Shown here piece after piece: positions 1-35,659 of a stretch of DNA of 35,659 bases. Below the pieces are notes generated by a model, which was not told the DNA's origin, did not search any database, and was given only the letters and a program-made list of their open reading frames with translations. Numbering within the stretch: the stretch's first letter is position 1; each line of letters opens with the position of its first letter. The DNA lies in the NCBI RefSeq assembly GCF_000424445.1, contig NZ_AUJX01000042.1:1-35659 (forward strand). Direction: 5' to 3'. Source of the stretch: Oribacterium sp. NK2B42. Lineage in GTDB: Bacteria > Bacillota > Clostridia > Lachnospirales > Lachnospiraceae. A program made the position numbers and the translations under genes.

Positions 1-298
1 CGGTTATTCATGAGTACTACACCTTAAAATGCAAGTCCAAAAAGAAGAACGTTGCAATAGGTGCTGTAATGCACAAAATATGCAATATCATTTTTGCTAT
101 GCTTCGTGATAACAAGCCCTATGAGATGATCACCCCTGAAGAACACAGAAAGCAGTTTAATCGGCTCAATCGCACTACAAAAGTTGCCTGACATCTAATT
201 TGTCATTTTCAATGTGCTATAAATGAATTAGCTTTATTAAAGTTACCCAAAAATGCAGGTGATGGCTAATTTCTAATATTTTCAATTTACTCCTTGAC
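1..298 (+). mobile_element. Right end of an IS110-type insertion sequence
   Basis: The stretch holds the last 62 codons of a transposase and about 100 bases of AT-rich non-coding DNA, after which an asparagine synthase reading frame starts abruptly without its first three quarters. I infer that the element lies inside or beside a broken asnB gene. The left end is outside the window. The right boundary is only bracketed between the transposase stop at 191 and about 298, because I see no clear terminal inverted repeat; IS110 elements often lack one. Confidence 0.45.
3..191 (+). CDS. IS110-family transposase, C-terminal end (cut by window edge)
   Basis: An open frame enters from the left edge and ends at the TGA at 189-191, giving 62 residues. 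It reads VIHEYYTLKCKSKKKNVAIG, then a hydrophobic helix (HKICNIIFAMLRDNKPYEM) and a basic tail. This looks like the extreme C-terminus of DEDD-type (IS110/IS116/IS902) transposases, which end with a helix of the form KicrIiyamlkdgkpY. The catalytic Ser-containing Transposase_20 domain would lie mostly upstream, outside the window. Family assignment rests on this short tail, so it is likely but not certain. Confidence 0.65.
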   Translation, partial: VIHEYYTLKCKSKKKNVAIGAVMHKICNIIFAMLRDNKPYEMITPEEHRKQFNRLNRTTKVA

Positions 299-657
299 AT
301 TTCTTAGCTGGACTTCGCCATGCTTTCGAAGAGGAACACATACTTCCCGAAGACATCCTTATGCGTGAAAAGGCAGCCTTCTCTGATGCCGTAGGTCACA
401 GCTTGAAGGACGACCTGAGAGAATTCGCAGAAGCCAGCTACACTGATGAAGAATTTGAAGAAAGATGCGAAAAATACACTCATGCAACACCTTTCACCAA
501 GGAATCTCTCCTTTACAGAGACATCTTTGAGAAATACTATCCCGGTCAGTCCGGAATGGTAGTTGATTTCTGGATGCCAAACAAGACCTGGCCGGGTTGT
601 AATGTTAACGACCCTTCAGCCCGCGTTCTCAGTAACTACGGTGATTCCGGAAAATAA
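298..657 (+). pseudogene. asnB: Asparagine synthase (glutamine-hydrolysing), 5'-truncated C-terminal fragment
   Basis: From about 304 the frame reads LAGLRHAFEEEHILPEDIL and continues through MREKAAFSDAVGHSLKDD to WMPNKTWPG and NDPSARVLSNYGDSGK. These match the C-terminal end of Clostridia-type AsnB, including the AFSDAVGHS segment and the terminal WMPN...DPSARVLSNYGDSG block. The whole enzyme is about 520 residues, with an N-terminal Cys glutaminase and an ATP-pyrophosphatase domain; only about 118 residues remain. An in-frame stop at 295-297 precedes it. An ATG at 361 could start a 98-residue product, but nothing suggests it is functional. The break sits beside the IS110 remnant, which probably caused it. 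A strong terminator follows at 704. Confidence 0.8.
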
Positions 658-703
658 AAAGATTCGAAAATATGGAATACCTGTCTGATGCATATATTTA
701 AGG

Positions 704-738
704 AACCGCCGGAGACTATATCAATCTCCGGCGGTTTT
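704..738. terminator. Bidirectional rho-independent terminator
   Basis: A perfect 12-bp inverted repeat (AACCGCCGGAGA at 704-715, TCTCCGGCGGTT at 725-736) with a 9-nt loop ends in a T run on the plus strand and starts with AA on the other. It lies between the convergent asnB remnant and the GntP permease gene and can serve both. Confidence 0.88.
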
Positions 739-741
739 AAG

Positions 742-2004
742 TTAATGAATCATAATATACATTACAACCGAAACCACAGTACTTGTAAGACCGATGATGG
801 CTTCGTAAGGAATCAGTTTCATGCGCTCACTGATGGTAAGGTTTACTGCACCGCCTGTTGCGTGGAAGAAGGAACCGTGTGGCAGGGAATCCAGCACTGT
901 TGCTCCGGCATGGATCATTGCTGCTGCGGCCAATGCTGAAACACCGTTAGCAAGGAGTGTAGGAGCAAAGGTTTGTGAAGCAACGGTTGCTCCAGCTGTG
1001 GTTGATGCTGTAGCTGCTGCCATAAGTATTCCTGAAAGCGGAGCCAGAACGAAAGCCGGCATATTCATTGCCTCAAGGAGGTTTGTCACATCATACTGTA
1101 ATGCAGAAGCCTTTATAATACCTGCGATTGTACCGGTACCTATAAGAAGGATTGATACACCGATCACCTTGCTGAGACCAAATTCCATATACTCGATACA
1201 GTTTTTGACTTTACCGGTTGCAAGCATACACACAAAACCTCCCACCGGAAGTGCGATCAAAGGATCAATAGCTATTCCTGCGATAGGACGTAATGCAAGC
1301 ATCACTATAACCACAACCGGACCGAGTACTGCAGGTAAAAATGCAGGAAGGTTCTTTTCGCCTGTAGCTTCCATGTCATCGGCTGTGATCTCTCCTCCGC
1401 TCTTTTTAACAAGCATGGAAGCCAGAATGATGGACACTATAAGAGCAAATACTGCAGGAACTGCATTTCTCATCATTACTGCTGTAAGATCCTGTGAAAA
1501 TGCCTCTGATACTGAAATTGTATTGGGGTTCGGGGAAATAATGTTTCCGGCCTTTCCTCCACCAATCATAGCGATAAGGATGCCGCTTTTTGAAAGACCT
1601 GCTCTCTTTCCTATTGCCAAAGCTATGGGAGCAACCGTAATTACGGAAATATCTATAAATACACCAACCGCACAGATAATCATGGTGGCTATGGCAATTG
1701 CCGCCACAGCTCTCTTTTCACCAAGCTTCTCAACAATGGTTTCTGCGATTTTCTCTGCAGCTCCTGTTTTGATCAATGTTCCTGCCAGGATTCCGCTGGT
1801 GAGAATTCTGAGAACCGATGACATCATTGAGCCTGCTCCGCTGACCATGGTGCTTACTGTTATGGAAAGACCACCTCCGCCGATCAGACCTCCGATCAAT
1901 GCTCCGAGAATAAGACTATATGCCGGCTGGACCTTTTTGATGATAAATATTATCGCAACAGCCAGTCCGATAATTGCTCCTAAAGTTGTAAATTGTGCTT
2001 CCAT
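742..2004 (-). CDS. GntP-family sugar-acid/H+ symporter, probable glycerate permease
   Basis: A 420-residue integral membrane protein made almost wholly of hydrophobic segments (about 12) separated by Gly-rich loops. It shows GntP-family features: the N-terminal SLILGALIGGLIGGGG segment, GVFIDISVITVAPIALAI, the GGGKAGNIISPNPNTIS loop (about residues 150-168), and the C-terminal HAGATVLDSLPHGSFFHATGG motif. GntP transporters carry gluconate, glycerate and related hydroxy-acids into the cell. The upstream gene on the same strand encodes glycerate kinase, so glycerate is the best substrate guess; this is inference from context. The start is supported by AAAGGAAG eight bases before ATG. A gap of about 144 bases separates it from the kinase gene. 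Confidence 0.88.
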   Translation of the reverse strand: MEAQFTTLGAIIGLAVAIIFIIKKVQPAYSLILGALIGGLIGGGGLSITVSTMVSGAGSMMSSVLRILTSGILAGTLIKTGAAEKIAETIVEKLGEKRAVAAIAIATMIICAVGVFIDISVITVAPIALAIGKRAGLSKSGILIAMIGGGKAGNIISPNPNTISVSEAFSQDLTAVMMRNAVPAVFALIVSIILASMLVKKSGGEITADDMEATGEKNLPAFLPAVLGPVVVIVMLALRPIAGIAIDPLIALPVGGFVCMLATGKVKNCIEYMEFGLSKVIGVSILLIGTGTIAGIIKASALQYDVTNLLEAMNMPAFVLAPLSGILMAAATASTTAGATVASQTFAPTLLANGVSALAAAAMIHAGATVLDSLPHGSFFHATGGAVNLTISERMKLIPYEAIIGLTSTVVSVVMYIMIH

Positions 2005-2060
2005 GGTTACTTCCTTTCGTTATCTATCTACTCATCTATTAACACAGTTTTTGAGCCTTA

Positions 2061-2106
2061 ACATCTGACACACAGATGTCAATCCAATCGACCATTATCG
2101 TGGTCG
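2061..2106. repeat. Two short inverted repeats in the gap between the kinase and permease genes
   Basis: ACATCTG(2061-2067)/CAGATGT(2073-2079) and CGACCA(2089-2094)/TGGTCG(2101-2106) are perfect stems of 7 and 6 bp. On the minus strand neither is followed by a T run, so they do not look like a terminator. They could be operator half-sites or mRNA stems in the permease leader. No function can be shown. Confidence 0.35.
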
Positions 2107-2148
2107 CCATACCACCTTGATTTTTAAAAAATCAAAAAGAATCATTCT

Positions 2149-3279
2149 TTATAGAGATATGTTGATCATCCGGAACATTCGAACAGCTCCCTTATAGTAA
2201 AGCTCTTCTGCCCTATCCAGAGCTTCCGACAGAGGCATTGGCCCATCCACCGTAGTCATGATGGAATTGATTCCATGCTCGAATATTCCTTCATAGCCTT
2301 TTCCGAGACCGCCGCAAAGGGCTGCAACCGGAATCTCATGGCTCTTTGCTCTGTCTCCGACTCCCTGCATTACCTTTCCGAAGCAGCTCTGCCAGTCTGT
2401 TCTGCCTTCTCCGGTAACTATCAGGTCCGCACCTTCTATAAGTTTATCAAATCCGATGAGATCAAGCACTGTCTCGATACCCGACTTCATCTCTGCATTT
2501 AAAAATATTTTAAGCGCCGTACCAAGTCCGCCTGCTGCTCCCGCTCCTTGTATATCATCGGGATTAATGCCAAACTCCTTTATGATCACATCCCGATAAT
2601 TACACATGCCTTTCTCGAGGCGTTCCAGAATTTCGTGGGTTCCACCCTTCTGTTTTCCAAATGTAAATGTGGCTCCGTCTTTTCCGCAAAGAGGATTTGT
2701 AACATCACACATAACCGTGAAACGCGCCTTCTTTGCTCTCTCATCCAAACCACTCACATCTATATGAGCGACCTTCTCAAGCTCGCTGCCCTTGCCTTCA
2801 AGTACGTTTCCGTTAATGTCTAAAAACTTTACTCCCAGGGCACTCGCAAAGCCCATGCCTCCGTCATTGGTTGCCGATCCGCCGATGGCAATGGATATAT
2901 CCTCGAATCCTTCATCCAGCGCCGCCTTAACAAGCTCTCCGGTTCCATAGGTTGTGGTGTTAAGAGGATTCCTCTTATCCTCCGGAACCAGGGGAAGTCC
3001 TGAGGCCTGTGCCATCTCGAGAATTACCTCGGAATCACTAAGCTGTCCATAATAAGCTGTGACATCTTCCATCAGAGGACCGTGTACTTCCTTATAGACC
3101 TTTTTGCCCTTTCTGGCCAGAATAACGGCATCTGTTGTTCCCTCTCCGCCATCCGCAACAGGGATACCCATAGTCTCACAGGGACCAAATACCTCATGCG
3201 CTGCTTTTGTAAGTAATTCAATGGTTTGTTCGCTGGACAATGTGCCTTTGAAAGAATCCGATGCAAATACCAGTTTCAT
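2149..3279 (-). CDS. glxK: Glycerate kinase, type I (GckA/GlxK family)
   Basis: A 376-residue cytoplasmic kinase that phosphorylates D-glycerate with ATP, usually to 2-phosphoglycerate, feeding lower glycolysis. Seen in the sequence: N-terminal KLVFASDSFKGTLSS, GIPVADGGEGTTDA (about residues 40-53), AIGGSATNDGGMGFASALGV, which binds substrate, and TGEGRTDWQSCFGKVMQG near residue 290. Length and motif order match the glycerate kinase family in full. It is preceded by AAAGGAG eight bases before ATG and by a large inverted repeat at 3310-3353. The downstream GntP permease gene and the upstream CdaR-type regulator make a glycerate uptake and use locus. Confidence 0.93.
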   Translation of the reverse strand: MKLVFASDSFKGTLSSEQTIELLTKAAHEVFGPCETMGIPVADGGEGTTDAVILARKGKKVYKEVHGPLMEDVTAYYGQLSDSEVILEMAQASGLPLVPEDKRNPLNTTTYGTGELVKAALDEGFEDISIAIGGSATNDGGMGFASALGVKFLDINGNVLEGKGSELEKVAHIDVSGLDERAKKARFTVMCDVTNPLCGKDGATFTFGKQKGGTHEILERLEKGMCNYRDVIIKEFGINPDDIQGAGAAGGLGTALKIFLNAEMKSGIETVLDLIGFDKLIEGADLIVTGEGRTDWQSCFGKVMQGVGDRAKSHEIPVAALCGGLGKGYEGIFEHGINSIMTTVDGPMPLSEALDRAEELYYKGAVRMFRMINISL

Positions 3280-3309
3280 AGTCTGCTCCTTTTTTGTTAC
3301 GACATACCA

Positions 3310-3353
3310 TAACGATTTATGCAGTTTGTTAAGTTCATTGCATAAAATCGTTA
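3310..3353. promoter_or_regulatory. Large inverted repeat upstream of glycerate kinase, candidate operator
   Basis: TAACGATTTATGCA (3310-3323) and TGCATAAAATCGTTA (3339-3353) are near-perfect inverted arms, differing by one extra A, with 15 bases between them. The element sits 31-74 bases upstream of the glycerate kinase start on the minus strand. It has no adjoining T run. The neighbouring CdaR-type regulator is the natural candidate to bind it; that link is inference. Confidence 0.55.
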
Positions 3354-3436
3354 GTTTCTATTGTTCTGAGTCACTCATTTATTAACTATATCTATATTTT
3401 ATTTAAAATTTCTGATTTGGATAGAACTTCCGAGCA

Positions 3437-3482
3437 TAAAAAGAACGCATATATTTGTGTCTGCTGCACAAAACATGCGTTC
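3437..3482 (-). terminator. Rho-independent terminator of the CdaR-type regulator gene
   Basis: GAACGCAT (3443-3450) pairs with ATGCGTTC (3475-3482), and inside it TTTGTG pairs with CACAAA. Read on the minus strand the hairpin is followed by TTTTTA. It lies 26 bases past the stop of the regulator gene, so the regulator is probably transcribed alone and the kinase gene has its own promoter. Confidence 0.75.
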
Positions 3483-3507
3483 CGTATAAGTTTGCCCATT
3501 GTATACA

Positions 3508-4668
3508 TTAGCCAATGAGATACATGTACAAAAAATCCATGAATCCCCGGTCCCTTGCACTTTCCAATGGATTAATGCCCAAATAATCCTTCATTTTGTT
3601 GTATCTGTACATCAGTGTATTTTTATGGATATAGAGCTTTTTGGATGCTTCAGACAAATTATAGTTTGATTCTTCCAGAGCTCCGATCATTTCCGTCAGC
3701 TGCTTTATCTGATCCTCTTTAAGTCTGCTTTTATATATGTAAAAAACCTGCTGAAGCTCCTGCCTCGAAACCAGTGAATGAAAATACTCCTGCACATGAT
3801 CCATGAAGAATATGATTTCTTCTGAAGAATTTATATGGGATTCCAGCCACCGGCAGTGGCGAAAGGCATGATAGTACCTGGAAAAAGTGGTCTGAAGTGA
3901 ACCTACATAAAAAACTGCACCGATGCCGGCTTCTTTCAGCTGTCTGATGGTGTACTCAAGATATATCGAAATCTCTTCTCTGTAATCAGTAAGATTCCTG
4001 TGTCCATCGACCTTTACCGTCTTAAATACCAGAAGGTGGTTGTCATCCATTACAAAACTGAAATCCTGGACCCAATGTCCTTTCCCCTGTCTGAGAACGG
4101 CAAGCACTTCATCAGGCTCCATAGCTTTGTTTCCAGACCTATCAGTTTTTCCAATCTTCGCGAAATTCAATTTACATAAAATCGGAACTCTGACCAGTGA
4201 CTCATCATATTCCAACTGCTTTGCGATGCTTCTGATCTCAGCTGCATCTGCATATTCCGCCTGGGTTAAAAGATTCAGGAAATGTTCTTTCCTGCTTCTT
4301 CTGAGGCGAATGCTCTCCTGCTGCTTTTCAAATTTAAGCATGGTCTCAATGGCCATACGGGTAATGAGCGCAACATCATGTATCTGATCCGGATCTCCGG
4401 TAACTCCCACAACTCCTTCTTTACGCCCATCGCAAACTATAGCCATATTTATGCCCGGAAGCACTCCGGGGAATAATGAATCTTCCCGAACCACCAGAAC
4501 ATCCTGTGAACTGTGAATAACTCGATTCGCAGCTTCGTGGTACTTTCCCACACGTTCCTGATCCCGGCTTGCAATGATCACTCCCGATTCATCCATGATG
4601 TTAATGTTGTAGCCCGTATATTGGGTGACCTGCTCGATAAATTTTCTTGCTAACTCAGGTTCGATCAT
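3508..4668 (-). CDS. cdaR: CdaR/SdaR-type sugar-diacid transcriptional regulator
   Basis: A 386-residue regulator. Residues 1 to about 130 are a putative sugar-diacid recognition domain, beginning IEPELARKFIEQVTQYTGYNI, with SGVIIASRDQERVGKYHEAA and a VVGVTGDPDQI segment typical of CdaR and YgkH/GudR-like proteins. The C-terminus carries a PucR-type helix-turn-helix: LEESNYNLSEASKKLYIHKNTLMYRY, followed by NKMKDYLGINP. In Escherichia coli CdaR activates galactarate, glucarate and glycerate genes; here the adjacent targets would be glycerate kinase and the GntP permease. Its own terminator at 3437-3482 suggests a separate transcript. The effector could be glycerate or a C6 diacid; the sequence does not decide. 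Confidence 0.9.
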   Translation of the reverse strand: MIEPELARKFIEQVTQYTGYNINIMDESGVIIASRDQERVGKYHEAANRVIHSSQDVLVVREDSLFPGVLPGINMAIVCDGRKEGVVGVTGDPDQIHDVALITRMAIETMLKFEKQQESIRLRRSRKEHFLNLLTQAEYADAAEIRSIAKQLEYDESLVRVPILCKLNFAKIGKTDRSGNKAMEPDEVLAVLRQGKGHWVQDFSFVMDDNHLLVFKTVKVDGHRNLTDYREEISIYLEYTIRQLKEAGIGAVFYVGSLQTTFSRYYHAFRHCRWLESHINSSEEIIFFMDHVQEYFHSLVSRQELQQVFYIYKSRLKEDQIKQLTEMIGALEESNYNLSEASKKLYIHKNTLMYRYNKMKDYLGINPLESARDRGFMDFLYMYLIG

Positions 4669-4834
4669 GAGAGGATTTTCCTTTCTGCAAAGAAATCAGC
4701 TTTAAAAACATCCCAACCCATCCACGCAAGGAGCAACAATTGATTTGCGTGATGATAAAATTCATTTTGAAGAAGCTATGACAAAACCATTTGACATTGG
4801 GGCTTTTGGCATTCTCGTTATGCCAATTATTTCA

Positions 4835-6001
4835 TCAGTAATCCAGCGCCAACTTTGCCATGAGGACTGCACCCCGACAGAGGACAGCTTCATTTCCTTT
4901 ATAATGGGCTGAGTGAAGAGGCCAAACCTTGTCACCTTCATCTGTGGTTCCCAACCAGTAAAAAGCTCCCGGAGTTTTTTCGAGATAAAAGGCAAAATCT
5001 TCTGCAGTCATGGCCGGTTTATCAAGTCTTATGGTGTCTTCTTTTCCAAAAAGTTCTTCTGCCTTACATAAAACGTAATCTGCCATTTCAGGGTCATTCA
5101 TAACAGCATTATAACCATGTTCATAGGTCAGTTCTCCGTCTATCGAGAATGCTATCTTTATGCCTTCAAATATTTCTTTTATACGCTTCTTGGCAGTTTC
5201 TCTGATATTTTTCTCGAAACTTCGCACAGTTCCTTCAAGCCTGCAGGAACCCGGCACGACATTATACCTGGATCCAGCCTGAAAGGTTCCTATGGTTATG
5301 ACTCCGGACAGCATGGGATCCATGTTTCTGCTGACTACAGTCTGAACAGCATTTACAAACTGGCAGCCTGCAACCAGTGCGTCATTGCCCTGGTCAGGCA
5401 TGGCGCCATGGGAAGTTTCCCCAAGAAACTCGATGGTAAATCTGTCAGAAGCAGCCATCTGGGGACCTGATTTCACGCCTACCTTTCCCGCAGGAAGGTT
5501 GGGCCATACATGAAGACCAAAGACTGCATCCGCCCCATCAAGGGCTCCCGCTTCTATCATATTCCTGCTTCCACCACAGGGACTTAGTTCCTCTGCCGGT
5601 TGAAAAATAAGTCTGACAGTTCCCTTCAGATCCTCCTGATGAAGTTTCAAAAGTCTCGCTGCTCCAAGAAGCATGGTGATGTGATGATCATGACCACAGG
5701 CATGCATTACTCCTTCATTCTCGGAAGAAAAGCTAAGACCCGTGTCCTCTGTGACGGAAAGCGCGTCCATATCCGCCCTGAGACATACGGTTTTACCGGC
5801 TTCTTTTCCTTTTATCTCCGCAAGAATCCCGTGGCCTCCGACATTATCCCTGATCTCATAGCCGCCTATATCAGAAAGCTCTTCCAGTATCTTTTTTGAA
5901 GTTTCAATTTCCTGATTCGAAACCTCCGGATGCCTGTGGAACCAGCGCCTGAGATCTATAAGATGGGTTTCGAACCTTTTTGCCTCGTTTAAGAGATCCA
6001 T
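4835..6001 (-). CDS. M20-family metal-dependent amidohydrolase (hippurate/IAA-amino-acid hydrolase-like)
   Basis: A 388-residue cytoplasmic dizinc hydrolase of the M20D type that splits N-acyl amino acids. Visible motifs in order: RRWFHRHPEVS near residue 19, RADMDAL (about 75), HACGHDHH (about 100), FQPAEE (about 133), the dimerisation segment SHGAMPDQGNDAL, NVVPGSCRLEGTVRS, and a C-terminal LHSAHY metal-binding His. Length is normal. Start is supported by GGAGAG before ATG. Substrates vary widely in this family (N-acetyl-diaminopimelate, hippurate, aminobenzoyl-glutamate), and I cannot choose. It is separated from its neighbours by about 160 bases each side, with no obvious operon partner. 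A small inverted repeat (TTGGCAT 4806-4812, ATGCCAA 4820-4826) lies past its end without a T run. Confidence 0.9.
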   Translation of the reverse strand: MDLLNEAKRFETHLIDLRRWFHRHPEVSNQEIETSKKILEELSDIGGYEIRDNVGGHGILAEIKGKEAGKTVCLRADMDALSVTEDTGLSFSSENEGVMHACGHDHHITMLLGAARLLKLHQEDLKGTVRLIFQPAEELSPCGGSRNMIEAGALDGADAVFGLHVWPNLPAGKVGVKSGPQMAASDRFTIEFLGETSHGAMPDQGNDALVAGCQFVNAVQTVVSRNMDPMLSGVITIGTFQAGSRYNVVPGSCRLEGTVRSFEKNIRETAKKRIKEIFEGIKIAFSIDGELTYEHGYNAVMNDPEMADYVLCKAEELFGKEDTIRLDKPAMTAEDFAFYLEKTPGAFYWLGTTDEGDKVWPLHSAHYKGNEAVLCRGAVLMAKLALDY

Positions 6002-6163
6002 GATTACTCTCCTTTGTCAAAATACCGTCACCTTTTTTCAATTTACTTTACCCTTTAGTAATCTCTATAGAGTCCTAATTCATCATATTATCTAACTAAT
6101 ATTATCATTCATGCAGTTCTGTTACAATTGGTGAAAAGAACACCGTAAATTACTTACTCAAAC

Positions 6164-7306
6164 TTATTCTCTCAATAGCTCCATCAGCCGTTTCATGGCT
6201 TCGCTGCACCTTTTAACATCCTGAACTGCATATACAAGGTAGTAGTAAATAGGAGGTTCCAATGACACAACATTGAAGTCTTTGCTATAGTCCAAAAGCG
6301 TATGCTCCGGCATAAGGGCAACACCTGCACCGGAGGCAACCATGTTCACCATGGCACGAAACAGATTGATACGGCAAATCACATCCGGAGTACAGTTATG
6401 CTGCCTTAATGCTGCGGAAACAATGTGCTGTACCGCAGTGAACTCCTGCTGCAGAATAAAACGTTCTCCATCGAGGTCCTCCAATCTCACAGGACCCGGA
6501 TATTTCTTCTCCAGCTTCATTGGTGTTATCAATTTTAATTCCTCTTCGTAGATTTTAGTATACCTTAGAGATCCACCGCTTAAACCAGGTACCACAAGCA
6601 GTGCCATATCAACCTTATCCTTTAAAAGCAGCTCTCTGGCACGGTCAGTATCCGCTTCGGTAATATCAATCTGAATATGAGGAAATTCCTCCAGAAATGT
6701 AGAAAGTACCCTGGATATCAGGAGGGATCCGGTCTGACGGCTTAAGGCAATTCGAATCTTATGTGAAGTTCTTCTGAGGTGCGTATCCAGTTCAGTTTTA
6801 AATCCTCTGTCTATCTTTCGGGCGGCTTCAGCTATGGTCAAATATCCAGCTCCTTCAACCGTAAACTCACAGTGTCCACGATGCCGGTTAAGCAATTTCT
6901 TCCCAAGGTTTCTCTCCATGGAATTCACATACTGAGTCAGCGCGGGCTGAGAGATATACAGATTTTCCGCAGCATTTGTGATATTACCTGTCTCATATAT
7001 TTCATAAATGTAAAAGAAAGAACGAAAGTCCAGCAACTCCTCTGCCCGTGTCTCATCTCCCACGAATTCAGCAAGTTCCTTCCTGATCTGCTCTAGCTTA
7101 ACGCCATACTTAAGATACAGTTTTCCCGCAAAAGTAAGTTCATGGTTCTTCCTGTCAAACAAAGTACATTCCAGCGCCATCTCTTCTGCAAGAAGCCTTC
7201 GGCTGAGGGTTGACTGGAGACATCCCCGAGACTTAGCCGCAAGTGTAAATTTCTTCTGTTCTTTCAGAACTTCCAAATCCAAATAAACCTGATAATTCAT
7301 AGTCAT
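6164..7306 (-). CDS. LysR-type transcriptional regulator with two tandem winged-helix domains
   Basis: About 380 residues, some 80 longer than a normal LysR regulator. The C-terminal two thirds are ordinary: a winged helix-turn-helix (FRSFFYIYEIYETGNITNAA, then SQPALTQYVNSMERNLGKKL) followed by a substrate-binding domain with IRIALSRQTGSLL and VNMVASGAGVALMPEHTLL. The extra N-terminus also looks like a degenerate LysR winged helix: YLDLEVLKEQKKFTLAAKSR, CLQSTLSRRLLAEEMAL and LFDRKNHELTFAGKLYL, with a linker to the second. The gene is divergent from the IlvD-family dehydratase gene across about 140 bases, so that gene is a likely target. The start is uncertain: ATG at 7306 or 7300 near AGAAAG is chosen; a TTG at 7324 is possible. 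Confidence 0.88.
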   Translation of the reverse strand: MTMNYQVYLDLEVLKEQKKFTLAAKSRGCLQSTLSRRLLAEEMALECTLFDRKNHELTFAGKLYLKYGVKLEQIRKELAEFVGDETRAEELLDFRSFFYIYEIYETGNITNAAENLYISQPALTQYVNSMERNLGKKLLNRHRGHCEFTVEGAGYLTIAEAARKIDRGFKTELDTHLRRTSHKIRIALSRQTGSLLISRVLSTFLEEFPHIQIDITEADTDRARELLLKDKVDMALLVVPGLSGGSLRYTKIYEEELKLITPMKLEKKYPGPVRLEDLDGERFILQQEFTAVQHIVSAALRQHNCTPDVICRINLFRAMVNMVASGAGVALMPEHTLLDYSKDFNVVSLEPPIYYYLVYAVQDVKRCSEAMKRLMELLRE

Positions 7307-7442
7307 CGTCTTTCTTAAATGCAAAATAATTTGATTTCTATGCGCATATCTTATTTAAGCTATGTCTGAATTTTATTAGACCAGGAATCTGCAGTCAAGC
7401 TATACTCGGATTATTATAAACCTTGTAAATGGAGGAAAAGAT

Positions 7443-9155
7443 ATGGCCACCTACGATAAAGATTTTGAATTTAAGGACCCCAAATACCGCAGCGCTACGT
7501 TAACAAACGGAATCGCCCGTTCCGGACAGCGTGCTCTTCTTTATGCCAACGGCATGGACGAGGAAGACATGAAGAAGCCTTTTGTAGCAGTTATCGGTTC
7601 TTTTTCCGAGATGGTTCCGGGACACCGCCATCTTCAGGAACTTGCCGAGTACGTAAAAATGGGTGTTATTGAGGCAGGCGGTGTGCCTGTTCGTTCAGAA
7701 ACCATCTGTATCTGTGACGGATTATGTCAGGGCCATATGGGAATGAGATATCCTCTCGCAAGCCGCGAGCTTATCGCCGATTCCGTAGAAATGGTGGTTG
7801 AGGCCCATCACTTCGACGCCATGGTTCTCCTTGCCGGCTGTGACAAGATCCTTCCGGGTATGATCATGGCTGCTGCAAGACTTAACATTCCTACTGTTAT
7901 TGTTCCGGGGGGTCCAATGCTTCCGGGCTATGTTGATGGCAATCCTCTTTTCTGTTCTTCCGAGCTTCGTGAATTCCCGGGCCGTGTTGAGGCCGGTGTG
8001 GTAACTCCCGAGCATATGAAGGAAGTTGAGAAGCTGACATTACCGACAGTTGGCTCCTGTGCGCACCTTGGAACCGCAAATTCTATGTGCATGCTTTCAG
8101 AGGTTCTAGGGCTTGCACTTCCCGGCGCCGGAACAGCTCCCGCAGTTTCAAACAAACGTAAGCGTATCGCCAAAGCCTCAGGCCGCGAGGTCATGAAGAT
8201 GCTGAAGGAAGGCATTACCCCGAGAAAGATACTGACAAGAGAGACTCTTCTAAATGGTATCACCGGTGCCATGGCAACAGGTTCTTCAACAAACCTGGTT
8301 CTCCACCTTATGGCTATAGCTAATGAAGCAGGCGTTAAGCTTGAACTTTCGGATTTCGACAGAATAAGCCGCGAGGTTCCGTTTATCTGTAACCTCCAGC
8401 CATCAGGAAAGTATCCTATTGCATCTCTTGATAATGATGGCGGTATCACAGCGGTTCTCAAGACTGTTGAGAGCAAGCTCAATTTAAATTCGCTGACACT
8501 GACCGGAGAAACCGTTGGCGAGAGAATCAAAGACGTTGTAGTTCAGCACGGAGACGTTATAAAGACCATGGAAAATCCTCAGAAGCCTGAGGGCGGTATC
8601 GCTATCCTGAGAGGAAATCTGGCACCTAACGGCGCAGTCATCAAGCAGTCCGGTGTTAAGGAATCTATGTACTACTTCAAGGGAACCGCAAGAGTTTTCA
8701 ACTCCATGGAGGAAACAGATGCTGCAATTTCTGCAGGTGATATCAAGAAGGGAACCGTCATTGTCATCCGCTATGAGGGCCCTAAGGGAGGCCCCGGCAT
8801 GAGGGAAATGCTTTCAACCACCTCTCTCATCATGGGACGCGGAATGGATGAAGACGTTGCTCTCGTTACAGACGGACGTTTCTCAGGAGCCACTCACGGA
8901 CCATGCATCGGTCATGTATCACCTGAGGCAGCTGACGGCGGTCCTATCGCCTTTGTTCAGGACGGTGACGAGATCACCATCGATATACATAACCGTAAGC
9001 TGGAGATCAATGTAAGCGCCGAGGAATTTGAAAAAAGAAAGGAAGGCTGGAAGCCTCTGGTTAAGCCTCGTCTCAAGGCTCTTGCAAAATACGCGACCCT
9101 TGTTACCAGCGCTGATACCGGTGCGATTGTTGATGAAAGCAAACTGATACAGTAA
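7443..9155 (+). CDS. IlvD/Edd-family dehydratase (dihydroxy-acid or sugar-acid dehydratase)
   Basis: A 570-residue enzyme of the iron-sulfur dehydratase family, which removes water from 2,3-dihydroxy-acids or aldonates. Seen: NGIARSGQRALL, SETICICDGLCQGHMGMRYP, LLAGCDKILPGMIMAAA with Cys133 and the Lys that is carbamylated in relatives, VGSCAHLGTANSM with Cys206, and near the end EGPKGGPGMREML and LVTDGRFSGATHGPCIGHVSPEAADGG. At the usual first cluster ligand (PCN in IlvD) it reads VPGHRHL, with Gly60 in place of Cys. Length fits the family. GGAGG lies seven bases before ATG. No other ilv genes are nearby, and a LysR gene is divergent, so a sugar- or hydroxy-acid substrate is as likely as the branched-chain one. 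A terminator follows at 9249. Confidence 0.85.
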   Translation: MATYDKDFEFKDPKYRSATLTNGIARSGQRALLYANGMDEEDMKKPFVAVIGSFSEMVPGHRHLQELAEYVKMGVIEAGGVPVRSETICICDGLCQGHMGMRYPLASRELIADSVEMVVEAHHFDAMVLLAGCDKILPGMIMAAARLNIPTVIVPGGPMLPGYVDGNPLFCSSELREFPGRVEAGVVTPEHMKEVEKLTLPTVGSCAHLGTANSMCMLSEVLGLALPGAGTAPAVSNKRKRIAKASGREVMKMLKEGITPRKILTRETLLNGITGAMATGSSTNLVLHLMAIANEAGVKLELSDFDRISREVPFICNLQPSGKYPIASLDNDGGITAVLKTVESKLNLNSLTLTGETVGERIKDVVVQHGDVIKTMENPQKPEGGIAILRGNLAPNGAVIKQSGVKESMYYFKGTARVFNSMEETDAAISAGDIKKGTVIVIRYEGPKGGPGMREMLSTTSLIMGRGMDEDVALVTDGRFSGATHGPCIGHVSPEAADGGPIAFVQDGDEITIDIHNRKLEINVSAEEFEKRKEGWKPLVKPRLKALAKYATLVTSADTGAIVDESKLIQ

Positions 9156-9248
9156 CCACATCAGAAGGACGTATCGGAATGTCAGTTATCCAGGTAGAAA
9201 AGGTTATGGTCAGCGATGCCCTCTGAACGAAGCATAATACAGGACGAA

Positions 9249-9280
9249 AAAAGTGCCACCGATATAACGGTGGCACTTTT
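9249..9280. terminator. Bidirectional rho-independent terminator
   Basis: AAAAGTGCCACCG (9249-9261) and CGGTGGCACTTTT (9268-9280) form a perfect 13-bp stem with a 6-nt loop, with A and T runs on the two sides. It ends both the dehydratase gene and the convergent YtxH-like gene. Confidence 0.9.
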
Positions 9281-9283
9281 GAT

Positions 9284-9478
9284 TCAATGTTTTTTCTTTC
9301 TCTTCTTTTTCTTACTGTTCACCAGAGTATCGTGTTCTTTGTCGGAATCAGCTTTAACTTCCTTTACAGGTTCCTGAGCAGCTTCTTCTGTCTCGGGGAC
9401 ATCTTCAGCTTGCTTCTCCGGAGCTTCCGGAGCAGCTTCTTCGGCAGCTTCACTCTCCTCGGGTTGAGGATCAGTTTC
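9284..9478 (-). other. Shifted-frame acidic C-terminus of the YtxH-like gene
   Basis: Directly after the A10 tract at 9479-9488, the frame that is not in phase with the start reads ETDPQPEESEAAEEAAPEAP, continues acidic, and ends NSKKKKRKKKH at a TGA (9284-9286) just before the terminator. Its Glu/Ala/Pro-rich composition matches the acidic region upstream, whereas the in-phase frame turns into basic, odd sequence. Eleven (or eight) A residues would join the two parts. Confidence 0.6.
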
Positions 9479-9945
9479 TTTTTTTTTTCAGTTTCCGAAT
9501 CCTTCTCATCTTCTACAGAATAGAACTCGATCTCAACATCCTTATCATCCACGAGATCTTCATCATCGATATCATCCGAATCAACATAGTCCGATGTCTG
9601 CGAGCCAAGCTTTTCGTTCAGTGCTTCCTTCACAGTTCTGTAAGCATCCTTACCTGCATCGATGGCAAGGTTCTTGGTATCAACCGCAAGATTCTTGGCA
9701 GCATAACCGAGATCCTTGGCAGCAGCCTTGATCTCCTCCTTACCCTGATTGTTCTTTAAGGTTGTATAAGACCTCTTTGCAGAATTCTTAACCTCATTTG
9801 CAGACTCAAGCACATCTGTAAAATCCTGATCAACTTCCTCAGAAAACTTCTGATACTTGTAGAGGTAAGAAACAACTGCAGCTACGCCGCCGGCAAGAGC
9901 TGCCAAACCCAAAAGTCCACCTAACCCTTTTTTCTTCTTAGACAT
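9364..9945 (-). CDS. Membrane-anchored YtxH-like protein, frameshifted near its end
   Basis: The ATG at 9945, with GGAGG eight bases upstream, gives 193 residues. Residues 1-6 are basic (MSKKKK), 7-29 form one Gly/Ala-rich membrane segment (LGGLLGLAALAGGVAAVVSY), and then a long amphipathic, charged helical region with repeated AAKDLGYAAKNLAVDTKNLA-like heptads follows, as in YtxH and LEA-like proteins. An acidic stretch (DSDDIDDEDLVDDKD) comes next. The final part after residue about 160 (KKLILNPRRVKLPKKLLRKL) is basic and out of character; it lies past an A10 tract where the reading frame appears to have slipped. The cellular role is unknown; such proteins are usually linked to the cell envelope or stress. 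An upstream in-frame start at 10041 lacks a ribosome site. Confidence 0.65.
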   Translation of the reverse strand: MSKKKKGLGGLLGLAALAGGVAAVVSYLYKYQKFSEEVDQDFTDVLESANEVKNSAKRSYTTLKNNQGKEEIKAAAKDLGYAAKNLAVDTKNLAIDAGKDAYRTVKEALNEKLGSQTSDYVDSDDIDDEDLVDDKDVEIEFYSVEDEKDSETEKKKKLILNPRRVKLPKKLLRKLRRSKLKMSPRQKKLLRNL

Positions 9946-10053
9946 ATTTATATCCTCCATTCGGGCAAACAGTTGCCCCAATATTTTCAAAAAACTATAA
10001 GAAAATGATACCACCAATGATGAACGATGTAAAACAAACATTTTCCAAAAACA

Positions 10054-10080
10054 TAAAAAAGCCGGAGGGAATCCCCTCCG
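10054..10080 (-). terminator. Rho-independent terminator of glnS
   Basis: CGGAGGG (10063-10069) pairs with CCCTCCG (10074-10080) around AATC. Read on the minus strand the stem is followed by GC and TTTTTT. It starts nine bases past the glnS stop codon. Confidence 0.88.
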
Positions 10081-10088
10081 ACTCGTAA

Positions 10089-11798
10089 TTATTTTCCCTG
10101 CTCCGGGAGCTTAAATGAGGACTTAAGTCCTACGATACGGTTATATACCGGATGCTCAGGAGTTGAATCCTTACTGTCTACACAGAAGAAACCATTGCGG
10201 ACAAACTGGAAGCTGTCATAAGGCTTAACCTTCATAAGCTCAGGCTCAACCATGCAGTTTGTCACTGTAGTAAGTGAATTAGGATTGAAGTTAAGGGTTC
10301 CGTCATCATTCAGTTTGCCCTTCTCCTCATCGATAAGCTGCTCGTACAGGCGTACTGTTACCTTGCCTGCGGTAGGAGCATTTACCCAATGGATGGTTCC
10401 CTTTACCTTACGGCCTTCGAAGCCTGAACCTGACTTTGTCGCAGGATCATAGGTACAATGTACAACTGTAACATTGCCCTCGGCATCAGTCTCATAGGAC
10501 TCAGCCTTAACGAAATATGCAGACATGAGACGAACCTCATTTCCAACATAAAGTCTCTTATACTTCTTTGGAGGCTCGATCATGAAATCATCACGCTCAA
10601 TGTAAAGCTCTCTTGAGAACGGTACCTGACGTGAACCAAGAGCTTCATTCTCGAGGTTATATGGTACCTCAAGCATTTCTTCTTGTCCCTCAGGATAGTT
10701 GTCGATCACAAGCTTGATAGGATCGATGACTGCCATCATTCGCTTAGCTTTAAGCTTCAGATCCTCTCTGATGCAATACTCAAGAAGTGAATAGTCAGAG
10801 CTTGAATTTGCCTTTGAGATACCGGAAAGTTCAACGAACATACGGATGGACTCAGGTGTGTAACCGCGTCTTCTGAGAGCTGCGATGGTCACAAGACGAG
10901 GATCGTCCCAGCCATCAACCACGCCATCCTCAACAAGCTTCTTTATATATCTCTTACCGGTTACAACATTGGTGAGATAAAGCTTTGCGAACTCGATCTG
11001 TCTCGGAGGATTCTCAAAGTCACAATGCTTAACTACCCAGTCATAAAGAGGTCTGTGATCCTCAAACTCCAGAGTACAGATGGAATGAGTGATTCCCTCG
11101 CAGGCATCCTCGATAGGATGAGCAAAATCGTACATAGGGTAGATGCACCACTTATCACCTGTATTGTGATGATGCATGTGAGCAACACGATAGATGATCG
11201 GATCTCTCATATTAAGGTTGGGTGATGCCATATCGATCTTTGCACGAAGTGTAAGGGTTCCATCCTCATACTTTCCGTCCTTCATGTCCTGGAACAGCTT
11301 AAGGTTCTCTTCAATACTTCTGTTTCTGTTTGGTGACTCCTTACCCGGTGTGTTGAAATCTCCTCTATACTCGGTGATCTGCTCTGCGGTAAGATCATCT
11401 ACAAATGCAAGTCCCTTCTTGATAAGAAGTACTGCCTTGTCATACATAACATCAAAGTAATCGGAAGCAAAGAATACTCTGTTCTCAAAATCTGCTCCCA
11501 GCCAGCGAACATCTCTCTCGATGGCCTCAACAAACTCTGTTTTCTCCTTCATAGGATTTGTATCATCAAAGCGAAGATTGAACTTACCGCCATACTCCTT
11601 TGCAAGTCCTGAATTAAGGATTATGGACTTTGCATGTCCTATATGAAGATATCCGTTTGGCTCCGGCGGGAATCTGGTCTGTACATGATCATATACTCCC
11701 TCCGCGAGATCCTTGTCGATCTCACGCTCTATAAAGTTCTTTGACTCCTGTGGCTTCTCCACAAGCTCGCCTTTCTCGTTTCTGATTTCTTCAGACAT
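10089..11798 (-). CDS. glnS: Glutaminyl-tRNA synthetase
   Basis: A 569-residue class I synthetase that charges tRNA-Gln with glutamine in the cytoplasm. Seen: [20 protein letters not shown] with the HIGH motif (about residues 42-60), [68 protein letters not shown], and the C-terminal beta-barrel anticodon-binding domains ([20 protein letters not shown] onward). These separate it from glutamyl-tRNA synthetase. The place of the KMSKS loop (VMSKR in Escherichia coli) reads [13 protein letters not shown]. Start chosen at ATG with GAGGAG seven bases upstream. It stands alone between two terminated genes. A leader hairpin related to those before folC and metH lies just upstream. Confidence 0.95.
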
Positions 11799-11805
11799 AA
11801 ATGTT

Positions 11806-11837
11806 CTCCTCTGTAAATGCTGATTTTTTGCCGTTTC
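11806..11837 (-). promoter_or_regulatory. glnS leader element, related to the folC/metH leader hairpins
   Basis: On the minus strand the glnS ribosome site AGAGGAG is preceded by GAAACGGC, AAAAAATCA and GCATTTAC. This matches the layout of the folC and metH leaders (arm, GC, A-rich loop, GC, GTTTAY, AGAGGAG). Pairing is weaker here. No T-box features were found in the 276-base gap between this gene and the EAL protein gene. Confidence 0.4.
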
Positions 11838-11929
11838 AATACAACATAGGGATGTCAGTCAATCCGGCTTCTTATAACATTTGCAGTAAATATGGCGCAA
11901 ATGTTTATCTTTCTGTTTTTATGAATAAA

Positions 11930-11966
11930 GCCAGATGGCTGAAATCGGACTCTCAGCCAATCTGGC
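11930..11966. terminator. Inverted repeat between glnS and the EAL protein gene, possible weak terminator
   Basis: GCCAGATGGCTGA (11930-11942) pairs with TCAGCC and ATCTGGC (11953-11966) with one bulged A. On the minus strand it is followed by only TTTATT, so it may be a weak terminator for the EAL protein gene ending at 12075 or an mRNA structure in the glnS leader. The rest of the 11799-12074 gap shows nothing else I can name. Confidence 0.45.
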
Positions 11967-12074
11967 ATCTTAATCAAAACCCTTTGGATTTTACAACTTT
12001 CCCGGTTTATACGCAATAATCTGCGTGGTTTTTTATCACATAAGACCTGTATAACTCAAAGAAATGCCCTGAAA

Positions 12075-14606
12075 TCATGTACTGTTCCTATTTCTCTGCC
12101 TTTCGTTGCTCATTCTGTTAAATCCAACCCGGTGCATCTCATTAAGATCCTTTACCTCAGAGTATCTAACTATACCAACTGACGGGTAGAGAGTACAGCT
12201 GTATCCATTAACATTGTTAATGTCCATGATGAGTTTACGTATTTTGTTAGCAACTATTTCTATATCTCCGTGTTTTCCTGACTGGGTAAATGCCAGAAAA
12301 TCATCTCCGGAATATCTGACAAGTGTTGCACTGGTACCAAAGGAGGCAGCCAGTTTCTTTCCTACAGCATAAAGTATCTCATCTCCAAAAGCATGTCCGT
12401 ACTGACTGATAAGCTCCTGATAGTTATCTATGGAAAAATATATTTCGGCGAAATCAACACCTCTTCTGTCAAACTCGTCCTTGTAAGAAGATATCGCTGT
12501 CATCATTCCCCTGATATTAAGGAGTCCGGTAAGATTGTCGGTCTCCTGAAGGTCGAATTTATTTACTTTGTCATGTTCTGTCTCCGTAACATCCTCAAAA
12601 TACCCAATGAGTCCGATAATACGTCCATTGTCATATACAGGCATCTTGGATGCCCTGATATCCCTGATACTTCCATGGGCTATACAACGTCCCGGAACCT
12701 TATGGGTCACAGCACCCTCTCTGAGAACACGATACTCATCTCTCCTGAAGGGTTCAGGGGCAATATGCCATCCCATCTCCTCGTCAGTCTTTCCGACAAA
12801 ATCAGACTGGCTCTTAAAGCCGTAATAATCCATGAATTTCTTATTGGCACCCACAAATCTTCGCTGCTTATCTTTCCAGAACAATCCGAGGTTAACATTT
12901 CGGTTAAGGTTATCCCAGAGGAGCTCCTTGGTAAGCTCCGAACCGATGCTGTTATCCCTTCTCATGGCAGCCATATAGTTCTGATAAGCGGAAAGCTCTG
13001 TTGACTTGATCGCGTCAGCATTTCTTACAAATAAAAGAGCATGATCCGAAGACACCAGTACAGCCAGATAAATCTTCCAGCTATAGTCCCCGCTCAGGTT
13101 TTTTGTCCTGATATAAGCATAGACAAATTGGCCTTCCGACTTTTTTATCCTGTCTTCAAGGGTGCTTATATCAAAGAAATTCAGGTAATTAACCCTGTCT
13201 GCCTCATAAACATAATTTTCGGCATATTCATCGATCAGCTTTTCGATGTTTCCGCTTTCTAAGTCTCTTTTCTCTGAATCCCTAAGGTACAATACCTCAA
13301 GAAAATTTCTTTCAAGATCCAGCATTGAAACACTGTTATAAATGCCATACAGGTATTTGAGATTGGAATCCAGCTTCTCGAGCTTTACCTTCTTTCCATC
13401 CTTGTTACTGTTGGTAAGACTGAACAGTATAGCGCATCTGTCATTGTGTCTGACTACCACCCGGGCCTCATAATAACAATAATATCCGTTTATGGTGAAA
13501 TCAGAATAACAGGAGCCAAGATCCGTTGTTTTTTCTATTGCTTTCCTGAGCTTTTGCTTATCAGAATCCTCGGAAACATTGTTCAGATCGTCATCCTCGT
13601 ATCCTATAGTCTTCAGGGTCTTCATATATTCGGCATTACGATAAAGATACCTTACAGAATCCCCGTCATACTCCACCATCGCATAAGGCAATGCACTTTC
13701 ATAGGCTGACTCCACCGGTATATCTGATTTTCTGTCAGACTTTACTCTGATCAATGAACCCGGGCTCAGGATATTGATGCTTCCGGCTTCATCAAAGTAT
13801 CTCACCTCATCGGGATGTTCTATTTCCAACCCCTTAACAGAAAGCTCTTTCATGCAGTCATCCATCGGGAGAGGCTTGCAGAATAAAAAGCCCTGAGCCA
13901 TCTCACAGCCTATACTTCCTAAAAATCTTGCCTGTTCCTCTGTCTCCACACCTTCAGCAATGGTTAGCATGCCTATGTCTTTAGCCATACCCACCACAGA
14001 AGCAACTATACGACAGGCCTTCGGGTTAAAATCCTTTAAGAGCTTCATATCTATCTTTAGCTCATCAAAGTCAAAATCCCTGAAGATGTTCAATGAGAAA
14101 TGCCCGACACCGAAGCCATCCATGCAGATCTGATAACCGGCATTTCTGAAACGGTCAAGCTGTTCCTTTATCTCTCCGGTATCCTGGTCGAAGGTCTTTT
14201 CATTGAGTTCTATGATCACGAAACCCCTGGGGATCCCGTATTTTATTACAGGTCTTTCCACAACCTCAAAAATATCACACAGCTCAAAATCCTTCCTCGA
14301 TAGATTAACCGAGAAAGGAACTACCTTCTTGCCTTCGTCAACCCTGTTTTTGAACTGTCTGCAGGATTTCTCCAGCACATAACCGTCAAGCTTATGGATC
14401 AGCCCCTGCTCCTCCAAAACTTGTATAAAAACATCCGGTCTGATCAGCCCATACTCGGGATCTTCCCATCTTGACAATGCTTCAAATCTGCTCACCTTAT
14501 TATTTATCCCTCTTATGAGGGGCTGATAATACACCTTTATCCAGCCCTTGGATATAGCATCATCTATATTGTTTATGACATATTTTTCCAGATCAACATT
14601 ACCCAT
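12075..14606 (-). CDS. EAL-PAS-GGDEF protein with degenerate catalytic motifs
   Basis: An 843-residue protein without signal peptide or membrane segment. An N-terminal EAL domain (about 5-250) keeps E42 (FEALSRW), N101 (NLSR), E133 (IIELNE), K184 (LKID), AEGVETEE and Q238, but DDFGTG has become DGFGVG, losing the second metal-binding Asp. A middle region (about 290-560) is PAS-like and unclear. A PAS domain (about 565-680, LFWKDKQRRFVGANKKFMDY to IGLIGYFEDVTETE) precedes a GGDEF domain (about 690-843) whose signature reads SGDDF and whose end is degraded. EAL domains hydrolyse and GGDEF domains make cyclic di-GMP; both may be impaired, leaving a sensor or binding role. EAL-first order is less usual. 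It stands alone. Confidence 0.88.
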   Translation of the reverse strand: MGNVDLEKYVINNIDDAISKGWIKVYYQPLIRGINNKVSRFEALSRWEDPEYGLIRPDVFIQVLEEQGLIHKLDGYVLEKSCRQFKNRVDEGKKVVPFSVNLSRKDFELCDIFEVVERPVIKYGIPRGFVIIELNEKTFDQDTGEIKEQLDRFRNAGYQICMDGFGVGHFSLNIFRDFDFDELKIDMKLLKDFNPKACRIVASVVGMAKDIGMLTIAEGVETEEQARFLGSIGCEMAQGFLFCKPLPMDDCMKELSVKGLEIEHPDEVRYFDEAGSINILSPGSLIRVKSDRKSDIPVESAYESALPYAMVEYDGDSVRYLYRNAEYMKTLKTIGYEDDDLNNVSEDSDKQKLRKAIEKTTDLGSCYSDFTINGYYCYYEARVVVRHNDRCAILFSLTNSNKDGKKVKLEKLDSNLKYLYGIYNSVSMLDLERNFLEVLYLRDSEKRDLESGNIEKLIDEYAENYVYEADRVNYLNFFDISTLEDRIKKSEGQFVYAYIRTKNLSGDYSWKIYLAVLVSSDHALLFVRNADAIKSTELSAYQNYMAAMRRDNSIGSELTKELLWDNLNRNVNLGLFWKDKQRRFVGANKKFMDYYGFKSQSDFVGKTDEEMGWHIAPEPFRRDEYRVLREGAVTHKVPGRCIAHGSIRDIRASKMPVYDNGRIIGLIGYFEDVTETEHDKVNKFDLQETDNLTGLLNIRGMMTAISSYKDEFDRRGVDFAEIYFSIDNYQELISQYGHAFGDEILYAVGKKLAASFGTSATLVRYSGDDFLAFTQSGKHGDIEIVANKIRKLIMDINNVNGYSCTLYPSVGIVRYSEVKDLNEMHRVGFNRMSNERQRNRNST

Positions 14607-14749
14607 ACTACACCCTACGCCCGTTCACATGCAGTCATCTTTTTTTGAGAAAAAATATTTGAAATAAATCTTTTTCCGAACTAAATCTGTTATTCTGATT
14701 ATAAACATTTGCATGTTATAAAGTCAACGAACACAACAGCAAACTATGT

Positions 14750-16297
14750 TCATTTATTTACGAGATCTATCATGATATCGGGAAGAATGCCGTCATTTCC
14801 GGCCCACATTTCCTCGATCTGGGATTCATCCACAGGTGAAGTTCCGATACCGCATTCTATGGTAACGGAAGGTATGTCCAGCTTCTGTACTGCCCAGTCC
14901 TTGTAGCCTGCTGCATCCTTTTCTGCCCAGGTATTGGAAATCCTGTAACCTGTATTCCGGTTTACGATAGAAGCAAGATTATAACCTTCGTTTTTATAGT
15001 TTCCAGTCTCTCCGAAATACCAGTAGATAACCTTTCCCTGCGTGTGGTAACTGATGGTTCTGTCCGGCATCAGACTGCGGGTAAGGTCTGCAAGTACCTT
15101 TGTCTCAATCTCGCATTCAGGTGCCGTTCCCTTATAGTTCATGGATGACGGGTGGTCTACCTTGGATGGCGTCTCATCCCAGTTTGCATCGAAATTACGG
15201 TTAAGGTTTACACCGTTAATGTTGTTCTTCCAGGTTCTGATGTACTGCCCCATATCCGTAGCATTATCCATACCTGCGATGGTCATGACCGACATTCTCG
15301 CATCTTCTGAATTGAGAGCTTCCAATCCTCCCTGAACCAGGGTGATGCCGTCGGGATCCACCATTGGCACAAAATGAATACAGGTGTTGTTCAGAAGATC
15401 CGGAATTGAGCAGCCGTTATATACTGTACCGGCCTTCTGCATCTCAAGAAGTGACGCAATCTGTCTCATAACAACCTGACATACGATATACTCTCTTGCA
15501 TGAATTCCTGCGTGAACCAGAACCTTGTGCTTAGCCTGAGGATTTCCGACTACCACATGATAAAGATTACGGGCATCTGCTGTTGTGGCAAGGACGTCCA
15601 TCTGCATGCTCGGATATGAAGCCTTGAGTACTGTAAGATCGTCCACCATATTCTGATAGGTGTAGGCAGCGATATTATTGAAATGGTATCCTGCCGGAAG
15701 CGGTAATGTCTCCGCCTGTGCTTCTCCTGTCTGAGCTGCAGTCTGATCAGCCTGTGCTGTCTGCGCTGTGGCAGCATCACCTGAAGAGGCTGTTGCCGTG
15801 CCGCCTGTCGATGGACCGAATTCCGATCCTACGGTCTGTTCTGTGCCTGTTCCCGCTACAGGACCGTTTGACTGTATTCCTGTTGTATCTGTTGAAGTTG
15901 TATTTCCTGTCATAACCGCTATGGGAGCCTCGTTTTCTGTTACGGCGCCTGTTGAATCTGAATTACCAGATGGTGAAGAGTCCGGATTTTCTGTAGTCTT
16001 AGTTACGTCACCCTGCATTTCCATAGTTGACGAACCTGCATCTGTGGTTAAGCTTTCCCCTGTGGTTTCGGAAGCTGTTGTTCCGGAAGAACCCGAAACA
16101 GCCGCCTGCTGAGTTTCGCTTCCCGCTTCTATCCCCTGATCGCCTGAATTATCCAGCGCCTCCTGAGCGGTACTGCCTGCTTCAACTACGGCAGTAACAT
16201 ATCCCTCTCCATTAACAACTTCTTCGGCATAACCGTTTAAACATAAATATGTACTGATCGCAGAAGCTGCAACCATGGCAAATATAAATTTTTTCAT
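14750..16297 (-). CDS. Secreted M14-family zinc carboxypeptidase with Ser/Thr/Gly-rich linker
   Basis: A 515-residue exported protein. A signal peptide (MKKFIFAMVAASAISTYLCL, cleavage near NGYA-EE) is followed by a low-complexity Ser/Thr/Gly/Glu region (about 25-200) and then an M14 peptidase domain. Zinc ligands and catalytic residues are present: HAGIHAREYI (HxxE), GVNLNRNFDANW with the substrate Arg, SYHTQG (third ligand His), and TIECGIG with the general-base Glu. Relatives include gamma-D-glutamyl-diaminopimelate peptidases, so cell-wall peptide trimming is the likely role. The linker would hold the domain away from the membrane or wall. The gene is divergent from the DUF3810 gene. AGGGG lies before ATG. 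Confidence 0.9.
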   Translation of the reverse strand: MKKFIFAMVAASAISTYLCLNGYAEEVVNGEGYVTAVVEAGSTAQEALDNSGDQGIEAGSETQQAAVSGSSGTTASETTGESLTTDAGSSTMEMQGDVTKTTENPDSSPSGNSDSTGAVTENEAPIAVMTGNTTSTDTTGIQSNGPVAGTGTEQTVGSEFGPSTGGTATASSGDAATAQTAQADQTAAQTGEAQAETLPLPAGYHFNNIAAYTYQNMVDDLTVLKASYPSMQMDVLATTADARNLYHVVVGNPQAKHKVLVHAGIHAREYIVCQVVMRQIASLLEMQKAGTVYNGCSIPDLLNNTCIHFVPMVDPDGITLVQGGLEALNSEDARMSVMTIAGMDNATDMGQYIRTWKNNINGVNLNRNFDANWDETPSKVDHPSSMNYKGTAPECEIETKVLADLTRSLMPDRTISYHTQGKVIYWYFGETGNYKNEGYNLASIVNRNTGYRISNTWAEKDAAGYKDWAVQKLDIPSVTIECGIGTSPVDESQIEEMWAGNDGILPDIMIDLVNK

Positions 16298-16402
16298 AAA
16301 TACCCCTGATGATTTCTTCCCCTTCGTATTATAATCATGCTACAGTATAGTCCACCTTAATATGACTGTGTACCTACGATTTTTTTAAGATTTAAACCTG
16401 AC

Positions 16403-17728
16403 ATGCTGAATAAAAAGACAAAAACTATACTTTTTCTTGACCTTATATCGCTTTTGATGAGTCACCTCGCGGCAAATTCCCGGGGCTTTGCCGACTTTTA
16501 CTCTCATAATATTTATCGCCATGTGAGCCTCACGGTAAGCAGTATCACCGGACTCCTGCCCTTTTCCCTGACTGAAGTCCTGCTGTATGCATTGATCATT
16601 TTTGTCATATGGGATTTTTCAAAGGCTCTGAGAGGTTCGATAAAGAATTTCAAAGAATACCGAAATTACACTTCAAAATGCCCTTCCGGGAGAAAATCCT
16701 CAGTACCCTGTAAGGTATTTAAACCATTGACCCTCTTCGCAGGTAACCTGTTTCTTATCGCATCCGTCCTTTTCATATTGTATGTATTTAACTGCGGAAT
16801 AAATTACAGACGCACCGGTTTTTCCATGGAAGCGAAAATCCCGGCCTACGATACCTCTTCTCAAAATGAGGCCAATGCAGACCTGGTGGAGCTTTGTGAA
16901 TATCTGGCAGAAAACATTAACCTTGCAGAAAAACAGCTTCTGGAAAGCTCGCAGCTGCCGGAGGGCGCATCATTGGCCTCCGGAATGTACGAAGGAAATG
17001 AACAACCGGCCACTCCGGATTCTGTATCCCAAAATCCTGATAATTCCAAAGGTGATCTGCCTCTGTCTCCTGTGAAGCTCTATAACGGCGCTTTCATCGG
17101 GGAAACCTCAGCCTCCGAAAGAGCCTCAGCCGCTTATCTTTGGGAAACCGGAAAGCTCGGGCAGGAAGCAATGGAGAGGCTTGGTGCACGTTTTTCAAGA
17201 CTGTCGGGACATTATCCCTTCCCGAAGCCCCTCATAAATTCATGGATACTGAGCATCCAGCAGGTAACTGGAGTCTACTCGCCTTTTACCATAGAGGCCA
17301 ACTACAACAGGGATATCCCATACTATGACATCCCATTCACTATCTGCCATGAATTATCTCATCTCAGGGGTTATATGCAGGAAGAAGAAGCTAACTTCAT
17401 CGCGGTTCTCGCCACCATCGGTTCCGGGGATATATATTTCAATTACTCAGGCTATGTTTCTGCCTGGGTATATGCCGGAAATGCCCTTGCCAAAACCGAT
17501 CGGGAAAGATTTTCAGAGCTTTACATGAAGATAAATCCCTACACCCGTCAGGACATGATGTACAACAACGAATTCTGGGATCGCTTCGACACAAAGGTCG
17601 CCGAGGTTCATGAAGAGATTAACGATGCCTACCTCAGGTACAATGGTCAGACTCAGGGCGTCCGGAGCTATGGTCATGTGGTGGATCTCATGCTGTCATA
17701 CTATGAGGAAAACGGAAGTCTGAAATAA
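16403..17728 (+). CDS. DUF3810 membrane protein with HExxH metalloprotease motif
   Basis: A 441-residue protein. Residues 1-130 hold about three membrane segments (TILFLDLISLLMSHLAANS, VLLYALIIFVIWDF, LTLFAGNLFLIASVLFILYV). The C-terminal part is predicted extracytoplasmic and ends with conserved features of DUF3810: FTIEANYNRDIPYYDIPFTI, then CHELSHLRGYMQEEEANF with H316-E317 and H320 forming a zincin HExxH site, and E328 in the EEEAN segment as likely third ligand. A Ser/Pro/Asn-rich loop (about 185-215) interrupts the middle. The family is uncharacterised; the motif suggests a membrane-bound metallopeptidase. It is divergent from a cell-wall-type M14 peptidase gene, which hints at envelope work but proves nothing. 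Confidence 0.85.
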   Translation: MLNKKTKTILFLDLISLLMSHLAANSRGFADFYSHNIYRHVSLTVSSITGLLPFSLTEVLLYALIIFVIWDFSKALRGSIKNFKEYRNYTSKCPSGRKSSVPCKVFKPLTLFAGNLFLIASVLFILYVFNCGINYRRTGFSMEAKIPAYDTSSQNEANADLVELCEYLAENINLAEKQLLESSQLPEGASLASGMYEGNEQPATPDSVSQNPDNSKGDLPLSPVKLYNGAFIGETSASERASAAYLWETGKLGQEAMERLGARFSRLSGHYPFPKPLINSWILSIQQVTGVYSPFTIEANYNRDIPYYDIPFTICHELSHLRGYMQEEEANFIAVLATIGSGDIYFNYSGYVSAWVYAGNALAKTDRERFSELYMKINPYTRQDMMYNNEFWDRFDTKVAEVHEEINDAYLRYNGQTQGVRSYGHVVDLMLSYYEENGSLK

Positions 17729-17741
17729 CAGTTCAGCCGGC

Positions 17742-18701
17742 TTATCTGCTGCAAAAATCAAGAAATCTGAGGGCAATGTCCTTCCTTTCGGAAAGCACAG
17801 GCACTCCGAAAACCGGAACTGTGGCGGCAAAAAAGCCCCCTTCCGATATGACTTTTGCATCTGTTACGATTATGCCAACAGGAATGGGCTCCTTCATCTC
17901 ATCAGGATCGGGAACTTCAAACGCATCTCTTGCCACTACATCCGGCTTCCCCATAAGATCGGCTGCAAACTGCTCCATCTCATCAAGGGTTTCCTCTGAA
18001 GCTCTTTGGGTTATCTCTGAAGCTTCTTTGGAATCCTCAGAGTCCCCTTTGGTTTCTCCTGAAGCTCCTTCGTTTTCCTCAGAGCGCCCTTTGCTTTCCT
18101 CCTTACCGTCGGCTTCACTTAGAGACAGGATTTCCGTGTCCCCTGCCTCAAGGCTCTTCATTTTTTCTATTATATAACCGTCTATATAGTAGATCTTGTT
18201 TTCATCCTTATATCTCAGGAACTCTTCTTCACTTAGCACATCTCTCAGATCCGCAAAGGCTCCGTTCAGCGCATAATAGGTGAAGACCCCCGGATCTATG
18301 ATCATGGCATCCAGGTCATGTGAAGCAAAAAGAGCTGTGATCTTGGCATTCTGAGCCATGGTGTACTGGCTGTTGACATTTGGATTGAAAGAAGCCGTTG
18401 TATCGATGACCACCTTCTCTTTTCCGCCATCTATTCCGGCATATTCCGAAAACCTCTTCTCCAATTCATCGGCGCTTACAGACATCTCCTGCCCGGAGCC
18501 GTTTAGAAACATGGCGTAGAATCCGAGAGGCTTATTGTTTATGACGGTTCTCAGTATGGAAGCCACCAGTATGATCACAACGACAGTAACGATGATTGGA
18601 AACTTGTAGTACTCAAATATATACTCAGCCTTCTGCCCTAAGGTCATGCGGCTAAGCTTCTTCTTTTCATTTTTTATTTCATTCTTTAATTTTTCGTTCA
18701 T
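17742..18701 (-). CDS. Single-pass membrane protein of unknown function
   Basis: A 319-residue protein I do not recognise. A charged N-terminus (NEKLKNEIKNEKKKLSRMTL) precedes KAEYIFEYYKFP and one membrane helix (about 35-54, IIVTVVVIILVASILRTVI). An outer domain follows (GFYAMFLNGSGQEMS to LDAMIIDPGVFTYYALNGAF), then a Glu/Ser-rich stretch (about 195-240) and a final folded segment (PIPVGIIVTDAKVISEGGFF to ALRFLDFCSR). Similar proteins of this layout are common in Lachnospiraceae; the FTYYALNGAF..L region loosely recalls periplasmic solute-binding folds, but that is weak. It is convergent with the DUF3810 gene 13 bases away with no clear terminator between them. AAAGGA lies before ATG. Confidence 0.7.
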   Translation of the reverse strand: MNEKLKNEIKNEKKKLSRMTLGQKAEYIFEYYKFPIIVTVVVIILVASILRTVINNKPLGFYAMFLNGSGQEMSVSADELEKRFSEYAGIDGGKEKVVIDTTASFNPNVNSQYTMAQNAKITALFASHDLDAMIIDPGVFTYYALNGAFADLRDVLSEEEFLRYKDENKIYYIDGYIIEKMKSLEAGDTEILSLSEADGKEESKGRSEENEGASGETKGDSEDSKEASEITQRASEETLDEMEQFAADLMGKPDVVARDAFEVPDPDEMKEPIPVGIIVTDAKVISEGGFFAATVPVFGVPVLSERKDIALRFLDFCSR

Positions 18702-18853
18702 GCCTATAATTCCTTTTTTCAGGTTTAAAACCCATTATCTTCAGCTGATGTGTAATTCCCAAGCTATAGTATCAGAACGCCGAAAAAATATCCACTTTAC
18801 CAATCGAAGGTTTTGATATACATTGTAGTTGAAACAGAAAAAAATAATTTTTA

Positions 18854-18953
18854 GCAGAGTAGGCAATCGAGCGTACAGTGCCCTTCGAACGGGGAGTTTG
18901 TCGGAGGGACGAAGCCAATGCATTGGCGCGGTTCGATAGCCGCATCCCGCTGC
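18854..18953 (+). ncRNA. Tetrahydrofolate (THF) riboswitch aptamer
   Basis: The sequence carries the landmarks of the THF riboswitch: 5' GAGTAG (18857-18862), P2 arm ATCGAGCG with partner GCGGTTCGAT near the 3' side, CAGTG, CGAA, CGAAGCC, and the 3' CCGCATCC. Outer stem P1 is GCAG (18854-18857) with CTGC (18950-18953). The order and spacing match known aptamers upstream of folT in Firmicutes. It stands about 50 bases before the start of the folate transporter gene, and the expression platform at 18963-18997 hides the ribosome site. Binding of reduced folate would be expected to lower translation of the transporter. Confidence 0.85.
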
Positions 18954-18962
18954 AGTGGAGTT

Positions 18963-18997
18963 TACCTCCTTTGTAGTCAGGGGCTGCAAAGGAGGTA
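18963..18997 (+). promoter_or_regulatory. Shine-Dalgarno-sequestering hairpin of the THF riboswitch
   Basis: TACCTCCTTTG (18963-18973) and CAAAGGAGGTA (18987-18997) form a perfect 11-bp stem with a 13-nt loop, burying the whole AAAGGAGG ribosome site of folT. A competing short pairing, GGAG (18957-18960) with CTCC (18966-18969), could open it. There is no T run, so control is at translation. Confidence 0.85.
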
Positions 18998-19002
18998 TTA
19001 TT

Positions 19003-19590
19003 ATGAAAAAATTCTCAACGAGAATTCTGGTAACCCTTTCAGTTCTTGTGGCTCTTCAGGTGATCCTGACAAGATTTTGTTCCTTCAATGCCTGGAACGT
19101 GAGCATAGGTTTCGGATTCACGGCACTTGTTATCGCCGGAATATTCTATGGACCCGCAGCCGGAGCCCTGGTGGGCGGTTTAGGTGATTTCATCGGTGCG
19201 GTGGCATTTCCGAGAGGTCCTTACTTTCCAGGCTTCACCTTGACCCAGATCCTTATGGGAGCTGTGTTCGGGCTTCTGCTCTATCAAAAGCATTCCTCAG
19301 AACCTTTATTTTCAAAAAGCTCTGCTTCAGATGCTTCGTCATTTTCCGGTAAGGCAGGTTCAGCTTCGCTGATCCTCCGTATAGTAACGGCAGTTCTCAT
19401 TAACCAGTTTGTTCTGAGCCTCCTTATGAACACCCTTTGGATATCCATCATATACGGCTCAAGCTTCACCGGCCTTTTGGCCACAAGGTCACTGCAGGCA
19501 GTCGTAACAGCTCCGGTACAGATGATAATAATCTATACCCTTACAAACGTTCTGAAGCGTGCAGATATCAGAAACGCACTGGCAATCTGA
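19003..19590 (+). CDS. folT: ECF transporter S component for folate
   Basis: A 195-residue membrane protein from the ATG at 19003, seven bases after AAAGGAGG. About six hydrophobic segments: RILVTLSVLVALQVILTRFC, then VSIGFGFTALVIAGIFYGPA, AGALVGGLGDFIGAVAFP, PGFTLTQILMGAVFGLLLY, VTAVLINQFVLSLLMNTLWI and TAPVQMIIIYTLTNVL. The LGDFIGAVAFPRGPYFPGFT block is characteristic of FolT-type substrate-binding subunits. It would bind folate and work with a shared EcfAA'T energy module, which is not in this window. A Ser-rich insertion (SSEPLFSKSSASDASSFSGK) lengthens one loop. The THF riboswitch upstream fixes the substrate well. folC, metF and metH follow on the same strand. Confidence 0.92.
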   Translation: MKKFSTRILVTLSVLVALQVILTRFCSFNAWNVSIGFGFTALVIAGIFYGPAAGALVGGLGDFIGAVAFPRGPYFPGFTLTQILMGAVFGLLLYQKHSSEPLFSKSSASDASSFSGKAGSASLILRIVTAVLINQFVLSLLMNTLWISIIYGSSFTGLLATRSLQAVVTAPVQMIIIYTLTNVLKRADIRNALAI

Positions 19591-19622
19591 TGATAGAGTT
19601 CATAAGTCATGCTTAGGGTATG

Positions 19623-19786
19623 TATAGTTGCGAAAAACATACGTTTACAGGGGAGCCAATTAGATCTGTATCTGTATGCTAGATATAAATGGCTAAAAGC
19701 ATGCGTTTATAGAGGAGCCGAATAGATTGACATCTGTATGTCAGATATAAACGGCGAAAAAACATGCGTTTATAGAGGAAATTTTT
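19623..19786 (+). repeat. Three 62-bp tandem leader hairpins upstream of folC
   Basis: Equivalent positions recur at exactly 62 bases (19632, 19694, 19756). In each copy a left arm (GTATAG, ATAAAT, ATAAAC) is followed by GC, an A-rich loop, GC or AC, a right arm GTTTAC or GTTTAT, and an AGAGGAG-like ribosome-site sequence. The third copy ends seven bases before the folC ATG and gives the real ribosome site. Its stem is ATAAAC (19747-19752), bulged G, GC, 10-nt loop, GC, GTTTAT (68-73). The terminal G-C pair of copy 1 is A-T in copies 2 and 3. Confidence 0.75.
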
Positions 19787-21310
19787 ATGGACTGGAATGA
19801 AGCGATAGCTCTTTTACATGGCGCGGATTGGAAGCATGCAAAGATTGGTCTTGATCGCATGAAGGCTCTCATGAACGCTTTGGGCAACCCTCAGCAAATG
19901 CTTAAATTCATACATATAGCAGGAACAAACGGAAAAGGCTCCGCCTGCTCCATGATAAGGTCCATCCTCACAGAGGCCGGTTTAAAAACCGGTCTTTACA
20001 TCTCTCCCCACCTCTTTAGTTTCAATGAACGGATCTCCGTAGACGGTACAGACATCTCCGATGATGACCTCATAAGGCTATCCGGAAGGATCAAAGCCGC
20101 TGTAACAGATCTCAATGAGGAACCCACTGATTTTGAGCTTATAACCGCCATGGCACTCTGCTATTTTCATGAAAAAGCCTGCGATTTCGTTGTTCTGGAG
20201 GTGGGCATGGGCGGCCGTCTGGATGCCACCAATATCATCGATGCCCCGGAGGTTGCCGCTATCATGAGCATCGGTCTTGACCACACAGAGGTCCTGGGGG
20301 GTACGGAAGAGCTGATAGCTCAGGAGAAAGCCGGCATCATAAAGAAAGGCTCCGATGTGGTTCTGCTGCATCAGAAGCCTTCAGTTATGGAGGTTATCTC
20401 TAAAATATTCCGAAATGTCAATTCAGATACCCAAGAACATGCAGCCATCACCGAGCCTTCATCACTCTCTATCCATTCCGGTACCTCAAGCTTTTTCAGT
20501 AAAGATGGCAATGTCATAGTCAGTGAGCCGTCTTCCCTTTCTGTTCATTCCGGTACTTCCGGCTTGTTCCGTAAAGGTGGCAATGTCATAGTCAGTGAGC
20601 CGTCTTCCCTTTCTGTTCATTCCGGTACTTCCGGCTTTTTCAGTATGGCAGGCAATATCATTATCACAGACCCCTCATCCCTTTCTGTTCATTCAAGGGA
20701 TCTGTCCGGTCAGGTTTTTGATTACAGGGATTTCAAAAACATCAGGCTGTGTCTCCTTGGTGCTTATCAAACTGATAATGCATCCGTAGTTCTGGAGATC
20801 GTTTCCTGCTTAAGAGCTCGTGGCTATAAAATTTCCGATGAAGCAGTCCGTGCAGGCCTCATTAAGGCAAAATGGCCCGGACGTTTTGAACTCCTCTCTT
20901 CCGATCCTGTATTTATCGTTGACGGTGCCCACAATCCGGACGGCGTCATGGCGCTTATTAATTCCATAAGAACTTTTCTGCCCGGTAAAAAAATCTGTTT
21001 CGTCATGGGTGTCATGAAGGATAAGGATTATCACGAGATGCTCCGTCTCATCACTCCTTTTGCGGAGAGCTTCGTGACAGAGCTCCCATACAGCACCCGT
21101 GGTCTTGATCCCAAGGTTCTGAAAAAGGAGATTTCGGTCTATTTTTCCGGTTCTGTGGATGTGGCGGATTCAGTCACAGAAGCTGCGGACAAGGCCTGGG
21201 CACATGCAAAAAAAACAAACACTCCCGTCATCTGCTTCGGTTCGCTGTATCAAGTGGCTGACATCAGGAGTCATATTCAGGAAAAGGACTCGATTGACTC
21301 ATTAACGTAA
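19787..21310 (+). CDS. folC: Folylpolyglutamate synthase / dihydrofolate synthase
   Basis: A 507-residue Mur-ligase-type enzyme that adds glutamate to folates (and possibly dihydropteroate) using ATP, so that imported folate is retained. Seen: P-loop AGTNGKGSACSMI (about 45-57), YISPHLFSFNERISVDG, GMGGRLDATNI, IGLDHTEVLG, EKAGIIKKG, and the C-terminal DGAHNPDGVMAL (from residue 379). The family is usually about 430 residues; the excess lies mainly in residues 223-303, an array of 24-residue repeats of the type EPSSLSVHSGTSGLFRKGGN between the ATPase core and the QVFDYRDF strand. The last codons fall in the first unit of the 53-bp array. It lies between folT and metF, with three repeated leader hairpins before it. 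Confidence 0.93.
   Translation: MDWNEAIALLHGADWKHAKIGLDRMKALMNALGNPQQMLKFIHIAGTNGKGSACSMIRSILTEAGLKTGLYISPHLFSFNERISVDGTDISDDDLIRLSGRIKAAVTDLNEEPTDFELITAMALCYFHEKACDFVVLEVGMGGRLDATNIIDAPEVAAIMSIGLDHTEVLGGTEELIAQEKAGIIKKGSDVVLLHQKPSVMEVISKIFRNVNSDTQEHAAITEPSSLSIHSGTSSFFSKDGNVIVSEPSSLSVHSGTSGLFRKGGNVIVSEPSSLSVHSGTSGFFSMAGNIIITDPSSLSVHSRDLSGQVFDYRDFKNIRLCLLGAYQTDNASVVLEIVSCLRARGYKISDEAVRAGLIKAKWPGRFELLSSDPVFIVDGAHNPDGVMALINSIRTFLPGKKICFVMGVMKDKDYHEMLRLITPFAESFVTELPYSTRGLDPKVLKKEISVYFSGSVDVADSVTEAADKAWAHAKKTNTPVICFGSLYQVADIRSHIQEKDSIDSLT
20453..20694 (+). repeat. 72-bp in-frame tandem repeats inside folC
   Basis: Units begin at 20453, 20525 and 20597 with a partial fourth at 20669. Each full unit is exactly 72 bp and encodes 24 residues beginning (E/D)PSSLS(V/I)HS. 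Units 2 and 3 are nearly identical over their first 48 bases; units 1 and 2 share the final GGCAATGTCATAGTCAGT. The period keeps the reading frame, so the protein gains a Ser/Gly-rich insertion. Confidence 0.92.
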
Positions 21311-21559
21311 AAACTATGTTTAAGTCAATGATTCACAACTACATGTTTGACTCATTTAGGATTATTTTAAATTGCGGTCAGACAGGAATTCAAAAAATGT
21401 TGACTCAGATAACGGAAACCAAAATTTGAGTCATTCAGGCTCCGTCCTATGTATGACTCAGATAACGGAAACCAGAACTTAAGTCATTCACACACAGATC
21501 ATCACATGACTCAGATGATGCCATATAGAAATTAAGTCAATCAAAAGGCAATAATCGTT
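21295..21559. repeat. 53-bp-spaced TGACTCA tandem array between folC and metF
   Basis: TGACTCA occurs at 21295, 21348, 21401, 21454 and 21507: five copies at exactly 53 bases. In four of the five units an inverted half-site (TAAGTCA or TGAGTCA) follows after exactly 19 bases; in the second unit it has decayed to GCGGTCA. Half-sites thus alternate in direction every 26-27 bases. Units 3 and 4 also share GATAACGGAAACCA. The first unit overlaps the last codons of folC. The array accounts for most of the 453-base gap before metF; nothing else was recognised there apart from a candidate promoter and a 5-bp hairpin (21728-21739). Confidence 0.85.
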
Positions 21560-21635
21560 CCTGCTATGTTACTCATGCCCCGGCTGAACTGTTACAATAA
21601 ATTATGCCTATAGCCTTTACTAAAATAAATATATT

Positions 21636-21664
21636 TTGAATTGTCCTATCTATATGGTTAAATA
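21636..21664 (+). promoter_or_regulatory. Candidate sigma-70 promoter of metF
   Basis: TTGAAT (21636-21641) and TAAATA (21659-21664) are separated by 17 bases in an AT-rich stretch, about 100 bases before the metF start and just downstream of the 53-bp array. Four to five matches per box; not unique in such AT-rich DNA. Confidence 0.4.
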
Positions 21665-21763
21665 AAGTTAATTCTGTCCTGTGATGGACTTATCAAGGAT
21701 TTGTCAACTACACATGGTCAAAAAGCAGCGGAGTTCCGCCTGTTACAGACGAAAGGATCATCT

Positions 21764-22674
21764 ATGAGAATCATCGATATATTAAGAAACGGCAAGGTAA
21801 CATTATCCTTTGAGGTATTTCCTCCTAAAAAGCTTGAAAATTTCGAGTCCGTACAGCAGGCAACCGAAGAGGTTGCCGCTCTGCACCCAAGCTTCATGTC
21901 CGTGACCTACGGTGCCGGCGGCGGAACCTCGGAGTTTACCCTAAATATCGCAAAGAATATCCGTGACAAGCACGGAGTGGAGGTTCTCCCGCATCTTACC
22001 TGCGTTTCCTCCACCAGAGAGCACGTTCAAAACATGCTTTCAAAATTCACGGAGTACGGTTTCGAGAACATCATGGCTCTCCGTGGTGATATCCCGAAGG
22101 ACGGAACTCCACATCATGACTATCATTACGCCTCTGAACTCATAGCCGACATCAAGGCTCACGGCGATTTCTGCATCGGCGGTGCCTGCTATCCGGAAGG
22201 CCATGTGGAGTGCGCCCACAAGGACGAAGACATTAAAAACCTGAAGAAAAAGGTGGATGCCGGCGTTGATTTCCTCACGACTCAGATGTTTTTTGACAAT
22301 GCTGAGTTCTTTAATTTCCTCTACAGACTTCGTGAAAACGACATCCGGGTGCCAGTGCTTGCCGGTATCATGCCCATTACCAATGCTAAACAGCTGGGCA
22401 GATCTGTTGCACTCTCCGGAACCTCTGTTCCTACAAGATTCAGAGAGATAGTCGACAAATTTGGCGACCATCCCGATGCCATGAAGCAGGAGAGATAGTC
22501 GACAAATTTGGCGACCATCCCGATGCCATGAAGCAGGCAGGTATCATTTACGCAACCGAGCAGATCATCGATCTCATCGCCAATGACGTAAGGCACATCC
22601 ACGTTTATTCCATGAATAAACCGGATATCGCTGAAGCGATACAGAATAATCTTTCGGAGATACTGAAGGTCTGA
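21764..22674 (+). pseudogene. metF: Methylenetetrahydrofolate reductase, frameshifted by a 47-bp duplication
   Basis: The start at ATG 21764 has AAAGGA nine bases upstream and gives MRIIDILRNGKVTLSFEVFP with the catalytic Glu of the FEVFPPK motif, then SVTYGAGGG, LTCVSSTREHVQNML, ENIMALRGDIP, ECAHKDEDI and FLTTQMFFDN, all typical of MetF, which reduces methylene-THF to methyl-THF for MetH. At 22443-22537 a 47-bp segment is tandemly repeated, so the frame ends early at the TAG 22496-22498 (after DAMKQER). Past the second copy the original frame resumes (AGIIYATEQIIDLIANDVRH to SEILKV) and stops at 22674. Without the extra copy the product is 287 residues, the usual size. The loss removes about 50 C-terminal residues. 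An upstream in-frame ATG at 21701 lacks a ribosome site. Confidence 0.88.
22443..22537 (+). repeat. Exact 47-bp tandem duplication in metF
   Basis: The segment starting GAGAGATAGTCGACAAATTT at 22443 is repeated without a single difference from 22490 to 22536, with one further shared G. The two copies abut directly. Because 47 is not a multiple of three, the reading frame of metF is broken. Confidence 0.95.
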
Positions 22675-22855
22675 AGACGGGCAAATGGTATCTGTTAAGC
22701 CTGAGCTTATTTAATAAAGACCGAGGTTGGATCAAGTTTTGAAGGTAATCCTGTTCCGCCGGTTGACTTCTTTTGCTGTTTTCCGTGATTGCAGTCAACA
22801 TGATAAGCGCTCATATTTGACCTAATATCCAATAATATTACTGACCCCCTGTTTT

Positions 22856-23620
22856 ATGATTGAATTACGAACCAAAGAAATATATCGTTTTCTCGGATAC
22901 CGGAACATTACTCCCTCTAAAGAGGTTGATGAAAGGATCCGGCTTTGTGTCGAGAAAATGCAGGAAGCCGCGGCTCCACGGTGCTTCTGCAGAAGCTTTC
23001 CGGTGAAGCAGACTGCCCCGGGTATCACCGAGATCGCAGGACTCCGCATCAGATCAAGGAATCTTTTCAAAAACCTGGAGGGCTGCGATCACGCCTATAT
23101 GTTTGCAGCTACTATCGGCATGGGCATCGACATGCTCATAAAGCGGAGCGAGCTTTCGAGCCTCATGGAAGCCTCTATATATCAGGCGGCGGGGGCTGAA
23201 ATGGTAGAGGCCTTTGCTGATTCTGAAATCAAAAAAATCAGGGCTCAGGAGGCAGAAAAGGGCTACCGGCTCCGTCCCAGATACTCTCCGGGTTATGGTG
23301 ATCTGCCCCTTCAGCTTCAGACCGATTTTGCAAAGATCCTGGACATGCAGAAATGGTGCGGCATCAGCCTTACGGACACTCTCCTCATGGTTCCCAGCAA
23401 ATCCATAACAGCATTTATAGGCTGCTTGAAGGCTGAGGCAGCTGAAAGTTCGCCCCACAGGGACGAGGACTATCTTGCCGACATCGTGAACCCAATCGAA
23501 GCCACAGGTCTTTCCGTAAAAGAGGCAACCGGCTCTCAGAATATCTGCCGGAATGCCCTTCCGGAAACCTCCTGTACCAATTGCAGTATGGCTTCCGGGT
23601 GTATATACAGGCACTGCTAA
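22856..23620 (+). CDS. Stand-alone MetH reactivation-domain protein
   Basis: A 254-residue protein matching the B12-dependent methionine synthase activation domain, which binds S-adenosylmethionine so that oxidised cob(II)alamin in MetH can be reductively methylated. Seen: IELRTKEIYRFLGYRNITPS at the start, then MFAATIGMGIDMLIKR, YRLRPRYSPGYGDLPLQLQ with the SAM-binding RxSPGY core, and TLLMVPSKSITAFIG. A C-terminal Cys cluster (SCTNCSMASGCIYRHC) is added, as in Clostridia relatives. In Escherichia coli this domain is fused to MetH; here it is a separate gene ending 57 bases before metH, whose product lacks it. I see no Shine-Dalgarno before the ATG. The 181-base gap upstream holds an inverted repeat GTTGACT (22762-22768)/AGTCAAC (22793-22799). 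Confidence 0.88.
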   Translation: MIELRTKEIYRFLGYRNITPSKEVDERIRLCVEKMQEAAAPRCFCRSFPVKQTAPGITEIAGLRIRSRNLFKNLEGCDHAYMFAATIGMGIDMLIKRSELSSLMEASIYQAAGAEMVEAFADSEIKKIRAQEAEKGYRLRPRYSPGYGDLPLQLQTDFAKILDMQKWCGISLTDTLLMVPSKSITAFIGCLKAEAAESSPHRDEDYLADIVNPIEATGLSVKEATGSQNICRNALPETSCTNCSMASGCIYRHC

Positions 23621-23637
23621 TGGTCAAATACATTCTC

Positions 23638-23669
23638 ATAAACAGCGAAAACTTGCGTTTACAGAGGAG
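23638..23669 (+). promoter_or_regulatory. metH leader hairpin, same family as the folC leaders
   Basis: ATAAAC (23638-23643), a bulged A, GC, the loop GAAAACTT, GC, and GTTTAC (57-62), then AGAGGAG (63-69), seven bases before the metH ATG. Compared with the third folC leader, the arm sequence, bulge position and ribosome site are conserved while the loop differs in length (8 against 10). Confidence 0.65.
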
Positions 23670-23676
23670 ACTTTTA

Positions 23677-26346
23677 ATGCGAAAAAACATACTGGAACGT
23701 TTAGGAAAAGAATGGATATTTTTTGACGGAGGCACCGGCTCCATCCTTCAGGAGAAGGGACTTCAGCCGGGAGAGCTTCCGGAAACCTGGAATCTTTCAC
23801 ACCCCGAAGAGATCATTGAACTTCATCTAGGATATCTCAATGCCGGATCCCACATCTTCAACACCAACACCTTCGGTGCAAACCGGCTGAAATTCCGGGA
23901 CAATCTTGATGAAATAGTTACTGCTGCCGTGAACCTTGCAAAGGAAGCAAGAAAAAGATCCGGTCGGGAGGAGGATGCTTATATCGCCCTGGACATCGGT
24001 CCAACAGGAAAGCTGCTTAAACCAATGGGAGACCTTTCCTTTGATGATGCAGTGGACATCTTCGCCGAAGTTGTCCGCATAGGTGCCCGTGAAGGCGCAG
24101 ACCTGGTGCTCATCGAAACCATGAACGATTCCTATGAGGCCAAGGCTGCTGTCCTTGCTGCTAAGGAAAACTGTGACCTTCCGGTTTTCATAACCTGCGT
24201 TTTCGACGCATCAGGAAAAATGCTTACCGGCGGCGCTCCTGAATCAGCCGTTGCCATGCTGGAGGGCTTAGGTGTTGATGCCCTCGGTACAAACTGTTCT
24301 CTCGGTCCTGAACAGATGATTCCCATTGTGGAACGTCTGGTGAAAGCCGCCCACGTTCCGGTTCTGGTAAATCCCAATGCAGGTCTCCCGAAATCCGTGG
24401 ATGGGCGGACTGTCTATGATGTGGATCCGGAGGCATTTGCAGGCTTCATGAAGACCATAGCAGGTCTCGGAGCTGTGGGTCTCGGGGGCTGCTGCGGCAC
24501 CACCCCTCAACACATCAAAAAGGAAATTGAAGCCGTGACTTCTCTTCCCTTCCGGGCACCGAAGCCGGAGGCTCATACCGTTATCTCCTCCTTCTCTCAG
24601 GTTGTGGAGATCGGCGGCGGCGCAAAGCCTGTAATCATCGGCGAACGCATCAACCCTACAGGAAAAAAGCGCTTCAAGCAGGCTCTTGTGGAGCATGACA
24701 TCGATTACATCGTGGATCAGGGCTTACAGCAGGAGGATGCCGGCGCTCATGTGCTTGATGTTAATGTCGGCACCCCGGAAATAGACGAGGCAGAGCTTCT
24801 TGACGAAGTCCTCACCAGACTTCAAAGCGTGCTGGCGCTGCCCCTTCAGATTGACACCTCAGATCCGGCAGCCATGGAGCGGGCACTTAGACATTATAAC
24901 GGAAAGGCTCTCATCAATTCCGTAAACGGCAAAGAGGAGGTAATGCACAGCGTATTCCCTCTCGTGAAGAAGTACGGCGGAGTCATCGTTGGGCTTGCTC
25001 TCGATGAAAACGGGATCCCTGATACTGCCGACGGTCGTATCACTATCGCAAAAAAGATTTATGATACCGCGGCATCCTACGGAATCCCTAAAGAAGATGT
25101 GGTTATTGACGGGCTCTGCATGACCATATCAAGCGATCCACGAAGCGCCCTTGTGACACTTGAAACTATACGACGGATCCGGGACGAGCTTGGTGGAAAT
25201 TCCATTCTGGGAGTTTCCAACATAAGCTTCGGACTTCCAGCAAGGGAGCTTGTGAACTCCTACTTCTTCGTCATGGCACTTCAGAACGGACTGTCCTGTG
25301 CCATCATTAACCCGAACAACCAGGCGATGATGCAGGCCTACAGGAGCTTTTGCGCCCTTACCGCCCAGGATGAGAACTTCCTTGATTTCATCGGTGCCTA
25401 CAAGAATTACAAAACCCCGGATAAGCGGGTTTCCGAGGCAGTTGATGCCTGCCGCTCCCGGGTGTTAAACGCCCTTGGCATATCAGCCGGAGACGTTAAG
25501 CCTTACGACCGTCTCCCAGTGGGTAATGCTTCCTTCGAAGCATCAAAGGGAGAGTTTTCGGGGATTTCCGGTGGTGCTGGTACAGGTCCGACCGGAAGCT
25601 CCGGTAGTTTAAGCAGAGATCAGAACGGAAGCTTCGGTGCGTCCGGAGGTACTTCATCTCAGATACTTCCACCGGGTTCATCTCCGACCGGTTCTTTGTC
25701 AGGCAGCGGTCAGAGCCATCACTCAAAGCTCATGGAAGCCATCGAACGTGGAATGGCAAAACCTGCAGCTGCCGCAACAAAAGAGGCGCTCATGACAAGG
25801 TCTGCTCTCGATATCATTAATCAGGATCTGGTTCCGGCCCTGGATATAGTGGGAAAAGGCTTTGAAAAGGGAACCCTTTTCCTGCCCCAGCTTCTGATGG
25901 CAGCCGATGCCGCAAAGGCGGCCTTCACGGTAGTAAAGGAATCTATGTCCGACAGCCCGCAGGAATCAAAGGGCATGGTCATCCTGGCCACAGTTAAGGG
26001 AGACATTCATGACATCGGAAAGAACATAGTGAAGGTGCTTCTGGAGAACTACGGTTATGATGTGATCGATCTCGGAAAGGATGTGCCGCCGGAGACCATA
26101 GTTGAGACTGCCCTTCACCAGGACGTAAAGCTTGTGGGTCTCTCCGCCCTCATGACAACCACTGTCGTTAATATGGAGGAAACCATCAGGCAGCTCCACG
26201 AAAAAAAGCCCGACTGCAAAATAGCAGTGGGCGGCGCGGTCATGACGCAGGATTATGCCGACAGGATAGGTGCCGACTTCTACGGGAGCGATGCCATGGC
26301 AACGGTACGCTATGCGGATGAGCTTTGTGAAAAGGGTTTGCTGTGA
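23677..26346 (+). CDS. metH: Cobalamin-dependent methionine synthase (without activation domain)
   Basis: An 889-residue enzyme that moves the methyl group of methyl-THF through cobalamin to homocysteine. Domains: homocysteine/zinc domain (1 to about 300) with Cys207 (TNCSLG) and Cys272-Cys273 (LGGCCGTTPQHI); pterin-binding domain (about 320-600, IIGERINPTGKKRFKQAL, LDVNVGTP, GVSNISFGLP); cap helices (about 685-760); and a B12 domain with the DxHxxG motif at 776-781 (His778 the cobalt ligand). A Gly/Ser-rich stretch (about 617-683) separates the pterin and B12 halves and is longer than usual. The C-terminal activation domain is absent and encoded just upstream. Start at ATG 23677 is set by GAGGAG seven bases earlier. 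Confidence 0.95.
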   Translation: MRKNILERLGKEWIFFDGGTGSILQEKGLQPGELPETWNLSHPEEIIELHLGYLNAGSHIFNTNTFGANRLKFRDNLDEIVTAAVNLAKEARKRSGREEDAYIALDIGPTGKLLKPMGDLSFDDAVDIFAEVVRIGAREGADLVLIETMNDSYEAKAAVLAAKENCDLPVFITCVFDASGKMLTGGAPESAVAMLEGLGVDALGTNCSLGPEQMIPIVERLVKAAHVPVLVNPNAGLPKSVDGRTVYDVDPEAFAGFMKTIAGLGAVGLGGCCGTTPQHIKKEIEAVTSLPFRAPKPEAHTVISSFSQVVEIGGGAKPVIIGERINPTGKKRFKQALVEHDIDYIVDQGLQQEDAGAHVLDVNVGTPEIDEAELLDEVLTRLQSVLALPLQIDTSDPAAMERALRHYNGKALINSVNGKEEVMHSVFPLVKKYGGVIVGLALDENGIPDTADGRITIAKKIYDTAASYGIPKEDVVIDGLCMTISSDPRSALVTLETIRRIRDELGGNSILGVSNISFGLPARELVNSYFFVMALQNGLSCAIINPNNQAMMQAYRSFCALTAQDENFLDFIGAYKNYKTPDKRVSEAVDACRSRVLNALGISAGDVKPYDRLPVGNASFEASKGEFSGISGGAGTGPTGSSGSLSRDQNGSFGASGGTSSQILPPGSSPTGSLSGSGQSHHSKLMEAIERGMAKPAAAATKEALMTRSALDIINQDLVPALDIVGKGFEKGTLFLPQLLMAADAAKAAFTVVKESMSDSPQESKGMVILATVKGDIHDIGKNIVKVLLENYGYDVIDLGKDVPPETIVETALHQDVKLVGLSALMTTTVVNMEETIRQLHEKKPDCKIAVGGAVMTQDYADRIGADFYGSDAMATVRYADELCEKGLL

Positions 26347-26414
26347 TATGGGTGTGGCTATAGTTCTCCTTTAACACTCACGTCTCAAGCCATCTAAGAA
26401 AACAGGAGGTCAAA

Positions 26415-28346
26415 ATGAAAAAAAAGATATCGATGCTGCTTGGTATCGCCCTTATGGTATCCGGGTGCTCTGCCACCAATATTCCGGAAGTGACCACAAA
26501 TACCATCAGTAACACTGAAGAGTCCGAAGCTCCTGAAGCAGCGGAAACAGGCCTTAAGGATAAGGTACTTAAAAACCTTCCGACCAAATGGGATCTTACG
26601 GATCTTTATGCCGATAAGGAAGCCTTTGAAGCCGATATGAAGCGGGTTGAAGAACTGCTTCCGGAGATCGAAGCCGAGAGAGGAACTCTTAACAGTGCAG
26701 AGGGTATCTTAAATGATATGGAAAATCCCAAGCTTATGGAAATAAACGATATCCTTCATAGAGCAGGTATGTACTCTTCTTTTCTTGACGCCCTTGACGC
26801 GACAGACTCCTGGGCAGGAACTGTGCGCGCAAGATACAATGAGGTCCTTCAAAAGCATCTGATGGCCTATGCCTTTTATGACCCTGAGATCATGGAGCTG
26901 CCCCTTGAAAAGCGTAAGGAAATCTTTTCGGATAAACGTCTTGAGCCCTATGCATACTCGTTAAAGAGATTTACGGATCCTGAATATGTGGTACTGTCTG
27001 AGGATGTCCAGAAGGCTGTAGCACTCCTTAGCCCCGCAGTCAACAGCTATGATACTCATTCTATATTTGATAATGTTGAGCTCCCGAGGCCTTCATTTAC
27101 CTACCCTGACGGTACTGAGGGAACACTTACAGATGAAGAGTATTCGAGGATCATGGAAAGTCCTCAGTATGATCATGAATTCCGTAAGGAGATATACGGA
27201 CTCCGTAATGCCATGAGACAGCCCTATGCCCATACCTACGCTTCTCTTTTGGAAGGAGCAATAAGAGGAAACTGGGCCGGAGCCCAGATGCACGGATTTG
27301 ATTCAACTCTTTCCGCAGCGCTTTATGATTCAGACGTAGACCAGCAGGTTTACGATAAGATAATTGAATTTACACATGATATGCTGCCAAAGGTGTATGA
27401 ATATTATGAGACTAAGAAGGATCTGCTTTCCCAGGATGAGATCATGCTCTGTGATCTTCAGCAGTCGGTTACGGATTATTCGCCGAAAAAGATTTCCTAT
27501 GAGGATGCCGCAAATATAGGAAGAAAAGGCATTTCGGTATGGGGGGATGAATACCTTGAAGTTTTTGATAAGATAATCGAAAGTCCTCATATCGACGTAT
27601 ATCCTACAGAAACCAAGAGGTCAGGGGCATTTGAATACCTGGATGGAGATGTGACCACTCCCTACGTCCTCTACAATTTTAACGAGTCTGAGTCCTATAT
27701 CTCCACCTTGGTCCATGAAATGGGTCATGCTGTTTACAGTGAGTTTTCTGCGGAAAATCAGAACAAATATAACAATACCCCCGGAATATTCACTCAGGAA
27801 GTAGCATCAACCGCCAATGAAATCATGTTCCATAAATATATGATCGACAATGCCAAGTCAAAGGACGAGAAGCTTTACTGGCTTGACAGTGAGATCAACC
27901 TGTTCTTAAGTACGATCATGAGACAATGTCTGTATTCTGAATTTGAGGATTATTGTTATAAAACAATCGAAAAGGGCGGTTCCCTTAATGCGGATGACAT
28001 GGCTGATAAGTGGATGGAGCTTCAGAAGCTTTATTACGGTGACGGAATGACTCTCCTTGAGGATTCGGGCATTGACTGGGCAAGGATCCCTCATTTTTAC
28101 TATGATTACTATGTATATAAATACGCTACTTCTATCACATATGCAGCTTCAATATGCAAACAGGTGGAGGAAAAGGACCAGGGAGCGATAGATGCCTATA
28201 TCAGTTTCTTAAAGGCAGGCAAATCAGCATCTCCGGCAGACCTTTTAAGAATAGCCGGTGTGGATCCTCTGGAGGACGATACATATGAATCGGCAGGTAA
28301 ACTCATATCTGAGCTTATCGATGAGTATATCAAAACCGCAAAATAA
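26415..28346 (+). CDS. pepF: Lipoprotein oligoendopeptidase F (M3 family)
   Basis: A 643-residue zinc peptidase. The N-terminus is a lipoprotein signal (MKKKISMLLGIALMVSGCSA, lipobox VSGC), so the protein should be anchored outside the membrane, unlike the usual cytoplasmic PepF. A Thr/Glu-rich spacer leads to the M3B fold: LPTKWDLTDLYADKEAFEAD, EVLQKHLMAY, RKEIYGLRNAMRQPYAHTYA, and the active site VHEMGHAVYSEFS (H434-E-x-x-H) with a downstream ASTANEIMFHKYM Glu. C-terminal HFYYDYYVYKYATS is family-typical. It would cut short peptides, probably feeding nearby uptake. AGGAGG lies before ATG. It follows metH by 68 bases, without a terminator, so read-through is possible. Confidence 0.92.
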   Translation: MKKKISMLLGIALMVSGCSATNIPEVTTNTISNTEESEAPEAAETGLKDKVLKNLPTKWDLTDLYADKEAFEADMKRVEELLPEIEAERGTLNSAEGILNDMENPKLMEINDILHRAGMYSSFLDALDATDSWAGTVRARYNEVLQKHLMAYAFYDPEIMELPLEKRKEIFSDKRLEPYAYSLKRFTDPEYVVLSEDVQKAVALLSPAVNSYDTHSIFDNVELPRPSFTYPDGTEGTLTDEEYSRIMESPQYDHEFRKEIYGLRNAMRQPYAHTYASLLEGAIRGNWAGAQMHGFDSTLSAALYDSDVDQQVYDKIIEFTHDMLPKVYEYYETKKDLLSQDEIMLCDLQQSVTDYSPKKISYEDAANIGRKGISVWGDEYLEVFDKIIESPHIDVYPTETKRSGAFEYLDGDVTTPYVLYNFNESESYISTLVHEMGHAVYSEFSAENQNKYNNTPGIFTQEVASTANEIMFHKYMIDNAKSKDEKLYWLDSEINLFLSTIMRQCLYSEFEDYCYKTIEKGGSLNADDMADKWMELQKLYYGDGMTLLEDSGIDWARIPHFYYDYYVYKYATSITYAASICKQVEEKDQGAIDAYISFLKAGKSASPADLLRIAGVDPLEDDTYESAGKLISELIDEYIKTAK

Positions 28347-28380
28347 ACATTTCATATTCAAGAAGAAAGGAGTTTGATAC

Positions 28381-30021
28381 ATGAAAAGAGAATTCAAGGA
28401 TTTGGCCATTTTTGAGCCGTACGAGTACCTGAACAACGAAATAACGGGAGACTACGATGAGGCTCATGCCGTGAAGTGCGTGAACGGCACTTTCGTCGGA
28501 ACCGAGGAACACGGGATCGCATCGTGGCTGGGCATCCCCTACGCAAAGCCTCCTGTGGGCGAACGCCGCTTCAAGGCACCGGAGTACGTGGACGCAGATG
28601 ACCGGATTTTCGAAGCAAAGTACTACGGAAAGGGTGCTTACGGCTCACTCGGCTATGACGATTGCATTCAGAGGCTGGTCTCCGAGGACTGTCTCTACCT
28701 GAACATCTGGGTCAACACCGACGATAAGACCGAGAAGAAGCCGGTAATGGTCTGGATCCATGGCGGCGCTTACGTTGTCGGCTCAGGCTCCCAGATCTCC
28801 TACACCGGAGCCAACCTCATCCAGGTGCATAGTGACATCATCTTTGTGAACATTAACTACCGCCTGAACATGTACGGCTTCATGGATTTCTCGTCAGTTC
28901 CCGGCGGCGAAAACTTCAAGACAGCACCCTGCAACGGCCTGCTGGATCAGGCTATGGCACTCAGGTGGGTGCATGAGAACATCGCAGCTTTCGGCGGTGA
29001 CCCCGGAAACGTGACCATCTTTGGACAAAGCGCCGGCGGCGGCTCGGTTTCTATCCTGCCGGTCATGAAGGAGGCAAACCAGTATTTCCAGAAGGTCATA
29101 GCCCAGAGCGGTTCCACCGGTCTGGCATTCCCCGTGGACTGTGAGTCTGCGCAGGGCAAGACTAAGGCTCTGCTTAAGTACACCGGCTGCAAGACCATGG
29201 ACGACATCATGGCTCTGTCCGAAGAGAAGCTTCAGGAGGCATATGTCGAAGCAGTGGGCAAGTTCACATCCTGCCCCTACTACGGAACTGAGGTGCTTCC
29301 GGAAGCACCCGTCAAGCTGTACCGTAAGGGCTACGCAAAGCACATATCCATCATGGCAGGCAGCACGGCTGACGAAGCAAGGCTTTTCATGGGCGAGGGG
29401 CCGTGCCTGAACATGGAAGAACAAAAGCTCTTCGCCAGCCGCAGCGTAGGTGACGCAGTGCCCTACATTAAGGATGAGGACAAAAAGTATTACGAGGAAT
29501 TCAAGCGTGTCTGCAGGACTCCGGAGCCGGGACTTATGGAGACAGAGTTCATAAATGAGCTCATGTTCAGGGTTCCCATGCTCCAGCAGCTCGACACACA
29601 AAGCCCATTCAACAAGACATTCTGCTACTACTGGTCGTATCCGGGCAGCAATGCGGATGTGGGAGCAGCACATTCAGTAGAGCTTATGTTCGTGTTCAAC
29701 CTTCGCGGAATGGGAACCAGCAGCACCTTCAACGGCACAAACAACTCCGATGCGATTTTTACCACCGTTCAGCAGATGTGGACCAATTTCGCACGCTGCG
29801 GCAACCCTTCAACAGACAAGGTTGAATGGAAGACATACTCTGCTGACGACCAGAACGTTATGGTCATCGCAGGACCCGGTGACATGCATATGGAAAAAGG
29901 CCTTCTGGCTGACCAGTACAAGGCAGTACTCCCCTTGACCGGCTACTACCAGTTTATGGATAAGTACTTTACCCCCGGATACCTTTTAGATATAGTAGCC
30001 GCACGGGAACAGAAAGCCTAA
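28381..30021 (+). CDS. Type-B carboxylesterase (para-nitrobenzyl esterase-like)
   Basis: A 546-residue alpha/beta hydrolase without signal peptide. Seen: GIPYAKPPVGERRFKAPE, EDCLYLNIWVNTD, the oxyanion segment VMVWIHGGAY, and the nucleophile elbow TIFGQSAGGGS with Ser217. Glu332 (GSTADEARLF) and His431 (GAAHSVELMF) complete the triad. Length and order match the carboxylesterase/cholinesterase family. The natural substrate is unknown; rumen and gut relatives act on plant acyl esters, but that is only an analogy. The gene uses more C- and G-ending codons than its neighbours, which also opens long spurious frames on the other strand (for example 28894-29673), and may mark later acquisition. AAAGGAG lies eight bases before ATG; a terminator follows at 30071. 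Confidence 0.92.
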   Translation: MKREFKDLAIFEPYEYLNNEITGDYDEAHAVKCVNGTFVGTEEHGIASWLGIPYAKPPVGERRFKAPEYVDADDRIFEAKYYGKGAYGSLGYDDCIQRLVSEDCLYLNIWVNTDDKTEKKPVMVWIHGGAYVVGSGSQISYTGANLIQVHSDIIFVNINYRLNMYGFMDFSSVPGGENFKTAPCNGLLDQAMALRWVHENIAAFGGDPGNVTIFGQSAGGGSVSILPVMKEANQYFQKVIAQSGSTGLAFPVDCESAQGKTKALLKYTGCKTMDDIMALSEEKLQEAYVEAVGKFTSCPYYGTEVLPEAPVKLYRKGYAKHISIMAGSTADEARLFMGEGPCLNMEEQKLFASRSVGDAVPYIKDEDKKYYEEFKRVCRTPEPGLMETEFINELMFRVPMLQQLDTQSPFNKTFCYYWSYPGSNADVGAAHSVELMFVFNLRGMGTSSTFNGTNNSDAIFTTVQQMWTNFARCGNPSTDKVEWKTYSADDQNVMVIAGPGDMHMEKGLLADQYKAVLPLTGYYQFMDKYFTPGYLLDIVAAREQKA

Positions 30022-30070
30022 GGCCTGATGAAAATATAGACTTATTCCGGTAAAGAAAAATAGAAATTGG

Positions 30071-30106
30071 AAATCCCCGTCAGAAGTATAAATCTGGCGG
30101 GGATTT
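30071..30106 (+). terminator. Rho-independent terminator after the carboxylesterase gene
   Basis: AAATCCCCGTCAGA (30071-30084) pairs over 14 bases with TCTGGCGGGGATTT (30093-30106), one G-T pair included, loop 8 nt, followed by CATTTTATT. Confidence 0.85.
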
Positions 30107-30219
30107 CATTTTATTAATATTGAAGATACCCGCCGTCATGCCCATTGAGGCAGATCCACATGCAGGACTTTTTTCTTTAAAAAGCTGTCAAAGACGGGAA
30201 TTTGTCAACATAAAAATAT

Positions 30220-30261
30220 CCCCACAGTATTCCGTCTATTCATGTCGGACAAACTGTGGGA
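30220..30261 (-). terminator. Terminator of the toxin-antitoxin operon
   Basis: CCCACAGT (30221-30228) pairs with ACTGTGGG (30253-30260), and TCCG (30231-30234) with CGGA (30246-30249). Read on the minus strand the stem is followed by ATATTTTTATG. It is 13 bases past the toxin stop. Confidence 0.7.
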
Positions 30262-30273
30262 ATCACTTTATTC

Positions 30274-30615
30274 TCAATCCTCATCGTCTTCAAGAATATA
30301 CTCGCTTTTCCCAAACAATACCTTCATATAATCGCTTCGTGAGAACAGCACCCTTGCAACCTCGATCACATCACCGTGGATTCTGTAAAATGCCATATAC
30401 TCCTTAAATGTCACATAATACAGTCCCGTAAACTCGCCCATGTATGTGAGCGGACTACCTGTCTTAGGATACTTCTTCTTTTGTTTCAAGACATTACGAA
30501 GATCTTCCACATATTTGCCCGCTATATCAAAGTTTTGCGACGCCTCCCAGACTTCATCCCACACACGATCCAGATCATCTTCAGCGATCGGAGAGTATTT
30601 AAGTTGGTAAATCAT
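30274..30615 (-). CDS. RelE/ParE-type toxin
   Basis: A 113-residue protein of the RelE/ParE fold. MIYQLKYSPIAEDDLDRVWD at the start, KYVEDLRNVLKQKKKYPKTG in the helical part, and FTGLYYVTFKEYMAFYRIHG, then IEVARVLFSRSDYMKVLFGK, give the usual beta-strand and basic residue pattern. RelE members cut mRNA on the ribosome and ParE members poison gyrase; the sequence does not decide. The gene starts two bases after the stop of the upstream Phd-type antitoxin gene, so translation is probably coupled. Confidence 0.88.
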   Translation of the reverse strand: MIYQLKYSPIAEDDLDRVWDEVWEASQNFDIAGKYVEDLRNVLKQKKKYPKTGSPLTYMGEFTGLYYVTFKEYMAFYRIHGDVIEVARVLFSRSDYMKVLFGKSEYILEDDED

Positions 30616-30617
30616 AT

Positions 30618-30920
30618 TTAACCCTCCGCTTTCTGTTCCATTAGCATCTTTTCCTTCTGCTTACGCCTCTCAATAAAATGTTTATCAAGATCTTCATCAG
30701 AGAGCCAGCCTTGTTCTTCTCCAGATTGTATACCCTTGTTTATCTCGGTCAGGAGTCTTACCATCGCCCTCGCCTTTTCAAATTCCTCATCATCCTCTAT
30801 GCTGTGAACGCTAAACTGACCATGACCATTTTTAGTCAGATAAACAGGAGCGTTTGGTTTTACTTTTTCAAGTACCTGTCCATAATTTCTTAGTTCGGAT
30901 ACTGGTGCTATCATCGGCAT
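30618..30920 (-). CDS. Phd/YefM-type antitoxin
   Basis: A 100-residue protein. MPMIAPVSELRNYGQVLEKV, then APVYLTKNGHGQFSVHSIED, is the DNA-binding and dimerising domain of Phd/YefM antitoxins. The C-terminal half (KARAMVRLLTEINKGIQSGE, EQGWLSDEDLDKHF) is charged and helical and would wrap the toxin. It is the first gene of a two-gene operon with the RelE/ParE toxin. GAGGAGGG precedes ATG. A strong promoter and a 16-bp palindrome lie upstream, as expected if the pair represses itself. Confidence 0.9.
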   Translation of the reverse strand: MPMIAPVSELRNYGQVLEKVKPNAPVYLTKNGHGQFSVHSIEDDEEFEKARAMVRLLTEINKGIQSGEEQGWLSDEDLDKHFIERRKQKEKMLMEQKAEG

Positions 30921-30964
30921 ATCAATCCCTCCTCAATTAAACATGATTGGTTTGAATTGCCTTT

Positions 30965-30993
30965 ATTATAGCGTATTCACAGAAATCAGTCAA
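30965..30993 (-). promoter_or_regulatory. Promoter of the Phd/RelE operon
   Basis: On the minus strand TTGACT (30988-30993) and TATAAT (30965-30970) are separated by exactly 17 bases. The -10 box is consensus and the -35 box has five of six matches, 45-73 bases before the antitoxin ATG. Confidence 0.85.
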
Positions 30994-30995
30994 CA

Positions 30996-31011
30996 AATTA
31001 TTCGAATAATT
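30996..31011. promoter_or_regulatory. 16-bp perfect palindrome, candidate antitoxin operator
   Basis: AATTATTCGAATAATT is its own reverse complement and lies two bases upstream of the -35 box. Phd/YefM antitoxins bind such palindromes near their promoters; binding here is inferred. Confidence 0.6.
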
Positions 31012-31135
31012 CGTCGAACATTTTTAGCAATAATTCCCGATAAGAAACGGCGAAATTGGATCATGTATTTATTATCATCAAGTATCACCGCCTCAAAAGA
31101 ATCTGCTGATTACCAGCTCATGGAATCAGTATATC

Positions 31136-31290
31136 ACGGCATCATCTGCAGTGTAGCCATCGATTGAACCGGCCTTAACCTGGATACATGCGTAGCTAAG
31201 CTCTGAATCATCAGCCGCAAAGAACTGTCTCTTTCCTTCGGGTGAAATCTTGACTACATCGCCCTTCTTCCTGAGAAAGTCCCTGTTATA
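31136..31290 (-). pseudogene. Remnant of a cupin-domain gene
   Basis: On the minus strand a frame reads NRDFLRKKGDVVKISPEGKR, then QFFAADDSELSYACIQVKAG and SIDGYTADDAVIY, ending at TGA (31136-31138). The GDVV.I.PEGKRQFFAADDSELSYACIQVKAG block resembles the second half of small cupin proteins, in which GDVV.IPP..KH precedes the last strands. About 50 residues are recognisable, half a domain; no proper start is seen and the 5' part is missing, so it is a gene remnant. The rest of the gap from 31012 to 31388 shows nothing else I can name. The family call is moderate. Confidence 0.5.
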
Positions 31291-31388
31291 GGTGGAGAAA
31301 TTTCGAAATCCGCAAAATAAAATTTCATGATATATTTATAAGTGTGTATTTTGACGAACATATAATAATCATTATTACGAGGTACGCT

Positions 31389-32420
31389 ATGTTAAATTTC
31401 GCAAGTGACTATACAGAAGGCTGTCATCCCAAGGTTCTGGAGGCTCTTGTCAGGTCCAATATGGAACAGCTGACAGGCTACGGTACAGATGCCTATACAG
31501 AGAGTGCAAAAGAAAAAATCCGTGATTTCATCGGTTGTCCCGAAGCAGAGATATTTTTTCTGACAGGCGGCACACAGACCAATCAGACAGTTATCGATAC
31601 CACTCTTCGTATGTATGAGGGTGTTGTATCCGCACAGTCCGGTCACGTAAACTGTCACGAAGCCGGAGCTATAGAATATACAGGTCACAAGGTTATGACT
31701 CTTCCAAGTCATGAAGGAAAAATGGATGCCGGGGAGTTAGACAGCATGGTTCAGGGATTTTACGCAGATTCCGACCATGATCACATGGTTTTCCCGGGCA
31801 TGGTCTACATCAGCCACCCGACAGAGTATGGCACTCTTTACACAAAATCAGAGCTTAAAGCCATTTCGGAGGTATGTAAAAAGTGGAATCTTCCCCTTTT
31901 CCTTGACGGCGCAAGACTTGGCTATGGTTTAACAAGCAAAACCACTGATGTAACTGTAAAGGATATTGCCGGGCTTACAGATGTCTTTTATATCGGCGGC
32001 ACCAAGGTTGGTGCACTCTGCGGAGAGGCAATTGTATATCCCGGAGGAAATGCCCCCAGGCAGATGGTCACCTTGATAAAGCAGCATGGTGCGCTTCTCG
32101 CAAAGGGAAGATTAAACGGCGTACAGTTTGATGCATTATTCACAGATGGACTGTACACTGAGATAGCGGGAAACGCTATCGAAAGAGCTGAAGAACTGAA
32201 GAAGGTATTTACCGACAGAGGCTACAGATTCTTCATAGACTCTCCTACCAATCAGCAGTTTATCATCATGCCGAAAAAGACCCTTTCTGTTTTGGATGCT
32301 GCCGGAGTAATATACAGTACCTGGGAGCCCTATGATAAGGATAACATGGTAGTCCGATTCTGCACCTCATGGGCCACAACAAAAGAACAGATTGAAGCAT
32401 TGGCAAAAATACTTGTTTAA
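31389..32420 (+). CDS. ltaE: Threonine-aldolase-like PLP enzyme (beta-eliminating lyase family)
   Basis: A 343-residue fold-type I PLP enzyme from ATG 31389 with GAGGT upstream. Seen: NFASDYTEGCHPKVLEAL at the start, TGYGTDAYTESAKEKIRDFI, FLTGGTQTNQTVIDTTL for phosphate binding, HVNCHEAGAIEYTGHKV with the stacking His, LPLFLDGARLGYGL with the Asp that pairs with the pyridine nitrogen, and FYIGGTKVGALCGEA with the PLP Lys. This agrees with low-specificity L-threonine aldolase, which splits threonine to glycine and acetaldehyde; related amino-acid lyases cannot be excluded. It is not in an obvious operon. A terminator follows at 32430. An in-frame upstream start at 31344 lacks a ribosome site. 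Confidence 0.88.
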   Translation: MLNFASDYTEGCHPKVLEALVRSNMEQLTGYGTDAYTESAKEKIRDFIGCPEAEIFFLTGGTQTNQTVIDTTLRMYEGVVSAQSGHVNCHEAGAIEYTGHKVMTLPSHEGKMDAGELDSMVQGFYADSDHDHMVFPGMVYISHPTEYGTLYTKSELKAISEVCKKWNLPLFLDGARLGYGLTSKTTDVTVKDIAGLTDVFYIGGTKVGALCGEAIVYPGGNAPRQMVTLIKQHGALLAKGRLNGVQFDALFTDGLYTEIAGNAIERAEELKKVFTDRGYRFFIDSPTNQQFIIMPKKTLSVLDAAGVIYSTWEPYDKDNMVVRFCTSWATTKEQIEALAKILV

Positions 32421-32429
32421 GTTGAACAC

Positions 32430-32474
32430 AGCACCCCTACCGGCATCAACATAGTTGAGCCGGCAGGGGTGCTT
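32430..32474 (+). terminator. Terminator-like hairpin after the aldolase gene
   Basis: AGCACCCCTACCGGC (32430-32444) pairs with GCCGGCAGGGGTGCT (32459-32473) apart from one A-C mismatch. Only a weak T tract follows (TTAATTAG). Confidence 0.65.
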
Positions 32475-32509
32475 AATTAGTGTATGCTCAGTAACCGCCT
32501 GATTTTTTC

Positions 32510-32532
32510 ACGTTGGTGTCAGGCACCAATGT
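32510..32532. repeat. REP-like palindrome
   Basis: ACGTTGGTG and CACCAATGT form a 9-bp stem (one G-T pair) around TCAGG. The core GGTGTCAGGCACC resembles a palindrome known from several bacterial genomes near REP-associated tyrosine transposase genes. Only one copy is in this window and no transposase of that type is seen. Confidence 0.5.
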
Positions 32533-32630
32533 TCCTTTAATCCAGGATGCTATATTTGTCCATCTTAATATGCTGTTTTTTGCCGCACAATTAAGGAATA
32601 ATATCTAAAACAATCAGCAGTTACCGCCAT

Positions 32631-32933
32631 TTATCCTTGCATCAGATTGTAAGGTCTGATATTGGACATATCAACAATCTTACCTGATAACTTAAGCATA
32701 TCTAGATCATACTGATTTTGAATGTTCAGCCAGAACTGCGGTGTTGTTCTAAAGTACATTGCAAATCTCATAGCAGTGTCTGCTGTAATCCCCCTCTTTC
32801 CGGTTATAATATCACTGATTCTTGACTGAGGAATGTGTATCTCCTTGGCAAGTCTATATGCTGTTACATTCATTGGTCCAAGAAACTCTTCCTGTAATAC
32901 TTCTCCTGGTGATATAGGCTCTAAATCCATCAT
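32631..32933 (-). CDS. higA: HigA-type antitoxin
   Basis: A 100-residue protein from the ATG at 32933, which has AAGGAGG seven bases upstream. DLEPISPGEVLQEEFLGPMN, then VTAYRLAKEIHIPQSRISDI and ITGKRGITADTAMRFAMYFR, is the XRE-type helix-turn-helix of HigA antitoxins, followed by TTPQFWLNIQNQYDLDML. It follows higB by 13 bases in the toxin-first order normal for this family. A start at 32960 would overlap the toxin gene and lacks a ribosome site. Confidence 0.92.
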   Translation of the reverse strand: MMDLEPISPGEVLQEEFLGPMNVTAYRLAKEIHIPQSRISDIITGKRGITADTAMRFAMYFRTTPQFWLNIQNQYDLDMLKLSGKIVDMSNIRPYNLMQG

Positions 32934-32946
32934 ATAAGTCACCTCC

Positions 32947-33228
32947 TTAGTGATAATCACCTATTTCTTGAATGATCACATTTCCATTATTCCAATAAAA
33001 ACATATTCGATATTGATCATTAATTCTAATACTATACTGCCCCTCTCGATCACCTTTTAATTCTTCAAGATGATTCGACGGAGGCACTCTCAAATCATTG
33101 ATACTTGCAGCCGAATGAACCATTACAAGCTTTCTCCTCGCTATCTTTTGTATGTCTTGAGGCAGCTTTGTAGAGAATTTCATATTCCATATTTTTTCAG
33201 CTTCTTTGTCATGCCATTCCGCTATCAT
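32947..33228 (-). CDS. higB: HigB-type toxin
   Basis: A 93-residue RelE-fold protein. WHDKEAEKIWNMKFSTKLPQ, then DIQKIARRKLVMVHSAASIN and DLRVPPSNHLEELKGDREGQ, and YSIRINDQYRICFYWNNGNV before a final IQEIGDYH, agree in order and length with HigB/YoeB-like mRNA interferases. It is upstream of higA on the minus strand. I see no strong ribosome site before the ATG (AGAAGT only). Confidence 0.92.
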   Translation of the reverse strand: MIAEWHDKEAEKIWNMKFSTKLPQDIQKIARRKLVMVHSAASINDLRVPPSNHLEELKGDREGQYSIRINDQYRICFYWNNGNVIIQEIGDYH

Positions 33229-33341
33229 TTACTTCTGTTCTCCATAAGTACTTCTGCTTTGAAGATACACGCTTTAATCAATTTTGTCAATTTCTTATTT
33301 CTTATCCTTATTCATTTCTTATTTCTTAGCATGATTTACTC

Positions 33342-33578
33342 ATGTTCCGCTACTGTGTCGATCACGATCATCTATGTGTTATGCGGCTGAAAGATTCCAT
33401 CGGTCTTGCCAAACGTCTTGAAAAATCAGACGCTGATTCTTATGAAGGCATGGATGTCATCTTGGGTAATCCCAAAGAGGGTACTACTGACGTGACCGTA
33501 CGTGTGATAGCAGTAAAGCTTGACTCAGGTGCTACAGAATACCTTGCCACGTCCTCAATAAAACTGTTTAAGCTTTGA
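33342..33578 (+). pseudogene. IS4-type transposase fragment
   Basis: A 78-codon frame reads CVMRLKDSIGLAKRLEKSDA and, further on, VRVIAVKLDSGATEYLATSS. The latter resembles the RvI.V.L.sGe.EyLaTn block of IS4-type DDE transposases, which lies between the second Asp and the Glu. The frame lacks the conserved ends on both sides and turns to unrelated sequence (SIKLFKL) before its stop, so it is a decayed insertion sequence remnant. The gap from 33229 to 33341 shows nothing else. Confidence 0.6.
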
Positions 33579-33611
33579 TTATGTGAGATAGCATAAATGC
33601 CTGCTGCGCCA

Positions 33612-35201
33612 TCATACCGTTCCTTCAAACAGAACTTTATCTCCGATCTCTACCCTCTTTACTCCCTGTTCTTTATTTTTGTTGAAATTAAAACTAAGCA
33701 TATAGCCGGTATTCAGATTCCAATAATCCAGATATTCACTGATCTGCTTTTCACCTTCTGCATTATACCTTTCCCCGCGCCATATCTTAAGTTCTATGAT
33801 GTACTGCTTCCCCAGGTAATCGACGATCACATCTGTTCTTGTCTGGTCTCTGGTCTGTGCTTCGATATAGTAGTTTCCGGTTCCATTTATGATCGGTTTC
33901 AGATACAACAGAAACTGTTCTCTGCCATCTTTCTCTTTGAAGCGCTCCACCAAAGGTCCGCATATTTCAGTGTACGTCTTAATGAACTTTTCCAATATCA
34001 GGCGCATGTTAAGTCTACCCTCTGTGATGAACTGATTCTTTGCAAGTTCACCCTCTCGAGAGAAAACATTACTTTTTAGTTCCTCATCTGAAAGGAAAAG
34101 GTTATATAGCCTTGTTTCAAATATTCGATTAGCAATTCTCACTGTGTTATGGTCATTCCGGATCAGGCCATACATCTGCATCTGCACGATATCTTCCTGA
34201 TCCGGATTCCATGTAAGCCTGGTTCCCTCCATCAGTATGCCTCTGATAGAAGCTTTCAGATACGGATAGTTATTCAGGTTCTTGGTCAATGTCTGAAATA
34301 GTGTATTATTTTCTGCAAGAAGTAACTTGACAGCTTCATCTATGCCACTCTCTGTCCACGCTTCAGACAGGCTCATTGTTTTGCTGACTTCTTCATCCAG
34401 CAGTTGACAAATTCTGCTCACGAGAAAAGGATAACCATTTGTATAGTCTCTGATACTTTTGGCCATGACCGCTGTATCCATCCCGGTATGATGGTCTACT
34501 TCATACTCATCAAGCATCCCTTTTATACCGTTTTCAGACAAACTCATATCTATCGTAAAATCGGCTGCTATATTCCACGGACTATTTTCCTTATGTTCAT
34601 CCTCCGGTCTGATCTTTGATCTTATGTGTTTCACATCCGTCACTCCGGCAAGGATGACTGATTGAAATGCTTTCTTTTCCGGATCATCTTCCCGTTCCAG
34701 ATAATCCGCTCTTAACTGTGCAAGAAAATCAAGAAATACCTGATTGTTGGTTGCTGTATCCACTTCATCTATAATCAACACCACAGGCTTTTCGGAACCT
34801 TCGCACCACTCTGTCAGAGAAAAGAATAACTCATCAAGCACTGCTTTATTCTCTTTTCTGGAAATATATTCTTGTAATTCCGCTTTTAATGTTCCAGGAA
34901 TTGGAAGACTCTTTCCGCGTACCAGTATCTGACGGCAAAAAGCCTGTACAAATTTTTCTTCAGTCCTAAAGCTTGCAGCACTTATCTTCTGAAAATCAAG
35001 GCTAAGCACGTCATAGTCTGGTTTCAGATATTCCGTCAGAGCTTTTATAGTTGTCGTTTTCCCATATTGTCTCGCCCGGTTGATTGTAAAATACTTACCA
35101 TCATCTACAAGCCTTTTTATTTCCTTCACCCTCTCGGAGAGATCTACCATATAATGCTTTGATGGTATACATACCGCTGTTGTATTAAACTTTTTCATCA
35201 C
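33612..35201 (-). CDS. AAA-type ATPase fused to a PD-(D/E)XK nuclease-like domain
   Basis: A 529-residue protein of the AAA-ATPase_like/DUF1703 kind. The N-terminal half has Walker A INRARQYGKTTT (about 40-51; the first Gly is replaced) and Walker B VVLIIDEVD (about 140-148, Asp145-Glu146), with a helical lid and winged-helix part (YTNGYPFLVSRICQLLDEEV). The C-terminal part has the nuclease-like core TRTDVIVDYLGKQYIIELKI: Asp457 and Glu470-x-Lys472, followed by an alpha helix with EKQISEYLDYW. Many copies occur in anaerobic gut bacteria. The biological role is unproven; a DNA-targeting or transposon-like role is proposed in the family. It is an orphan gene beside the IS4 remnant and group II intron. 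Confidence 0.85.
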   Translation of the reverse strand: MMKKFNTTAVCIPSKHYMVDLSERVKEIKRLVDDGKYFTINRARQYGKTTTIKALTEYLKPDYDVLSLDFQKISAASFRTEEKFVQAFCRQILVRGKSLPIPGTLKAELQEYISRKENKAVLDELFFSLTEWCEGSEKPVVLIIDEVDTATNNQVFLDFLAQLRADYLEREDDPEKKAFQSVILAGVTDVKHIRSKIRPEDEHKENSPWNIAADFTIDMSLSENGIKGMLDEYEVDHHTGMDTAVMAKSIRDYTNGYPFLVSRICQLLDEEVSKTMSLSEAWTESGIDEAVKLLLAENNTLFQTLTKNLNNYPYLKASIRGILMEGTRLTWNPDQEDIVQMQMYGLIRNDHNTVRIANRIFETRLYNLFLSDEELKSNVFSREGELAKNQFITEGRLNMRLILEKFIKTYTEICGPLVERFKEKDGREQFLLYLKPIINGTGNYYIEAQTRDQTRTDVIVDYLGKQYIIELKIWRGERYNAEGEKQISEYLDYWNLNTGYMLSFNFNKNKEQGVKRVEIGDKVLFEGTV

Positions 35202-35260
35202 TCAAATATCCCTCCACACGAACCCTGTCAACAATCATTCATCACTTTTGATTATAACAT

Positions 35261-35296
35261 AAAAACTGTGGCCGTTTTATTCCGGTCACAGTTTTT
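35261..35296. terminator. Bidirectional rho-independent terminator
   Basis: AAAAACTGTGGCCG (35261-35274) pairs with CGGTCACAGTTTTT (35283-35296) over 14 bases including one G-T pair, with an 8-nt loop, A/T runs on both sides. It sits between the ATPase gene and the group II intron. Confidence 0.9.
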
Positions 35297-35378
35297 CAAT
35301 CTCATGTTATTCATTTTATGGGTCGAGTAGATGTAAGAGGTCGAGTAGACAGGGGGATTGCTCCCTCTGCCCCTCACA

Positions 35379-35413
35379 GAATTCCGGACATGCAGATTTC
35401 CCGCATCCGGCTC
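35379..35413 (-). ncRNA. Group II intron domain V
   Basis: On the minus strand: GAGCCGGATGCGGGAAATCT, then GCATGTCCGGAATTC. It folds CCGGA/TCCGG and TGCGG/CTGCA around a GAAAT loop with a 2-nt bulge (TG), and carries the catalytic AGC triad. The 3' arm reads CCGGAATTC where most relatives have CCGGTTC, so two A residues appear extra in the lower stem. Confidence 0.8.
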
Positions 35414-35440
35414 TTTACGAGACTCATTCCTCGTATACTA

Positions 35441-35659
35441 TCATGCGTAGATACTCACGTATATTTTTGCTTCGGCTAAGGGGTGAGTGTAATCTAACAT
35501 CTTAAGAAAATCCACCCAATTGTAGCTTTTCTTCTGACTACGTCTGTTGAGCCAATAGAACAAGCTCTTCATCACCTCATACCTAAAAGCTTTAATACTC
35601 CTTGAGTTATCTGAAATCCCGTAGTAATGGAAATAACCAACCAGTATCTCGTTTAGCTT
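35441..35659 (-). CDS. ltrA: Group II intron reverse transcriptase/maturase, C-terminus (cut by window edge)
   Basis: A minus-strand frame entering from the right edge, 72 residues to the TGA (35441-35443). KLNEILVGYFHYYGISDNSR, then SIKAFRYEVMKSLFYWLNRR and SQKKSYNWVDFLKMLDYTHP, match the maturase (domain X) end of LtrA-type proteins, where YYGI..N...L and WLNRRSQKxS..W are conserved. The catalytic reverse transcriptase domains lie outside the window. The stop codon is 28 bases before domain V, as usual. Confidence 0.88.
   Translation of the reverse strand, partial: KLNEILVGYFHYYGISDNSRSIKAFRYEVMKSLFYWLNRRSQKKSYNWVDFLKMLDYTHPLAEAKIYVSIYA

Follow-up and report, generated by a model that had tools for sequence, protein, structure and literature searches.

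Arrays of inverted DNA half-sites in Oribacterium and other Lachnospiraceae and a candidate partner, a PD-(D/E)XK-like nuclease

The array of TGACTCA boxes between folC and metF of Oribacterium sp. NK2B42 is a dispersed copy, without its gene, of a repeat for which a family of PD-(D/E)XK-like nucleases from Lachnospiraceae is the best candidate binder, because of its association with the arrays, the co-variation of motif and protein and the helical phasing. The favoured reading, given a probability of about 0.6, is that the nuclease binds the arrays as phased dimers and that gene and arrays form a system like the REPtrons (REP/BIME repeats with a RAYT gene), with an enzyme of another superfamily. 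The observations behind it are the geometry of the arrays, their position upstream of the gene, the co-variation, the dispersal and the conserved active-site residues.

The window array and its geometry

The window, which is the whole stretch of 35,659 nucleotides analysed, contains an array of alternating inverted TGACYYA half-sites at 21295..21539 (no strand assigned), comprising five forward and four clear reverse half-sites with a period of 53 bp. The TGACTCA boxes start at 21295, 21348, 21401, 21454 and 21507, in steps of exactly 53 bp, and an inverted partner was identified 19 bases beyond the box in four of the five units (TAAGTCA at 21321, 21480 and 21533; TGAGTCA at 21427), as described in an earlier note on this DNA. 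The sole partner in unit 2, read from the sequence, is the degenerate GCGGTCA (21374..21380, minus strand). The pattern TGACTCA-N17-21-TRAGTCA was matched five times in the window, at four places of which one counts on both strands, versus 0.00 expected from 100 shuffles; the array is real, and chance falls far short of explaining it. The folC-like ORF (19787..21310, plus strand), whose name is taken from the earlier note and whose synteny is seen in relatives, extends its final codons into the array. The metF-like ORF, named in the same way, lies 3' of the array (21764..22498, plus strand; the ORF list starts it at TTG 21701).

The array had no match in an Rfam scan of the window, where the only matches were a THF riboswitch (18853-18954) and a piece of a group II intron. 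The riboswitch (80.8 bits) is located immediately 5' of the ORF 18955-19590, and a 62-bp tandem repeat of 2.3 copies (19633-19779) separates this ORF from the folC-like one. The folC-like ORF itself contains a 72-bp tandem repeat (20453-20694; 24-residue unit, 3.4 copies) and the metF-like gene an exact 47-bp tandem duplication (22443-22537). The latter length is not divisible by three, and the metF-like gene may therefore lose its frame towards its end, unless the duplication is an assembly error.

The block that carries the window array shares 97% identity with a stretch of one array on contig C8 and 84% with one on C4. Its left edge is a degenerate half-site in register, GGAGTCA (21268..21274, minus strand), within the 3' end of folC, and the similarity to C8 starts at the GTCA of this half-site. 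Its right edge is the 16-base MITE end GTAACAGTTCAGCCGG (21580..21595, minus strand); two terminal inverted repeats were sought and only this right one lies within the block. The window array is a dispersed gene-less copy, cut at a half-site on the left and bounded by a MITE terminus on the right.

The same geometry was identified in other arrays, where TGACYYA half-sites flip orientation every 26-27 bp. In 69 arrays with 772 half-sites, from 65 chosen loci of which some are pieces of one array (e.g. L129 and L173), the forward-to-reverse step is 26 bp (246) or 27 bp (108) out of 361, and the reverse-to-forward step is 27 bp in 299 of 326. In 95% of 452 non-redundant half-sites, an A or T occupies the centre of the inner gap. 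At the two variable positions of 184 non-redundant inner pairs, the two arms agreed in 97 and 101 cases, versus 92.1 and 105.7 expected under independence. Since the half-sites vary independently, RNA or cruciform stems are unlikely. The absence of compensation between arms, noticed before in the window, holds in this larger set, and the independent arm letters favour a protein that binds the DNA over stems in RNA. The alternation at about 2.5 helical turns agrees with the steps measured in the 69 arrays.

The period is 51-54 bp in 25 of 34 loci, 63-64 bp in four, 73-75 bp in three, 83 bp in one and 46 bp in L236. These values group around multiples of 10.5 bp, equivalent to 5, 6, 7 or 8 DNA turns. 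The phase relative to 10.5 bp gave R 0.87 for all 34 loci and, for the nine whose periods do not fall within 50-55 bp, R 0.73 (p about 0.008), figures in which related loci are not independent and periods come partly from a repeat finder and partly from half-site spacing, with one period chosen for each locus (L289 offered 45, 53 and 90, and L342 73 and 83; L338 and L350 are ambiguous). When seven ortholog pairs were pooled, the half-sites differed at 15 of 595 positions and the spacers at 87 of 1534 (p 0.002), a pooled trend that is reversed in three of the seven pairs.

The nuclease family beside the arrays

Clustering of the ORFs near arrays (L122, L132, L142, L189 and L223 left out) identified a single family directly adjoining the array, at 5 loci from 5 genomes; in two other clusters, of 8 and 5 loci, the rows shown have ORFs that do not directly adjoin the array. 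In the genome of the window the gene (C10:83505-84290, 262 residues, PD-(D/E)XK-like) is found directly behind an array of 18 half-sites, with no forward promoter-like site found between the two. The family protein has about 265 residues and is predicted to comprise an N-terminal part (helix, three strands, helix) and, at the C-terminus, a PD-(D/E)XK-like nuclease domain. In P0001 numbering, residues E159, D190, E205 and H206 are the same in all 53 of 53 homologs; the first three correspond to the conserved acidic active-site residues of the PD-(D/E)XK superfamily, the usual lysine aside. Between G000 and KHPX15 the gene shows 21 synonymous codon changes and 1 non-synonymous.

Searches of five members against Pfam and NCBIfam gave no match of weight, PDB sequence searches gave no family for the nuclease protein, and 11 members had no Pfam match to the HUH tyrosine transposases (Y1 type); an H-hydrophobic-H string is present in only 5 of 53 homologs. 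The PADLOC model PDC-S68 matches the C-terminal halves of five members. An AlphaFold model of low confidence (mean pLDDT 66.6, 6 sequences) has a helix, three strands and a long helix, followed by a nuclease part of helix, strands and helix, and Foldseek with this model found no match at E <= 0.001. The VIA-align rows are confined to residues 1-109 and consist mainly of helical hairpins, with TasH present at the level of common arrangement. The N-terminal part perhaps resembles an AP2/integrase-arm fold, which is our own presumption.

Of 250 genomes sampled from the bacterial family, 83 contain the gene (E <= 1e-10). A phylum sample at E <= 1e-30 gave matches in 6 of 398, five of them in the bacterial family, and one phylum-sample match covers the nuclease domain only. 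In a search of 19 genomes with P0001, close homologs (at least 69%) were identified in G000, G012, G128 and G307, all of them array-bearing. In G010 (77% complete) arrays are present and no gene was found; the remaining 14 of the genus lack arrays, and their homologs are distant (38% at most) or absent. Matches in plasmids (5 records) cover the nuclease domain only. Three phage records matched, one of them over the full length (31%) in an unannotated 4.2-kb record. Viral contigs L290-L296 encode long proteins with the same nuclease domain at the C-terminus, and the two that were scanned (L290, L291) have AAA/SF1-type helicase domains.

The position of the array relative to the gene was scored at the loci of the best matches, comprising 53 non-redundant genes, 48 of them with 250 bp or more upstream. 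When a positive result in any one of three tests is counted, an array is present upstream in 33 of 48 loci and downstream in 4 of 50. The motif-free test for alternating repeats was positive upstream in 18/48, downstream in 2/50 and in 1/304 control pieces, and the mismatch-tolerant triple test upstream in 21/48, downstream in 3/50, in 2/336 genomic controls and in 0/240 shuffles. The tandem-repeat test alone was positive in 2/210 control pieces and upstream of 2/21 other ORFs from the same loci. The downstream flanks are the fairer control because the control pieces come mostly from other phyla. Fifteen of the 48 loci fail every upstream test: L088, L284 and L348 have arrays by eye, L235 has one downstream and the rest have no clear array. 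Among the six paralogs of G222, four have their own motif by eye and two have none.

The half-sites differ among subfamilies, being TGACYYA, GTGACCGC, GACACGCA, CCGACTA and others. With half-sites read by eye at 34 loci, motif similarity and protein identity are correlated (Mantel r 0.285, 0/5000 permutations), also without the TGACYYA group, which had been found by its motif (r 0.307, 0/5000). The N-terminal part (r 0.309) and the C-terminal part (r 0.243, 2/5000) are about equal, and neither is singled out as the binding domain. Dispersed arrays share the motif of the resident gene for three motifs. TGACYYA is the one in G000 and G012. Pairs of GTGACCGC are present only in G172 among 7 genomes, at 4 places of which one adjoins the gene. 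Pairs of GACACGCA are present in G251, beside the gene and elsewhere, with none in five other genomes, and unexpectedly also in the genome of the window (12 and 12). There they form a second dispersed array family (C1:3403-3628, C1:242193, C1:257790-258015, C6:90625, C14:25570 and C24:27421), with a period of 63 where tandem. The candidate cognate gene is a second nuclease (C19:22458-23246), whose nearest relatives are two GACACGC-type proteins (47% and 45%); upstream of it only degenerate GACACTC-like boxes are seen by eye. The scan for dispersed GACGTAA sites in G222 was run with too narrow a gap and missed the known array itself.

Dispersal of the arrays

The genome of the window (3.79 Mb, 95 contigs) has 43 forward and 47 reverse matches to the triple TGACYYA/TRRGTCA/TGACYYA, versus 0 in the reversed control, and 18 array places including the window (counted from the match rows). 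Within the genus, arrays were identified in three of 17 genomes (G000, G010 and G012), and among 299 genomes of the bacterial family in G128 and G307 besides the one studied here. The scan of named genomes found multi-match arrays in at least Oribacterium sp. KHPX15 and RUI013, and further ones, among the matches listed, in records labelled Lachnospiraceae, Butyrivibrio, Acetatifactor and Clostridiales, several of them from ruminant gut; this species list is a lower bound, and most rows with a single match are taken as chance. Viral contigs gave 27 stretches with the triple pattern, 26 of them with a single match, which we take as chance, a judgement made without a control. A different kind of repeat, set aside here, is the tandem array with TGACTTA-like boxes in steps of 13/26 bp on a Cystobacterineae contig (L142:6330-6596).

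Seven array loci occupy orthologous places in both G000 and KHPX15, and orthologous arrays differ in unit number (18 vs 21, 12 vs 15 and 10 vs 12 half-sites). The places vary among close relatives, as at folC-metF, and dispersed arrays with unrelated spacers retain half-sites and spacing. A second copied block, from L103 to L191 in KHPX15, has both ends at half-sites, which is partly expected because both arrays contain half-sites. The 42 arrays away from the gene for which both neighbours were seen are located in tandem (31), convergent (8) or divergent (3) gene pairs; those in tandem pairs are closer to a 3' end in 24 cases and to a 5' end in 7.

A separate 61-bp MITE has carried some arrays. 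It is a MITE-like hairpin with ends GTAACAGTTCAGCCGG and, by eye, 8-bp direct flanking repeats, exemplified in the same genome by L022:1501-1561 and L037:1501-1561; its ends are also found in the window at 21580-21595, where they supply the right end of the window copy, and at 17725-17740. With up to three mismatches the genome has 98 forward and 110 reverse ends, versus 4 and 12 in the control. As a difference from ordinary MITEs, the arrays have MITE ends on both sides in only 6 of 44 rows and in 2 of 9 loci of this genome, four more of these having one end.

Comparison with known systems and possible mechanism

The closest comparison is with REP/BIME repeats and their RAYT genes. According to PMC2817692 and PMC3733652, these comprise a gene on the chromosome that has its cognate short repeats next to it, the repeats being of alternating orientation, dispersed, mostly extragenic and co-evolving with the gene. 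Alternating orientation, extragenic dispersal and a cognate resident gene are all found here. The 3' end of RAYT genes is captured beside the array, according to PMC2817692, and here the 35-codon ORF L243:6218-6325 duplicates the 3' end of the nuclease gene on the other side of the array. However, the nuclease belongs to another superfamily, with residues of PD-(D/E)XK type and no consistent HUH string, the half-sites are double-stranded with independent arms instead of hairpins with complementary arm changes, and the spacing follows multiples of the helical turn. On the best reading, the nuclease gene and its arrays are not homologous to REP/RAYT. The C-terminal nuclease domain is also found in the PDC-S68 proteins of PADLOC and in related helicase-nuclease proteins, but the full-length ones have about 1240-1330 residues and both of those scanned carry helicase domains.

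The array would consist of double-stranded half-sites for the family of about 265 residues, with dimers occupying neighbouring inverted half-sites and successive dimers on one face of the helix. The array upstream of the gene would double as operator and reference site. A half-site could be cut or nicked and then repaired or used for insertion, by which arrays would change by whole units and blocks bounded by half-sites would be copied into other intergenic places. Binding, dimerisation, autoregulation, cleavage and mobility are proposed here from the comparative data; cutting at the arrays and spread through cutting are taken by analogy from REP/RAYT, with support from the invariant catalytic residues, the differences in unit number and the copies bounded by half-sites. 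The chances are about even that this is an undescribed class of repeat-and-enzyme system, widespread in Lachnospiraceae, in which a PD-(D/E)XK nuclease forms a helically phased lattice on its own array and makes cognate arrays expand and spread, with several orthogonal systems per chromosome, each with its own half-site. The earlier note knew of no element of such form, and no description of such a system was found in the open-access literature, among the best-ranked results of long lists and with few subscription papers covered.

The most serious alternative, though an unlikely one, is that the protein only represses its own gene through the array while its nuclease acts on something else, e.g. 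foreign DNA, the dispersed arrays being decoys or passive copies made by recombination or MITEs. Arrays immediately 5' of the start codon, some arrays within MITE ends and a nuclease domain common to long proteins that are PADLOC defence candidates agree with it, but dispersed arrays retain half-sites and spacing despite unrelated spacers, seven loci are kept orthologously in G000 and KHPX15, and the motif of the arrays goes with the resident gene. It is less probable still that the protein-bound arrays are immobile elements of nucleoid structure or transcription end, a role that has been proposed for REP/BIME sites too: the 31 of 42 arrays in tandem gene pairs and their preference for 3' ends (24 vs 7) would fit, yet array places differ in close relatives, and fully conserved nuclease residues are unnecessary for a structural role.

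A guide-RNA array is improbable to a further degree. According to PMC12045711, TIGR-Tas systems have short conserved boxes with fixed-length gaps near a nuclease gene and repeats that vary between loci, features also seen here. TIGR-Tas systems work with Nop-domain proteins and with RNAs of 36 nt, which are processed from edge and loop repeats. Under a TIGR- or CRISPR-like reading the gaps of 19/20 bases would be spacers of a transcribed array. The boxes, in contrast, are alternating, helically phased inverted DNA half-sites, many of the arrays are away from the gene, gaps are often common to several units, the arms show no compensation, the array has no Rfam match, and five proteins gave no Nop match in Pfam at E <= 1. 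The reading that can hardly be maintained is the first of the two offered in the earlier note, in which the array comprises operators of a folate or methionine regulator, as its location between folC and metF suggested. Absence from close relatives without box conservation, or random sites unrelated to one-carbon genes, had been named in that note as the refuting outcome, and the orthologous gap contains no array in G012, G010, G013 and G007, although folC-metF synteny is retained in relatives and two of these four carry such arrays at other places; no array was found either in the stretches fetched around folC-metF from G004 and G011, whose gap itself is unreadable. Other copies lie beside shikimate kinase, chorismate synthase, glutamate synthase, precorrin-8X methylmutase, a MATE transporter and others, and ten array-neighbour genes in a Pfam scan are mutually unrelated. 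The earlier interpretation is supported in its protein-DNA binding, its spacing of about 2.5 turns and its second option, a selfish or structural repeat, and not in its operator.

If the phased-dimer reading with REPtron-like spread is true, it would add a new kind of repeat-and-enzyme system to bacterial chromosomes, a second and independently evolved counterpart of RAYT/REP that uses a nuclease domain of restriction type and double-stranded half-sites. Nature would here provide a series of DNA-binding proteins paired with half-sites of 7-8 bp, so that the recognition rule becomes directly testable from motif-protein pairs, and a counterpart to two-site designer nucleases. It would also explain intergenic arrays that have had no explanation in a family abundant in gut and rumen.
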